A stretch of 64,000 nt of DNA from Luteitalea pratensis (GTDB lineage: Bacteria; Acidobacteriota; Vicinamibacteria; Vicinamibacterales; Vicinamibacteraceae). The stretch is from assembly GCF_001618865.1 (NCBI RefSeq), contig NZ_CP015136.1, positions 4,933,001 through 4,997,000 of the forward strand. Direction: 5' to 3'. Below, one piece after another: positions 1 to 64,000 of this stretch; positions within the stretch are counted from its first letter, which is position 1; each line of letters starts with the position of its first letter. The notes beneath the pieces are model-generated. The model ran no database searches. It was not told the origin of the DNA and was given only the letters and a program-made list of their open reading frames with translations. A program made the position numbers and the translations under genes.

Positions 1-1204
1 CGAGAGCGCCTGCTGATTCGGTGCCGTCGGCGTGCAGGCCGAACATCACGGTGCCGATCTCGACGCTGCGGACACCCGCCTCGACGTACAACGCATTGAC
101 GAGCGCGATGCCCGGATACTGCAGCGGCGGAATGTGCGGCAGCAGCGCGCGAGCGTCGATGTAGACCGCATGCCCGCCTGCCGGCTGGATGATCGGGACG
201 CCGGCTCTTGCAACCTTGTCCGCGAGGTACTCGGTTGACCGGATGCGGTACCGCAGGTACGGCTCCTCCACCACCTCTTCGAGGCCGCGAGCGATGGCCT
301 CGAGGTCGTACCCGGCGAGGCCGCCGTAGGTCGGAAAGCCCTCCGTGAGGATCAGCAAGGTGCGGCATTGCTCGGCCCACGCGTCGCTGCGCATCGCCAG
401 GAAGCCGCCGATGTTGGAGAGTCCGTCCTTCTTGGCCGACATGGTGCAGCCATCGGCCAGGCTGAACATCTCCCGAGCGATGTCGCTCGGCGTCCGGTCC
501 GCCATGCCAGGCTCGCGTTGCCTGATGAACCACGCGTTCTCGGCAAAGCGACAGGCATCGAGGAAGAACGGCGTGCCGTAGCGATCGCACAGCGCCCGAA
601 CGCCACGCAGGTTCGCCAGTGACACTGGCTGCCCGCCGCCCGAGTTGTTGGTGACCGTAACCATCACGAGCGGTACGCGGTCACGGTCGCGCGCGAGCAA
701 CGCCTCGAGCGCGTCCAGATCGATGTTGCCCTTGAACGGGTGCACGACCGATGGCTGTCGCCCTTCCGCGATGACGAGGTCTCGCGCCTCTGCCTCCTCC
801 ACTTCGATGTTGGCCCGGGTCGTATCGAAGTGGTTGTTGTTGGGCACGATCTGACCGGCCTTCAGGATCGTGTGGAAGAGGATTCGTTCGGCAGCTCTTC
901 CCTGGTGTGTCGGGATGACATGTGCGTACCCGGTGAGGTCGCGCACCACCTGCTCGAAGCGATAGAACGAACGGCTGCCGGCGTAGGACTCGTCGCCCTG
1001 GATGAGCCCACCCCACTGCGCCGACGACATCGCGCCCGTGCCCGAGTCGGTCAGCAAGTCGATCAGCACATCGTCGGCGCGCAGCTTGAAGACGTTGCCG
1101 TCCGCTCGTGTCAGCGCCGCGGCACGCTCCTCGCGCGTCGTGAAGCGGAGCGGCTCGACCGACTTGATGCGAAAAGGTTCGATGATTGTCTGGAACGGGT
1201 GCAT
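1..1204 (-). CDS. tnaA: Tryptophanase (beta-eliminating lyase), 3' end off the window
   Basis: PLP enzyme expected to split L-tryptophan into indole, pyruvate and ammonia in the cytoplasm. The frame is open to the left edge, so 401 residues of an expected 460-470 are present. Blocks EPFRIKSVEP, LLTDSGTGAM, PTHQGR and GGGQPVSLANL and the PLP site SAKKDG (K259) are common to tryptophanase and tyrosine phenol-lyase. The residue that is Arg in tyrosine phenol-lyases (SMERG) is Ile here (SVEIG), as in tryptophanases, so tnaA is favoured. The NIGGFL block after the lysine looks more TPL-like, so TPL is the alternative. The start ATG at 1204 has GAGGA 7 nt upstream. No tnaC leader or tnaB permease is visible; the gene is divergent from ybiT. 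Confidence 0.85.
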   Translation of the reverse strand, partial: MHPFQTIIEPFRIKSVEPLRFTTREERAAALTRADGNVFKLRADDVLIDLLTDSGTGAMSSAQWGGLIQGDESYAGSRSFYRFEQVVRDLTGYAHVIPTHQGRAAERILFHTILKAGQIVPNNNHFDTTRANIEVEEAEARDLVIAEGRQPSVVHPFKGNIDLDALEALLARDRDRVPLVMVTVTNNSGGGQPVSLANLRGVRALCDRYGTPFFLDACRFAENAWFIRQREPGMADRTPSDIAREMFSLADGCTMSAKKDGLSNIGGFLAMRSDAWAEQCRTLLILTEGFPTYGGLAGYDLEAIARGLEEVVEEPYLRYRIRSTEYLADKVARAGVPIIQPAGGHAVYIDARALLPHIPPLQYPGIALVNALYVEAGVRSVEIGTVMFGLHADGTESAGAL

Positions 1205-1341
1205 CTGCGTCCTCGCGACCTGGCCGAAAGCTCCAGCCTACATCGCGCCTTCCTGCCACGACCGCCAGCTCATCTGGTCGCGTGGGAGTGCGAACTGCCC
1301 GATGGTCCGCGAGGCGTATCGCCGATCACACAGACGCGGAG

Positions 1342-1347
1342 TACAAT
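1342..1347 (+). promoter_or_regulatory. Candidate -10 hexamer of ybiT
   Basis: TACAAT lies 33 nt upstream of the ybiT ATG in the 176-nt gap between the divergent tnaA and ybiT genes. No good -35 is visible, so this rests on the hexamer and its position only. Confidence 0.35.
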
Positions 1348-1380
1348 GGGAAGTTTGCGGCGGGTGCCGCGAGGGTCCCC

Positions 1381-2979
1381 ATGATTGCAGTCCACGGCGT
1401 CTCCATGCGGTACGGGTCGAAGGTGCTCTTCGACGATGTCACCACGACCTTCTCTGCCGGCAGGCGTTATGGCCTCACGGGGCCCAACGGCGCCGGCAAG
1501 TCCACCTTCATGAAGCTCCTCACGGGTGAGCTCCAGGCGCAGAAGGGGGCGGTCACGCGACCGCAGAAGCTCGGCGTGCTGCGCCAGGACCAGTTCGCCT
1601 TCGACGAGTTCCGCGTCGTCGACACGGTGATCATGGGCAACGCGCGCCTGTGGGCGGCGCTCGAGGAGCGCGATCGGCTGTACGACAAGGCCGACATGAC
1701 CGACGAGGACGGCATGCGTCTCGGCGAGCTCGAGGGCATCGTCGGCGAGGAGGACGGCTACGGGGCGGAAAGCGACGCGGCCATCCTGCTGGCAGGCCTC
1801 GACATCCCCGACGAGTTGCACGAGCGGAAGATGAAGGAGCTGCAGGGCGGCCAGAAGGTCCGCGTGCTGCTCGCGCAGGCGCTCTTCGGGCAGCCGCAGG
1901 CGCTCCTGCTCGACGAGCCGACCAACCACCTGGACCTCGACTCGATCCACTGGCTCAAGGACTTCCTGGTGCGCTACGAGGGCGCGTTGATCGTCATCTC
2001 GCACGATCGGCACTTCCTCAATGCGGTCTGCACGCACATCGCCGATATCGACTACCAGACGATCATCACGTACACGGGTGGCTATGACGACATGGTCGTG
2101 GCCAAGACCCAGATCCGGTCGAAGATCGAGGCCGACAACGCGCAGCGTGACAAGAAAATCACCCAGCTGAACGAGTTCATCGCCCGCTTCTCGGCGGGCA
2201 CCCGTTCGAGCCAGGTGACCTCGCGCAAGAAGGAAGTCGAACGCCTGCAGACGACCGAGCTGGCGCGCTCGAACATCCAGCGCCCGTTCATCAAATTCGG
2301 CATCGAGCGGCCGTCGGGCAAGCTCGCGCTCGAATGCAAGGGCGTATCGAAGGCGTACGGCGACCTCGAGGTCGTCCGCACCTTCGAAACGATCGTCAAT
2401 CGCGGCGAGAAGATCGTGATGGTGGGCCGCAACGGCGTCGGCAAGACGACGCTGCTGAAGGCGCTGCTGGCCGACGCGCCCGGCGTGGACGCCGATCCCT
2501 CAGCGATCGACGCCGGGCAGGTGCGCTGGGGCCACGAGGTCTCGGTCGGCTACTTCTCGCAGGACCACACCGGCGCAATTGCGCACGGGACCACGGCGGT
2601 CGAGTGGCTGCACTCGTTCGCGCCCGATGCGCCGCGCCAGGACATCCACGGCCTGCTCGGGCAGATGCTCTTCAGCGGCGAAGAAGGCCACAAGCCGACG
2701 GCGGCCCTGTCGGGCGGCGAGACGGCGCGGCTGCTGTTCTGCCGATTGATGCTGCAGAAGCCGAACGTGCTGGTGCTCGACGAACCGACCAACCACCTCG
2801 ATCTCGAGGCGATCAACGCCCTCAACATCGCGCTGCAGAAGTACGAAGGCACGGTGTTCCTCGTCACGCACGACGAGGACCTGATCGACGAGGTCGGCAC
2901 CAGGGTGTGGCACTGCACCCGTGACGGCATCGAGGACTGGAAGGGCACGTACGAGGAGTACGCCGCGGCGACCCATTAG
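1381..2979 (+). CDS. ybiT: ABC-F family ATPase, YbiT type
   Basis: Soluble tandem ABC ATPase of the ABC-F family (no membrane domains); members bind the ribosomal E site and regulate or rescue translation. At 532 aa it matches the length of E. coli YbiT, and it shares the diagnostic stretch GKLRQDQFAFEEF-like 'LRQDQFAFDEF'. Domain 1 has Walker A GPNGAGKS, signature LQGGQ and LLLDEPTNHLD; domain 2 has GRNGVGKTT, LSGGE and LVLDEPTNHLD; the interdomain linker lies around residues 240-310. The ATG at 1381 gives the family N-terminus (MIAVHGVSMRYGSK). The longer open frame from 1186 is a non-coding extension. The cellular role of YbiT itself is not well settled. Confidence 0.93.
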   Translation: MIAVHGVSMRYGSKVLFDDVTTTFSAGRRYGLTGPNGAGKSTFMKLLTGELQAQKGAVTRPQKLGVLRQDQFAFDEFRVVDTVIMGNARLWAALEERDRLYDKADMTDEDGMRLGELEGIVGEEDGYGAESDAAILLAGLDIPDELHERKMKELQGGQKVRVLLAQALFGQPQALLLDEPTNHLDLDSIHWLKDFLVRYEGALIVISHDRHFLNAVCTHIADIDYQTIITYTGGYDDMVVAKTQIRSKIEADNAQRDKKITQLNEFIARFSAGTRSSQVTSRKKEVERLQTTELARSNIQRPFIKFGIERPSGKLALECKGVSKAYGDLEVVRTFETIVNRGEKIVMVGRNGVGKTTLLKALLADAPGVDADPSAIDAGQVRWGHEVSVGYFSQDHTGAIAHGTTAVEWLHSFAPDAPRQDIHGLLGQMLFSGEEGHKPTAALSGGETARLLFCRLMLQKPNVLVLDEPTNHLDLEAINALNIALQKYEGTVFLVTHDEDLIDEVGTRVWHCTRDGIEDWKGTYEEYAAATH

Positions 2980-3053
2980 GACCCCGTCCCCTCGGACGAG
3001 TTCGGGTGATAGCATGCGGGCTGCGTCGTTCGAGCGCAGCCGGTCTGGCGCCC

Positions 3054-5540
3054 ATGTCCGCACCCGCGACGGGAACTTCTCCTCGTTTCGTCGTTCCTCT
3101 GGGCCTCGCGATCACGGTCGTCGTGGCCGCGATCTACTTCGTCACCTCTCACCTCAGTGCCTTCTGGGCCACGAGTGGCCAGGCATCGTCGCCGATCTTC
3201 CCCGGGGTTGGCGCGGCGCTGGCCGCCATGATCCTGTTCGGCCGGCAGTACTGGCCGTCGATCTTCGCCGCCCGGCTGCTGGCCTTCTGGCTCGCCGGTA
3301 GCGATCGCGAGCCGTGGCTGATGGCTGCGATTGCCGGCGCCAACACCCTGACCGCGTGGGCGGGAGGCTGGGGGCTCGCACGATGGGGCCGCCTGGATCC
3401 CGCGCTCTCACGCCTGCGCGACGTGCTGTGGCTGGGCCTCGGCGGGGGCCTCGGCAGTTCGATGATCGGCGCCACGGTCGGTGTCTCGGCGATGGCCCTT
3501 GCGGGCGACGTGTCGTCGGCCAACTACATGGGCACGTGGATGCGCTGGTGGGTGGGCAGCATCGGTGGTGTGCTCGTCGTGACGCCGCTCGCGCTGGCCT
3601 GGGGTGCGGGCGATCCGCTGCCACGGTCGACGCGCTACTGGGCACACCTGCTCGCGTGTGTGCTGGCCGTGTCCGGGGTGAGCGCGTGGGTCTTCTTCGG
3701 CGCGCCGTCTGCGCTCGGTCGCACCTGGATCGTCTGGCCGGTGCTCCTCTGGAGTAGCCTCGCGTTCGGCGTGCGCGGTGCCACCCTCGCGCTGCTCCCC
3801 GCCACCCTCATCAGCGTCGCCGGCACGATCATGGGCACCGGCGTGCTCGCGCGCACCCTCGAGCAGGACGTGCGGTTCGTGCTGCTGCAGCAGTTCCTCA
3901 TGGCCGCTTCGTTCACCTGCCTGGTGCTCGCCGTCGTCGCTGACGAACGACGAGGCAAGCAGGTGCTGCGCGATCGAGAGCAACGCCTGCACCTCGCCCT
4001 GGCAGCGGCACGGTCATTCGGATTCGAGGTCGAACCCGAGAGCGGCGCCGTCGTGCGGACGTCCGAATGCGCGGAGATCCTCGGCCTCCCCGCTGACGAG
4101 GCGGTGCGGGGAAGCGCGCCTACTTTCCTCGCGGGCGTGCACGAGGACGACCGCCAACAGTTTGCCGACGTGCTCACGCGCATGACCCCGGATCACCCGG
4201 GCGCACGCCTTGCCTATCGCTTCCTTCGCCCTGATGGTCGTGTCGTGCACATCGAGGAGAGTGCGACGGCGACATTCGACGACAAGGGGCGCATCGCACG
4301 CATCGTCGGCGTGGCGATGGACGTGACCGATCGCCGTCTCGCGGAGCAGGAGCGTGAGGCATTGCTGGTGCGCGAGCAGGCCGCCCGCCTCGAAGCGGAA
4401 CAGGCGATGCTGCTGCGCGACGAATTCCTCGGCACCGTCTCGCATGAACTGCGGACGCCGCTGAATGCCATCCTCGGTTGGGCGCAGATCCTCCAATCGG
4501 GACCGCGCACCGCGGATGCGCTGCAATCGGGGCTTGCAACCATCGCCCGCAACGCTCGCCTGCAGACGCAGCTGATCGATGACCTGCTCGACCTGAGCCG
4601 GATGAGCGCCGGACGACTACGGCTGGATGCGCAACCCGTGGACCTCGCGACGGTCGTGCGCGATGCCGTGTTGGCGGTGACTCCAGCGGCATCGGCCCGC
4701 AACGTGCACGTCCAGCAGGACGCCACGCCGGTGACGCTCCTGGTGATGGGCGACGCCGAACGCTTGCAGCAGGTCTTCTGGAACCTGCTCGTGAATGCCG
4801 TCAAGTTCAGCGAGCCGGGAGGCCAGGTGCGCGTGCGCATCGACCAGGATCACGAGGGACATCGCGTCCGTGTCAGCGACACCGGCAGGGGCATCGCGGC
4901 CGACTTCCTGCCGCACGTATTCGACCGTTTCCGGCAGGCCGATGGCTCGACGACACGCCGGCATAGCGGCCTTGGGATCGGCCTGGCGCTGGTGCGGCAG
5001 CTCGTCGAATTGCATGGCGGAAGGGTGGCGGCCGAGAGTCCCGGCGAAGGGTGCGGCGCCACCTTCACCGTACACCTGCCCTCGTGGCGATCGTTGCCGT
5101 CGCTGGCCGCACCGGGCGGCGACGTCGCGTCGTCCCCCACATCACCGCCGCGGACGGGGCTGACCGTACTGGTCGTCGACGACGATGCCGATACGCGAGA
5201 TATCGCCAGTCATTTTCTCGAGGGCGTGGGCGCACGCGTCGTGACCGCCACGAATGCGGACGAGGGCCTTCGCCTGCTGCGCGCCGAACGTCCTGACGTG
5301 GTGGTGGCCGATATCGGCATGCCGGGCACCGACGGGTATGCGTTCATCCGTGCCGTGCGCGCACTGTCGCATGACGATGGCTGCGAGACGCCGGCGGTCG
5401 CGCTGACAGCGCTGGTGCGCGAAGAGGATCGGCGGCGCGCGATCGAGGCCGGCTTCCAGTCGCACCTGGCAAAGCCGATCACCCGCGACGCCCTCGTCTC
5501 GACAATCAGTCTCCTACACCCACCTCGAAATCGAGCGTGA
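3054..5540 (+). CDS. MASE1-PAS hybrid sensor histidine kinase with C-terminal receiver
   Basis: Membrane-bound hybrid histidine kinase, 828 aa. The first ~300 residues are a chain of hydrophobic helices of the MASE1 sensor type, followed by a PAS domain (~315-440), a short coiled linker, HisKA with phospho-acceptor H464 in SHELRTPLNA, HATPase_c with the N box WNLLVNAVKFS and G box SDTGRGI, and a receiver domain (~705-825) with VLVVDDDADT and phospho-acceptor D753 in VADIGMPG. No output domain or cognate regulator is adjacent, so the target is unknown; the attached receiver suggests phosphorelay or autoregulation. I chose ATG 3054; a GTG at 3006 in frame is the alternative. Its 3' end overlaps the convergent gene by 35 nt. 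Confidence 0.9.
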   Translation: MSAPATGTSPRFVVPLGLAITVVVAAIYFVTSHLSAFWATSGQASSPIFPGVGAALAAMILFGRQYWPSIFAARLLAFWLAGSDREPWLMAAIAGANTLTAWAGGWGLARWGRLDPALSRLRDVLWLGLGGGLGSSMIGATVGVSAMALAGDVSSANYMGTWMRWWVGSIGGVLVVTPLALAWGAGDPLPRSTRYWAHLLACVLAVSGVSAWVFFGAPSALGRTWIVWPVLLWSSLAFGVRGATLALLPATLISVAGTIMGTGVLARTLEQDVRFVLLQQFLMAASFTCLVLAVVADERRGKQVLRDREQRLHLALAAARSFGFEVEPESGAVVRTSECAEILGLPADEAVRGSAPTFLAGVHEDDRQQFADVLTRMTPDHPGARLAYRFLRPDGRVVHIEESATATFDDKGRIARIVGVAMDVTDRRLAEQEREALLVREQAARLEAEQAMLLRDEFLGTVSHELRTPLNAILGWAQILQSGPRTADALQSGLATIARNARLQTQLIDDLLDLSRMSAGRLRLDAQPVDLATVVRDAVLAVTPAASARNVHVQQDATPVTLLVMGDAERLQQVFWNLLVNAVKFSEPGGQVRVRIDQDHEGHRVRVSDTGRGIAADFLPHVFDRFRQADGSTTRRHSGLGIGLALVRQLVELHGGRVAAESPGEGCGATFTVHLPSWRSLPSLAAPGGDVASSPTSPPRTGLTVLVVDDDADTRDIASHFLEGVGARVVTATNADEGLRLLRAERPDVVVADIGMPGTDGYAFIRAVRALSHDDGCETPAVALTALVREEDRRRAIEAGFQSHLAKPITRDALVSTISLLHPPRNRA

Positions 5541-6309
5541 GCACGCCGGGCGCGGCGTCGACGCGGACGTGCTTCACGAGGCGCGCCAGCATCGCCAGGT
5601 CCAGCCCCGCGGCAGGCAGACGCGCCTGCCCGAGATCGCCGGCCGCGGCATCTGCGACAGCCTGGGCGATCAGGTCGTTGAGCAGCGTCACCGGCACCGG
5701 AATCGTGCCGGTCAGCCGCGCCCCGGTCAGCGCGGGCAGCCCGGTGGCCAGTTGCTGCTGTATCCAGGACTGCAATCGTCCACTCTCGGGCATTGGGCGG
5801 TCTTCCTCTCGGCGAGGGCGGGGAACGAATGTCGGCTCGGCGTTCGCGTCCACGACATGGAATCCAAACGCCAGTTCCAGGCCATTGGGTGTCGACGTAC
5901 AGGTGGCGTGCGCGAGATGCGGCCACAGCGGCGCCAGGTCGGAGAGCAACGGTATGTCCGCGAGCGAGATCTGGACGAGGCGCCCCGACACCTGCACGAA
6001 CGGCGGGAGCGGCACGAAGCGCAAGCCCAACGCGACCAACTGCGATGCCAGTTCGACCGTGACGATCGGCGAAGGGCGGAGCGCCACCAGGCGCTGCAGT
6101 CGTGCGTTCACGTGCAACGAGCCGTAGCGGATCTGCACGCGCTGATCCGGACCCAACGCGACACGTGCACCTGCGGGCCAACCCGGCAACAGGGGCAGCA
6201 GCTCGTCCACGACCCGGTGGTGCACGGGCAGGACGCCGTGCACCATCGCGCCGCGCAGTCGCGGCAGTCCCGCATGGACCTCGCCGAGCAGCCGCTCGAT
6301 CAGACTCAT
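5506..6309 (-). CDS. Unknown protein with an internal duplication
   Basis: I do not recognise the family. It is 267 aa, soluble, without signal peptide, rich in Leu, Val and Pro. The N-terminal part (residues 1-38) and a stretch near 180-220 repeat the same pattern: a short helix, then GLPxLxGAxxxGxxPVxxxxxxxL. This suggests two copies of one ~100-residue domain joined by a charged, Pro/Arg-rich linker (PRPRREEDRP). The pattern of long amphipathic beta strands resembles lipid-binding (LEA/SMP-like) folds, but that is only an impression. The gene is convergent with the kinase and overlaps its end by 35 nt. Confidence 0.7.
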   Translation of the reverse strand: MSLIERLLGEVHAGLPRLRGAMVHGVLPVHHRVVDELLPLLPGWPAGARVALGPDQRVQIRYGSLHVNARLQRLVALRPSPIVTVELASQLVALGLRFVPLPPFVQVSGRLVQISLADIPLLSDLAPLWPHLAHATCTSTPNGLELAFGFHVVDANAEPTFVPRPRREEDRPMPESGRLQSWIQQQLATGLPALTGARLTGTIPVPVTLLNDLIAQAVADAAAGDLGQARLPAAGLDLAMLARLVKHVRVDAAPGVLTLDFEVGVGD

Positions 6310-6386
6310 CGTTCTCTCCCCAAAGCACGTCAGGGGCCAGTCGGAGTGATGTTGCCGGCCCAGTCGCTAGTGCGCAGGCGTCGTGA

Positions 6387-6857
6387 TCAGGGCACAGCGC
6401 TTCCCAGTGTCCGGACGATCTCGTACTCGGCGCGAGTGACGGGCTGCACGGACAGCCGACTTCCCTTCTGGATCACCATCATGTCCTCGAGACCGGGAGT
6501 CTTCTTCAACGTCTCCAGCGGAATCGTTGCGGCGAATCGCGCGACGAACCCGATGTCCACCATGAACCACCGTGGCGCATCGGCAGAGCTGCCTTCGTCG
6601 AAATACTCGTGTCCGGCGGTCCAGGCAGTGTGGTCGGGATAACCAGCGCGGACAACCTCGGCCAGCCCGGTGACACCCGAAGGGTCAGCATTGGAGGCAT
6701 AGAACAACACTTTGTCGCCGACCTGCATGCCGTCGCGCATGAAGTTCCGGGCTTGGTAGTTCCGAACGCCTTCCCAGCTCGCACGGCCGTCACGATCAAG
6801 ATCGTCGATGGTGTAGGCGGCGGGCTCGCACTTCATCAACCAATACCGTATGGCCAT
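6387..6857 (-). CDS. EVE domain-containing protein
   Basis: 156-aa EVE (PUA-like fold) protein, the family of human THYN1. EVE domains are thought to read modified bases in DNA or RNA; the substrate of bacterial stand-alone members is not established. Family marks are YWLMKCEP at the N-terminus, WEGVRNYQARNFMR, GDKVLFYASN and the C-terminal MVIQKGSRLSVQPVT block. The ATG at 6857 has GGAGG 9 nt upstream and gives the usual N-terminus; the longer frame from 6923 adds residues without similarity. Confidence 0.9.
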   Translation of the reverse strand: MAIRYWLMKCEPAAYTIDDLDRDGRASWEGVRNYQARNFMRDGMQVGDKVLFYASNADPSGVTGLAEVVRAGYPDHTAWTAGHEYFDEGSSADAPRWFMVDIGFVARFAATIPLETLKKTPGLEDMMVIQKGSRLSVQPVTRAEYEIVRTLGSAVP

Positions 6858-6978
6858 CGGGTACTTTTCCTCCATTGAAGATTTATCAGCCACAACTGCA
6901 CGTCGATGGGGGCAATTCGCCATATCGCGAGCACCCGTTATGAAATAGACCGTTACCCATCAGCTGGCTTGGCATTCC

Positions 6979-7009
6979 AAAGTGTAATTTCTACCTCGAT
7001 TTTTTGACA
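6979..7009 (+). promoter_or_regulatory. Conserved 31-nt element upstream of metalloprotease gene 1
   Basis: This stretch matches 26 of 31 positions, without gaps, with 10289-10319 upstream of the paralogous protease. Its core is GTAATTT, then TAC, TCG, a T run and GACA. It lies 107 nt before the ATG at 7117. Weak similarity extends on both sides (AGCTGG about 17 nt upstream, GTTATGAA farther up). The embedded TTGACA at 7004-7009 could be a -35 box, but no matching -10 follows. A shared operator, promoter or RNA leader is possible. Confidence 0.55.
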
Positions 7010-7116
7010 TGACGCATGGTCGTGACGTGAACGCCTTGTGTCATCGGAACGACTTCATGGCTCAGCATGTGCATAGCAGCCCGACAGCGTGTCTTTTTAC
7101 CGCACACGCGAGCAAA

Positions 7117-10089
7117 ATGTTCCGATACATCACCCTCCCAGCACTCGTCGTCACGCTTGCCGCCACTTTCATCCCCGCTCAGGTCGTCGCCCAAACAGTC
7201 CCTGACCTTCTGATTGCGCCGCGCGCACCCGCGGCTCCCAGACGGAACGGACCTGCGCGCCGCCTGCGAAAGGCGGGCATCAACCTGGGCGCGTTGGACT
7301 CCGCCACGGTCCGGCTTCAGCTCTTCGATGACGTGGCGCTGACGGTCAGTCGCACCAGGGAATATCGCCCGGCCAGCGACAAGCTGGTCTGGATCGGTCA
7401 CGGCCCGGATGGATCCCAGGCCGTGCTGAGCGTGGTTCGCGGCGTGGTGACCGGCACGGTGTTTTTCGACAACCGCACCTTCGAGGTCACGATCGACCCG
7501 GATGGCGAATATACCGTCGCCGAACTCGACCCGGCCGCGTTCCCGCCCGACGACCCGATCGACCCTGCGCAGCTACAGATTCTTGACGCACCGGTCGACG
7601 GAGCGGCCGACCCGCCAATCGCCAACGCGGCGGCGAGCGGGGCGGTACAGGTCGACGCGATGATCGTCTGGACGCCGAACGCCGAGGCCGCCGCGGGCGG
7701 CCGCGCGGCCATGGAGAGCCTCGCTCTCGCCTCGGTCGCCAACGCCAACCTGGTGTACGCCAACAGCGGCATCAGCGCCCAGCTCAATCTCGTGTACGCC
7801 GCGCCGGTGTCGTTCACGGAGACGCCCACGTCGATCTCCACCGACCTGAGCGCCCTCCGCGGTACCAGCGACGGCTTCATGGACCAGGTGCACACGCTGC
7901 GCACGCAATACGGCGCCGACGTGGTGACCTTGATCGGCGAGGGCTATCGCGCGAGCGCTTGCGGCATCGCCTACCTGATGTCCACGGTGAGTACGTCTTT
8001 TGCGAGTAACGCATTCAATGTCGTCGACCGCACCTGTGCGGTGGGCAATCTGTCATACGCGCACGAAAACGGTCACAACCAGGGGCTCAATCACGACGCG
8101 GCCAACGCCAGCGGCACGGCGGCCTATTCGTACGCGTTTGGTTACCAGAGTCCGTCTGGGCTTTTCCGGACGGTGATGTCGTATGGCAGCGCGGTGCGGA
8201 TACCGTTCCTGTCCAGTCCGACCGTGTTCTACAGCGGCCAGCCGACCGGCACCTCGAACGAGAACAACGCCAGAGCGCTCACCAACACCATCTCCACGGT
8301 GGCTGCGTTCAAGGCAACCACAAGTGCCCCGGCGCCGCCGACTTGCACGTACGCGGTGTCCACGACGTCAATCACCTTTCCGGCTGCGGGCGGGTCGCAG
8401 TCCGTGTCGGTCACCGCGCCGTCAGGCTGCAGCTGGCAGGCGGCCGGCGATGCAGCCGCCAGCTGGGTCAGCCTCAGCACGTCCGGTGGATCGGGCAGCG
8501 GGACGGTGACGGTCAGCGCGGCAGCCAACGCCGGCGCGGCGCGCAGCGCCATCGTGACCATCGCCGGCCAGGCGGTCGCGATGGGCGAAGCGGCGGCCGT
8601 CACACCGCCAGCGGGTGGAGGCGTCAACGTCGCGGCGGCCAGTGCGGGCGCCACGGCATCGGCGTCGACGACCTATCCCGGCTACGGCCCCGCCGGAGCG
8701 ATCAACGGCGACCGTCGAGGCGCCAACTGGGGCGCGGGCGCCGGCTGGAACGACGCCACGCCGGGCAGCTTCCCCGACTGGCTGCAGGTCGATTTCGCGG
8801 GCACCAGGACCATCAGCGAAGTCCGCCTCTTCAGCGTCCAGGACAACTACAGCAATCCGGTCGAGCCGACCACCACGCAGACCTTCAGCCTCTACGGCAT
8901 CACCAGCTTCACCGTGCAGTACTGGGATGGCGCGCAGTGGCTGACCGTCCCCGGCGGCGCCATCATCGGCAACCAGCACGTCTGGCGCACGGTCACGTTC
9001 CCGGCCATCAGTACCTCGCGGATCCGGATCGTGATCACCGGCGCGAGCGACAGCTACAGCCGCCTCACCGAGGTCGAGGCCTATGAGACCGCCGCGCCAG
9101 TGGTTCCGTCGGGCAGCAATGTCGCGGCGGCCAGTGCGGGCGCCACGGCATCGGCGTCGACGACCTATCCCGGCTACGGCCCCGCCGGAGCGATCAACGG
9201 CGACCGTCGAGGCGCCAACTGGGGCGCGGGCGCCGGCTGGAACGACGCTTCGGCCGACAGCTACCCCGACTGGCTACAGATCAACTTCGCCGGAGCCAAG
9301 ACGATCAGTGAAGTCCGCATCTTCACCGTCCAGGACAACTACACCGCCCCCGTAGAGCCAACCCCCACCCAGACATTCTCGTCCTACGGTGTCACGGGCT
9401 TCACGGTGCAGTACTGGGACGGGGCACAATGGGTGACCCCTCCGGGCGGCACGATCATCGGCAATCGCAACGTCTGGCGCACGGTCACCTTCCCGGCTGT
9501 CACCACCGCCCATATCCGCGTCCTGGTCACGGATGCCCTCGGCGCCTACAGCCGCCTCACCGAAGTCGAAGCCTATGAGAGTGGCGCGGCGCCGGCCCCG
9601 GCGCCCGCACCCGCGGGGTCGCTCAACGTCGCCGCCGCCAGTGCCGGCGCCAATGTCTCGGCCTCCACCACCTACAGCAGTGCCTTCAGCCCGGCCGGGG
9701 CCATCAATGGCGATCGCAAGGGCAGCAACTGGGGCGCGGGCGGCGGCTGGAACGACGCCTCGGCCAGCAGCTACCCAGACTGGCTGCAGGTTGACTTCGC
9801 CGGAGCCAAGACGATCAGTGAAGTCCGCATCTTCACCGTCCAGGACAACTACACGGCCCCCGTAGAGCCAACCCCCACCCAGACGTTCTCGTCCTACGGT
9901 GTCACGGGCTTCACGGTGCAGTACTGGGACGGGGCACAATGGGTGACCCCTCCGGGCGGCACGATCATCGGCAATCGCAACGTCTGGCGCACGGTCACCT
10001 TCCCGGCTGTCACCACCGCCCATATCCGCGTCCTGGTCACCGATGCCCTCGGCGCCTACAGCCGCCTCACTGAAGTCGAAGCCTACTGA
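7117..10089 (+). CDS. Secreted reprolysin-like metalloprotease with BACON and three discoidin (F5/8 C) domains
   Basis: Predicted exported zinc protease, 990 aa. A signal peptide (MFRYITLPALVVTLAATF.. to AQ, ~27 residues) is followed by a propeptide-like region and a metzincin catalytic domain with HENGHNQGLNHD (H316, E317, H320, H326) and Met-turn VMSYG (M354). A BACON domain follows (~410-490), then three tandem F5/8 type C/discoidin domains starting near 505, 669 and 836, which probably bind glycans or polymers. Repeats 1-2 share 128 identical bases and repeats 2-3 about 290 nearly identical bases. ATG 7117 was chosen because it begins the signal peptide; the open frame from 7009 has no signal at its start. 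Substrate unknown. Confidence 0.88.
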   Translation: MFRYITLPALVVTLAATFIPAQVVAQTVPDLLIAPRAPAAPRRNGPARRLRKAGINLGALDSATVRLQLFDDVALTVSRTREYRPASDKLVWIGHGPDGSQAVLSVVRGVVTGTVFFDNRTFEVTIDPDGEYTVAELDPAAFPPDDPIDPAQLQILDAPVDGAADPPIANAAASGAVQVDAMIVWTPNAEAAAGGRAAMESLALASVANANLVYANSGISAQLNLVYAAPVSFTETPTSISTDLSALRGTSDGFMDQVHTLRTQYGADVVTLIGEGYRASACGIAYLMSTVSTSFASNAFNVVDRTCAVGNLSYAHENGHNQGLNHDAANASGTAAYSYAFGYQSPSGLFRTVMSYGSAVRIPFLSSPTVFYSGQPTGTSNENNARALTNTISTVAAFKATTSAPAPPTCTYAVSTTSITFPAAGGSQSVSVTAPSGCSWQAAGDAAASWVSLSTSGGSGSGTVTVSAAANAGAARSAIVTIAGQAVAMGEAAAVTPPAGGGVNVAAASAGATASASTTYPGYGPAGAINGDRRGANWGAGAGWNDATPGSFPDWLQVDFAGTRTISEVRLFSVQDNYSNPVEPTTTQTFSLYGITSFTVQYWDGAQWLTVPGGAIIGNQHVWRTVTFPAISTSRIRIVITGASDSYSRLTEVEAYETAAPVVPSGSNVAAASAGATASASTTYPGYGPAGAINGDRRGANWGAGAGWNDASADSYPDWLQINFAGAKTISEVRIFTVQDNYTAPVEPTPTQTFSSYGVTGFTVQYWDGAQWVTPPGGTIIGNRNVWRTVTFPAVTTAHIRVLVTDALGAYSRLTEVEAYESGAAPAPAPAPAGSLNVAAASAGANVSASTTYSSAFSPAGAINGDRKGSNWGAGGGWNDASASSYPDWLQVDFAGAKTISEVRIFTVQDNYTAPVEPTPTQTFSSYGVTGFTVQYWDGAQWVTPPGGTIIGNRNVWRTVTFPAVTTAHIRVLVTDALGAYSRLTEVEAY
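8629..10086 (+). repeat. Three tandem discoidin-encoding repeats with mosaic identity
   Basis: Repeat units begin at 8629, 9121 and about 9628. Bases 8629-8756 are identical to 9121-9248 (offset 492). Bases 9284-9573 match 9794-10083 (offset 510) with about four substitutions. The middle unit is therefore a chimera of the first unit's 5' part and the third unit's 3' part, which points to intragenic recombination or gene conversion. Confidence 0.9.
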
Positions 10090-10120
10090 ACTGGTAGCCC
10101 TTCCATCAGGTCCGTAACAC

Positions 10121-10167
10121 GCCAGGGCCGCGTGCTCACACAAACGTAATGAGCACGCGGCCCTGGC
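10121..10167 (+). terminator. Strong hairpin downstream of metalloprotease gene 1
   Basis: A perfect 18-bp inverted repeat (10121-10138 and 10150-10167) with an 11-nt loop starts 32 nt after the stop codon. No T tract follows, so it is either a factor-assisted terminator or an mRNA 3' stabiliser. Confidence 0.75.
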
Positions 10168-10288
10168 CTACTCTTGACGGCACCATCTATAGTTATCAGC
10201 GCAGTAATGCCTCTGAATGCCTAAATGACACATGTTTAAAGCCAATTGTGTCTATCACAATGTTATGAAGAGCTGGAGTCAAGTGCGT

Positions 10289-10319
10289 AAAGCGTAATTT
10301 ATACGTCGCTTTTTCGACA
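10289..10319 (+). promoter_or_regulatory. Conserved 31-nt element upstream of metalloprotease gene 2
   Basis: Partner of the element at 6979-7009 (26/31 identical). It lies 124 nt before the ATG at 10444 in otherwise AT-richer DNA. Between it and the start, a second weakly conserved stretch (GCATG..CATAG..) also aligns with the leader of gene 1. The rest of the 10168-10443 gap holds no gene that I can support. Confidence 0.55.
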
Positions 10320-10443
10320 GCCCACTCGCTCGACTGACCATGCAATTTCTGTAAGTTGTTGAAAACACAAGAGCGAAAGATTGGATCGGCGCATGCACAT
10401 AGGGCAAGGCAAGCGTGCCTCCCCGCGTGCACACAACAAGCCC

Positions 10444-11988
10444 ATGTCCAAACTATTCGCCCTCTCTCTAGTCCTCGGCATCGTTGCCACCACTGCTGCG
10501 GTCCCTGCCGCTGCGCAAACCGTTCCTGACCTGCTCGTGGCGCCCCAGGCGTCATCGGCGGCCAGTCGCCGCGACGTCCCGGCGCGCCGCGTGCGCAAGG
10601 CGCGGCTCAACCCTCTGGCGCTCGATTCAGCCACCATGCGCCTGCACCTGTTCGACGACGTGCAGCCGACGATGAAGCGGAAGAAGCTGAGTCGCCCGTC
10701 GTCAGACACGATGGTCTGGGTGGGCGATAGTGAGAACGGTGCACAAGCGGTGCTGGCCGTGGTGCGTGGCGTGCTCACCGGCACCGTCTTCGCCGACAGC
10801 CGCACGTTCGAGATCAGCATCGATCCCGACGGGCAGTACAGCGTCGCCGAACTGGATCCCGGCGCCTTCCCCACCGACGATCCCGTCGTCGATGATGTGC
10901 GGTTCGAGATTCTCAATGTGCCGGACGGCTTCGTCGAGGACGCTGCGAGCGTGGCCGCGCCGACGGTCGCGTCAGTCCTCAGCGGAACGCCGGTGCAGAT
11001 AGACGTGATGATCGTCTGGACGCCGCGGACCGAAGCCGCAGCAGGCGGTCAGGCGGCCATGGAAAGCCTGGCCCTCGCGTCGGTCGAGAACGCGAACCTG
11101 GTCTACGCCAACAGCGGCGTGAACGCGCAGCTCAGGCTGGTGTATGGGGCCAAGGTGAACTGGGTCGAGACCGACATCACCAACGACCTGTATGCGGTGC
11201 GCGGTACCGGTGATGGCAAGCTCGAGGAAGTCCACACGCTGCGCACGCAGTACGGCGCCGACGTGGTGAGCCTGATTGGCGAAGGCTATGTCTCCGCGGG
11301 GGCCTGCGGCATCGGCAGTCTGATGAGCACGGTGAGCACCTCGTTTGCCAGCAATGCCTTCAACGTCGTCGACCGCACCTGCGCGGTCGGCAATCTGTCG
11401 TACGCACACGAGGTCGGCCACAACGAGGGCCTGCACCACGACCCGGCCAACGCGAGCAGCACGCCGTCAGCTCCTTACGCATACGGGTACCAGGATCCAT
11501 CGGGCTTCTTCCGCACCGTGATGTCGTACGGCGGCGCGACGCGTATCCCCTACCTGTCGAGCCCGGCCAATCAGTACAACGGCATCGTGACCGGTACGCC
11601 GAGCCAGGACAACGTCCGCGCCCTGAACGCGACGATCGGCACGGTCGCTGCCTTCAAGAGCACCAGCGGCGGAACCACCACGGCGCCACCGCCGGCGCCC
11701 ACGCCTACCCCATGCACCTACAGCGTCTCGACGACCTCGCTGACCTTCCCGTCAGCGGGAGGCTCCAAGAGCGTGACGGTGACGGCACCGAGCGGCTGCA
11801 GCTGGAGTACTGCCAACGACTCCGCCAGCACGTGGGTGAACCTGAATACCGCCGGCGGGTCGGGCAGCGGCTCGGTGACGGTCACGGCCGCGGCCAACAC
11901 CGGCTCGGCGCGGAGCGCCACGGTGACGATTGCTGGAAAGACGGTCGCGGTCAGTGAGAGTGCCGTGAAGACCAGGGGCCGTAAGTAG
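10444..11988 (+). CDS. Secreted reprolysin-like metalloprotease with C-terminal BACON domain
   Basis: Paralogue of the protease upstream, 514 aa, lacking the discoidin tail. The signal peptide MSKLFALSLVLGIVATTAA..AQ is followed by the same TVPDLL mature start as gene 1, a propeptide-like region, and a metzincin domain with HEVGHNEGLHHD (H322, E323, H326, H332) and Met-turn VMSYG (M360). A Pro/Thr linker and one BACON domain (~415-505) follow, and it ends in basic residues. ATG 10444 starts the signal peptide. The shared architecture, order and upstream element point to a tandem duplication followed by gain or loss of the discoidin part. Confidence 0.88.
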   Translation: MSKLFALSLVLGIVATTAAVPAAAQTVPDLLVAPQASSAASRRDVPARRVRKARLNPLALDSATMRLHLFDDVQPTMKRKKLSRPSSDTMVWVGDSENGAQAVLAVVRGVLTGTVFADSRTFEISIDPDGQYSVAELDPGAFPTDDPVVDDVRFEILNVPDGFVEDAASVAAPTVASVLSGTPVQIDVMIVWTPRTEAAAGGQAAMESLALASVENANLVYANSGVNAQLRLVYGAKVNWVETDITNDLYAVRGTGDGKLEEVHTLRTQYGADVVSLIGEGYVSAGACGIGSLMSTVSTSFASNAFNVVDRTCAVGNLSYAHEVGHNEGLHHDPANASSTPSAPYAYGYQDPSGFFRTVMSYGGATRIPYLSSPANQYNGIVTGTPSQDNVRALNATIGTVAAFKSTSGGTTTAPPPAPTPTPCTYSVSTTSLTFPSAGGSKSVTVTAPSGCSWSTANDSASTWVNLNTAGGSGSGSVTVTAAANTGSARSATVTIAGKTVAVSESAVKTRGRK

Positions 11989-12027
11989 AGCTGCGGGCGA
12001 CGACGCCCGACAGACGTGATAGCGACC

Positions 12028-12062
12028 GATGCCGGGTCCGGAACTCCTCCGGATCCGGCATC
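12028..12062 (+). terminator. Hairpin downstream of metalloprotease gene 2
   Basis: 15-nt arms at 12028-12042 and 12048-12062 pair with one G-T wobble around a 5-nt loop, 39 nt after the stop codon, followed by GTCGTTTC. It probably terminates the protease transcript. Confidence 0.65.
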
Positions 12063-12104
12063 GTCGTTTCGGGGCCGATAGGATCGCCCTGCGGACCGGT
12101 GCCC

Positions 12105-12165
12105 GGCGCCCGGTTCCCGGCTCCCGATTCCCGGCTCCCGTTGCCCGGTTCCCGGTTCCCGTTCC
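12105..12165. repeat. Tandem CCCGGNT-type 7-8 bp repeats
   Basis: Imperfect tandem units such as CCCGGTT and CCCGGCT fill the gap between two convergent genes. On the other strand they read CGGGAAC/CGGGAGC, the same type as at 24732-24800, 33105-33160 and 37264-37310. Confidence 0.6.
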
Positions 12166-12683
12166 TATCGGTAGTACTCCTTGTACATCCCGCGCCGGAA
12201 CAGCCACCCGCCGAGCGGCCCGAGCCAGGCAAGCACGTAGTACATGTGCCGTAAGTCGATCATCTCGATCAGGTTGCCGTCGAAGTCGCGCACGAAGAAG
12301 AACCAGTGGCCGCGCGGTGATTGCTCGGGCGTGCTCACGATCTCGACGCCCTTGACCTTGAGATGGTCGTGCCACTTGTGGACATTGCGCACCTCGAAGC
12401 TGAAATGAGTCTGCCCGACGCGGTTCCAGGGAATGCGCTCCGGCGGCAGCTTCGGTTCGAACCCGAAGATCTCCAGCGTGGCGCCGCCGGGCACCCGGAT
12501 CCAGCCGATCTTGCATCTGGGCACGTCATGGTCGTGCCCGACGCCGAAGAAGCTGCGAACACGCTCGGGTGGCGCATCCGACACCCCTACCAGGGGGCAC
12601 CCGAACACGTCCGCGTAGAACTGCACGAAACGGTGGAAGTCGGACACGGTGATGCCGACGTGGCTGAACGACTGGACCTTCAT
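12165..12683 (-). CDS. VOC (glyoxalase/dioxygenase superfamily) protein
   Basis: 172-aa vicinal-oxygen-chelate fold protein with two beta-alpha-beta-beta-beta modules. The putative metal ligands are His in FSHVGITV, Glu in TLEIFGFE, His in THFSFEV and Glu in NLIEMIDL. The substrate cannot be told. The start ATG (12683) overlaps the stop of the GMC gene as ATGA, implying translational coupling and a shared pathway. The longer frame to 12974 is a shadow inside the GMC gene. Confidence 0.85.
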   Translation of the reverse strand: MKVQSFSHVGITVSDFHRFVQFYADVFGCPLVGVSDAPPERVRSFFGVGHDHDVPRCKIGWIRVPGGATLEIFGFEPKLPPERIPWNRVGQTHFSFEVRNVHKWHDHLKVKGVEIVSTPEQSPRGHWFFFVRDFDGNLIEMIDLRHMYYVLAWLGPLGGWLFRRGMYKEYYR

Positions 12684-14266
12684 GTGCGCTGCGCGGCCGC
12701 GGGCGCGACACCGGCGGCAGCGTCCTCCGGGAGGCGCAGGTCGGTGCGCCGAAGGTGATCGGCGACACGCAGCCCCTGCGCGACGATGGTCAGGCCTGGG
12801 TTGACGGCCGCCGACGAGGGGAAGAACGACGCGTCGACTACAAACAGGTTCGGGATGTCGTGGGTGCGGCAGTACGGGTCGAGCACGGACGAGACCGGGT
12901 CGTGCCCGAACACCAGCGTCCCGCACTGGTGCGTGGTGTTCTTGGCGCGGTGCGATGCCGTCATGACTTTCCACGCGCCAAGGCGCCGCAGCATGCGTGT
13001 GGCCTCGACGACGAGTTGCTCATGGGCAGCCACGTTGTTGGGTGTGTAGTCCAGGCGAATGCGGCCGTCTTCGGTGAGCGTGACGCGGTTGTCATCACGG
13101 GGCAGATCCTCGGACATGGCGAGCCAGTCCACGCCGCGCGCCACCCACGCGTCGTATGCCCACTCCGGCACCCAGGTCACGCGACCCGAGAACCACGTAT
13201 CGCCGACGACCTTCGCCATCAGGCCATGGGTGCGGCCCTGCGACTGTATCTGTCCGAGTGGGTACGGAACGCCAGGGCCGCGCAGGTAGAAATCGTTCAC
13301 CGCGACAGTCTTCTGGAAGACGGCCGTGTTGACGCGCAACGGATGGAAGCCCTGCATCATGGTCGCCAGGTGCGCCATGTAGCGTCGTCCGACGAGTCCG
13401 GACGAATTGGCCAGTCCCCGCGGATGCTGCGTGGTCGCCGAGCGCAGCAGCAGGATCGCCGAGTTGACGGCCCCACACGCGACGACGATCACCGGCGCTT
13501 CGACGCGGATCGTCTGTCCCTCGCGGTCGACCTCCACCGCCTCGACACGCGTGCCGTCGCGGGTGGTGAGCAGGCGGCGCGCCTGCGCATGCGTCCACAC
13601 CGTCACGCCCGCGGCCGCCGCCGGGCGAACACAACAGACGTCCGCGTCGCTCTTGCGGTGGATGCGACACGGGAACGAGTTGCAGGTGTTGCAGAGCTCA
13701 CAGCCTCCAGGCAGCCCTGGATCGATCAGCCCGAGCGGCAGCGGCGACGGGTGCAGTCCCTGGCGCTGCAGCCCCGCGATCACCGGTTGCATGGCCTCGG
13801 CATGCGGCACGGGCGGATGCGGATATGGCCCGCGCGGAGGCTCGGTGGGATCGGCGCTGGCCTCGCCGTGCACGTGGTAGAGGCGCTCCGCGATGTCGTA
13901 CCACGGCGCGAGATCGTCGTACGTGATCGGCCACGCGGGCGAAACGCCATCGCGGTGTGCGATCTCGCCGAAGTCCTCGCGGCGCAGGCGATACAACACG
14001 CTGCCCCAGTACTTCGTGTTGCCGCCGACGTTGTAATGGGTATAGGGCTGGAACTCGAGGCCGTCGCCGTCGACCCAACGCTCGGACGTACGGTATCGCA
14101 GATCCTTCCACACCGCGGCCGGGCTCCAGTTCTCCGGCTCCGACGGGACCTCACCGCCGCGCTCGATCAGGAGAATGCGACGCCGCGTCGAGGCCAGCGC
14201 GTGCGCCAGCGTGCCGCCGCCCGCACCGGAACCGATGATCACCAGGTCGAAATCGTAGGTTTGCAT
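12680..14266 (-). CDS. GMC family FAD-dependent oxidoreductase
   Basis: 528-aa glucose-methanol-choline type flavoprotein. The N-terminal FAD site is IIGSGAGGGTLAHAL, followed by the ADP-binding Glu in LLIERGG; the middle has NTKYWGSVLYR, and the C-terminal block HQCGTLVFG...VDASFFPSSAAVNP carries the expected active-site region. A cysteine-rich stretch CELCNTCNSFPC lies near residue 190. It sits between a Gfo/Idh dehydrogenase and a VOC protein with 1-4 nt overlaps at both ends, so the three probably modify one sugar-like or alcohol substrate in turn. ATG 14266 overlaps the upstream TGA; a GTG one codon earlier is possible. Confidence 0.9.
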   Translation of the reverse strand: MQTYDFDLVIIGSGAGGGTLAHALASTRRRILLIERGGEVPSEPENWSPAAVWKDLRYRTSERWVDGDGLEFQPYTHYNVGGNTKYWGSVLYRLRREDFGEIAHRDGVSPAWPITYDDLAPWYDIAERLYHVHGEASADPTEPPRGPYPHPPVPHAEAMQPVIAGLQRQGLHPSPLPLGLIDPGLPGGCELCNTCNSFPCRIHRKSDADVCCVRPAAAAGVTVWTHAQARRLLTTRDGTRVEAVEVDREGQTIRVEAPVIVVACGAVNSAILLLRSATTQHPRGLANSSGLVGRRYMAHLATMMQGFHPLRVNTAVFQKTVAVNDFYLRGPGVPYPLGQIQSQGRTHGLMAKVVGDTWFSGRVTWVPEWAYDAWVARGVDWLAMSEDLPRDDNRVTLTEDGRIRLDYTPNNVAAHEQLVVEATRMLRRLGAWKVMTASHRAKNTTHQCGTLVFGHDPVSSVLDPYCRTHDIPNLFVVDASFFPSSAAVNPGLTIVAQGLRVADHLRRTDLRLPEDAAAGVAPAAAQRT

Positions 14267-15282
14267 CACGGGATATCTGGCGCCGCCGGATCGCCGCCCG
14301 TCGCGCGCGCCGTGACCATGATCTGCTCCATCAACTGCTGGTCCTCGATCGCGCGCTCGAGCCGCATCTCGGGCGGACGACCCGTGTGGATGCTCGCCAC
14401 GAAGTCGCGATACATCGCCTGGTAGCCGCGGATGTCGCGGATGCCCGGCAGGATGAGTCGAGGAAACCTGCCTCGCCGACGCGCCACGATGAAGCCGCCG
14501 TTGGACTCGAACGTGATCACGCCGTCACGGCCGAACAGCTTGGAAAGCCGCAGCCCCCGCAGCAGCGAGGGGATCTCGCGCGAGTACGACAGCGTGCCGA
14601 CGGCACCCGAATCGTATTCGAAGGCCACGAGCAGGCTCTTGGCGCGCCGGTCGGGCCCGCTTCGCGACACCGTCGGTCGGTACCCATGTGCACGCGTGAT
14701 CCTCGGGCCGAGACTGCCCGCGACGTGCAGCCAGTGGATGCCCTCCTCGAAGAACGCGTCGCCGCCGGCCATGGCCTCGTCGTTGCGCCAGTCGTCCTCG
14801 GCCTTGAGTCGATGCGCGATCGTGGTGAAGTGCGCGAACACGAGATCGCCGACGACGCCTTGCGCCAGGAGGCGACGCAACGTCACCGCCAGCGGCTTGT
14901 AGTGATCGTTCTCGCCGACGATGACGATGCGGCCGGCCCGATCGCGGGCGTCACGCACGGACAGGTAGTCGGCCATCGCCGGGAACGCGGGCTTCTCGAC
15001 GAGCACGTGCTTGCCGGCGCCGAGCGCGCGCAATGTCAGGTCGAGGTGGAAGCGCGGCGGGACCGCCACGACGACGGCGTCCACGTCAACGGCGTCGATG
15101 GCAGATGCATAGTCGGCAAACGCGGCCCTGCCGCCGAACTGCCGACGATAGGCCTCGGCCCGGGCTGGATCGCGACTGGCGAAGCTGCAGGTGACCTCCG
15201 ATCCGAGCGCCCGCAGGTGCTGGCAATGGACCCTGGTGATGTAACCGCAGCCGAGGAACGCGACATGGACGGGACCGGGCAT
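14266..15282 (-). CDS. Gfo/Idh/MocA family oxidoreductase
   Basis: 338-aa NAD(P)-dependent dehydrogenase of the glucose-fructose oxidoreductase/inositol dehydrogenase family. The Rossmann motif is VAFLGCGYITRVH, and the conserved EKP block is VLVEKPAF near residue 95, with the catalytic Lys. It is first in a three-gene leftward operon with the GMC and VOC genes and is divergent from a GH99-like glycosidase across 59 nt. That suggests use of a sugar released by glycan breakdown, but the substrate is not determined. Confidence 0.9.
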   Translation of the reverse strand: MPGPVHVAFLGCGYITRVHCQHLRALGSEVTCSFASRDPARAEAYRRQFGGRAAFADYASAIDAVDVDAVVVAVPPRFHLDLTLRALGAGKHVLVEKPAFPAMADYLSVRDARDRAGRIVIVGENDHYKPLAVTLRRLLAQGVVGDLVFAHFTTIAHRLKAEDDWRNDEAMAGGDAFFEEGIHWLHVAGSLGPRITRAHGYRPTVSRSGPDRRAKSLLVAFEYDSGAVGTLSYSREIPSLLRGLRLSKLFGRDGVITFESNGGFIVARRRGRFPRLILPGIRDIRGYQAMYRDFVASIHTGRPPEMRLERAIEDQQLMEQIMVTARATGGDPAAPDIP

Positions 15283-15341
15283 CAGTGCGCGGTGCCCCGG
15301 TGACGAGGCAACCCGACGAGTGTACGCTGGATCCCGACGTC

Positions 15342-16820
15342 ATGGCTCGGACGCGACGCGCTTTCCTGACCGGTCTTGCCACCGTGGCGGCCGCCGCCAT
15401 GCCCCCTGCCTGGCAGGCCGGTGCGCGGAGCGGCCCGGTGTGGACACCGCAGCCAGCGGCGCTGAGGGGCGGGCGCTGGCCACGCTCCCTCGCAGAGCGG
15501 CGGGCGCTCGGTCTTCCCGAACCATCGAGATACCGTCGCGGCACATCCTCGATCGGGACACCAGGGGCGACGGCACGCCCGCGGGAGCCGCTCCTGGGCC
15601 CATCGCTCGTCGACGAGCGGCGTTCGCGGGCGGTCCCGCGGAAACCGACGCTCCAGGCCCGCTTCCCGGATCTGCGCCGGCGATTCGTGTTCGAGTACTA
15701 CCCGTGGTACGACACCGATCCGTGGTTCCACTGGAACGACGATGATCATGCGCCGCCGCTGGACGTGACGGCCTCCTCGATGCCGCGGCTCGGCGCGTAC
15801 GACACCTACGACGTCCGGGTGCTCGAACAGCACGCGCGCTGGATCGCCGAGGCGGGAGTCGGCGCCATCAACCTGAGCTGGTGGGGCCGCGGCGACTACA
15901 CGGACCTCGCGGTCCCGCGGGTGATGGACGTGATGCGCGATCACGACATCAAGGTCACGTTTCACCTCGAGCCGTATCGCGACGACCGGTCGCGCAACTA
16001 CGCCGACGACCTGCTGTTCCTGCTGCGCGAGTACGGCGAGAAGCGGCGGTGGGACACGTTCCTGCTGCTGGACCAGGGCAATGGCCGGGTGGCGCCGGTC
16101 TTCAAGTCGTTCCGGACGATCGTGCCGAGCCAGGTTCAGGACTGCCTCGGACGCATCTTCGATGTGCCCGACTACACCGCCGACGGCGACTGGCGGCGAC
16201 AGACCGACACCGCGCGCGAGGAGACGCGGCGCGATTTCTCGCGCCTGTTCCTGTTGGCGGACTCCCTTGCCGTCGACCGCATCGGGGCAGGCGGATTCGA
16301 CGGGCTGGCGGTGTACGACAACTTCGTCACCCCACCGCAATGGACGCGGATCGCGCAGGACGCCAGCGACGTCGGATTGCTCGCGTCGTTCAACGTCAAC
16401 CCCGGCTTCGACCGCTATCCGGACCGGCACCCACCACCGCCGCCCGAGGTGGATCCGTGCTACGGCGGCCCACTGGGGTTCGAACCAGGCGGCACGCACC
16501 CCGATTGGCGTGACGCGCAGGCGCGGATCGCCGCGCAGGACCTGGCGCTTGGCCGGATCACCGAGTCGTTCGCGGCCACGACCACCCTGCAGGCGCAGGA
16601 CGGCTCGGCCAATGTCAGTCGTGGCTTCTTCCTGGCCTATGTCAACTCGTTCAACGAATGGCACGAGGGTTCGCAGTTCGAACCGGCCAAGGACTTCGCC
16701 GAGCTGACGCCCGACGAGCGCCGCATCGGCTACCACAATCCGCCGGATGGCCACGCGCGGCTGCGTCGGTTGCGGTCTCTGATCGACGGCCTCACGAGCC
16801 CCGCATCCGCCCAGGCTTGA
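15342..16820 (+). CDS. Tat-exported GH99-like glycosidase
   Basis: 492-aa protein with a twin-arginine signal (MARTRRAFLTGLATVAAAA) and a TIM-barrel of the GH99/GH71-like group. The segment FNEWHEGSQFEPA contains the Glu pair (E439, E442) that corresponds to the catalytic EWHE of endo-alpha-mannosidases of GH99; the YYPWYDTDPWFHWN and NLSWWGRGDY blocks also fit. Related WbsX glycan proteins share this motif, so the exact activity is open. ATG 15342 starts the Tat signal; the frame upstream has no features. A DinB-like gene follows after 3 nt. Confidence 0.82.
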   Translation: MARTRRAFLTGLATVAAAAMPPAWQAGARSGPVWTPQPAALRGGRWPRSLAERRALGLPEPSRYRRGTSSIGTPGATARPREPLLGPSLVDERRSRAVPRKPTLQARFPDLRRRFVFEYYPWYDTDPWFHWNDDDHAPPLDVTASSMPRLGAYDTYDVRVLEQHARWIAEAGVGAINLSWWGRGDYTDLAVPRVMDVMRDHDIKVTFHLEPYRDDRSRNYADDLLFLLREYGEKRRWDTFLLLDQGNGRVAPVFKSFRTIVPSQVQDCLGRIFDVPDYTADGDWRRQTDTAREETRRDFSRLFLLADSLAVDRIGAGGFDGLAVYDNFVTPPQWTRIAQDASDVGLLASFNVNPGFDRYPDRHPPPPPEVDPCYGGPLGFEPGGTHPDWRDAQARIAAQDLALGRITESFAATTTLQAQDGSANVSRGFFLAYVNSFNEWHEGSQFEPAKDFAELTPDERRIGYHNPPDGHARLRRLRSLIDGLTSPASAQA

Positions 16821-16823
16821 TGC

Positions 16824-17321
16824 ATGGACCCGCACCTGCAACGAGCACTCACCGAGATCGAGGCTGCAACCCACGGCCTGTCGGGCGCTGACTGGCAACG
16901 CGCCCCCGCGGGTCACTGGCATTGCGCGCAAATTGTCGAGCACCTCGGCAAGGCATACGGCAGCACGGCGTACATCCTCGACAAGTGCGTGGCCGACGGT
17001 GCGCCCAAGGGGAGGCGGCCGTCCTGGCGGCAGCGCCTGTTCGCGACGATGGTCGTGAATCTGGGGTTCCTGCCATCAGGCGTGAAGGCCCCCGCGATGA
17101 CCGTTCCCGGCGGACTATCGGGTGACGAGGCACTGGCCCTGGCACGGCGAACACTACAGGAACTCGACGCGGCCGCAGTGCGATGCGTGGACAGGTTCGG
17201 GGCAGGCGTCCGCGTGGCCAACCACCCGATCCTCGGCGGCTTCACCGTGGGCCAGTGGCGCCGCTTCCACTGGGTCCACACCCGCCATCACATGCGCCAG
17301 ATCCTCCAGCGCCGACGGTGA
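16824..17321 (+). CDS. DinB-like / DUF1569 protein
   Basis: 165-aa four-helix-bundle protein of the DinB/YfiT-like superfamily. Candidate metal-binding histidines occur in WHCAQIVEHLGK and in the C-terminal FHWVHTRHHMRQI. The family includes thiol-dependent transferases, but members of this branch are mostly uncharacterised. It begins 3 nt after the glycosidase stop and probably shares its transcript. Confidence 0.8.
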   Translation: MDPHLQRALTEIEAATHGLSGADWQRAPAGHWHCAQIVEHLGKAYGSTAYILDKCVADGAPKGRRPSWRQRLFATMVVNLGFLPSGVKAPAMTVPGGLSGDEALALARRTLQELDAAAVRCVDRFGAGVRVANHPILGGFTVGQWRRFHWVHTRHHMRQILQRRR

Positions 17322-17328
17322 GGAGGGC

Positions 17329-17460
17329 TCAGGCGCGCCTGCGGCGCCGCATGGCCCAGACGGCGAGCGCCAGGGGTCATCAACGACGATGTGCCGGGGG
17401 CGGGCACCGTCAGGTCCAGTGCCTCGCCCACGTGCACACCCTGGTAGCTGCCGGGGTGTC
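17329..17460 (-). pseudogene. Remnant of a PEP-CTERM protein gene (3' end, frameshifted)
   Basis: On the minus strand the frame reads GVHVGEALDLTVPAPGTSSLM. A shift of one reading register then continues it as LALAVWAMRRRRRA and a stop at 17329-17331. Together these make the three parts of a PEP-CTERM sorting signal: a VPAPGT motif, a hydrophobic helix and a basic tail. No full-length gene lies upstream, so this is probably the decayed tail of an exported protein. No exosortase is in the window. Confidence 0.55.
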
Positions 17461-17528
17461 GTTTCCCCGCAAGCACTGAGTAACGTCGGCAGAGTGATGA
17501 CGGCGCATGCGAGTGGCCCCTCTCGGCT

Positions 17529-18326
17529 ATGATGCCGAACGCCGTGCACACACTCGATCACTTCCGCCTCGATGGACACCGCGCCTTGATCACGGGCGCC
17601 AGCCGCGGTCTCGGCCGCGAGATGGCGCTCGCCTTTGCCGACGTCGGCGCCGACGTCGTGATCACCGGTCGCACGCCCGAGACCCTCGAGCGCACGGCCG
17701 ACGAGATCCGCGCGCGAGGGACGCAGGCCTGGACACGGGTCGTGGACATGGGCCAGCCCGAGGCGTGCGAGGCCGCGTGCGAGGCCATCCGTGACACGCT
17801 CGGCCGCATCGACATCCTCGTCAACAACGTCGGCAACCGTGTGACCGGCGGCGCGATCCAGGACGAGCCGCTGGCCACCTGGCGGACATCGATCGACCTC
17901 AATCTGATCAGTGTCGTGCTACCGACGCGGATCTTTGCCGCCGCCATGCTGGCTGACAAGCGGCCTGGCCGGATCATCAACATCGCCTCCATCAGCGGCC
18001 TGATCGCCAACCGCGGCATCGGCGGGCGCGACTACGAGACCAGCAAGGCCGCCGTCATCCACTTCACGCGCTGCGCGGCCGTGGACTGGGCGCCGCATGG
18101 CATCACCGTCAACGCGATCTGCCCGGGGCTCTTCATGACCGATGTCAACCGGGAGTGGAATGAACGCCGGCCGGACGTCATCGAGGCGTTCGTACGCAAC
18201 GTGCCGATGGGGCGTGCCGGCGAACCGCGGGAGATCGGACCGTTGGCCGTCTACCTCGCGGGCGCTGGTGCGGCCTACGTCACGGGCGCCACCTTCGTGA
18301 TCGACGGCGGCTACACGGCGTGGTAG
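17529..18326 (+). CDS. SDR family oxidoreductase
   Basis: 265-aa classical short-chain dehydrogenase, similar in style to gluconate 5-dehydrogenases. It has the TGASRGLG cofactor motif, NNVGN, catalytic Ser in NIASISG and YETSK (Tyr-x3-Lys), and the C-terminal TFVIDGGYTAW. The substrate is unknown. The start is uncertain: ATG 17529 gives MMPNAVHTLDHF, but TATGAT at 17528-17533 looks like a -10 box, which would favour the GTG at 17544 on a nearly leaderless mRNA. Confidence 0.88.
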   Translation: MMPNAVHTLDHFRLDGHRALITGASRGLGREMALAFADVGADVVITGRTPETLERTADEIRARGTQAWTRVVDMGQPEACEAACEAIRDTLGRIDILVNNVGNRVTGGAIQDEPLATWRTSIDLNLISVVLPTRIFAAAMLADKRPGRIINIASISGLIANRGIGGRDYETSKAAVIHFTRCAAVDWAPHGITVNAICPGLFMTDVNREWNERRPDVIEAFVRNVPMGRAGEPREIGPLAVYLAGAGAAYVTGATFVIDGGYTAW

Positions 18327-18369
18327 TCAACGACCGGCACGGCCGGGACCGCGAGAGATCCACGGAGCC

Positions 18370-19032
18370 TCACGACGCGTGAGCCTCTCCCTGCGTCATC
18401 GCCTTCAGGTAGGCATCCGCTTCCCCGATGGCCTGCTGCATGTCGACGATGAGGGCATCCACGTCGCGTGACACGGCAGCGAGCTCCCTGGTCAGGGCGC
18501 CGAGCGCGCGCGCGTTCAGGTTGTGCTTGAGGAACAGCACGCGATCTCGCAACGGCTTGAGCACCGGATCGATCTTCTTCTCGACCTGCTCCATGCGTGC
18601 GACCAGTGCTTCCGTGCGGCGGCGCGTGTCGCGCAACTCGCGCTCACTCTCGGCGCGCAGGGTGCGGTCGGAGTACTTGCCGAGTTCGTCCTGCCATTCC
18701 TTGAACAGGTCCTTCGAGACGTCGCGGACGGCGTTGACGCGGTCGTGGACGTCCCTGGCCCGGTCTTCGCTCCGCTCGAGTTCCTTGTTCAGCCTGTTGT
18801 AGGTCTCCTCGAGCTCGCCGCCCTGCACGTCGACGATTTCCTTGAGACGTTCGAGCGCCGTCTTGAAGTCCTCTTGTGCCTTGACCTGGGACTCGCGCGC
18901 TTCCTTGACGCGCTTCACGAGGATGTCGCGCTTCTCGAAGCCGACCTTCTTCATGGCCTTGTAGTAGAGGCTGTCGCATCCCGCGAGCGCCGCGGCGCAC
19001 CCAATCAGCAACGCCACCACCTGCCGCCGCAT
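18370..19032 (-). CDS. DUF2959 lipoprotein
   Basis: About 220 aa. The lipobox LAGC after MRRQVVALLIGCAAALAG predicts lipid anchoring. The rest is a long, highly charged alpha-helical coiled coil, starting DSLYYKAMKKVGFEKRDILV, which matches the DUF2959 family. It probably acts in the periplasm or cell envelope; the function is not known. ATG 19032 starts directly at the signal peptide; an ATG at 19059 adds nine residues and is also possible. It is convergent with the SDR gene. Confidence 0.82.
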   Translation of the reverse strand: MRRQVVALLIGCAAALAGCDSLYYKAMKKVGFEKRDILVKRVKEARESQVKAQEDFKTALERLKEIVDVQGGELEETYNRLNKELERSEDRARDVHDRVNAVRDVSKDLFKEWQDELGKYSDRTLRAESERELRDTRRRTEALVARMEQVEKKIDPVLKPLRDRVLFLKHNLNARALGALTRELAAVSRDVDALIVDMQQAIGEADAYLKAMTQGEAHAS

Positions 19033-19097
19033 CCACGTCGTCGAGCCCTGCCCATGCATGCCCAGCAGTGTAGCGTGCAGTTCCAGTGTCAGCCTTT

Positions 19098-20570
19098 CTA
19101 CCTGGCCGGCACGCGCGGAGGGACGGCGAGTGGCGGGCCGTAGTACGGGTACCGATCGTATCGATCGTCGTCGCTTGTCGCGCGCGGATCGCCGGTCGTC
19201 GACATCCAGGTGGCAAGGCGATCTCGCAGGCGACGCAGGGTGGGCGCGTGCGCGGGATCCTGCGCCACGTTGTGTAGCTGGCCGGGGTCGGCCGCCACGA
19301 CGTACAGTTCCTCGGCTGGCCGCTTCGCCATCGCGTGCGTGCGGAATGCCGCGAACGCCGTCCCCTCACGCATCAACAGCTGCTTGCTCGGGCCATCGTC
19401 TATGTCACCGAACGGGCCCACCGAGTGGTGGAGTACGGGATCTCCGGCGGGCCAGCGATCCGGGCGGAAGTTGCGGACATAGAGATACTCACGACTGCGA
19501 GCGGCTCGAGACGGGTATGACAGATCGCCGGCGCGGACATTCGCGTGTCGTTCGCGCTCCAGGAAGGCCATGTCCCGCTCAGCTTCGCCCGAGCGGCCCT
19601 CGAGCACCGGACGCAGGTTCAAGCCTGTCATGTCGACAGGCACGTCGAGCCCGGCAGCCTTCAGAATTGTCGGCGCGAGATCGGTAAGCGTGACGATCGC
19701 GTCCGACACGTGGCCGGCACTCGCGACGCCGGGCCACCGTATGACGAGCGGCACGCGCGTACCCCCGTCGTAGAGTGTCGCCTTGGCGCCTGGAAAGGGC
19801 ATGCCGTTGTCGGAGGTGACGATGAGCAGCGTACGGTCTAGCTCACCGGCCCCCTCCAGCGCCGCCACGAGCGCGCCCAGGTCGCGATCAAAGCGCTCGA
19901 CCTCCGCCAGGTAGTCGGCCACGTCGCTGCGCACCTCGGGCGTGTCGGGCAGGAACGCGGGCACGCGCACGCGAGCCGGATCGACACCCGCGCGGGCCCC
20001 GCTGGCCACCTCGTAGGGTCGATGCGGGTCGCTGCTGCCAAACCAGTACGCAAACGGCACGTTGGCGGTGCGCGTGGCGAGAAAGGCCGGAAAGGATGCG
20101 TAGCGAGGACCGGCCGGATTGCGCGTCCGGCCACCAGGCTCGATCGAACCGGGCCCCCAACCCTTGCCGGTATGGCCGACGAGATAGCCCCGCGCCTCGA
20201 GCAGATCGGGATAGACCGCGAACCGCGACGGCAGATGACTCCAGAGTTGCGCGCCCTCGGCGAGCCGGTGTGGCGCCTGGCCGGTGAGCAGAGCCGCGCG
20301 GGAGGGGGTACACGAAGGCGCCGCCGTGAACGCGTGGGTGAAGCGCACGCCTTCGCGGGCGAGCCGATCATAGGTCGGCGTCCGTGCGGCCGGATCCCCA
20401 TCGGCGCCGGTATGCGGCCAGGACCAGTCGTCGGCAATGGCCACCACCACGTTCAGCGGCGCGCGAGCTGCCCCGGAGCTCCGCTCTTGCGCGAGCGTCC
20501 CAGGTTCAGCCACGGCGAGGGCACCGGCGAGACCGGCCGACAGCAGCCGGAGGCTGATTTGTTCGCGCAT
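19098..20570 (-). CDS. Secreted sulfatase (alkaline-phosphatase superfamily)
   Basis: 490-aa family S1 sulfatase with an N-terminal signal (MREQISLRLLSAGLAGALAVA). The metal-binding pair is D47-D48 in AIADDWSW, the signature SCTPSRAALLTG carries C87 (to be converted to formylglycine), and TSDNG gives the second metal pair. It probably hydrolyses sulfate esters of glycans outside the cytoplasm. The maturation enzyme is not in the window. The longer frame to 21068 is a shadow of the CBS gene. It is divergent from the CBS gene with only 30 nt between starts. Confidence 0.9.
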   Translation of the reverse strand: MREQISLRLLSAGLAGALAVAEPGTLAQERSSGAARAPLNVVVAIADDWSWPHTGADGDPAARTPTYDRLAREGVRFTHAFTAAPSCTPSRAALLTGQAPHRLAEGAQLWSHLPSRFAVYPDLLEARGYLVGHTGKGWGPGSIEPGGRTRNPAGPRYASFPAFLATRTANVPFAYWFGSSDPHRPYEVASGARAGVDPARVRVPAFLPDTPEVRSDVADYLAEVERFDRDLGALVAALEGAGELDRTLLIVTSDNGMPFPGAKATLYDGGTRVPLVIRWPGVASAGHVSDAIVTLTDLAPTILKAAGLDVPVDMTGLNLRPVLEGRSGEAERDMAFLERERHANVRAGDLSYPSRAARSREYLYVRNFRPDRWPAGDPVLHHSVGPFGDIDDGPSKQLLMREGTAFAAFRTHAMAKRPAEELYVVAADPGQLHNVAQDPAHAPTLRRLRDRLATWMSTTGDPRATSDDDRYDRYPYYGPPLAVPPRVPAR

Positions 20571-20600
20571 GGGCGACAGCATAGGATGGAACGCGGAACC

Positions 20601-21968
<1,368 letters not shown>

Positions 21969-22132
21969 CGCATTCGCGGTCGTACATGCTGGCGCGGCGC
22001 ATGACGGCACCACCACGCCAGACACGAGCTGGCGGCACGAATTCGCGATCGGGCTCGCCTGGCGGTTCGGTGGCGCGCAGGCCGGCTAGGATAACGCGAC
22101 GTCGCCAGCCAGTGTCTCCGAATCCATAGCCA

Positions 22133-22158
22133 TTGACATACAGATTCGGACCACTGTA
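22133..22158 (+). promoter_or_regulatory. Promoter and candidate operator of the Xre/RES toxin-antitoxin pair
   Basis: TTGACA (22133-22138) is a consensus -35. Directly after it lies the inverted repeat TACAG (22139-22143), 10 nt, CTGTA (22154-22158), which covers the spacer and the -10 position 11 nt before the antitoxin ATG. Placement fits autorepression by the antitoxin. Confidence 0.55.
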
Positions 22159-22168
22159 CCGTTGACGC

Positions 22169-22612
22169 ATGGCCCCCGCGCACGCCCGCCCCCGCTACCC
22201 GCGCACCGCGGTCCCGGCTGTCGGGCTCCCCGACCTGAGCACGCGGGAGACACGTGAGCGCCTGAGCCCGGCGGCGCTGCGCGGTTTCTTCTCGATCATG
22301 GACCGCTGGCAGGTGCGTGACGACATCGCACGGCAACTGCTCGGCGGCATCTCCAATGGCACGTTCTACGAGATGAAACGGGATGCATCGCGCGTGTGCT
22401 CGGCCGACGAACTGACCCGCGTCTCGTACCTGATCGGCATCTTCAAGGCGCTCAACGTCCTCAATGGAGAGGCGCTGGCCGACGCGTGGATGCAGTTGCC
22501 GAACATCAATCGCCTGTTTGGCGGCGGCACGCCGCTCGAGTACGTGACGCGAGGCGGCATCCCGGCAATGGACCAGGTCCGGCGCCTGCTGGACGCACGA
22601 CGTGGTGTCTGA
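22169..22612 (+). CDS. Xre/MbcA/ParS-type antitoxin
   Basis: 147-aa antitoxin of the Xre-RES module. The middle part (GGISNGTFYEMKR) is the DNA-binding helix-turn-helix region. The C-terminal MbcA/ParS/Xre (DUF2384) segment has the typical NRLFGGGTPLEYVTRGG and VRRLLDARRG end, which in this family seals the toxin active site. The stop overlaps the start of the RES toxin by 11 nt. It probably represses its own promoter via the palindrome just upstream. Confidence 0.88.
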   Translation: MAPAHARPRYPRTAVPAVGLPDLSTRETRERLSPAALRGFFSIMDRWQVRDDIARQLLGGISNGTFYEMKRDASRVCSADELTRVSYLIGIFKALNVLNGEALADAWMQLPNINRLFGGGTPLEYVTRGGIPAMDQVRRLLDARRGV

Positions 22613-23312
22613 AGATGCGGTGCTGCCGCGCACACACGAGGTGCGTGTGCGCGACGCGCATCGCCTGGTGCCTTCCCGTTACAGTGACGAGAGCGTCCTC
22701 ACCAGGCTGACGGCCGACGTTGCCGACCTCCAGGCGCTGTTCGAACTGGATGGCGCCACCAACGCCCGGCTGGTTGCGGAAACACGCGGAGTCGCGGGTA
22801 TCGGACCCGACGAACTCCTGGCCGGTGTCCCCTATGCCCACATCGTGAATGCCGCCTTCTGCCATCCGCTACCGGAAGGGGGCCGATTCAACGGCCCGGA
22901 GCGCGGCGCGTGGTATGCCGGGCTGGCGGTCGAGACGTCTCACGCGGAAGTGGCATTCCACAAGCAGGTGCAACTCGAGGAGATCGGCTGGAACGCACGC
23001 GAGGTGGTCACCTACGATGACTACCTCGCCGACGTGTCCGCCGACGTGCACGACGTGCGGCGCGATCGACGCTTCCGCGGATGCCTGGCGCCCGACTCGT
23101 ACGTGGCCAGTCAGGCGCTTGCCGAACGCCTCCTCCTTGCGGGCTCGCTCGGCATCGTCTATCCGAGCGTGCGACACGCCGGCGGGACCTGCCTCGCCTG
23201 CTTCAGGCCGGCGATCGTCACCCATGTCCGGCGTGACGCCACATGGCGCTTCACCTGGGAGGACGGCGCGCTCCAGGACGTCGCGCGTGAGCGGCGACGC
23301 ACCCGTCGCTGA
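22602..23312 (+). CDS. RES domain toxin (NAD+ phosphorylase family)
   Basis: 236-aa RES-domain protein. RES toxins break down NAD+ by phosphorolysis and stop growth unless bound by the Xre antitoxin. The namesake residues are visible: Arg in GGRFNGPERGAWYAG, Glu in SHAEVAFH and Ser in GIVYPSVRH. The start is GTG 22602 (or 22605) inside the antitoxin gene, so translation is coupled. It appears intact. Confidence 0.88.
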   Translation: MVSEDAVLPRTHEVRVRDAHRLVPSRYSDESVLTRLTADVADLQALFELDGATNARLVAETRGVAGIGPDELLAGVPYAHIVNAAFCHPLPEGGRFNGPERGAWYAGLAVETSHAEVAFHKQVQLEEIGWNAREVVTYDDYLADVSADVHDVRRDRRFRGCLAPDSYVASQALAERLLLAGSLGIVYPSVRHAGGTCLACFRPAIVTHVRRDATWRFTWEDGALQDVARERRRTRR

Positions 23313-23464
23313 CACGACGCCGCGCGTCACGGCACCGCGCGTCACGACACCGCGCGTCGACCTGAAGGTCGACGCCTACAAGTTGGTCGTTACGTCGACA
23401 GGTAGGTCGACGCCTACGGGTTGGTCGGTCGTAGCCGTCGACCTTCAGGTCGACGGTCACCGGG
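23313..23464. repeat. Repeat-rich gap with two class II palindromes
   Basis: Between convergent RES and dcd genes lie three 15-bp direct repeats of CACCGCGCGTCACG type (about 23322-23357) and two class II palindromes. One is at 23356-23373, followed by GCCTAC; the other is at 23435-23456 with 10-bp arms, preceded by GTAG. A half copy lies near 23404-23417. No gene is seen. Confidence 0.75.
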
Positions 23465-24019
23465 TCAGAGCTTCGGCAGCGTGACGCCAACCTGCTTGAG
23501 GTACTTGCCCTTCTTGTCGGCGTACGAGACTTCGCAGGGCTCGTCACCCTGGAAGAACAGGACCTGCGCGATCCCCTCGTTGGCGTAGATGCGGGCCGGC
23601 AAGGGCGTGGTATTGCTGATTTCCAGCGTCACGTAGCCCTCCCATTCCGGTTCGAAGGGCGTCACGTTGACGATGATGCCGCAGCGGGCGTAGGTGGACT
23701 TGCCCAGGCACACCGTCAGGATGTCACGGGGGATGCGGAAGTACTCGATGGTGCGCGCGAGCGCAAACGAGTTGGGCGGGACGATGCAGACATCGGTCCT
23801 GATGTCCACGAAGCTGCGGGGATCGAAGTTCTTGGGATCGATCACCGTGTTGTTGATGTTGGTGAAGATCTTGAACTCGTCGGCCACACGGATGTCGTAG
23901 CCGTACGACGACAGTCCGTAGGAGACCACGCCCTCACGCACCTGCCGGTCCTCGAACGGCTCGATCATGCCGTGCTCGAGGGCCATGCGACGAATCCACT
24001 TGTCGGCTTTGATGGACAT
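23465..24019 (-). CDS. dcd: dCTP deaminase
   Basis: 184-aa trimeric dCTP deaminase, converting dCTP to dUTP for thymidylate synthesis (or to dUMP in bifunctional forms). Family marks are [13 protein letters not shown], the [17 protein letters not shown] block, [11 protein letters not shown] and [12 protein letters not shown] with the catalytic Glu. ATG 24019 gives the canonical MSIKADKWI; the frame two codons longer is less likely. It is convergent with the RES gene. Confidence 0.95.
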
Positions 24020-24028
24020 AGGCAAATG

Positions 24029-24095
24029 GTAGGGCCCGCTCTCCGAGCGGGCCGTCAGCGAGGCCGTTGAGAGGGCCGGCTGGGACAGCCGGCCC
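24029..24095. repeat. Two class I GTAG-headed hairpins in opposite orientation
   Basis: Copy 1: GTAG at 24029-24032, then arms 24033-24041 and 24045-24053 (9 bp) around loop TCC. Copy 2, inverted: arms 24073-24082 and 24086-24095 (10 bp) around GGA (TCC on the other strand), ending in CTAC at about 24095-24098. They lie between the 5' end of dcd and the 3' end of the DUF2905 gene. Confidence 0.85.
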
Positions 24096-24108
24096 TACCA
24101 ACAGCGCG

Positions 24109-24303
24109 TCATCTTCGAAACAGCGACAGGATGAGCGTCAGCAGCACGCTGACGACGATGCAGGTGACGATCGGGAAGTAGAACGTGCCCCGGCCGCGGG
24201 AAACGACGATGTCGCCGGGGAGCCGCCCGAGCGGCAGCCCCAGCAGCATCAGCGCGCCGATGGCTGCGACGATCAGGCCGACAACGACGAGCGTGCGTGC
24301 CAT
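24109..24303 (-). CDS. DUF2905 small membrane protein
   Basis: 64-aa protein with two transmembrane helices separated by LGRLPGDIVVSRGRGTFYFP, the hallmark of DUF2905. The function is unknown. ATG 24303 begins MARTLVVVGL, the usual family start; the longer frame to 24387 lies in the ndk gene. It follows ndk by 16 nt on the same strand. Confidence 0.88.
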   Translation of the reverse strand: MARTLVVVGLIVAAIGALMLLGLPLGRLPGDIVVSRGRGTFYFPIVTCIVVSVLLTLILSLFRR

Positions 24304-24319
24304 CGCCGCGGGTTCGCGC

Positions 24320-24730
24320 CTACAGTTCGAGGCCGCGGAAGAAGTAGCCGAGTTCGAAGGCCGCCGTCTCCGGGGCATCGGACCCATGCGTCGCGTTGTT
24401 GTCGATCGACGCGCCGAACTCCTTGCGCATGGTGCCGGGCTCGGCGTTGGCCGGGTTGGTCGCGCCCATCAGCGTGCGCCACGTCTTGATGGCATCGGGC
24501 GCTTCCAGGCACAGGAGGACACACGGTCCCGACGACATGAAATCGGTCAGGCCGCCGAAGAACGGCCTCGCGCTGTGGACCGCGTAGAAGCCCTCGGCCT
24601 CGCGCTTGGACAGGTGCTGCAACCGCATGGCGACGATGCGAAAGCCCTCCTGCTCGATGCGGGCAAGGATGCGGCCGATGACGCCGTTCTTCACGGCGTC
24701 GGGTTTGATAATCGCGAATGTACGTTCCAT
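24320..24730 (-). CDS. ndk: Nucleoside diphosphate kinase
   Basis: 136-aa enzyme that equalises nucleoside triphosphate pools by phosphate transfer through an active-site histidine. The N-terminus is [15 protein letters not shown] and the signature NATHGSD has H115. Length is standard. It lies downstream of korAB with a 157-nt gap filled mostly by 7-bp repeats. Confidence 0.97.
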
Positions 24731-24731
24731 A

Positions 24732-24805
24732 GATGGGTCGGGACTCGGGATTCGGGATTCGGGACTGTGGATTTCGGGATTGGCGAATCGGGAATCGGGG
24801 ATGCG
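24732..24805. repeat. Tandem CGGGANT repeats between korB and ndk
   Basis: Imperfect units CGGGACT and CGGGATT recur with a period near 7-8 bp. The rest of the 24731-24887 gap holds CGTTCGACGTT-like short repeats and no gene. Confidence 0.65.
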
Positions 24806-24887
24806 GCTAGGAGTGCGGGCAACCCGGTGAGTTGCCCTGCCTGCGTTCGACGTTGTCGGCGTTCAGCGTTCGACGTTCGGCGTTTCC

Positions 24888-25934
24888 CTAACGGTGCTTC
24901 TCCATGATCTCGTCGAGCACCGCCTTGCCGGGGCGCGTCCGCGCCTGTGGCAGCAGGGCCAGGGGTTCGTCCACGAGGTTGAGCAGCGAGAGGAAGTCGG
25001 TCGCGTCGGGCTGCAGGTAGATCATGCCGGTCGCGAACTCGCCGCGGCGCACGGTCTCGTGCAGCGTACGAATCGCTTCCAGCTTGTCGGTCGTGTTGTA
25101 CGAGGAGTCGAGCTTGCGCAGCACCAGCGTCGACCCGTCGTGCATCTTGACCGGCGTGGCACTCCCCTCTTCGTATTCGACCGAGATGTCCTCGAAGAAC
25201 GGCACGAAGCTGATCTCGTTGACCGGCTCGTCGTGGTCCTTGGCGTAGGCGTAGCTCTTGGTCGATCCCTCGTGATCGTTGAACGTCACGCACGGCGAGA
25301 TGACGTCGATCATGCACGTGCCCTTGTGGCTGATCGCCGCCTTGAGAATCGACAGCAACTGCTTCTTGTCGCCCGAGAACGACCGGGCCACGAACGTCGC
25401 GCCGAGCTCGATCGCGAGGGCGCAGATGTCGATCGGCGGCAGGTCGTTGACGACGCCGTTCTTGAGCGTGCTGCCGACGTCGGCCAGCGGCGAGAACTGG
25501 CCCTTGGTCAAGCCGTAGCAGCCGTTGTCCTCGACGATGTAGATCAGCGGCAGGTTGCGCCGCATCAGGTGCACGAACTGGCCGACGCCGATCGCGCCCG
25601 TATCGCCATCACCGCTGACGCCGATGCCGAGCATCGTCTTGTTGGCCATCAGCGCGCCGGTGGCAACCGACGGCATGCGACCGTGCACTGAATTGAACCC
25701 GTGGGCGGTGCCCAGGAAGTACGCAGGGCTCTTGCTGGAGCAGCCGATGCCCGAGAGCTTCAGCACGCGCGTCGGTTCCACGCCCATCTCGTAGAAGGCG
25801 TCGATGATCCGCTCGCTGATCGCGTTGTGCCCGCACCCGGCACAGAGCGTCGTCTTCGCGCCGCGATACGTCGCGGGCTCGAGGTTGATGCGATTGACCT
25901 TCTTCGGCGGTGTCGGAACGGCTGGCGTGGACAC
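24888..25934 (-). CDS. korB: 2-oxoacid:ferredoxin oxidoreductase, beta subunit (2-oxoglutarate type)
   Basis: 348-aa thiamine-diphosphate-binding subunit of a ferredoxin-linked 2-oxoacid oxidoreductase. CAGCGHN marks the N-terminus, and GDGDTGAIG...EDNGCYGLTKGQFSP gives the ThDP/Mg site. With KorA it would oxidise 2-oxoglutarate to succinyl-CoA, reducing ferredoxin; the neighbouring sucCD genes support this substrate. It starts 2 nt after korA. The enzyme is in principle reversible. Confidence 0.93.
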   Translation of the reverse strand: MSTPAVPTPPKKVNRINLEPATYRGAKTTLCAGCGHNAISERIIDAFYEMGVEPTRVLKLSGIGCSSKSPAYFLGTAHGFNSVHGRMPSVATGALMANKTMLGIGVSGDGDTGAIGVGQFVHLMRRNLPLIYIVEDNGCYGLTKGQFSPLADVGSTLKNGVVNDLPPIDICALAIELGATFVARSFSGDKKQLLSILKAAISHKGTCMIDVISPCVTFNDHEGSTKSYAYAKDHDEPVNEISFVPFFEDISVEYEEGSATPVKMHDGSTLVLRKLDSSYNTTDKLEAIRTLHETVRRGEFATGMIYLQPDATDFLSLLNLVDEPLALLPQARTRPGKAVLDEIMEKHR

Positions 25935-25936
25935 GG

Positions 25937-27829
25937 CTACACGGCCTCCTCTGCCCCGACGATCGCGTCTTCTGGCGATGTCTCGGGCGGCATGGCCATG
26001 CGCGCTTCGTGCGCGCGGATTTCCTGGGTGACCGAACGGGCGTCGATCGGCAGCCCGTTGTAGTGACGAACACTGGTGAGCTTGGCGATCTGCGAGCCCG
26101 CGAGTTCCTGGCGCAACAGTCCGGCCATCTGGCCGTCACGATTCTGCTCGACCACGTAGATGCGATCGTGCGCGTCGATGAACTCCCCGATCTCGGGCGT
26201 GAACGGATACGCACGGATGCGGAGGTACGACGTCTCGACACCCGATTCGTCGCGCAACTGATCGCGACTCTCGACGATGGCCCAGTGCGACGTCCCGTAA
26301 CCGATGATGCCGATTCGCGCCTCAGCCTGCTGGTCGATCTCGGGCTGTGGCACGTACGTGCGCGCGGTCTCGAACTTGCGCAGCAACCGGTCGATGTTGT
26401 CGGTGTAGTCGTCGGTCTTCTCGCTGTACTGCGCCTTGGCGTTGTGCCCGGAGCCGCGCGTGAAGAAGGACGGGCCGAACTGCCCCGGCAGGGTGCGATA
26501 CGGGATGCCGTCGCCGTCGACGTCCTTGTAGCGGCCCCACTCGCCGATCGCCTGGAGCACTTCGGGTGTCAGCACCTTGCCCCGATCGAGCGGTGCCTCG
26601 GGGTACGGGAACGGCTCGGCCATCCAGTTGTTCATCCCGAGGTCGAGGTCGGTCATCACGAAGATCGGCGTCTGGAACCGCTCCGCGAGATCGAACGCCT
26701 CGATGCTCATGCTGTAGCACTCGCCGACCGAAGCCGGCAGGAGCAGGATGTGCTTGGTGTCGCCGTGCGACAACCCCGCGGCAAAGGCGATGTCGCCCTG
26801 GGCGGTGCGGGTCGGCAGGCCCGTGGACGGGCCGACGCGTTGCACGTCGAAGATCACCGCCGGCAACTCCGCGTAGTACGCCAGTCCGGAGAACTCGGAC
26901 ATCAGCGAAATGCCGGGCCCGGAGGTCGACGTCATCGAGCGCGCGCCCGCCCACGAGGCGCCGACCACCATGCCGAGCGCGGCGATCTCGTCCTCGGCCT
27001 GGACGACGGCAAACGTCGCCTTGCCGGTCTCGGGATCCATGCGGTACTTGCGCAGGTAGTCGATCAGCGTCTCGCACAACGATGAGGACGGCGTGATCGG
27101 GTACCAGGCGACGACGGTGACGCCGGCCATCAGGCAGCCGAGGGCGGCGGCCTCGTTGCCCTCGATCAGGATCAGGCCTCGCGTCTGGGCCATTCGCGAG
27201 ACGGCAAACGGCACGGGGCGATCGGCGAAGTGCTCGCTCGCGTAGGTAAAGCCCGCCTGCAGCGCGGCGAGGTTGAGCGCCAGCGCCTTGGCCTTCTTCT
27301 TCATCTGCCGGGTCAGCGCCTTGTCCATCTCGGCGAGATCGATGCCGAGCAGGCGCGACAGGACGCCGTCGTAGATCATGTTGCGCACGAGACGGCGCAG
27401 GCGCGCGTCCGGGCAGACCTCGGCGACGATCTTGTCGAACGGGACCGGGTAGAAGGCGAGATCCGAGCGGACCTGGTCCAGCTTGAGCGTCTCGTCATAC
27501 ACCACCGCACCGCCCGCCTCGAGCGACCGCACGTCCTCCTGCGCGGTCTCCGGGTTCATCGCGACGAGGAGGTCGATCTCCTTCTTGCGGGCGATGTAGC
27601 CGTGCCGGTTGGCGCGGATGGTGTACCAGGTCGGTAGCCCGGCGATGTTGGACGGAAAGAGGTTCTTGCCGGAGACCGGCACACCCATCTGGAAAATCGA
27701 TCGCAGCAGGACCAGGTTGGCGGTCTGGCTGCCCGAGCCGTTGACCGTGGCGACCTGGATGCTGAAGTCGTTGACGCGGGTGGGCGACGCGATGGCTGCC
27801 GGCTCGGCCAGCAGGTCGGAGGAAGCCAT
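25937..27829 (-). CDS. korA: 2-oxoacid:ferredoxin oxidoreductase, fused gamma-alpha subunit
   Basis: 630-aa subunit in which the gamma domain (residues ~15-200; GSGQTANLVLLRS, GKNLFPSNIAGLP) precedes the alpha domain (~230-620; EGNEAAALGCLMAGVTVVAWYPITPSSS, TSTSGPGISLMSEF). This is the common two-subunit Kor arrangement. It lacks its own ferredoxin domain. It is first in a two-gene operon with korB. On the minus strand TATCAT at 27902-27897 is a possible -10 about 60 nt upstream. Confidence 0.93.
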   Translation of the reverse strand: MASSDLLAEPAAIASPTRVNDFSIQVATVNGSGSQTANLVLLRSIFQMGVPVSGKNLFPSNIAGLPTWYTIRANRHGYIARKKEIDLLVAMNPETAQEDVRSLEAGGAVVYDETLKLDQVRSDLAFYPVPFDKIVAEVCPDARLRRLVRNMIYDGVLSRLLGIDLAEMDKALTRQMKKKAKALALNLAALQAGFTYASEHFADRPVPFAVSRMAQTRGLILIEGNEAAALGCLMAGVTVVAWYPITPSSSLCETLIDYLRKYRMDPETGKATFAVVQAEDEIAALGMVVGASWAGARSMTSTSGPGISLMSEFSGLAYYAELPAVIFDVQRVGPSTGLPTRTAQGDIAFAAGLSHGDTKHILLLPASVGECYSMSIEAFDLAERFQTPIFVMTDLDLGMNNWMAEPFPYPEAPLDRGKVLTPEVLQAIGEWGRYKDVDGDGIPYRTLPGQFGPSFFTRGSGHNAKAQYSEKTDDYTDNIDRLLRKFETARTYVPQPEIDQQAEARIGIIGYGTSHWAIVESRDQLRDESGVETSYLRIRAYPFTPEIGEFIDAHDRIYVVEQNRDGQMAGLLRQELAGSQIAKLTSVRHYNGLPIDARSVTQEIRAHEARMAMPPETSPEDAIVGAEEAV

Positions 27830-28006
27830 GGGAGATCTGCCTCGAGTGGATCAGGGGCGCGAACACGCGAGCCGCGTGCGAGTGCCCAACCGGTCGATGA
27901 TACCACGCGACGCGTCCAATTGGTTCAGTTCGCTACTAGAGCTGGGGGCTCCTGATGGCCGATGCACCACCTGAGGGGCGCAGCGATTGAACTGCCATGA
28001 GGCGAT

Positions 28007-28072
28007 GGACGGCCGGGACGGCCGTCCCTACCTAACCCATGGGTAAGGCAGGGACCGCTCTCCGAGCGGTCC
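28007..28072. repeat. Two class I hairpins upstream of korA
   Basis: Inverted copy: arms 28007-28015 and 28019-28027 (9 bp) around GGA, followed by CTACC. Direct copy: arms 28052-28060 and 28064-28072 (9 bp) around TCC. They sit between the 3' end of sucD and the 5' region of korA. Confidence 0.85.
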
Positions 28073-28093
28073 TGCTCCCCGGCGTGTCGAACG

Positions 28094-28960
28094 CTACAAG
28101 CGGCTCGCGATCGCCTGACCAATGTCGGCCGGGCTCTGCACGACCGTCACGCCTGCCGCCGACAAGGCGGCCATCTTCTCGCTGGCCGTGCCCTTGCCGC
28201 CCGAGATGATCGCGCCCGCGTGGCCCATGCGGCGGCCCGGGGGTGCCGTCTGGCCGGCGATGAAGCCGACGACGGGCTTCTTGAAGTTGGCCTGGATCCA
28301 GGCAGCGGCTTCCTGTTCGGCCGAACCGCCGATTTCGCCGATCATCACCACGGCCTCGGTCTGGTCGTCCTTGGCGAAGAGTTCGAGCGCGTCGATGAAC
28401 GTCGTGCCGATCAGCGGATCGCCGCCGATGCCGATGCACGTCGTCTGGCCGAGCCCGAGCTTCGTGAGCTGGTGAATCGCCTCGTAGGTCAGCGTGCCGC
28501 TCTTGGAGACGATGCCGACGCGGCCCTCGGTACAGATGTGCCCCGGGATGATGCCGGCCTTGGCCTGCCCTGCCGTGATCAAGCCCGGGCAGTTCGGTCC
28601 GATGAGTCGCGACGGCTTGCCCTTCATGAAGTGCAGGGCCTTCATCGTGTCGAGGACCGGAATGCCTTCGGTGATGCAGACGATGAGCGCGATGCCGGCG
28701 TCGGCGGCTTCCATGATCGCGTCGGCGGCAAACGGCGGCGGCACGAAGATCACCGAGGCATTGGCGCCGGCCTTCGCGACGGCGTCGGCAACGGTGTTGT
28801 AGACCGGGAATCCTTCGTGGTCGGTGCCGCCCTTGCCGGGCGTGACACCGCCGACGACGTGGGTGCCGTAGGCCGCGGCGGCCTTGGCGTGGAACGTTCC
28901 TTCGCGCCCGGTGAGGCCCTGGACGATGAGGCGAGTCGACTTGTCGATCAGTACAGCCAT
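28094..28960 (-). CDS. sucD: Succinyl-CoA synthetase, alpha subunit
   Basis: 288-aa subunit that binds CoA and carries the phospho-histidine: [10 protein letters not shown] at the N-terminus for CoA binding, PNCPGLI, and [14 protein letters not shown] with the catalytic His. It couples succinyl-CoA cleavage to ATP or GTP formation. It lies 19 nt downstream of sucC. Confidence 0.97.
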
Positions 28961-28979
28961 GGCAGTGTCCGGTGATCCT

Positions 28980-30140
28980 TTAGCGCGCGAGGGCGACGAC
29001 CTTGTCGGCCGCCTCGCCCATGGTGTCGGCCGTCGTGAAGTTGAGTCCGCTCTCGCGCAGCATGGCCTTGCCCTGCTCCACGTTGGTGCCTTCCATGCGG
29101 ATGACGATCGGCACAGGCACGCCGAGTTCCTTGACCGCGGCGATGACCCCGGCCGCGAGCACGTCGCAGCGCAGGATGCCGCCGAAGATGTTGATCAGGA
29201 CCGCCTTGACGTTCTTGTCCGACATCAGGATGCGGAAGGCGTTCTTGATCTGCTCGGCGTTGGCGCCGCCGCCGACGTCGAGGAAGTTGGCGGGCTGGCC
29301 GCCGGCCAGCTTGATGATGTCCATCGTCGCCATCGCCAGCCCGGCGCCGTTGACCATGCAGCCGATCGTGCCGTCGAGGCGGATGTAGTTCAGCGAGAAC
29401 TTGCTGGCCTCGATCTCGAGCGGGTCTTCCTCGGCCAGGTCGCGCAGGTCACGGAACTCGGCGTGCTTGTAGAGCGCGTTGTCGTCGAAGGTCACCTTGG
29501 CGTCGAGGGCGATGAGGTCGCCGCTCTCGGTGACAATCAGCGGATTGATCTCGATCATCGACGCATCGGTCGCGACAAACGTCTCGTAGATCTGCTGCAT
29601 CACCTTGACGGCCTTGTTCACGTGGGCCGGTGCGAGACCGATGCCGAACGCGAGCTGGCGCGCCTGGAAGGCGGTGAGGCCGGTCACCGGACTGATGGCG
29701 ACCTTCTTGATCGCATCGGGGTTGTGCTCGGCGACCTCCTCGATGTCCATGCCGCCCTCGGCGCTGGCCATCAGGATCGGACAGCCGGCGGCCCGGTCGA
29801 CCAGGAGCCCGAGATACAGCTCCTTGGCGATCTTCACGCCTTCCTCGATGAGCAGGCGCTCGACCTTCCGGCCGTCGGGGCCGGTCTGGTGAGTGACCAG
29901 GGTCATGCCGAGGATCTGCTTGGCCGACTCCTCGGCAGCTGCCGCATCCTTGACGACCTTGACGCCGCCGCCCTTGCCGCGTCCGCCGGCGTGAATCTGG
30001 GCCTTCACGACGGTTACGCCGCCGCCAAGGCGCCGGGCGATCGCACCGGCCTCGTCGGCCGTGAACGCAACTTCCCCGCGGGGCACCGGCACGCCGTGCC
30101 GGGCCAGGATGGCCTTTGCCTGATACTCGTGAATCTTCAC
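28980..30140 (-). CDS. sucC: Succinyl-CoA synthetase, beta subunit
   Basis: 386-aa ATP-grasp subunit: [18 protein letters not shown] for nucleotide binding, EINPL, and the conserved [25 protein letters not shown] succinate site. It forms the succinyl-CoA synthetase with sucD, acting directly after the KorAB step. Confidence 0.97.
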
Positions 30141-30447
30141 CGGAGTTCCTTGAACGTGGTGGACCGTGGCGCCAACAACAGGGTGAGCCGGGGAGCGGAA
30201 GCGATCGGGACCGCGGCAGCGTCCCTATCATTAGGGAGCCGGAGGGGATGGTCAAGCCTGAGGTCCGCCGGACGTTGCCGGACGAGCGCGAGGCGGGATA
30301 CCATTCCGTCGGTTCGGGCGGCCATGCACCTCACGGGGATGCCCATCCACCAGCGTTGCGCCCTACGCCAGATGTCATCCGACAGTTCAGTGCCTACCTC
30401 GACGCACCCGGACGCTTGCCCAGGCGAGACGGGCTGCGGAGTCTGAC
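30141..30447. other. Divergent sucC/sdhC control region
   Basis: This 307-nt gap holds an inverted repeat TCCCTA (30222-30227), 4 nt, TAGGGA (30232-30237), and on the plus strand TTGCCG (30275-30280), 18 nt, TACCAT (30299-30304), a possible sdh promoter. An open frame of 41 codons (30324-30446) ends 1 nt before the sdhC ATG, but nothing shows that it is translated. Confidence 0.4.
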
Positions 30448-31127
30448 ATGTCCAGTCGTCCTTCCTTCTTTTCGTCCACGGTCGGCTCCAAGATCCTCAT
30501 CGGGCTCACGGGCCTGCTGCTCTTCGGGTTCCTGATCGCTCACCTGTTGGGCAACCTGTCGCTGCTGGCCGGGGCGAACGCGTTCAACCTGTACGCCTAC
30601 AAACTGGAGAGCCTGGGGCCGCTGATCTACATGGCCGAAGCGGGCCTGCTCGCCATCTTCCTGGTCCACATCGTGAAGACGCTCGGGATGTACCGCCTGA
30701 ACTCGGCGGCGCGTCCGGCGCGCTACCAGGAAAAGAAGTGGGCTGGCCACACGAGCCGCAAGACCTGGTCGTCGACGACGATGGCGCTCACGGGCCTGTT
30801 CATCCTCGTCTTCGTGGTCGTGCACGTGCGCACGTTCAAGTTCGGCCCCTGGTACGTGGAGCAGGACACGGGCCACCGCGACCTGTACCGGCTGGTCGCC
30901 GAGATCTACCGGAATCCCCTGTACACCGGCTTCTACGTGGTCGCGATGGGCCTCATCGGCATGCACCTCAATCACGGCATCTCGAGTGCGGCCCAGTCGC
31001 TCGGCCTGTCGAACGAGCGCCTGTCGCGCAACCTGGTGCTCGGTGGCCGCGTCCTGGCCGTGCTGATTGCCGGCGGGTTTGCCATCCTGCCGATCTACAT
31101 GTACTTCGCTCACCAGGTGGCCCAGTG

Positions 31128-31128
<1 letters not shown>
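30448..31128 (+). CDS. sdhC: Succinate dehydrogenase, di-haem cytochrome b subunit
   Basis: 226-aa membrane anchor of the type B (Bacillus/Wolinella-like) family: five transmembrane helices in one subunit, with His residues in the helices ([33 protein letters not shown]) as candidate ligands for two b haems. It passes electrons between SdhAB and menaquinone. Its stop overlaps the sdhA start (TGATG). Confidence 0.93.
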
Positions 31129-33041
<1,913 letters not shown>

Positions 33042-33069
33042 GCGGGAACCGGGCGCCGCGTACCGGGTT

Positions 33070-33191
33070 GGTAGGGCCGGCTCTCCGAGCCGGCCGTCTC
33101 CGCGGATCGCGGATCGGGAACCGGATCCGGGAATCGGGATTCGGGACGCGGGATTCGAAGGACACGTAGGCGTCGACCTTCAGGTCGACGC
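33070..33191. repeat. Repeat island between sdhA and sdhB
   Basis: In order: a class I hairpin (GTAG 33071-33074, arms 33075-33083 and 33087-33095, loop TCC); CGGGANT tandem repeats (about 33105-33160); and a class II palindrome (GTAG 33166-33169, arms 33170-33179 and 33182-33191). CAGGCTGCAGGCC-type repeats follow up to sdhB. No gene is present. Confidence 0.85.
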
Positions 33192-33247
33192 GGAGCGCGC
33201 AGGCTGCAGGCCACAGGCCGCAGGCTGCTCTTGGTGAGCAGGCAACG

Positions 33248-34000
33248 ATGGCACTGAATCTGACATTGCGCGTGTGGCGGCAGCCGGGGCCCACCGCCCC
33301 GGGGCGCCTGGTCGAGTACAAGGCCGACGACATCTCGCCCGACATGTCGTTCCTCGAAATGCTGGACGTGATCAACGAGGGCCTCATCCGCAAGGGCGAG
33401 GAACCGATCTCGTTCGACTCGGATTGCCGCGAAGGCATCTGCGGGGCCTGCGGCTGCATGATCAACGGCGTGGCGCACGGCCCGGACGCGGGCACCACGG
33501 TCTGTCAGTTGCACATGCGGCGCTTCCGCAATGGCGACACGATCACCATCGAGCCGTGGCGAGCCGCGGCATTCCCCGTGGTCAAGGACCTGGTTGTCGA
33601 CCGCAGTTCACTCGACCGTGTCGTTGGCGCAGGCGGCTACATCTCGATGAACGTCGGCGCGGCGCCCGACGCCAATGCCATTCCGGTGCCCAAGCCGGTG
33701 GCCGATACGGCATTCGACGCCGCGGCGTGCATCCAGTGCGGCGCCTGCGTGGCGGCCTGCAAGAACGCCTCGGCGGCACTCTTCACGTCGGCCAAGATCG
33801 CGCACCTCAACCTGCTGCCGCAGGGGCAGGCCGAGAAGCATCGGCGCACGGTGCGGATGGTCGAGCAGATGGACATGGAGGGCTTCGGTGCGTGCTCCAA
33901 CGAGGGCGAGTGCGAGGCCGTGTGCCCGAAGGAAATCAAGATCAGCAACATCGCGAAGATGAATCGCGATTACTTCAAGGCCCAACTGGCGGCTCGCTGA
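33248..34000 (+). CDS. sdhB: Succinate dehydrogenase iron-sulfur subunit
   Basis: 250-aa subunit with the [2Fe-2S] cysteines in [11 protein letters not shown] and CQLH (ferredoxin-like N domain), then [11 protein letters not shown] and [12 protein letters not shown] for the [3Fe-4S] and [4Fe-4S] clusters. It passes electrons from FAD to the haem subunit. It is the last gene of the sdhCAB operon and is followed by a terminator with a T tract. Confidence 0.96.
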
Positions 34001-34086
34001 CGCTCGCCACACATCGGCCTTCGCCACGGCTACGGCGGACAGGTCGTCGGCGCCTTCGCTGTCCGGCCTTCGGCCTTCAAAAAATC

Positions 34087-34124
34087 AAGGGCAGCCTCGG
34101 GATCCCGGGACTGCCCTTTTCTTC
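34087..34124. terminator. Bidirectional terminator between sdhB and mdh
   Basis: Arms AAGGGCAG (34087-34094) and CTGCCCTT (34111-34118), with further pairing of the inner GGGATCCC, are followed by TTCTTCTTCT on the plus strand. The A run just left of the hairpin (34079-34084) gives a T tract for the leftward mdh transcript. It therefore probably serves both genes. Confidence 0.8.
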
Positions 34125-34131
34125 TTCTCAC

Positions 34132-34160
34132 GTAGCCTGCAGGCCGTAGGCTGCAGGCCG
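34132..34160. repeat. GTAG-CCTGCAGG palindromic repeat
   Basis: GTAG (34132-34135) is followed by palindrome CCTGCAGG, and a second GTAG (34146-34149) by GCTGCAGGCC. This is similar to the GTAG-headed families elsewhere and shares GCAGGCTGCAGGCC with 33199-33215. It lies just beyond the mdh 3' end. Confidence 0.5.
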
Positions 34161-34171
34161 TCGGCTATGCG

Positions 34172-35098
34172 CTACACGCCGATCACCGAGGTGAGTTCCT
34201 TCACGGCCGCCGCGGACTTGTCGAGCGCGGTCTTTTCGTCTGCCGTCAGCGTGATCTGGATGACCTGCTCCACGCCCTTCGCGCCGAGCTTCACCGGCAC
34301 GCCGAGGAACTGGTCGTTGACGCCGTACTCGCCCTGCAGGTAGACCGAGCACGGCTCGATCAGCTTCTTGTCCTTCAGGATCGCTTCGACCATCCGCGCC
34401 GACGACTGGCCAGGCGCGTACCAGGCGCTGGTGCCCACCAGCTTCGTGATTTCCGCGCCGCCGTTGGCCGTCCGCTCGCAGATGGCGGCGATGCGCTCGG
34501 GCGTCAGCAACTCGGTGATCGGGATCCCGGCCACCGTGGAATAGCGTGGCAACGGCACCATCGTGTCGCCGTGCCCGCCGAGGACGAACGCGGTGACGTT
34601 CTCGACCGACACGTTGAGCTCGGCGGCGATGAAGGTGCGCATCCGCGCCGAGTCGAGCACGCCGGCCATGCCGATCACGCGCTCGCGCGGCAGGCCGCTG
34701 AGGCGGTACACGGCCTGCGCCATCGCATCCAGCGGATTGGCCACGACGATGAGAATCGCGTCGGGCGAGTGCTTCATCACGTTGGCCGTGACGTCCTGCA
34801 TGATCTTGTAGTTGACCGACAGCAGGTCGTCGCGGCTCATGCCCGGCTTGCGGGGCACGCCCGACGTGATCACGACCACGTCCGAGCCGGCAGAGAGCGC
34901 ATAGTCGCTGCCGCCGACGACACGCGTGTCGCTGCCTTCGACCGGACAGGCCTGCAGGATGTCGAGCGCGATCCCCTGCGCCTTGGTGTCGGCGATGTCG
35001 ATGATCACGACATCGGCCAGTTCGCGGTTGGCGATCGAACGCGCCACCGTGGCGCCCACGTTGCCGGCCCCGCCGACGACGGTCACTTTGCGATTCAT
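34172..35098 (-). CDS. mdh: Malate dehydrogenase
   Basis: 308-aa NAD-dependent malate dehydrogenase of the lactate-dehydrogenase-like group. The Rossmann motif is [13 protein letters not shown] with Asp in IIDIAD (NAD preference). The substrate loop [14 protein letters not shown] has the Arg pair typical of malate enzymes, and the catalytic His lies in [16 protein letters not shown] lies about 10 nt before ATG 35098. Confidence 0.96.
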
Positions 35099-35123
35099 TG
35101 TTCACTGCTCCTGGACGGCCGTC

Positions 35124-35255
35124 GGCCGTCGGCCTTCGGCCTTCGTGAAAACCTCGCGTGAAGGCACCGCCCGACGAGTCCGGCGGCTACACCCGAGGTC
35201 GGCCCTGCGTCGGGCCCGGCCTCCGCACTGTTCAAGGTGGCGAAGGCCGACGGCC
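35124..35255. repeat. Long-range 15-bp inverted repeat between icd and mdh
   Basis: Arms 35124-35138 and 35241-35255 are perfect complements and are flanked by GGCCGTC/GGCCTTCG units. The 180-nt gap (35099-35278) separates icd from mdh on the same strand and holds no gene. Confidence 0.65.
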
Positions 35256-35278
35256 GAACGACGAAGGCCGATGTGGTG

Positions 35279-36526
35279 CTACATGTGGCTGATGACGGCG
35301 TCGCCGAACTTCGAGCAGGACACTTCGGTCGAGCCCTTGATCAGGCGCGCGAGATCGTAGGTCACGGTCTTGGCGTCGATCGCCTTCTCGAGGCCGTGGA
35401 TGATCAGATCGGCGGCCTCGGGCCAGCCCAGGAACCGGAACATCATCTCGCCGGAGAGGATCACCGAACCGGGGTTCACCTTGTCCAGGTTGGCGTACTT
35501 CGGCGCGGTGCCGTGCGTGGCCTCGAACACGGCGTGGCCGGTGGCGTAGTTGATGTTGCCCCCGGGCGCGATGCCGATCCCGCCGACCTGCGCGGCGAGT
35601 GCGTCCGAAATGTAGTCGCCATTGAGGTTCAACGTGGCGATGACGTCGTACTCGGACGGGCGCGTCAGGATCTGCTGGAGGAACGCATCGGCGATCACGT
35701 CCTTGATCACGAGCCCACCCGGCAGCTTGCACCACGGGCCGCCATCGAACTCGACGGCGCCGAACTCGCGCTTGGCGAGCTCATAGCCCCAGTCACGGAA
35801 CGCGCCTTCCGTGAACTTCATGATGTTGCCCTTGTGCACGAGCGTCAGGCTCTTGCGCTTGTTCGCGATCGAGTATTCGATCGCGGCGCGCACCAGGCGC
35901 TCGGTGCCCTCACGCGACACCGGCTTGATGCCGAGGCCGACCGAGTCCGGGAAACGGATCTTCCCGTACGGCTTCGGGAACGCGCTCTTGAGCAGCTGCT
36001 TCAACTGCTCCACTTCCGGCGTCCCCTCGGCAAACTCGATGCCGGCGTAGATGTCCTCGGTGTTCTCCCGGAAGATCACCATGTCGACCAGGTCGGGCCG
36101 CTTCACTGGCGTTTCCATGCCATTGAAATAACGCACCGGCCGCAGGCAGGTGTAGAGATCGAGTTCCTGCCGCAACGCGACGTTGAGCGATCGGATGCCA
36201 CCACCGACCGGCGTCGTCAGCGGGCCCTTGATGCCGACCAGGTACTCACGAAAGGCAGTCAGGGTATCGGCTGGCAGCCACTCGTTGACGGTGTTGAACG
36301 CCTTCTCGCCGGCGAGTACCTCGAACCACACCACCTGGCGCGAGCCACCGTACGCTTTCTGCACGGCCGCATCGAACACGCGCACGCTGGCACGCCAGAT
36401 GTCGGCGCCGATGCCGTCGCCTTCGATGAATGGGAGGATGGGGCGGTCCGGCACGACGAGAGCATCGGCTTGCCGGGTGATGGGCGCGCCGTCGGTCGGC
36501 GCCGTGAGATGCGTGAACTGCGGCAT
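35279..36526 (-). CDS. icd: Isocitrate dehydrogenase (NADP type)
   Basis: 415-aa homodimeric isocitrate dehydrogenase, converting isocitrate to 2-oxoglutarate. The N-terminus [15 protein letters not shown], the substrate loop around [16 protein letters not shown] with the regulatory Ser, [12 protein letters not shown], and [19 protein letters not shown] fit the bacterial NADP enzyme. It supplies the substrate of KorAB encoded upstream in the same block. Confidence 0.96.
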
Positions 36527-36598
36527 GGAGGTGAGGGTCCTGTGAATTAGGTCACGCCCCTGTGGCTCGTCACACGATATTCACAGAAGCTGTGGAAA

Positions 36599-36716
36599 AC
36601 CCTGTTCAAAAGCAATTGCAAACAGGGTGTAACCCGTAGCGACACCGAAGCTGCGAGCGTCTTGCACCAACTTGGTGCGTCACTCGGGCAGGGGCACGAT
36701 GAGCCGGACGATTATA
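36599..36716 (-). promoter_or_regulatory. Candidate icd promoter and structured leader
   Basis: TATAAT on the minus strand (36716-36711) would start a ~180-nt leader before icd. The leader contains a palindrome with 7-bp arms around one base (36664-36670, 36672-36678) and an 8-bp inverted repeat (36599-36606, 36621-36628) around a GCAATTGC core. Confidence 0.45.
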
Positions 36717-36720
36717 CGCC

Positions 36721-37263
36721 TCAGGGGCGCAACGCAAGTCGCAGCATCCTGTCTTCGGGCAGGAGCCGGACGTCCACGCCATCGCCGCCGATGCGCTCGA
36801 CGCGGTAGACCTGTTCGAGCACTTCTCCGGCACGGGCATGGTGCACCCCATGCGGCCCGGACACGATGGCGGTGCGCACGAGCCCGCTGCCATCGCGCGC
36901 TTCGGCCACGCCGATCAATTCGAGCCGCGGCCACGCCGGCACGGGCGCCCCTGGCGCGACGATGGGCGTCGCGGCGGCCGCCTCCCCGCGATCGGCTCCG
37001 GCACTGGCGCCGCGCGAGGTCGACACTCCATTCGCGAACGGATTGCGCCCGTCGTCGGGCATGGGCCGCTGCGCCGCCTCGACGGCGAGATCGGCGAGGC
37101 GCACTGCGGGCACGTCCGGTCCCGACCGCGCCGTCGCGACAGGCAACGCCAGCCTGCGCGCGACGACGAGCTGGGTGTGAGGCAGCAGCGCCCAATACCA
37201 TGCGCCGACCATCAACGCCAGGAGGCCCACCGCCAGCACGGGCTTGGACACCGAGCGGATCAT
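36721..37263 (-). CDS. Membrane-anchored protein resembling PilP/GspC-type secretion proteins
   Basis: 180-aa protein with a single N-terminal transmembrane helix ([19 protein letters not shown]) and a periplasmic domain. A short motif [10 protein letters not shown] and the following beta-rich domain ([35 protein letters not shown]) resemble the DPF..Q and HQ-like domains of PilP or GspC. This is a weak likeness; no assigned family. The nearby pil operon lies 20 kb away. Its 3' end overlaps the icd -10 box. Confidence 0.65.
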
Positions 37264-37329
37264 ACTCGGGAGTTCGGGAGTCGGGAGTCAGGAGCCGGGA
37301 GTGCGGCTGGGCCGCTCGTGCCTGCGTGC

Positions 37330-37335
37330 TAGAAT
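37330..37335 (+). promoter_or_regulatory. -10 hexamer of kdsB (probable leaderless start)
   Basis: TAGAAT ends 5 nt before the GTG start of kdsB, so transcription should begin at or within a base of the start codon. Confidence 0.5.
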
Positions 37336-37340
37336 TGCCC

Positions 37341-39905
<2,565 letters not shown>

Positions 39906-39925
39906 TCGCGACCGACTGAGGAGAT

Positions 39926-39979
39926 GGACCGCTCCCGCCTCCGCCGAAGGCTTCGGCGCGCCAGCGCGGAGAGCGGTCC
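39926..39979. repeat. Class I hairpin with expanded loop upstream of kdsA
   Basis: 9-bp arms 39926-39934 and 39971-39979, inverted orientation, followed by CTACC. The usual 3-nt loop is replaced by 36 nt that contain their own stem (GCCGAAG/CTTCGGC near 39943-39957). The element ends 17 nt before the kdsA -10 box. Confidence 0.75.
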
Positions 39980-39996
39980 CTACCAATGGCGAGCCC

Positions 39997-40002
39997 TATA
40001 AT
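39997..40002 (+). promoter_or_regulatory. -10 hexamer of kdsA (probable leaderless start)
   Basis: A perfect TATAAT ends 6 nt before GTG 40009 (3 nt before GTG 40006). The expected transcription start coincides with the start codon, and there is no room for a Shine-Dalgarno sequence. Confidence 0.6.
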
Positions 40003-40008
40003 GTCGTG

Positions 40009-40830
40009 GTGCAACCGGTACATGTCGGGCCGGTGACCTTTGGTGCCGGCAAACTGGTGCTGATTGCCGGCCCGTGCGTCATCGAATGCGAGACGCATGC
40101 CCTCGAGCTGGGTCACGCCATCGCGGCCATCGCTCGCGAGGCGGGCGTCCCCTACATCTACAAGGCCTCGTTCGACAAGGCCAACCGCACGTCGCTGTCC
40201 TCCTTCCGTGGTCCGGGGCTCGACGCCGGACTTCGCATCCTCGGGCGCGTGAAGGCCGAACTCGGCGTGCCGGTACTGACCGACATCCACGAAACCGCCC
40301 AGGCCGCGCCTGCCGCCGCGGTCGTCGACGTCCTGCAGATTCCGGCGTTCCTGTGCCGCCAGACCGACCTGCTGGTGGCCGCCGCGCGTACCGGCGCCGT
40401 CGTGAACATCAAGAAGGGCCAGTTCCTCTCCCCCGCGGAGATGAAGTACCCGCTCGACAAGGTCCGGGCCTCTGGCAACCCGCAGGTGCTGCTCACCGAG
40501 CGCGGCACGTCGTTCGGCTACCACAACCTCGTCGTGGACATGCGTTCGCTGCCACAACTGCGCGCGCTGGAGGCGCCGGTGATCTACGACGTCACCCATA
40601 GCCTGCAACTGCCTGGTGCCGGCGACGGCCGGACGGCCGGGCAGGCCGCCTACATCGAGACGATGGCCAGCGCTGGCGTGGCCGCTGGCGTCGACGGCGT
40701 GTTCATGGAAGTCCACGAAGACCCGTCACGCGCGAAGTCGGACGCCGAGAACGCCCTGCGACTCGATCGACTTCCGGCGCTGTTGCAGCGACTGCTGCGC
40801 GTCCATGCCGCCGTCCAGGCGGCGCCGTGA
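40009..40830 (+). CDS. kdsA: 3-deoxy-8-phosphooctulonate synthase
   Basis: 273-aa KDO-8-phosphate synthase, condensing arabinose-5-phosphate and phosphoenolpyruvate. Marks are LIAGPCVIE, YKASFDKANRTS, IPAFLCRQTDLL, NIKKGQFLSP and FGYHNLVVDMR. The start is GTG 40009 (40006 alternative). It begins a run in which each start overlaps the previous stop: kdsA-kdsD-kdsC-lapB-coaE. Confidence 0.95.
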   Translation: MQPVHVGPVTFGAGKLVLIAGPCVIECETHALELGHAIAAIAREAGVPYIYKASFDKANRTSLSSFRGPGLDAGLRILGRVKAELGVPVLTDIHETAQAAPAAAVVDVLQIPAFLCRQTDLLVAAARTGAVVNIKKGQFLSPAEMKYPLDKVRASGNPQVLLTERGTSFGYHNLVVDMRSLPQLRALEAPVIYDVTHSLQLPGAGDGRTAGQAAYIETMASAGVAAGVDGVFMEVHEDPSRAKSDAENALRLDRLPALLQRLLRVHAAVQAAP

Positions 40831-41822
40831 CGGTGATGACCGAGTCGGCCCGCACACCGCGTTCGCCCGCGCTCGAACTCGCGGCACGTGTGCTCCGCAC
40901 GGAGGCTGCCGCTGTCGAGGGACTCGTCGCCCGCCTCGACGGTCGTTTCGAACAGGCGGTCGCGCTGTTGGCAGGGTGCCGCGGTCGTGTGGTCGTCACG
41001 GGGATCGGCAAGTCGGGTCTCATCTGCCGCAAGATCGCCGCCACGCTCGCGAGCACCGGCACGCCGGCCTTCTTCCTGCATCCGGCAGAAGCCCTCCATG
41101 GCGACCTCGGCGTGGTGACCGCCGACGATGTGGTGGTGGCCTTGTCGTATGGCGGCGAGACGCCGGAGGTCGTTCGTCTCGTCGAGATTGTGAAGCGGCT
41201 CGGTGCGAGACTGATCGGCATGACCGGTGCACCGCGATCGACGCTCGCGCAGGTGGCCGACGTCCACCTGGACTGCGCTGTCGACGAGGAGGCCTGCCCG
41301 CTGAACCTCGCGCCGACGGCGAGCACCACGGCGGCACTCGCCCTGGGCGACGCCCTGGCGATGGTGCTGGCCACCGAGAAGGGCTTCCGTGCCGACGACT
41401 TCGCCCATCGTCACCCGGGGGGATCGCTCGGCAAGCGCCTGATGCGCGTCGAGCAATTGATGCACACCGGTGACAGCATGCCGCGCGTCGACGAAGAAAC
41501 GCCGTTGCGAGACGTGATCTACGAGATGAGTCGCAAGGGGCTCGGCATGACCTGCGTGACCGATCGCGACGGAACGCTGGTCGGCCTGGTCACCGACGGC
41601 GACCTGCGCCGCCTGATGATGCGCGACGAGGACATCAGCGGCCGGACGGCGCGAGAGATCATGTCGCGCGGGCCGGTCACCATCTCCGGCGACCTGCTGG
41701 CCGTCGCGGCCCTCCAGGTGATGGAGACGCGTCGCATCACTTCGGTACCCGTCATCGACGCCGCCAACCAGCCCCGCGGCGTCCTGCACATTCACGACCT
41801 GTGGCAGACGGAGCTGTTCTGA
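40827..41822 (+). CDS. kdsD: Arabinose-5-phosphate isomerase
   Basis: 331-aa isomerase with an N-terminal SIS domain (GIGKSGLICRKIAATLASTG, SYGGETPEV) and two C-terminal CBS domains. It turns ribulose-5-phosphate into arabinose-5-phosphate for KdsA. GTG 40827 overlaps the kdsA stop (GTGA); ATG 40836 is the alternative. Confidence 0.95.
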   Translation: MTVMTESARTPRSPALELAARVLRTEAAAVEGLVARLDGRFEQAVALLAGCRGRVVVTGIGKSGLICRKIAATLASTGTPAFFLHPAEALHGDLGVVTADDVVVALSYGGETPEVVRLVEIVKRLGARLIGMTGAPRSTLAQVADVHLDCAVDEEACPLNLAPTASTTAALALGDALAMVLATEKGFRADDFAHRHPGGSLGKRLMRVEQLMHTGDSMPRVDEETPLRDVIYEMSRKGLGMTCVTDRDGTLVGLVTDGDLRRLMMRDEDISGRTAREIMSRGPVTISGDLLAVAALQVMETRRITSVPVIDAANQPRGVLHIHDLWQTELF

Positions 41823-42370
41823 TGCCGCCCCTGTCGCCGGTCGAGGTCACCGAGCGGGCACGGCTGATCCGCGTCCTCCTGTTCGACGTCGATGGTGTCC
41901 TCACCGACGGCGGCGTCATCGTCCATGCCGATGGCAGCGAGTCCAAGCGCTTCGACATCAAGGACGGCGCCGGCATCGTCATGGCCCGGCGCGCCGGACT
42001 GACGATCGGGCTGCTTTCGGCCCGGCACTCGGCCTCGACGCTGCATCGTGCGCGGCAGCTGGGCGTGGACGTCGTCCGGCAAGGCGTGACCGACAAGGGC
42101 GCCGCCCTCGAGGAATTGATGGAATCGCAACGCTGGCCATCCGAGGTCATCGCGTACATGGGTGACGATGTGGTAGACCTGCCGGTGCTGCGGCGGGTGG
42201 GCCTGGCGGCCTGCCCTGCCGACGCGGTCGCGGAAGTACGGGCGGCCGCACACGTCGTGAGTGTCCGTCCGGGCGGCCACGGCGCGGCGCGCGCCTTCAT
42301 CGAGGACATCCTGCAGGCCCAGGGACACTGGGATGCGCTGGTCGCCGCCCATCTTCACGAACGCCCGTGA
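41822..42370 (+). CDS. kdsC: 3-deoxy-manno-octulosonate-8-phosphatase
   Basis: 182-aa HAD phosphatase that releases KDO from KDO-8-phosphate. The catalytic motif is LLFDVDGVLTDG, followed by SARHSAS, and YMGDDVVDLPVL is the metal-binding motif. It belongs to the small, capless tetrameric HAD type. The start overlaps the kdsD stop (TGATG) and the end overlaps lapB. Confidence 0.95.
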   Translation: MPPLSPVEVTERARLIRVLLFDVDGVLTDGGVIVHADGSESKRFDIKDGAGIVMARRAGLTIGLLSARHSASTLHRARQLGVDVVRQGVTDKGAALEELMESQRWPSEVIAYMGDDVVDLPVLRRVGLAACPADAVAEVRAAAHVVSVRPGGHGAARAFIEDILQAQGHWDALVAAHLHERP

Positions 42371-43593
42371 TCGCCGACTACCTGCCCCTCCTCTCCGCGC
42401 TCGTCGCGTTCCTGTTCGGCCTGGCCGCCGGCAAGGCGTGGGAGCGCTACAAGCTGCACGAAGGCCGCTGGATCGATCGCCGCAAGGCGCGTCAGTCGCC
42501 CCATTACATCCAGGGCCTCAACTTCCTCGTCGCGAACCAGTTGGATCACGCGATCGAGGAGCTGAGCCAGGCGGCCCGCGTGGACGAGGATGCCGTCGAG
42601 ATCCACATGATCCTCGGCAACCTGTATCGCGAGAAGGGCCAGGTCGGACGTGCGATCCAGATCCACCAGCAGATCCTGCAGCGGCCGCGCATCAGCAAGC
42701 TCGAACACACCTATGCCCTGCTCTGCCTCGGGCTCGACTTCACACGCGGCGGGTTCGTCGACCGCGCGCACGAGGCCTTCGGCGAGGTGTTGCGGCTCGA
42801 CCCCAGCAACGAGCACGCGCTGCTGCAGTTGCAGAAGCTGTACGAAGACCAGAATCAGTGGGCCGAGGCCTATCGCGTGCGCCGCGAGCTGGCGCGCGAG
42901 GACGAACCGGAGCGGCGCACGCGCCGGCACCTCCAGATCCAGGCATTCCTCGAAAACGAGCTCGGCATGCAGGCGCTGTCGCGCCACGACTTGCCTGCGG
43001 CACGCAAGCACTTCGAGTCGGCGATTGAACTCGACGCCGAGGTGGCACCGGCGTACCTCAATCTTGGCGACGTCAAGCGTGACGCCGGCGACATGGCCGG
43101 CGCCGTGGAGATCTGGGAACACCTCATCGCGTCGATGCCGACACGGGCGCACCTGGTCGCCGATCGGCTCGGCGACGCGTACATGGCCGCGGGCCGCGCC
43201 GACGCATTCGAGCACCTGTTCCGCCGCATCGCCACGGACCATCCACAGGACTGGCGCGCGCGCCTCGCGCTTTCACGGCACATGTTGCGCGCCGGCCGCC
43301 CGGAAGACGCGCTGCAGATGGCCCTGGCCGCGTTGACGATCAACCCGCACGCGCTGCTCGTGCACCAGGCGGCGTGGGACATCCTGCTCGACCTCAACCT
43401 CGACAAGGCGTCGGTGGAACGGTACGTGACTCACAGTCGTGACGCCGTGTTCTACCGCGACCCGCACATCTGCCTGCGCTGCCGGTACCGGAGCAAGGAA
43501 CTGCTCTGGCGGTGCCCGCATTGCCACGAGTGGAACTCGTTTGTCGAAGATCGCCTCGCACCGGCGCGGCCGTCCGAGGACAGCGATGCCTGA
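42367..43593 (+). CDS. lapB: LapB/YciM-type TPR regulator of LPS synthesis
   Basis: 408-aa protein with an N-terminal membrane helix (LLSALVAFLFGLAAG), about nine TPR helices pairs, and a C-terminal rubredoxin-like zinc knuckle (CLRCRYRS..CPHCHEW). In E. coli LapB recruits FtsH to degrade LpxC and so limits LPS synthesis; the position in the KDO operon supports the same role. GTG 42367 overlaps the kdsC stop. Confidence 0.9.
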   Translation: MIADYLPLLSALVAFLFGLAAGKAWERYKLHEGRWIDRRKARQSPHYIQGLNFLVANQLDHAIEELSQAARVDEDAVEIHMILGNLYREKGQVGRAIQIHQQILQRPRISKLEHTYALLCLGLDFTRGGFVDRAHEAFGEVLRLDPSNEHALLQLQKLYEDQNQWAEAYRVRRELAREDEPERRTRRHLQIQAFLENELGMQALSRHDLPAARKHFESAIELDAEVAPAYLNLGDVKRDAGDMAGAVEIWEHLIASMPTRAHLVADRLGDAYMAAGRADAFEHLFRRIATDHPQDWRARLALSRHMLRAGRPEDALQMALAALTINPHALLVHQAAWDILLDLNLDKASVERYVTHSRDAVFYRDPHICLRCRYRSKELLWRCPHCHEWNSFVEDRLAPARPSEDSDA

Positions 43594-44212
43594 AGGCGTG
43601 CTGCGCGTGGGGCTCACCGGCGGCATCGCCACCGGCAAGTCCTACGTCACGCGGCGGCTCGACGAGGTGGGGCTCCCCACCATCGATGCCGATCGCCTGG
43701 CGCGCGAAGCGGTGGCTCCAGGGTCGCCCGGACTACGCGCCGTGGTGAACCGGTTCGGTCGCGACATCCTGACCGAGGGCGGCGCGCTCGATCGCGCGAA
43801 GCTGGGGTCACTGGTCTTTCGCGACGCCACCGCCCGTACCGACCTCGAGGCACTGATCCACCCGGAGGTACGGCGACGCATCGCCGAGTGGCAGGCCGGA
43901 CTGGTAAAGAACGGCTACCGCGGTCCGCTCATCGCCGACATCCCACTGCTCTTCGAGACGGGCCGTGCCGGTGACTTCGACGCCGTCGTGGTGGTGGCGT
44001 GCGATCCGGCGCGGCAGAAGGCGAGATTGATCGAGCGCGACGGCCTCTCGGACGTCGAGGCCGGCCAGCGCATCGCGGCGCAATGGCCCATCGCAGAGAA
44101 GGTCCGTGGTGCGGATTACGTAGTCAGGACCGACGGCACCTTCGAGGACACGGACGCCCAGGTCGCGGAGTTGGTCACACAGCTCCGCGCCAGCGCGGAC
44201 TCAGGAAGGTAG
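43586..44212 (+). CDS. coaE: Dephospho-CoA kinase
   Basis: 208-aa P-loop kinase for the last step of CoA synthesis: LTGGIATGKS, DADRLARE, and the lid region CDPARQKARLIERDG. ATG 43586 overlaps the lapB end by 8 nt. Its TAG stop (44210-44212) is part of the GTAG head of a class I hairpin, so insertion or loss of that element may have reset the C-terminus. Confidence 0.94.
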   Translation: MPEGVLRVGLTGGIATGKSYVTRRLDEVGLPTIDADRLAREAVAPGSPGLRAVVNRFGRDILTEGGALDRAKLGSLVFRDATARTDLEALIHPEVRRRIAEWQAGLVKNGYRGPLIADIPLLFETGRAGDFDAVVVVACDPARQKARLIERDGLSDVEAGQRIAAQWPIAEKVRGADYVVRTDGTFEDTDAQVAELVTQLRASADSGR

Positions 44213-44336
44213 GGACGCCTCTCCGAGGCGTCCATCTCCCTTCCCGCCGCATCGATCGCGACGGACGCCGAATTGCGGCGTGCGATGGCCAGCGATGGAT
44301 CAGATGGACGTGGACCCCTTCGGAGAGCGGTCCCTA
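44209..44336. repeat. Class I hairpin at the coaE stop and a degenerate inverted copy
   Basis: Direct copy: GTAG 44209-44212, arms 44213-44221 and 44225-44233, loop TCC. A degenerate inverted copy at about 44312-44333 (two arm mismatches, 4-nt loop) ends in CTACC over the 3' end of folD. Confidence 0.75.
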
Positions 44337-45260
44337 CCTCACGCGCCTCGAGGCGGCAGTCAGGGTGTTCTTCATCAGCATCGCAATGGTCAGCGGGCCA
44401 ACGCCGCCGGGAACCGGTGTCAGCGCTCCCGCGACATCGGCAACGGCCGGGTGAACATCACCCATCAGCACCGATCCCCGCTGCTGCCAGGCCAGGTGAC
44501 GCTTCGAGCCCTCGCCGAAGAACCCGACGACGTCGGCCTCCTCGGAGACCCGATTCATGCCGACGTCGACGACGGTCGCACCAGGCTTGACGAACGCGGG
44601 CGTGACGAACCCCGCACGCCCGATCGCTGCCACCAGGATGTCGGCCTCACGCGCCACGGCTGGCAGATCCGGCGTCTTCGAGTGCGCGATCGTGACCGTC
44701 GCATGGCGATGCAGCAACAACAACGACATCGGCTTGCCGACGATGTCGCTGCGGCCAATGACCACCGCGCGCTTGCCCGCAATGGTCACACCGTCCTGCT
44801 CCAGCAACTCGATGATTCCGGCCGGTGTGCACGCGACCAGTCCCTCGCGATTCTGCACGAGGCGCCCGACGTTCTCGGCCGTGAAACCGTCGACGTCCTT
44901 GGCCGGATCAATCGTCTCGAAGACCCGTCGCGCGGCGTCGCTGCCCATCGCCGCCGGTAGCGGTGACTGTACCAGGATGCCGTCGATCGCCGGGTCGGCG
45001 TTCAGGCCGCGCACCAGTGCCAGGACCTCGTCGAGCGAGGTCGTCGCCGGCCGCTGATGCAGGTCGACGCGGAAACCGACGTCGGTTCCCTGTGTCTTCT
45101 TGCTGCCGACGTAGACATGCGAGGCGGGATCGTCGCCGACGAGCACGAGGGCCAGCCCGGGCGGACGTCCTGCCTGGGTGGTGAAGGCCTGGACCTGCGG
45201 CTGCAGTTGCTCGCGTATCTGGCGCGCCAGTGCTGCGCCGTCGAGTGTGCGGGCTATCAC
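44334..45260 (-). CDS. folD: Bifunctional methylene-THF dehydrogenase/cyclohydrolase
   Basis: 308-aa FolD, interconverting methylene-, methenyl- and formyl-tetrahydrofolate. Marks are VGDDPASHVYVGSKK (catalytic Tyr/Lys), ILVQSPLPA, and GRSDIVGKPMSLLL for NADP. The start is GTG 45260, 5 nt after the stop of the permease gene; longer frames upstream run through the permease gene and lack similarity. Confidence 0.94.
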   Translation of the reverse strand: MIARTLDGAALARQIREQLQPQVQAFTTQAGRPPGLALVLVGDDPASHVYVGSKKTQGTDVGFRVDLHQRPATTSLDEVLALVRGLNADPAIDGILVQSPLPAAMGSDAARRVFETIDPAKDVDGFTAENVGRLVQNREGLVACTPAGIIELLEQDGVTIAGKRAVVIGRSDIVGKPMSLLLLHRHATVTIAHSKTPDLPAVAREADILVAAIGRAGFVTPAFVKPGATVVDVGMNRVSEEADVVGFFGEGSKRHLAWQQRGSVLMGDVHPAVADVAGALTPVPGGVGPLTIAMLMKNTLTAASRRVR

Positions 45261-45265
45261 GTCGT

Positions 45266-46744
45266 TCAGGCCGCAGTGTTGAGCTTGCTGTGCTGCTTGC
45301 TGTAGCCGAAATAGATCACGAGGCCGATGACGAGCCAGCCACCGAGTCGGACCCAGTTGGTCCAGCCGAGTCCGAACACCATCGCACCGCAGACGAAGAT
45401 GCCCAGCGTCGACACGAGCGGCACGGCGGGCACACGGAATCCACGCGGAATGTCCGGCCGACGCACGCGGAGGATCCATACACCCGCGCACACGAGCATG
45501 AACGCGAACAGCGTCCCGATACTCGTCATCTCTCCGACGATGTCACCCGGAACGAAGGCGGCAAACAGCGCGGTGAAGATGAAGAAGAACCAGTTGGACT
45601 TGTAGGGGGTGTGGTACTTCGGGTGGATGTGGGAAAAGAACTTCGGCACGAGGCCGTCATGGCTCATCGAGTAGAACACGCGGGACTGCCCGAGCAGCAT
45701 CACCAGGATGACCGACGAGAAGCCGGCGAGAATCGCGACGGTGACGAACTTCGCGAGCCAGTCGTAGCCGACCATGTACTTCGAAATGGCGAAGGCCACC
45801 GACGCCTCGCGACCCGTGCTCCGGAAGTCCTCCACCGTGGCAATGCCGCTCAGCACATGCGCGAACAGCACGTAGAGAATCGTGCAGACGACGAGCGAAC
45901 CGAGGATGCCGATCGGCATGTCGCGTTTCGGGTTCTTGGCTTCCTGCGCCGCGGTTGAGACCGCGTCGAAGCCGATGTAGGCGAAGAACACGACGCCGGC
46001 CGCACCGAGGATGCCCATGATGCCGCCGTAGTTGTGGGTGATGCCCTCGGGCGTCGTGTAGAGACTGGCGGCTGGAATGTACGGCGTGTGGTTGGCCGGG
46101 TTGATGAACCCCCACCCGAGCACGATCACCATGATGACGATCGACACCTTGGTGATGACGATCAGGTTGTTGACCCACGCCGATTCCTGCGTGCCGCGCA
46201 CGAGGAGCGCCGTCAGCAGCCCGAGGATGAGCACGGCCGGGAGGTTGATGATGCCCGCCACACCCGTGGCGGCATCCACCTGGAAGGGCGAATGGCTCCA
46301 CGCGTACGGCACATGTAAGCCGACGAATTCCAGCACCTTGTTGAGGTACTCGCTCCACGCGATGGCAACCGTCGCCGCGCCGACCGCGTACTCGAGAATC
46401 AGGTCCCAGCCGATGATCCACGCGGCAAGTTCGCCCATCGTCGCGTACGAGTACGTGTACGCGCTCCCGGCAATGGGGATCATCGACGCGAACTCGGCGT
46501 AACACAGCCCGGCCAAGGCGCACCCGAGCGCCGCGACCAGGAATGCCACGGTGACGCCTGGCCCCGCCCGGTCCGCGATCGCCGCGGCCGTTCGCACGAA
46601 GAGGCCGGCGCCGATGATGGCGCCGATGCCGAGCGCGATGAGCGCGCCCGAGTTCAGGGTGCGCTTCAGCGTCCCCTCGCCCGTGGCCTCGCCCTCGGCG
46701 AGCAGACGGTCGATTGACTTGGTGCGAAAGAGTGAACTGGCCAA
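45266..46744 (-). CDS. APC family amino-acid permease
   Basis: 492-aa, 12-helix amino acid-polyamine-organocation permease of the cationic amino acid/YfnA type. The N-terminus SLFRTKSIDRLLAEGE is followed by the first-helix motif GIGAIIGAGLFV and YIGFDAVSTAAQEAKNP. Substrate is probably a cationic or branched amino acid, not determinable here. Start chosen: TTG 46744 with GGGGGA 5 nt upstream; the frame to 46852 lacks similarity. Confidence 0.9.
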   Translation of the reverse strand: MASSLFRTKSIDRLLAEGEATGEGTLKRTLNSGALIALGIGAIIGAGLFVRTAAAIADRAGPGVTVAFLVAALGCALAGLCYAEFASMIPIAGSAYTYSYATMGELAAWIIGWDLILEYAVGAATVAIAWSEYLNKVLEFVGLHVPYAWSHSPFQVDAATGVAGIINLPAVLILGLLTALLVRGTQESAWVNNLIVITKVSIVIMVIVLGWGFINPANHTPYIPAASLYTTPEGITHNYGGIMGILGAAGVVFFAYIGFDAVSTAAQEAKNPKRDMPIGILGSLVVCTILYVLFAHVLSGIATVEDFRSTGREASVAFAISKYMVGYDWLAKFVTVAILAGFSSVILVMLLGQSRVFYSMSHDGLVPKFFSHIHPKYHTPYKSNWFFFIFTALFAAFVPGDIVGEMTSIGTLFAFMLVCAGVWILRVRRPDIPRGFRVPAVPLVSTLGIFVCGAMVFGLGWTNWVRLGGWLVIGLVIYFGYSKQHSKLNTAA

Positions 46745-46814
46745 GAATGTCCCCCGGTTCGGAATCCCGCACGAAGGTGCAGCATGGCACCGTCGTGGCA
46801 AGCGTTGGCGCGCA

Positions 46815-47471
46815 TTATATCCGGCTGAGTCGCTCAACAAAGGCGCGGACACGCGCGCCAGGCGTGCCCTCGCGCAGGAGATCCGTGATCACCGCCACCG
46901 ACGACGCTCCCGCCGCGATGACATCGGAAGCCGTGTCGAGCGTGATGCCACCGATGGCCACCACAGGGACGCGGGCAACCTGCGCCGCCGCGTGAGCCCG
47001 ACGGACGCCCGCGAGTCCGACCGCCTCGTATCCCGTCGCTTTGGTCTGCGTGCTGAACACTGGCCCCACCGCCAGGTAGTCGATCGGAAGCGCGCAGGCC
47101 GCATCGACCTGCGCCGGCGTATGGGTGGAGAGTCCTATCACGGCATCCGGGCCGAGGAGCGCCCGCGCGTCGGAGACCGGCAGGTCGTCCTGTCCGAGGT
47201 GAACGTGACGGGTGCCAGCGACGATGGCGATGTCCACGCGATCGTTAACGATGACCCACGCCTCACCGGCGCGGCGCGCGATCGCCTCGGTCCACGCGAG
47301 GACGTCCCGTGCGGGGGCGTCCTTGGCTCGCACCTGCAGGAATCGGACGCCAGCCTGCAAGTAGGCGTCCGCCAGGTCCGGGACGTGCCAGCCGGCACGG
47401 CTCGCGACGTCGGCATCGACAATGGCGTAGAGCCTGGACGGAAGCGGCCGGCGTGCGGTGGAGGACACCAC
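46815..47471 (-). CDS. thiE: Thiamine-phosphate synthase
   Basis: 218-aa TIM-barrel enzyme joining the pyrimidine and thiazole halves of thiamine: RLYAIVD, VRAKD, VNDRVDIA, HLGQDDLP, GLSTHTPAQ, VGPVFSTQTKA and IGGI. The start is GTG 47471 (or the next codon, GTG 47468), 8 nt after the accC stop. No TPP riboswitch is seen; other thi genes are absent. Confidence 0.92.
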   Translation of the reverse strand: MVSSTARRPLPSRLYAIVDADVASRAGWHVPDLADAYLQAGVRFLQVRAKDAPARDVLAWTEAIARRAGEAWVIVNDRVDIAIVAGTRHVHLGQDDLPVSDARALLGPDAVIGLSTHTPAQVDAACALPIDYLAVGPVFSTQTKATGYEAVGLAGVRRAHAAAQVARVPVVAIGGITLDTASDVIAAGASSVAVITDLLREGTPGARVRAFVERLSRI

Positions 47472-47479
47472 GCCCTGGG

Positions 47480-48862
47480 TCAGGCGGCCGGCGGGGTCAC
47501 CGGTGTCGTCGCCGATGGCTTGGGCGCGGCAAGGAACCGCTCCATGAACGCCGTCGAGATCCGGGCCTGCTGGAAGTCCTCGTCGGCCAGGATCTTCAGG
47601 TGCATCGGCACCGACGTCTCGATCCCTTCGATCACCGTCATCTCGAGCGCGCGTCGCATGCGGGCGATCGCCTCGGCGCGGGTGCGGCCGTGCGACATCA
47701 CCTTGGCGATGAGCGAATCGTAGTTGGGAGGCACGACGGCTTCGGCATGCACGAAGGTGTCGACGCGGATGCCGGGACCGCCGGGCAGGCTGAACGCATC
47801 GACGCGGCCAGGACTCGGGGCGAACGTGTCGGGATTCTCGGCGTTGACGCGGCACTCGATCGCGTGACCGTCGATCCGCACATCCTCCTGCGTGAACGAG
47901 AGCGGCTCGCCGGCCGCGATGCGGATCTGTTCCTTTACGATGTCGATGCCGGTGACCAGTTCGGTCACGCCATGCTCGACCTGCAGGCGGGTGTTGGCTT
48001 CGATGAAGTACAGGTTGTTCTGCGCGTCCATCAGGAACTCGAACGTACCGGCACTCGAGTAGCCCACGGCCGTCGCCGCATCGACCACCATCTTGCCGAG
48101 GGCCTTGCGCTGCTTCTCGGTGATGACTGCCGACGGCGCTTCCTCGATCAGCTTCTGGTGGCGCCGCTGCACCGAACACTCGCGCTCGCCGAGGTGGACG
48201 ACATGGCCGTGTTCGTCGCCGAGGATCTGCACCTCGATGTGGCGCGGTGCCTCGAGGTACTTCTCGAGGTAGACGTCGCCGATGCCGAAGGCGGCCTGCG
48301 CCTCGCGCTGGGCGGTCCGCAGGGCCTGCGAAAGCTCGTTGCCCGAGCGGACGATGCGCATGCCGCGGCCGCCGCCACCGTTACTGGCCTTGATGATCAC
48401 CGGGAACCCGAGGTCGGCGGCGATCAACTGCGCGTCCTCCTCGGTCTCGACCGGGCCATCACTGCCGGGCAGGGTACTGACGCCGGCCTTCTTCATTGCC
48501 CGCCGTGCGCGCGACTTCTCCCCCATCAACCGGATGACCGAGGGACTCGGCCCGATGAACTTGATGTGGCAGGCCTCGCAGACTTCCGCGAGGTAGGCGC
48601 TCTCGGAGAGAAAGCCGTAGCCGGGATGGATGGCGTCGGCGCCGGTGATCTCGGCGGCGCTGATGATCGCCGGCACGTGCAGGTAGCTCTCGGCGCTGCG
48701 CGGTGGGCCGATGCAGACGTCCTCGTCGGCAAAGCGGACGTGCAGGCTGTGCTCGTCGGCCTCGGACCAGACGGCGACGGTCTTGATCCCCAGTTCACGG
48801 CAGGCGCAAATCACGCGGAGCGCGATCTCGCCACGATTGGCAATCAGGATCTTCTTGAACAC
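47480..48862 (-). CDS. accC: Acetyl-CoA carboxylase, biotin carboxylase subunit
   Basis: 460-aa ATP-grasp enzyme that carboxylates biotin on Acc[51 protein letters not shown]. The usual [13 protein letters not shown] is [13 protein letters not shown] here, a mild change next to the catalytic Glu/Arg region. It lies 13 nt after accB in the same transcript. Confidence 0.95.
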
Positions 48863-48875
48863 GGCGATGTCCTGG

Positions 48876-49361
48876 TTACCTGGCGCGCACGGCGAACAGG
48901 CGCTCGCCGTATTGCACCGGCTGGCCGTTCTCCACGAAGACCTGGACGATTTCGCCGTCGTACTCCGACACGATTTCGTTCATCAGCTTCATCGCCTCGA
49001 TCAGGCACACGACCTGGTTCTTTCGGACGGTGTCGCCAACCGAGACGAACGGCGACGCCGTCGGTTCGGCAGCCCGGTAGAAGGTGCCGACGATCGGTGC
49101 CTTCACCACGGCGAGTTCGACGCCTTCGGTCTCGGTGTCGTCAGCGGGGACGGCTTCAGGGGCGGCAACTGGCGCGGCGGCGCGCGGAGCCGTGGCGGCG
49201 ACCGGTGCGCTGAGCGGTGCCGCGGGGCTCACGACTACCGCTGGCGCTTCCTGGCCCTTCTTCCGGACCCGCAACTTGACGCCTTCCTGTTCCAGTTCGA
49301 ACTCCGCGAGTTCGTGTTCACGGACCAGGTCGAGGATCTGCTTGATTTCGTCGAGTGTCAT
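48876..49361 (-). CDS. accB: Biotin carboxyl carrier protein of acetyl-CoA carboxylase
   Basis: 161-aa carrier: a helical N-terminus ([13 protein letters not shown]), an Ala/Pro-rich linker (residues ~55-85), and a C-terminal biotinyl domain with [11 protein letters not shown] (biotin on K125). ATG 49361 is 2 nt after the peptidase stop. Longer frames to 49760 are shadows. Confidence 0.95.
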
Positions 49362-49363
49362 CG

Positions 49364-50524
49364 TCAATGTGCGGTTGGCCAGCCGAGGGGCACGTCTGTG
49401 ATTCGTTCGTGTCCGTCCACCGTCACGACCACATCGTCCTCGATGCGGATGCCGGCGCATGCTGTCACGTATGCCCCCGGTTCGATGGTGCAGGCCACGC
49501 CAGCCTCGAGGGGGGGCTGGGCGACGTCTTCCGGCTGGGGGCGTGCGAGCCGTGGCGCCTCGTGTATCTCGAGGCCGAGCCCGTGTCCCGTACCGTGTCC
49601 GAATGCCTTCCCGAAACCCGCGGCCTCGAGCACCTGCCTGGCGGCGCGATCGACATCGGCCGGGAACGCTCCCGGTCGCACCGCGGCACACCCGGCCCGC
49701 TGCGCCTCGAGCACCGCCTGGTACTGGCGATCGACCTCGGTCGTCGGTTGCCCCAGACACACGGTCCGGGTCAGGTCGAGGCAGTATCCGCCGTAGACCC
49801 CGCCAAAGTCCAGCACCACGACCTCACCCGCCTCCAGGCGGCGCGCTGTCGGCCGGGCGTGCGGAAGTGCACTGCGGGGACCACTGGCGACGATGGTGTC
49901 GAAGGCAGCCCGGGAAAATCCGGCGGCCCGCACCCGCGCGTCGATCTCGGCGGCGACCTCCAGTTCGGAACGACCGGCACGCGCGACTCCATCGGCCAGG
50001 ACCCCGCGGGCAGCTTCGGACAGCCGGGCGCCGCCCTCGCGCAGCAACGTCAGCTCTGCCGTGTCCTTGATCCGGCGCAGGCCCTCGACGAGGTCCAGCG
50101 GCGTGTCGACGATGGTGCCGGCCCAGCGCTCGACAGCCAGCGCCCGCTGAATGAGGCGGGCATCATGCAGCGGCATCACCCGGCTCTCCAGCACCAGGTG
50201 AGCGACGCCTTCGCGAGCACAGTGCGCGGCGATCCACACGGATGGCCGGATGTCGGCGGTCGGAGCCGGCAGCAGGACGCCGGCGCCCACTTCGTCGGCG
50301 CGGTCGCGAGCGGCCGCTTCGTATCGGGGATCGACGAGGAGATGCAGTTGGCCCGCCGCCGTCAGCAGGCCCTGCCCCGCCGTCGCTTCCAGGCCCGAGA
50401 GGTAGCGGAGATTCGGCAGGTGGGAGATCACGAGCGCGTCGGCCCCGGCAGCTGCGAGCGCGGCAGCCGCACGGGACACGCGGGCCCGGAAATCGAAGGT
50501 CGGAACGAAGACCGGGGCGCGCAC
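49364..50524 (-). CDS. M24 family Xaa-Pro aminopeptidase/dipeptidase
   Basis: 386-aa metallopeptidase of the pita-bread fold. N-terminal creatinase-like domain (~1-140); C-terminal M24 domain with ligands in VLDFGGVYGGYCLDLTR (two Asp), GHGTGHGLGLEIHE (His), IEPG (Glu) and GIRIEDD (Glu). It removes N-terminal residues ahead of proline or cleaves X-Pro dipeptides. The start is GTG 50524. Adjacency to accBC is a common order in bacteria of several phyla. Confidence 0.9.
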   Translation of the reverse strand: MRAPVFVPTFDFRARVSRAAAALAAAGADALVISHLPNLRYLSGLEATAGQGLLTAAGQLHLLVDPRYEAAARDRADEVGAGVLLPAPTADIRPSVWIAAHCAREGVAHLVLESRVMPLHDARLIQRALAVERWAGTIVDTPLDLVEGLRRIKDTAELTLLREGGARLSEAARGVLADGVARAGRSELEVAAEIDARVRAAGFSRAAFDTIVASGPRSALPHARPTARRLEAGEVVVLDFGGVYGGYCLDLTRTVCLGQPTTEVDRQYQAVLEAQRAGCAAVRPGAFPADVDRAARQVLEAAGFGKAFGHGTGHGLGLEIHEAPRLARPQPEDVAQPPLEAGVACTIEPGAYVTACAGIRIEDDVVVTVDGHERITDVPLGWPTAH

Positions 50525-50576
50525 GGCGCCCTAGTGTCGCATGCCCGAATCGATCGGTTCGGGCCTGGCTCCACCG

Positions 50577-50620
50577 TCGCCACGGCTACGGTGGACAAGT
50601 CGGAGAGCCGGCCCTCCCCG
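50577..50620. repeat. Half class I copy and TCGCCACGGCTACGG repeat
   Basis: TCGCCACGGCTACGGTGG (about 50577-50594) matches 34021-34038 at nearly all positions and forms a CCACCGT/ACGGTGG stem with the bases before it. It is followed by GGAGAGCCGGCCCTCC (50602 on), half of an inverted class I element. It lies between the TPR gene and the M24 peptidase gene. Confidence 0.5.
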
Positions 50621-50626
50621 ACCGGG

Positions 50627-52366
50627 TCAGGAGTCCATCGGTCCGGACAGGGCCGCGCGACGCGCCCGAACGGCCGCCAGCATCTGTTCGAGCGAGGCCA
50701 GGACCGGCGGCGCGTCCTCGCGAAGGGCGGCGTCCTCGAGGGCGGCGTCGACGGCCGCGTCAGCCATCGCTTCGCGCACCATCGGCGACGGATGCGCCGG
50801 CGGCTCGAGCGATTCGCCATGTCCGGCCAGGGCGAAGACCTCACCCATTGCCGACTTGACCGATCCCGACCAGACCGCCTCGGCCGGCGATGGCCCGGTG
50901 GCGGCCGTGAGCGCAGGATCAAGCGCGCCGACCTTCAGGTCGGCGCCTACGTCTGCGGGGAGGGCGCCTACGTCTGCGGGAAGGTGGACGTCGCCATCAA
51001 CAGTCCCGGCCAGCAGTGTCTCCAGGTCCTCGTCCAGCGGCTCGGCGATGAAAGCGTATGACGGCTCGTCCGGGATGGCAGCGAGCGACGCTGTCGCCGT
51101 ATCGGCGAGCATCTCCGTCAGTGGCGCGGCCGACGTCTCGACCGGCGAGTCGGCCCAGGCCAGTTCGGACGCGTCAGTGATGCTCGCAAACGGCTCGGGG
51201 CTGGTGTCCTCGACGTCCAGCGTGCCCTGGAACGGGGTCGCGTCGGCACCGTCGGCTTCACGCAGGTCACTGAGGGCCCAGGTCGCCGACGGCCCGTCCG
51301 GCGTATTCCAGGCTGCGCTGCCATCGGCCACGTCTTCGTCGGCCCACGGTGACCGGTCGGCCTCCGGCGCCGTCGGCGGGGCTTCTTCACCCCAGCCGGC
51401 AAACGGCGCCGCGTCCTCGGCGACCGCTTCACCGCCAAAGTATCCCGTCCAGAACGGCGACGGCTCGTCATCGGTTGGCGCGTCGAGGACGCCATCCGCG
51501 TCGACCGGGACCTGGCCTGGTGACGTCGCGGCCACGTCGTCGGTTCCCGCAATGTCGGCAACAGGCGCTTCGATCGTCTGTGCGTCCCAGATGATCGTTC
51601 GCTCGCGCTCGTCGGGGTCGGATCGCTCCTCGACGGCCTGCCCGGCATCCAGACCAGACGATGGCGGATCGAGAGACCAGGAGAACATGTGGGCGCCATC
51701 GACAGCGGCGGGGTCGGCGGTCGACTGGTCGGCCGGGACCGGCCAGATGCCCGCCGGCTCCTCCCCTTGCGGATGCGCCGGGGTGACGTACGTCGTCGGC
51801 GACTCTGCGTGGGCGTCGAGCGCCTCGGTGTGGACGTCATCCTCCAGGGCCGGCGGCGCCGCGGCCACGGGCAATGGCGGGAGCACGTCTGGAAGCGACC
51901 AATCGGGCGCCAGGCCGAATTCCTGCGGGCCATCTGGTCCCGCGCCCAGTGCACTGGCAATCACGGATGACGGGACCGAGTCGTCGTCAGGCGTGCGCAG
52001 CGGCAAGTCGGCAGCGGTGGTGGCCGCCGGCGCCACCAGTGCGGGCGGCCACGGCACGTCGCCGAGGGCGGCGCGCGCCGTCTCGAGGGCGCGCGCAGCC
52101 GCCAGGTTGTCTGGCGACTGCGCCACCGCATGTTCGAGTTCGGTGACCGCGCCCGGGGCGTCGCCGCTGTCGAGCAGCGCACGTCCCAGCGTCACCCGCG
52201 CCGAGACGTAGGCCGGGTATCGCTCGAGCCCCTCCCGGCACACGGCGACGGCTTCGGCGAGTCGGCCAGCGCGGCGATGTTCCTCCGCGAGGGCGGCAAA
52301 GGCGGTGGGCGTCGCATGCGACTGCATGCGACGCCTGAGCTGTTCGAGCGGGTTGCCGGTCGACAT
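50627..52366 (-). CDS. TPR protein with long acidic tail
   Basis: 579-aa protein. Residues ~15-105 form tetratricopeptide helices (PTAFAALAEEHRRAGRLAEAVAVCREGL, VSARVTLGRALLDSGDAPGAVTELEHAV). The remaining ~470 residues are rich in Asp, Glu, Ala, Pro and Thr and likely disordered. A C-terminal segment LPADVGALPADVGADLKVGA is encoded by an inserted class II palindrome with a duplicated flank. Position after pilMNOPQ suggests a pilus or envelope adaptor; function unproven. Confidence 0.8.
   Translation of the reverse strand: MSTGNPLEQLRRRMQSHATPTAFAALAEEHRRAGRLAEAVAVCREGLERYPAYVSARVTLGRALLDSGDAPGAVTELEHAVAQSPDNLAAARALETARAALGDVPWPPALVAPAATTAADLPLRTPDDDSVPSSVIASALGAGPDGPQEFGLAPDWSLPDVLPPLPVAAAPPALEDDVHTEALDAHAESPTTYVTPAHPQGEEPAGIWPVPADQSTADPAAVDGAHMFSWSLDPPSSGLDAGQAVEERSDPDERERTIIWDAQTIEAPVADIAGTDDVAATSPGQVPVDADGVLDAPTDDEPSPFWTGYFGGEAVAEDAAPFAGWGEEAPPTAPEADRSPWADEDVADGSAAWNTPDGPSATWALSDLREADGADATPFQGTLDVEDTSPEPFASITDASELAWADSPVETSAAPLTEMLADTATASLAAIPDEPSYAFIAEPLDEDLETLLAGTVDGDVHLPADVGALPADVGADLKVGALDPALTAATGPSPAEAVWSGSVKSAMGEVFALAGHGESLEPPAHPSPMVREAMADAAVDAALEDAALREDAPPVLASLEQMLAAVRARRAALSGPMDS
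50925..50984. repeat. Class II palindrome inside the TPR reading frame
   Basis: Arms 50925-50934 and 50937-50946 (10 bp, centre TC) are followed by CTAC, i.e. GTAG-headed on the minus strand. Relative to intergenic copies, GTCGAC has changed to GCCGAC in one arm and GTCGGC in the other, keeping the pairing. The next ~22 bp (GGCGCCTACGTCTGCGGG) occur twice. The frame stays open through it. Confidence 0.8.
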
Positions 52367-52393
52367 GCGCGTCGTTCCTTGCTGGGCCGGCGG

Positions 52394-53176
52394 CTATGGC
52401 CGCGAGAGCACGTCGATCATCTTGGTCACCGACACCTTGTTGCCGAGGGCATTGGTGACAGTGAGCTTCACGTTATAGTCACCCCGCTGCGGGAACTGGT
52501 ACTTGATGACCCGGCCCGTCAGGATGATGTTGCGGTCGTCCATGTTCCATTCGTACTGGAGCGTGGGCGAGTCGAAGCACTCGGTCGGAGCGGTGGCGGT
52601 GAGCGGGCAGTCCTTGGACTGTCCGGCGTCGAGCGTCACTTCGTCCATCGCGAACGCCTGGGTGGGGCGCCACGTGAAGTTGGCAAGCGGCTGCCCGGGG
52701 AACACGATGGTGCCCAGCGGGACGAGGCGGATGCTCACGGCACGCTCGACGGCATTGGCGTAGTCGCCGGTCAGCGGCGTGAAGCCGACCTGCACGACGT
52801 TGCTGCCATCGGTATTGCCTGACAGGCCGCCCGGCGGCGCGGTGTAGACGATCGTCGCCCGGCCATCGGCGCCGGTCGTCGTGCTCTTGGTCGACAGGCT
52901 GCCGAGGTCGACGATCGCGCCGCCGACACGGATGTCGGCGCGGAGCGGGACCCCCGCCTTTGGTTCACTGTTTGGCCCACGCGCCGTCACGGTGATCTGC
53001 GACGTCGAGAGGCCATCGGTGTTGAGAACGTCTGGCGAGGCCAGCACCTGCAGAGACAAGCCGAGTTCGGACGGGCCGGTGGCCTTGGGGATGTCGGGCT
53101 CGGACGTGCAGGCCGTCATGGCCCCAACACTCGCCAGCGCAAGCAGTAGATTAGTGAGTCGTCGTACGTTGGTCAT
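52394..53176 (-). CDS. Lipoprotein with Big-like and PKD-like domains
   Basis: 260-aa predicted lipoprotein: signal ending in lipobox MTAC (C23), an Ig-like Big_1-type domain (~40-150; LSTSQITVTARGPNSEPKAGVPL, ATIVYTAPP), and a PKD-like domain (~160-258; LQYEWNMDD, YQFPQRGDYNVKLTVTNALG). Likely periplasmic or surface. Role unknown; same transcript as pilMNOPQ, with 12-27 nt gaps, suggests a pilus-associated envelope function. Confidence 0.8.
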   Translation of the reverse strand: MTNVRRLTNLLLALASVGAMTACTSEPDIPKATGPSELGLSLQVLASPDVLNTDGLSTSQITVTARGPNSEPKAGVPLRADIRVGGAIVDLGSLSTKSTTTGADGRATIVYTAPPGGLSGNTDGSNVVQVGFTPLTGDYANAVERAVSIRLVPLGTIVFPGQPLANFTWRPTQAFAMDEVTLDAGQSKDCPLTATAPTECFDSPTLQYEWNMDDRNIILTGRVIKYQFPQRGDYNVKLTVTNALGNKVSVTKMIDVLSRP

Positions 53177-53188
53177 GGCTGCACCTGG

Positions 53189-53821
53189 CTACTGGGCATC
53201 CGCCCAATCGGCGAAGTTGATGCTCATGGATCCGGTCACGGTCACGTCGCGGCCGGTCTGGTCCTTGCCGAAGAAGGTCACGTCGGCGATGGTCGAGATG
53301 ATCAGGGCGCCACCGTTGGTGCCGACCAGCGTCACGAGCGGTTTCTCGAGCTTGGCCTGGGCACGGACCAATGTGAACACCACGGACGTGGACTGTTCGG
53401 TGATCGTCACGCCCATCGCACCCTCGATCGCGTAGGGCACGTCCTCGCCGGGCGTGTTGCGGCCGTCGGTCCGGCGGTACTCGACACGGTAGCGGTTCAG
53501 GGTGATCAGGTTGTTGGCCGACGGCCCCGTCGGATTGGTGACGTCCTTCATGGCAATCGACAGCGCAACGCGGCCGTTGTCCTCGAAGATGCTGCCCTTG
53601 GTCAGCACGTCCGACCGCAGCACGCTCTGGAACGTCGTGCCGGTACTGGCACCCGAGGATCCCTCGAGCCGCTCGAGCACCAGGTAAGACGATGCCTGCC
53701 CGGTGCGCACCGTCTCGCTGCACCCGGCGACAAGTCCGGCCGCGCCGACGATGACGAGAAGGGTCGCGGCGCGCGTCATGCGGGCCTGCCCGGTCTGTGC
53801 GAGATATCGCGTAAGTCTCAT
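53189..53821 (-). CDS. Unknown lipoprotein downstream of pilQ
   Basis: 210 aa. The lipobox VAGC follows MTRAATLLVIVGAAGL. The mature part is beta-rich and has no family I recognise (YLVLERLEGSSG, LITLNRYRVEYRRTDGRN, INFADWADAQ end). ATG 53821 overlaps the pilQ stop as ATGA, implying coupling; ATG 53779 gives a shorter, more typical signal peptide. A pilotin- or secretin-associated role is possible but unproven. Confidence 0.78.
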   Translation of the reverse strand: MRLTRYLAQTGQARMTRAATLLVIVGAAGLVAGCSETVRTGQASSYLVLERLEGSSGASTGTTFQSVLRSDVLTKGSIFEDNGRVALSIAMKDVTNPTGPSANNLITLNRYRVEYRRTDGRNTPGEDVPYAIEGAMGVTITEQSTSVVFTLVRAQAKLEKPLVTLVGTNGGALIISTIADVTFFGKDQTGRDVTVTGSMSINFADWADAQ

Positions 53822-55923
53822 TTGACGGTTCCTCCGTCCCGCACGATGCGCGGCGTGATGAAGATCAGCAGCTCGCCCTCGTCGTCCGTCGTGGTGTCGC
53901 GGCGGAAGAGGCGGCCGATGAGGGGCACGCGGTGCAGGCCCGGCGTACGGTCCTCCGTGAACTGGGTGACGGCCTCGTTGATGCCGCCGATGACCGTCGT
54001 GCCCTGGTCGGCGACCAGGACGCGCGTGGTCACGCGCTGCGTGTTGATCGAGCGATTGCCGTTCAGCTCGACCTGGCCCGGTGACCCGTTGTCGACGTCG
54101 ACGTCGAGGATCACCGTGTTGGCCTCGGTGATGCGCGGCGTCACGTTGAGCGTCAGCGCCGCCGTCTTGAACTGCACCTGCGGGACCGGCTGGATGACGC
54201 TGACGCCGTCGCCGAGCGGAGGCGCCGTCAGGGTCGTGTAGGGGATCTCCTGGCCGCGCGTGATCGTCGCCTTGACGTTGTTCTGCGTGACCACGCGAGG
54301 CCGCAGCATGACGCTGACGCGGCCCTGCGTCTCGAGCGCGGACAGCGCGACGTCGACGTTGAACGCGCCGTTGACGCTTCCGAGCTTGATGAACGCGTTG
54401 TCGGCGTTGGTGTTGATCGAGCCGGCGACGCCGCCGGTGGTGATCGAGTTGGGGAACGCCATGTTCGTGGTGTTGCCCAGCTCCGGGGTCATCTTGCCGC
54501 CGAAGCCCCACATCAGGCCGAGCTCGCGGGCGGCCGACTTGGTGGTGCGCACGATGCGCGCCTCGATCTCCACCTGCGCCTGCGGACGATCGAGCTCACC
54601 AATCAGCTGCTGCGCCTTGGCGAGGCCATCGGGCACGTCGAAGAGAATCATCGTGTTGGTGTTCTCGTCGACCTGCACGTCGCCGAAGGTCGACATGCCG
54701 GACAACTTCACCAGGTCGGCGAGGCTCTTGGCGTTGGCGTAGCTGAGGCGGACCGTGCGGTACTCCTTCTTGGACACGGCCAGTTCGCGCAGCTTCTCCT
54801 CGGCCTGTTTGCGCCTGTCGGCCGCTTCGGTGGAGAAGGTCGTCGTCGGCGCGATGCGCACGATGGTGCCGTCCACGCTGTAGGCCAGCTGGTTGGCGCG
54901 CAGGATCATCTCGAGTGCCTGATCCCATGGGACGTCGCGCAAGGTGACGTCGACGATGCCCTTCACGCCCGGGTCGATCACGAGATTCAGGCCGGTGACC
55001 TCCGCGAAGGTGCGCAGCACCGCACGCAGGTCGACACCCTGGAAGTCCAGCGAGATCGGGTGGCCGGTGTACTTGCCGCTCGACATCGCCTGCGTCGTGG
55101 CGACGGCCGTCGGTTCTGGCGGCCCGGCGACCGGTGCCGGTGGCACCGGCGGCGTCGTCGAGCGACGCGCCTGGGCCCGCGGGGCAGGTGGCGGAGCCTG
55201 GGCCGGCGCCGGTGCCGGCGCCTGGGCCGCGGCCTTCACCGGGGCCTGGGCGGAGGTGCGTGTCACGGCCGTGGCCGGCGGAGCCTCGGGGCGCGGTGCC
55301 GGCGCGCTCTTGGCTGTGGCCGGCGCCGTCGTGGCCGCAAAGGTGCGGCTCTGCGCCTCGTCGTCACGGCGCGCCCGCTCGGCCGGGTTGCCGATGGTGA
55401 CCACCAGCGACTTCTGATCGGCGGATGGACGCACCTTGTAAAGAAAGGTGCCGCCCAGGTCGACGACCACGCGGGTGACCAGGGGCGTCACGCTGTTCTG
55501 CGCCACCCGGATGCGGCGAACCAGTCCCGTGTTCACCGCCGTCGTGGCCGCCACCTTGGGAGCGACGCCGGCAAAGTCGAGCACGAGCCGTGGCGGCACC
55601 GCGTCGGGTACCTGCACGGCCGACGCCACGAGCTTGCCGTCACCGTCGAGGGTGATCAGCACGTCGCCGTCTTCGCGCGTGGCGCGGAGGGCGGTCAGCG
55701 TGCGGGCGGCGTCGGTGTCCGTCGGTGCCTGGGGGGCCTGGTTAGCGGACACATGGGGGGACACGCGGGTGGGCGTGTCGATCACCAGGCGCTGTCCATC
55801 CTGGACCTGCTGCTGGACCTCGCGGGCCTCGCGGAACAGTCCCGACGCGAGCGGCCACGCGGGCGCGCCGACGGCGAGGACTGCCGTGAGGGTCGCGAGG
55901 ATCGGCGTGCGCGGGCGCATCAT
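53818..55923 (-). CDS. pilQ: Type IV pilus secretin
   Basis: 701-aa outer-membrane secretin. In order: signal region; AMIN domain (~75-180; VLDFAGVAPKV, TRVVVDLGG) for peptidoglycan binding; an Ala/Pro-rich linker (~185-275); an STN/N0 domain (ISLDFQGVDLRAVLRTFAEVTGLN); N1 domain (~370-440); and the secretin core (VEIEARIV, VPLIGRLFRR, LLIFITPRIV). It forms the pore through which the pilus leaves the cell. It overlaps the pilP stop. Confidence 0.95.
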   Translation of the reverse strand: MMRPRTPILATLTAVLAVGAPAWPLASGLFREAREVQQQVQDGQRLVIDTPTRVSPHVSANQAPQAPTDTDAARTLTALRATREDGDVLITLDGDGKLVASAVQVPDAVPPRLVLDFAGVAPKVAATTAVNTGLVRRIRVAQNSVTPLVTRVVVDLGGTFLYKVRPSADQKSLVVTIGNPAERARRDDEAQSRTFAATTAPATAKSAPAPRPEAPPATAVTRTSAQAPVKAAAQAPAPAPAQAPPPAPRAQARRSTTPPVPPAPVAGPPEPTAVATTQAMSSGKYTGHPISLDFQGVDLRAVLRTFAEVTGLNLVIDPGVKGIVDVTLRDVPWDQALEMILRANQLAYSVDGTIVRIAPTTTFSTEAADRRKQAEEKLRELAVSKKEYRTVRLSYANAKSLADLVKLSGMSTFGDVQVDENTNTMILFDVPDGLAKAQQLIGELDRPQAQVEIEARIVRTTKSAARELGLMWGFGGKMTPELGNTTNMAFPNSITTGGVAGSINTNADNAFIKLGSVNGAFNVDVALSALETQGRVSVMLRPRVVTQNNVKATITRGQEIPYTTLTAPPLGDGVSVIQPVPQVQFKTAALTLNVTPRITEANTVILDVDVDNGSPGQVELNGNRSINTQRVTTRVLVADQGTTVIGGINEAVTQFTEDRTPGLHRVPLIGRLFRRDTTTDDEGELLIFITPRIVRDGGTVK

Positions 55924-56444
55924 CGGTTCTCCTCGGTGGTTCTCAGTGGCTTGCGAATCTCCCGCTGCTTCACGGGAGACAGCGGGTCGTCGACCCGCTG
56001 CAGGAAGATCACGGCGTCGTTGGCGACCACCTTGACGGTGCCGTCGTAGAGCACGTCGCCGGAGTGCACGGTGTAGGTCTTGTTGTCCGGGGCCTGGACG
56101 ATGGCGAGCAACTTGCCGCTGGTGCGCATCACGCCGCGCACGCTGAGCTCGCCGATGAACAGGCCCTTGACGCCGACGGGGCGTCCCCCGACCGGCAGAC
56201 TGGTCTCGCCGCGCGAGAGCAGGCTCACGAACGGGTCGCGCCGGCCGGCGGGGTCGTATCCGGCGCGATCTTCAGGGTGGGCCGGCACCTGCGGCGCAGG
56301 CGCGGCCGCAGGGCCCTTGGGCGCCGTCACCGGCGTCGCGGGGGTCGTGGAGTCGCCGTTGGTGGCCGCGGCGGCCTGGGCGAACCCGGGCACTGCCATG
56401 GCGGCCGACAGCAGGGCGATGCGGAAGGTCAGTCTGAGCAACAT
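55920..56444 (-). CDS. pilP: Type IV pilus assembly protein PilP
   Basis: 174 aa. Signal-like N-terminus, Ala/Pro-rich linker with GRRDPFVSLL, then the beta-sandwich HR domain (VKGLFIGELSVRGVMRTSGKLLAIVQAPDNKTYTV..GDVLYDG). It links the inner-membrane PilMNO complex to the secretin. No clear lipobox is visible, unlike the lipoprotein PilP of proteobacteria. Confidence 0.9.
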   Translation of the reverse strand: MLLRLTFRIALLSAAMAVPGFAQAAAATNGDSTTPATPVTAPKGPAAAPAPQVPAHPEDRAGYDPAGRRDPFVSLLSRGETSLPVGGRPVGVKGLFIGELSVRGVMRTSGKLLAIVQAPDNKTYTVHSGDVLYDGTVKVVANDAVIFLQRVDDPLSPVKQREIRKPLRTTEENR

Positions 56445-56453
56445 GGCGATACC

Positions 56454-57089
56454 TCAGCGAGCAGCCGCGGGAGGACGAGCGCCACCGGCAGGCGCGCGAC
56501 GGCCGGCGACGGGAGCGGGCGCGGGCGGCGCCTCCATGAGGACGAAGGTGGTGACGGTGCACTGCGCGTCGACGGTGGCGGCCGAGGGCTCGGTCTGGCC
56601 GTGCGTCTTGATGCGGATGCCGGAGATGTTGATGATGCGCGGCATCCGGCTCACCTTGTCGAAGAACGCCCCGAGATCGTGATAGGTGCCTTCGAGGCTC
56701 AGCGAGATCGGCCACTCCGCGTGCTGCTGGCGCTGCGCCACCGCCTGCGGCTTGAAGCCGCGAATGGTGAGGCTCGACTGCGTGGCCAGCGTCTGGATCC
56801 GTCGCAACAGGTCGCCGACGTCCTTCTGCTCGGGGAGCACGTTGCGCAATGCAGACAGGCGCGCGTTCAGTTCCGCCACGTGCGTGCGGAACTCGGGCAG
56901 ACGCTTCTCCTCGACGCGGGCCCGCGCGATGCCGGTCTCGATCTTCCGCCGCTCGGCGTGCGTGCGAGCCACGCCCGCCTGCAGGTCGACGGCATACATG
57001 TAGTGATGGGTGGCGACCAGGCCGCCGCCGACCACGACGTACAGGGCCAGCTGGCCCCACCACGGCAACTTGTTCAATCCCAGATCCAT
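56454..57089 (-). CDS. pilO: Type IV pilus alignment protein PilO
   Basis: 211 aa. One N-terminal membrane helix (LALYVVVGGGLVATHHYMY), a coiled coil (~40-85; ARVEEKRLPEFRTHVAELNARLSALRNVLPE) and a ferredoxin-like periplasmic domain (LEGTYHDLGAFFDKVSRMPRIINISGI). It pairs with PilN. A C-terminal Ala/Pro/Arg tail is extra. Confidence 0.92.
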   Translation of the reverse strand: MDLGLNKLPWWGQLALYVVVGGGLVATHHYMYAVDLQAGVARTHAERRKIETGIARARVEEKRLPEFRTHVAELNARLSALRNVLPEQKDVGDLLRRIQTLATQSSLTIRGFKPQAVAQRQQHAEWPISLSLEGTYHDLGAFFDKVSRMPRIINISGIRIKTHGQTEPSAATVDAQCTVTTFVLMEAPPAPAPVAGRRAPAGGARPPAAAR

Positions 57090-57100
57090 GGCCAGGGTCC

Positions 57101-57727
57101 TCAGCGCTTCGCCGCCGGCGTGGCGCGAGCGGGCTTGGTGGGTTCGGCCGGGGTGTCGAGCGCGCCCAGCGGGAACGAGGCCTTGACGGTGAACTTCATC
57201 AGGTCCCCTTCGCCCTTGCCGTTCTCGACCTCGGTGTTGACGATTTCGACCGGACGCGCGAACGAGCCGGAGTTCTCCAGGTTGCCGATCAGATCCGACA
57301 ACGCCGTCAGCGTCATCGTCCGGCCCTCGATGGTCACGTCGGCGCCGGCCTGCGCGAGCTGCGTCAGCCAGACGCGGTCAGGTAGCTGGCGGCTTACCTG
57401 ATCGAGCAGGGTGACCGGCGAGCGCTGGCCCTTGCGCAGCTGCTCGATGAGCGCGACACGCTGCTGGAGCAATGCCGTCTGGGCCTCGAACTTGGCCAGC
57501 TCCTCGGTCACGGCCTTGAGGCGCTTCTCCTCGGCCTTGGCCTGCTGCAGCTGCAGGTCGGCGTAGGTCTGCTGCGACTGCAGGTCGAGGTGGCGGTACC
57601 CGGCGACGGCCACGCACGCGGCCACGAGCACGAGCCCGATGATGTGCACTTTGTTGGCGCTGATGCCCGAGAAGGCCGGTGCCTTGGCGCGGGTCTGTTC
57701 AGCGGCGAGAAGGTTGACGCGAATCAT
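57101..57727 (-). CDS. pilN: Type IV pilus alignment protein PilN
   Basis: 208 aa. The cytoplasmic N-terminus MIRVNLLA is the motif that binds PilM; it is followed by one membrane helix, a coiled coil (~55-95) and a periplasmic domain (LPDRVWLTQLAQAGADVTIEGRTMTLTALSDLIGNLENSG). It overlaps the pilM stop by 4 nt. Confidence 0.93.
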   Translation of the reverse strand: MIRVNLLAAEQTRAKAPAFSGISANKVHIIGLVLVAACVAVAGYRHLDLQSQQTYADLQLQQAKAEEKRLKAVTEELAKFEAQTALLQQRVALIEQLRKGQRSPVTLLDQVSRQLPDRVWLTQLAQAGADVTIEGRTMTLTALSDLIGNLENSGSFARPVEIVNTEVENGKGEGDLMKFTVKASFPLGALDTPAEPTKPARATPAAKR

Positions 57728-58785
57728 CGGTCCCCCATTCGGCGAAGGGCGAGGCCGACGGCCACGGTGGCCGCGGCAGCCGCCTCGGCGATCACCGGGA
57801 CACCGAACCTGGCGGCGTCAAAGCTCACGGTCTTGAACGGGTCGAGGAATTCGACCGGGTACCCGAGGCGCTCGTGCAGGGCGTCCACCAGGCCGGTGAC
57901 CTGCGATCCGCCGCCCGTGACCAGGAGCAAATCGATGTGGTCGGCGCCCGTGGTGCCGCGGAAGAAGTCCAGCGTCTTCTGGACCTCGAGGAGGATGGCC
58001 TCGGTGACCATCTGCAGGCTCGGCCCGGTCTGCGCCGGCTCCAGCCCGTCGGCCGGATAACCCCGCTTCAGCAGGTCGGCACTCTCCTGCGTGATCTGGA
58101 AGTCCTTCTGCAGCGCCTCGGTATAGGCGTTACCGCCGATCGGCACGTCGCGCGTGAAGAGCGACTGGTCGCCGCGGACGATGTTGATGTTGATCGCGCT
58201 GGCGCCAATGTTGAGCAGTGCGACGATCGCGTCGCGCGTGCCGTAGTTGACCTCGTAGGCGTTCTGGAGGGCGAAGGCGTCGACGTCGACGATGGCCGGG
58301 ACGCGCCCGGCCTGCGCGATCACGCCGGTGTAATCGGCGATCGTCTCCTTCTTGGCGGCCACCAGGAGGACATCCATGGTCGCGCCCGCGGCGTTCTTGG
58401 GCGGGCGGGTCAGGATCTGGTAGTCGAGGTTGACATCCTGGATGTCGAACGGAATGTATTGTTCGGCCTCCCAGGTGATCGACGTCGCCAACTCGGCATC
58501 GGTCATGGCCGGCAGCGTGATCTTCTTGACGATGACGGCGTTGCCGGACAGCGAGGCGGCGACCTCGCGGTTCTTGATGCCGAGGCGCTCGAAGAGCCGG
58601 CGGATGGCGTCGGCGACGGCCGTGCCATCGATGATGGCGCCGTCGACAATGGTGTCGGCGGGCAACGGCTCGACGCCAAACGCGACGACCTTCCAGCCCT
58701 TGCCGGAGGCCTTCAGCTCGACGGCCTTGACGGCACTCGATCCGATGTCGAGTCCGACGACGGGTTTCTGCTTGCGGAACAGCAC
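57724..58785 (-). CDS. pilM: Type IV pilus assembly ATPase-fold protein PilM
   Basis: 353-aa actin/FtsA-like cytoplasmic protein that binds ATP and PilN. It has VGLDIGSSAVKAVEL (phosphate 1), LLNIGASAININIV (phosphate 2) and LLVTGGGSQVTGL (adenosine site). It is the first gene of the pilMNOPQ operon, with a sigma-54 promoter 80 nt upstream. Confidence 0.95.
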   Translation of the reverse strand: MLFRKQKPVVGLDIGSSAVKAVELKASGKGWKVVAFGVEPLPADTIVDGAIIDGTAVADAIRRLFERLGIKNREVAASLSGNAVIVKKITLPAMTDAELATSITWEAEQYIPFDIQDVNLDYQILTRPPKNAAGATMDVLLVAAKKETIADYTGVIAQAGRVPAIVDVDAFALQNAYEVNYGTRDAIVALLNIGASAININIVRGDQSLFTRDVPIGGNAYTEALQKDFQITQESADLLKRGYPADGLEPAQTGPSLQMVTEAILLEVQKTLDFFRGTTGADHIDLLLVTGGGSQVTGLVDALHERLGYPVEFLDPFKTVSFDAARFGVPVIAEAAAAATVAVGLALRRMGDR

Positions 58786-58864
58786 GCCGACCTCACCTCG
58801 TTTGGGACGTCGCTGCGTTCGGCCTCATGCCGGAACGTCAGCTTCGTAACCGAACTGGACATAG

Positions 58865-58880
58865 GCAAGGGCGGTGCCAA
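58865..58880 (-). promoter_or_regulatory. Sigma-54 promoter of pilMNOPQ
   Basis: On the minus strand TTGGCAC (58880-58874), 5 nt, TTGC (58868-58865) is a full match to the -24/-12 consensus. Transcription would start about 12 nt downstream, leaving a ~65-70 nt leader before the pilM ATG. An enhancer-binding activator would be needed; none is encoded here. The rest of 58786-59109 holds the rplM promoter and no gene. Confidence 0.8.
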
Positions 58881-59039
58881 CCAGATTTGCAATCGCCGGA
58901 GTGTGGAATTGCCCGGGTGTAGCGGGATTGGCACTGCGAGACCGTGCGTCGGCTGGCAGAATTGTGACAGGGGTTGTCGGAGAAGCGACGGGCAGGTGCC
59001 GGAGGGCTACCTCGCCGACCGTCGTATTCCCGGAAGTTG

Positions 59040-59069
59040 TTGACACGGTTTATCTGCGGCGGGTATCCT
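59040..59069 (+). promoter_or_regulatory. Sigma-70 promoter of the rplM operon
   Basis: TTGACA (59040-59045), 18 nt, TATCCT (59064-59069). Transcription would start near 59076, giving a ~34-nt leader with AAGGAG and AAGGG before the ATG at 59110. Confidence 0.7.
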
Positions 59070-59109
59070 CTCCTTTTGCTGTGTGTCAGCAAGGAGCCAA
59101 AGGGTCATC

Positions 59110-59541
59110 ATGAGCACGTTCATTCCGAGCGCCAAGTCCATCGAGCGACGCTGGCACGTCATCGATGCGGCAGGCCGGTCGCTCGGGCGGGTGGCCAGTC
59201 TGGCCGCCAAGGTCCTGCAGGGCAAGCACAAGCCGATCTATACGCCGTACATCGATTGCGGTGACCACGTCATCGTGGTGAACGCGGCGCAGGCAGTGCT
59301 GACCGGGCAGAAGGAAGAGCAGAAGCTGTACCGGTACCACAGCGGCTACGAGGGTGGGCTGCGCGAAGAGCGCGCCAAGGACCTTCGCCAGCGCCGGCCG
59401 TCGCGTCTGATGGAAGAAGCCATCCAGGGCATGTTGCCCAAGACGACGATGGGCAAGCAGATGTACCGGAAGCTGAACGTCTACGAGCGCGCCGATCATC
59501 CCCACGTGGCGCAGAAGCCCCAGTCCCTCGAGGTCGAGTAA
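59110..59541 (+). CDS. rplM: Large-subunit ribosomal protein uL13
   Basis: 143-aa L13: [40 protein letters not shown], and [22 protein letters not shown] 59110 follows purine-rich SD-like sequence; the frame from 59083 starts inside the leader. Operon with rpsI as usual. Confidence 0.97.
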
Positions 59542-59543
59542 AC

Positions 59544-59936
59544 GTGGCAGTCATCCAGTATTACGGCACCGGTCGTCGCAAGTCGTCGACGGCGCGGGTG
59601 TTCCTGCGCCCTGGCACCGGCCAGATCACCATCAATCACAAGGCAATTGCCGACGCGGTCAACACCGAGTCGCTCCGCCTGCAGGTCCGCTCGCCGCTCG
59701 TGCTCACCGAGACGCTCGACAAGTTCGACATCGTCGCGACGACGTCGGGTGGCGGCATTTCCGGGATGGCCGGCGCGTTGCGCCTGGGCATCGCGCGTGC
59801 GCTCTGCCTGTACAACGGCGAGTTGCGTGGCCGCCTGAAGAAGGCCGGCCTGCTGACGCGTGACCAGCGTGCCAAGGAACGGAAGAAGTACGGCCTGGCG
59901 GGCGCCCGCAAGCGCTTCCAGTTCAGCAAGCGTTAA
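59544..59936 (+). CDS. rpsI: Small-subunit ribosomal protein uS9
   Basis: 130-aa S9: [38 protein letters not shown], and the C-terminal tail KRFQFSKR that reaches the P site. The start is GTG 59544, 2 nt after the rplM stop and without its own SD, so translation is likely coupled. A GGCCGG/CCGGCC hairpin (59951-59968) lies before rpsB. Confidence 0.96.
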
Positions 59937-59993
59937 ACCATCGGCTGTCTGGCCGGCGAGGCCCGGCCCTGTCTGTACCGTGTTGGAGGAAGC

Positions 59994-60830
59994 TTGACCC
60001 CGATTGCTGTGAAGGACCTGCTGGAGGCCGGCGTACACTTCGGCCACCAAACCAAGCGCTGGAACCCCAAGATGAAGCCGTACATCTTTGGCGAGCGCAA
60101 TGGGATCTACATCATCGACCTCGGCAAGACGGCGCGGCTGTTCCGGGACGCCGAGCAGTTCGTGATGCAGCTTGCCGCGGAGGGCCGCACGCTGCTCTTC
60201 GTCGGCACGAAGCGGCAGGCCCAGGAAGCGATCGCCGAAGAAGCGGCGCGCTGCGGCATGTTCCATGTCAACCAGCGCTGGCTCGGTGGTCTGCTCACCA
60301 ACTTCACGACCATCCAGCGCAGCCTGGCTCGCCTCCGCGACCTCGAGGCGATGGAGACCGACGGCCGGTACGACATGCTGTCGAAGAAGGAGATCGCGCG
60401 CCTCGAGAAGGAGAAGCGCAAGCTCCAGAAGAACCTCGACGGCATCCGTCACATGGAGCGCCTGCCCGACGCCGTGTTCATCGTGGACACCAAGCATGAG
60501 CAGATCGCCGTGGACGAGGCCCGCAAGCTGAAGATCCCGGTCATCGGCATCGTCGACACCAACTGCGATCCCGACCAGGTCAACTTCGCGGTCCCCGGCA
60601 ATGACGACGCGCTGCGTGCGATCCGGCTGTTTGCCTCGCGCATCGCCGATGCGGTCCTTGCCGGCCGCGGTGTGCGTGAGTCGGCGCAGGCCGAGACGCC
60701 CGTCGCCGTCGGTCCCGACGGCGAGGCTGTCGGCAAGTCCGGTGAGCCGCTCCGCGCCCAGCAGCGCCCTGCTCCCGCAGCACGCGCCGCTGCGCCCAAG
60801 TCCGAACCCGCCACGCCCGCCTCGGTCTGA
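59994..60830 (+). CDS. rpsB: Small-subunit ribosomal protein uS2
   Basis: 278-aa S2: [64 protein letters not shown]. The C-terminus extends ~25 residues beyond the core with an Ala/Pro tail. The start is TTG 59994 with GGAGGA 3 nt upstream; GTG 60009 is a weaker alternative. Confidence 0.95.
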
Positions 60831-60856
60831 CCGAGGCGCGTCGTCGCGGCGCGTTC

Positions 60857-60890
60857 AAACGCCGGCCGAGCAGAGACCCGGCCGGCGTTT
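60857..60890 (+). terminator. Hairpin between rpsB and tsf
   Basis: A perfect 12-bp stem (60857-60868 and 60879-60890) around a 10-nt loop begins 27 nt after the rpsB stop and ends in TTT. It probably attenuates transcription into tsf or marks a processing site. Confidence 0.65.
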
Positions 60891-60938
60891 CGTGTGTCTG
60901 TTCGTATTCACCATCCTCACCTTCTGGAACCTCACCCC

Positions 60939-61799
60939 ATGGCAATCACTGCTGAAATGGTCAAGAACCTGCGCGAGCGGACCGGCGCGGGCATGATGGA
61001 ATGCAAGACGGCGCTCACCGAGAGCAACGGCGACGTCGATGCGGCGATCGAGTACCTGCGCAAGCGCGGCATGGCGCAGGCGGCCAAGCGCGCCGGCCGC
61101 GTCGCCTCCGAGGGCGTCGTGGGCATCAAGCTGAGCGATGACCGGACCCTCGGCGTCCTCGCCGAGGTCAACTGCGAGACCGACTTCGTCGCTCGCAACG
61201 ATGGCTTCAAGGCCCTGGTCGACGAGATCACGGCAATCGTGTTCACGAGCGACCAGCCGTCTGCCGCGCTGGTCGCGGCAGACGGTCCAATCGGCAGCCG
61301 CATCACGGCAGAAATCGCCAAGGTCGGCGAGAACATGGCCGTGCCGCGTACCGCGAAGCTGACGGCTGATCATGTCGGCAGTTACAGCCACATGGGCGGC
61401 AAGATCGGCGTGCTGGTACAGATCGACGGCGCGAAGGGCGAAGCCGCCACCCACGACGCGTTCAAGACCTTCGTCAACGAGTTGGCGATGCACGTGGCCG
61501 CCGCCGCGCCGGAATACACGACGCGAGCAGAAGTGCCGTCCGAGCGCGTCGAGAAGGAGAAGGAGATCTACCGCGCGCAGATGGCCGAGTCCGGCAAGCC
61601 GGCCAACGTGATCGAGAAGATCATCGAAGGCAAGCTCGGTGCGTTCTACGAGGGCGTGTGCCTGGTGGACCAGCCGACGATCCGCGACCCGAAGGTGAAG
61701 GTCTCGCAGGCGCTCGACGCCGTCGCCAAGGCCGTGGGTTCGCCGTTGGCCATCAAGGGCTTCGCGCGCTTCAAGGTCGGCGAGGCAAGCCAGGCCTAG
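60939..61799 (+). CDS. tsf: Elongation factor Ts
   Basis: 286-aa nucleotide exchange factor for EF-Tu: MAITAEMVKNLRERTGAGMMECKTAL (UBA-like N domain), ALTESNGDVDAAIEYLR, VNCETDFVARND, and HVAAAAPEY in the dimerisation core. ATG 60939 gives the family N-terminus. Length is standard. Confidence 0.97.
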   Translation: MAITAEMVKNLRERTGAGMMECKTALTESNGDVDAAIEYLRKRGMAQAAKRAGRVASEGVVGIKLSDDRTLGVLAEVNCETDFVARNDGFKALVDEITAIVFTSDQPSAALVAADGPIGSRITAEIAKVGENMAVPRTAKLTADHVGSYSHMGGKIGVLVQIDGAKGEAATHDAFKTFVNELAMHVAAAAPEYTTRAEVPSERVEKEKEIYRAQMAESGKPANVIEKIIEGKLGAFYEGVCLVDQPTIRDPKVKVSQALDAVAKAVGSPLAIKGFARFKVGEASQA

Positions 61800-62756
<957 letters not shown>

Positions 62757-62778
62757 ACCCGGAGCAGGACACACGACG

Positions 62779-63348
62779 ATGGACGTCACGGATCTGAAGT
62801 CGCTGTTCGACGAGTCGCGCAAGCGCATGGGCGGGGTGCTCGATCACCTCAAGCGCGAGATGGCCGGCGTGCGCACCGGCCGCGCCTCCACGGCGCTGCT
62901 CGACAACGTGCACGTGGAGGCGTACGGCTCGTCGATGCCGCTCAACCAGGTGGCGCAGCTCTCCGTGCCCGAATCGACGCTGATCGTGGCGCAGCCGTTC
63001 GACCCGCAGTTGATGGGCGCCATCGAGAAGGCGATCCGTTCGGCCAACCTCGGGCTGAACCCGGCCAACGACGGCAAGGTCGTGCGCATCCCGCTGCCGG
63101 CGCTGACCGAGGAACGCCGCAAGGAACTCACCAAGGTGATCCACAAGCTCGCCGAGGAGGCACGCAACGGCGTCCGCCAGGTCCGCCGCGATGCCAACGA
63201 CCGGCTGAAGAAGCTGCTCAAGGATCACGACATCTCGGAAGACGACGAGCGTCGCGGCCTCGACGAGGTGCAGAAGCTCACCGACCAGCATGTCGGGTTG
63301 ATCGACGACTTCCAGAAGAAGAAGGATCAGGAACTCCTCACGGTGTGA
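62779..63348 (+). CDS. frr: Ribosome recycling factor
   Basis: 189-aa RRF that splits post-termination ribosomes with EF-G: KREMAGVRTGRAS, NQVAQLSVPESTLIVAQPFD, GLNPANDGKVVRIPLPALTEERRKEL, DDFQKKKDQELL. It lies 22 nt after pyrH; its stop overlaps the next start (GTGA). Confidence 0.97.
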   Translation: MDVTDLKSLFDESRKRMGGVLDHLKREMAGVRTGRASTALLDNVHVEAYGSSMPLNQVAQLSVPESTLIVAQPFDPQLMGAIEKAIRSANLGLNPANDGKVVRIPLPALTEERRKELTKVIHKLAEEARNGVRQVRRDANDRLKKLLKDHDISEDDERRGLDEVQKLTDQHVGLIDDFQKKKDQELLTV

Positions 63349-64000
63349 CCCCCACCGTCGCCATCCTCTTCACCGGCGGCACGATCTCGATGCGCATCGA
63401 CACGCGCTCGGGATCGGCCGTCCCGGCCATGCGCGGCGACGACATCCTCGTGCACGTTCCGCAACTGGCCGACGTGGCCGACATCGAGCTCGAGGATGTC
63501 GCGCAGTTGCCCGGTCCGCACGTCACACCGGAACACATGTGGCGCCTGGCCCGTCGCGTCGCGGCATGGCTGGAGCGGCCGGACGTCGACGGCGTGGTCG
63601 TCACGCACGGCACCGACACGCTGGAGGAGACCGCCTACTTCCTGGACATCGCGCTGCGTACCGACAAGCCGGTGGTGCTGGTCGGCGCCATCCGCACGAT
63701 GTCCGAGCCGAGCTGGGACGGTCCCGCGAACCTGGTGCACGCCGTGCAGGTCGCCGGCTCCCCCGCCTCCCGGGCACGCGGCGTCATGGTCGCGATGAAC
63801 GAGCAGATCCTCTCGGCCCGGGAAGTCGAGAAGGTGCATACGGAAGCCGCCGCGTCGTTTCAGTCGCGCGAGTTCGGGCCGGTGGGCGTCGTCGATGCCG
63901 GAGTGGTGCGGTACCTGCGATCGAGTCCGCGCGAGGCCGGCTGGTTCGACGCCGAGGCCGATGGACTGCTGCGGGTGCGCCGCGTCGAGCCTGAGGTCGA
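63345..64000 (+). CDS. L-asparaginase, 3' end off the window
   Basis: The first 218 residues of a threonine-dependent asparaginase/glutaminase. LFTGGTISM carries the first catalytic Thr, and VVTHGTDTLEETAYFL carries the second Thr-Asp pair; both are intact. There is no signal peptide, so it is probably the cytoplasmic type. The start is GTG 63345, overlapping the frr stop. The frame is open to the window end (family length ~330). Confidence 0.9.
   Translation, partial: MTPTVAILFTGGTISMRIDTRSGSAVPAMRGDDILVHVPQLADVADIELEDVAQLPGPHVTPEHMWRLARRVAAWLERPDVDGVVVTHGTDTLEETAYFLDIALRTDKPVVLVGAIRTMSEPSWDGPANLVHAVQVAGSPASRARGVMVAMNEQILSAREVEKVHTEAAASFQSREFGPVGVVDAGVVRYLRSSPREAGWFDAEADGLLRVRRVEPEV

Follow-up and report, generated by a model that had tools for sequence, protein, structure and literature searches.

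A conserved upstream element and a sigma-54-like promoter island shared by secreted protease genes of Luteitalea pratensis and related species

Two tandem genes for secreted reprolysin-like metalloproteases of Luteitalea pratensis are each preceded by a 31-nt element that is real, under selection and very probably regulatory. The arrangement recurs before related protease genes in the genus and before one other gene of this genome, which encodes a secreted beta-helix protein. We consider it probable, on balance, that the element is an enhancer for an NtrC-type activator, that a second conserved island downstream of it is a sigma-54 promoter and that the three genes constitute a small co-regulated set. 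To our knowledge, the promoters and regulons of soil Acidobacteriota have hardly been mapped, and a defined candidate enhancer, promoter and set of three target genes make it possible to test how these bacteria control the degradation of extracellular protein.

A shared element upstream of two tandem protease genes

The window, i.e. the whole stretch of 64,000 nucleotides that was analyzed, contains the following features around the two genes:

6387..6923, minus strand: EVE-domain gene (Pfam assignment for the window gene), divergent neighbour of gene 1
6979..7009, plus strand: element 1, candidate enhancer (upstream activator site) of protease gene 1, matching element 2 at 26 of 31 positions and kept before related genes of other species; inner parts GTAA at 6984-6987 and, in this copy, an imperfect dyad with arms at 6995-6998 and 7005-7008
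7117..10089, plus strand: gene 1, secreted reprolysin-like metalloprotease of 990 aa with BACON and three F5/8 type C domains (Pfam) and a signal-peptide-like start judged from sequence
10289..10319, plus strand: element 2, candidate enhancer of protease gene 2, dyad GTCG-N6-CGAC
10444..11988, plus strand: gene 2, secreted reprolysin-like metalloprotease of 514 aa with a BACON domain (Pfam), 67% identical to gene 1

Both proteases retain the zinc site HExxHxxGxxHD (HENGHNQGLNHD and HEVGHNEGLHHD). An initial sequence-only reading had reported the match of 26 out of 31 positions and placed it more than 100 nt before each start, and both statements were borne out. No 31-mer comparison of the two upstream regions scored higher, while the best matches in dinucleotide shuffles of the upstream pairs (n = 1000) ranged from 16 to 23 positions, and the elements begin 138 nt before the ATG of gene 1 (7117) and 155 nt before that of gene 2 (10444). 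A pattern made of the shared positions matched twice in the window and in none of 100 shuffles. With up to three mismatches allowed, the element pattern occurred at two sites in the whole genome of 7,480,314 bases and at none in the reversed control. The majority sequence of the dyad across the element copies is AAAGTGTAATTTnTnCGTCGGTTTTTCGACA. An ATG-started frame runs from 7009 through gene 1, yet the start that aligns across all five such protease genes identified in the genus is the later ATG.

Conservation within the genus

Among 193 genomes of the class, the element pattern with up to three mismatches matched in two, the window genome (G000) and G187 of the same genus, in which it stands 155 nt before a related protease gene. 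A shorter version of the pattern also recovered G189 (156 nt before its protease gene) and G188, whose contig breaks off 42 nt past the beginning of the element. Since an EVE-domain-like gene is divergent there as in the window, the G188 site represents the same locus. The second protease gene of G189 (G189b) is preceded, at 155 nt from its start, by a degenerate element with a 1-nt insertion. Proteases of this kind were present in three of the five genomes of the genus (two in G000, one in G187 and two in G189), and the element precedes each of these five genes, one of the copies being the degenerate one. G190 exhibited neither such a protease nor a strong element, and inspection of the DNA upstream of the most similar protease outside the genus (G036) revealed no element. 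Judged by eye, an EVE-like gene adjoins the element in G187, G188 and at the first gene of G189 as well; the EVE gene was nevertheless rejected as the common target, as element 2, the second G189 gene and the beta-helix gene have other upstream neighbours.

Identity at four-fold degenerate sites ranged over 43-55% among these protease genes, compared with 39-46% predicted under saturation; between the genes of the window it was 51% versus 39%. Because these sites are near saturation, a match of 84% in non-coding DNA argues for selection, and the kept function that had been proposed for the element is thus well supported by its presence before related proteases of other species. In the protein tree the nearer relative of gene 2 was the G187 gene rather than gene 1 (moderate support, 85/90), and the two protease copies may therefore have split before the species did.

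A second conserved island resembling a sigma-54 promoter

The DNA between element and start had been described as mostly diverged, which overlooked a second conserved island (7057-7074 and 10381-10398). The features concerned are:

7057..7074, plus strand: candidate sigma-54 promoter of gene 1, ATGGCTCAGCATGTGCAT (GG-N10-GC), 9 of 13 consensus letters, predicted transcription start at ~7084
7083..7093, plus strand: stretch at the predicted start of gene 1, GACAGCGTGTC, found likewise in two of the four remaining protease leaders and as variants in the others (five-leader alignments)
10381..10398, plus strand: candidate sigma-54 promoter of gene 2, TTGGATCGGCGCATGCAC, 10 of 13 consensus letters, predicted transcription start at ~10408
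10408..10419, plus strand: stretch at the predicted start of gene 2, GGCAAGCGTGCC, counterpart of GACAGCGTGTC (five-leader alignments)

All patterns of two 3-mers separated by a gap of 0-20 were listed exhaustively between element and ATG in six leaders, those of the five proteases and that of the beta-helix gene. The only patterns present in all six were the overlapping TGG-N9-TGC and TGG-N10-GCA, and none of 300 shuffled sets had any pattern in common; that five of the six leaders are homologous counts against the sigma-54 reading, and TGG-N10-GC had been seen by eye ahead of this exhaustive listing. A GG and a GC 10 nt apart, the -24/-12 core of sigma-54 promoters, thus occur in every one of the six leaders. 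The TGG lies 59-62 nt before the ATG in the five protease genes and 70 nt before it in the beta-helix gene, while the distances from the element start to the base before TGG were 78, 81, 92, 92, 93 and 93 nt. The short and long spacing classes differ by 11-15 bp, which is not clearly a matter of whole helical turns.

The full sigma-54 consensus is YTGGCACGNNNNTTGCW, and the site in each of the six leaders agrees with 9-10 of its 13 letters. PMC12316311 gives the form TGGCACN5-7TTGCT. The leaders of G187 and G189b each hold another GG-N10-GC site with a score of 9, and the core pattern is frequent in DNA as rich in GC as this, with 0.46 occurrences per kb on each strand. As the sites are weak and the core pattern is common, the assignment to sigma-54 rests on conservation rather than on the strength of the match. 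Transcription starts, predicted by counting 12 nt from the GC, fall on the further conserved stretch (GACAGCGTGTC, GGCAAGCGTGCC). The centre of the dyad would lie ~82-98 bp before these starts; a common range for such sites is 80-150 bp. PMC7057263 places the upstream activator site ~100-150 bp before the promoter region, and relative to this value the dyad would be somewhat closer.

A third gene with the same arrangement

Whether the motif also precedes other secreted-protein genes had been raised as a check, and one such gene was found in this genome. A covariance model of the element (R1), for which the protease loci alone served as input, gave a weak match (E 3.3) at genome position 2750259, where the sequence reads exactly TGTAA-N6-CGTCG-N6-CGACG, and TTGGCCCTTCTCGTGCAT stands 81 nt after the start of this element. 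The gene starts with an ATG at genome position 2750414, with an extra in-frame ATG 30 nt earlier, and encodes a secreted protein of 908 aa, in which a right-handed beta-helix is combined with three domains of F5/8 type C.

For ranking this site, the third gene was omitted from the element and promoter matrices, and 911,003 bases (12% of the genome) were scanned; the stretch with the third gene was chosen for holding it, the neighbourhoods of the known loci and of rpoN were likewise chosen, and the other stretches were taken without regard to content. The element of the third gene ranked third of all sites in these bases behind the two protease elements, though only just (17.3 bits, with the next site at 16.3), while its joint score for element and promoter was 29.8 versus 22.8 for the next independent site. 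The chance of its promoter score in the allowed window was ~0.0014, and the core turned up in that window in 53 of 5000 simple shuffles.

The leader of the third gene shares exact matches of just 7-8 nt at best with the two window leaders. In contrast, the C-terminal F5/8 type C repeats of protease 1 (window 8625-10085) and of the beta-helix gene (G000:2751698-2753140) have DNA identities of 90.6% over 956 nt and of 93.5% over 459 nt. Repeats this similar, behind leaders in which no match exceeds 8 nt, point to gene conversion or an exchange of domains between secreted proteins in recent times. No element-like match was found upstream of the third protein with F5/8 domains in this genome (7340781) or of a G188 protein with such a domain.

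Proposed mechanism and alternative readings

In the mechanism that we propose, an NtrC-type bacterial enhancer-binding protein would bind the 31-nt element as its upstream activator site and loop over the intervening DNA to sigma-54 RNA polymerase on the -24/-12 promoter (7057-7074; 10381-10398). ATP hydrolysis would then open the promoter, transcription would begin ~33-36 nt before the ATG, and both proteases as well as the beta-helix gene would be switched on together. RpoN is encoded once in each of the seven genomes searched (Sigma54_DBD over the cut-off), and seven GAFTGA-like loops in a matching ATPase context were detected, by motif only, in the 911,003 bases (12% of the genome) scanned. 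Genes for a GAFTGA-type activator were absent from the window and from the flanking stretches analyzed at the loci in G000, G187 and G189, with the exception of one located ~25 kb from the second protease gene of G189.

Operator, promoter and leader had all been named as possible functions of the element. An activator site fits best, and since the promoter appears as a separate sigma-54-like island downstream, the element would lie upstream of the transcript. The element could instead be a sigma-70-type promoter with GTGTAATTT as its -10 box, in which case the dyad would be a repressor operator over the start and the mRNA leader ~135 nt long. This would suit the TAAnnT hexamer, which is kept in six of the seven element copies, and the dyad spacing, fixed in six of seven, but no sigma-70-like site was found in either window leader and the common TGG-N10-GC island is left without explanation, so that we regard this reading as unlikely. 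Both islands might also be sites of ordinary transcription factors, with a promoter of another, unrecognised type (e.g. for an ECF sigma factor). The sites are short, their match to sigma-54 is partial and promoters of this bacterial class have been little studied; however, out of all the bipartite patterns listed, the common one is the sigma-54 core, and this possibility too seems improbable to us.

A structured 5' leader RNA, either riboswitch-like or forming a stabilising hairpin, would agree with dyad arms that are able to pair and with an element-to-ATG distance of 152-156 nt in five of the six genes (138 in the other). None of the five hairpin pairs was changed on both sides, however, and pairing was no better than in shuffles. 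The consensus fold of the whole leader was weak, at -4.86 kcal/mol with an unfavourable covariation term; of the 19 pairs predicted for it, three were changed on both sides in one sequence, and no Rfam family reached threshold. With consensus folding, covariance models and pair counts all failing to support a conserved RNA structure, a leader function of this kind appears very unlikely. That the element is a functionless leftover of a recent tandem duplication is less credible still. The genes are indeed tandem paralogues with 64.7% identity over the aligned protease part, but a recent, uniformly similar duplication is at odds with the nearly saturated synonymous sites and with the recurrence of the element in other species and upstream of an unrelated gene. 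A translated N-terminal extension was rejected as well, as an in-frame GTG or ATG is present at the island in four of the five proteases and not in the fifth, and the conserved blocks, by eye, ignore codons.

Under the enhancer and sigma-54 promoter reading, the co-regulation of the two proteases that had been suggested from the first is the natural interpretation, although it is one that we infer from the shared arrangement. Going further, we tentatively suggest a sigma-54 regulon of secreted enzymes in this acidobacterial genus, governed by an activator that would use a new operator (GTAA-N7-GTC-N8-GAC), that joins reprolysin-like proteases with a beta-helix protein in a co-ordinated attack on an extracellular target. 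Such a co-ordinated programme is suggested by the C-terminal F5/8 type C attachment domains that protease 1 and the beta-helix protein have in common.

Relation to known systems

The kind of system is well known, while the regulon, operator and activator appear to be new. As in NtrC-family/sigma-54 systems, a GG-N10-GC core is preceded by a dyad at a distance close to that usual for looping, and the genome has RpoN and activator-type ATPase motifs. On the other hand, the match to the -24/-12 consensus is partial, the dyad AAAGTGTAATTTnTnCGTCGGTTTTTCGACA is not assigned to a known activator and the regulation is predicted from sequence. According to the abstract of Francke et al. 2011 (PMC3162934), sigma-54 is predicted to control the bacterial exterior, with which target genes for exported proteins agree, whereas the emphasis there is on exopolysaccharides, flagella, lipids, lipoproteins and peptidoglycan. 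The terms 'Acidobacteri', 'Solibacter' and 'secreted' are absent from its main text as available, and 'Acidobacteri' is absent from that of PMC12316311. The available text of PMC5900883 deals with extracellular peptidases in Acidobacteria, and the term 'sigma' is absent from its main text. Among the papers retrieved from an open library on sigma-54 or RpoN together with the phylum name, none was on this topic, judging by title and abstract opening.

Further motif searches and minor observations

A strict pattern combining element and core matched three times in this genome and five times in the five genomes of the genus, with no match in the reversed control; it misses the degenerate G189 copy and the G188 copy at the contig end. 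In the 188 genomes of the class outside the genus, the eight matches compared with 18 in the control amounted to background. Patterns of the half-element or dyad with up to two mismatches gave about twice the matches of the reversed control (55 versus 27 in seven genomes; at least 155 versus at least 77), and with so many matches these relaxed scans cannot separate single real sites. Three exact dyad matches were among those listed, at the G187 protease, the third gene and G187 contig 205, the last of which was discarded as it has no promoter core at the right distance.

Of the 337 candidates that a first look at this genome gave, model R1 scored only 150, and weak members may therefore be missing. 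Its matches in G190, G191 and G192 and at 5078819 of this genome were weak, did not show the arrangement of element and core and were rejected. A model of the island near the start (R2) matched at 1582942 (E 3.7e-5), a false positive that overlaps the end of a coding frame. The exact pattern of island and downstream sequence (GACAGCGTGTC...GTGCACAC), from which both window copies differ, had no match in this genome.

Several other observations were made along the way. An element-like site in G189 (C1:2611944-2611984, E 0.08), read on the other strand, lies upstream of a gene for a secreted DUF5719 protein and is followed by CAGGCGCGCGACTTGCA, which is sigma-54-like with 11 of 13 letters and has AGG instead of TGG; the site could be an inverted enhancer. 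In the leader of the second G189 protease gene (L049, ~1461-1540), another GTGTAA stands downstream of the degenerate element and is itself followed by a perfect inverted repeat, GGACGCG...CGCGTCC; these may be tandem activator sites. Adjoining the third F5/8-domain protein of this genome is a cluster of small proteins with signal-peptide-like starts (G000:7338500-7342500), at least one of which ends in a VPEPTVMALLGLGLFSAGLARRRK tail that we take to resemble PEP-CTERM sorting signals. Downstream of protease 2, the window contains a tandem array of ~10 copies of the 7-base unit CCGGTTC (12096-12165).
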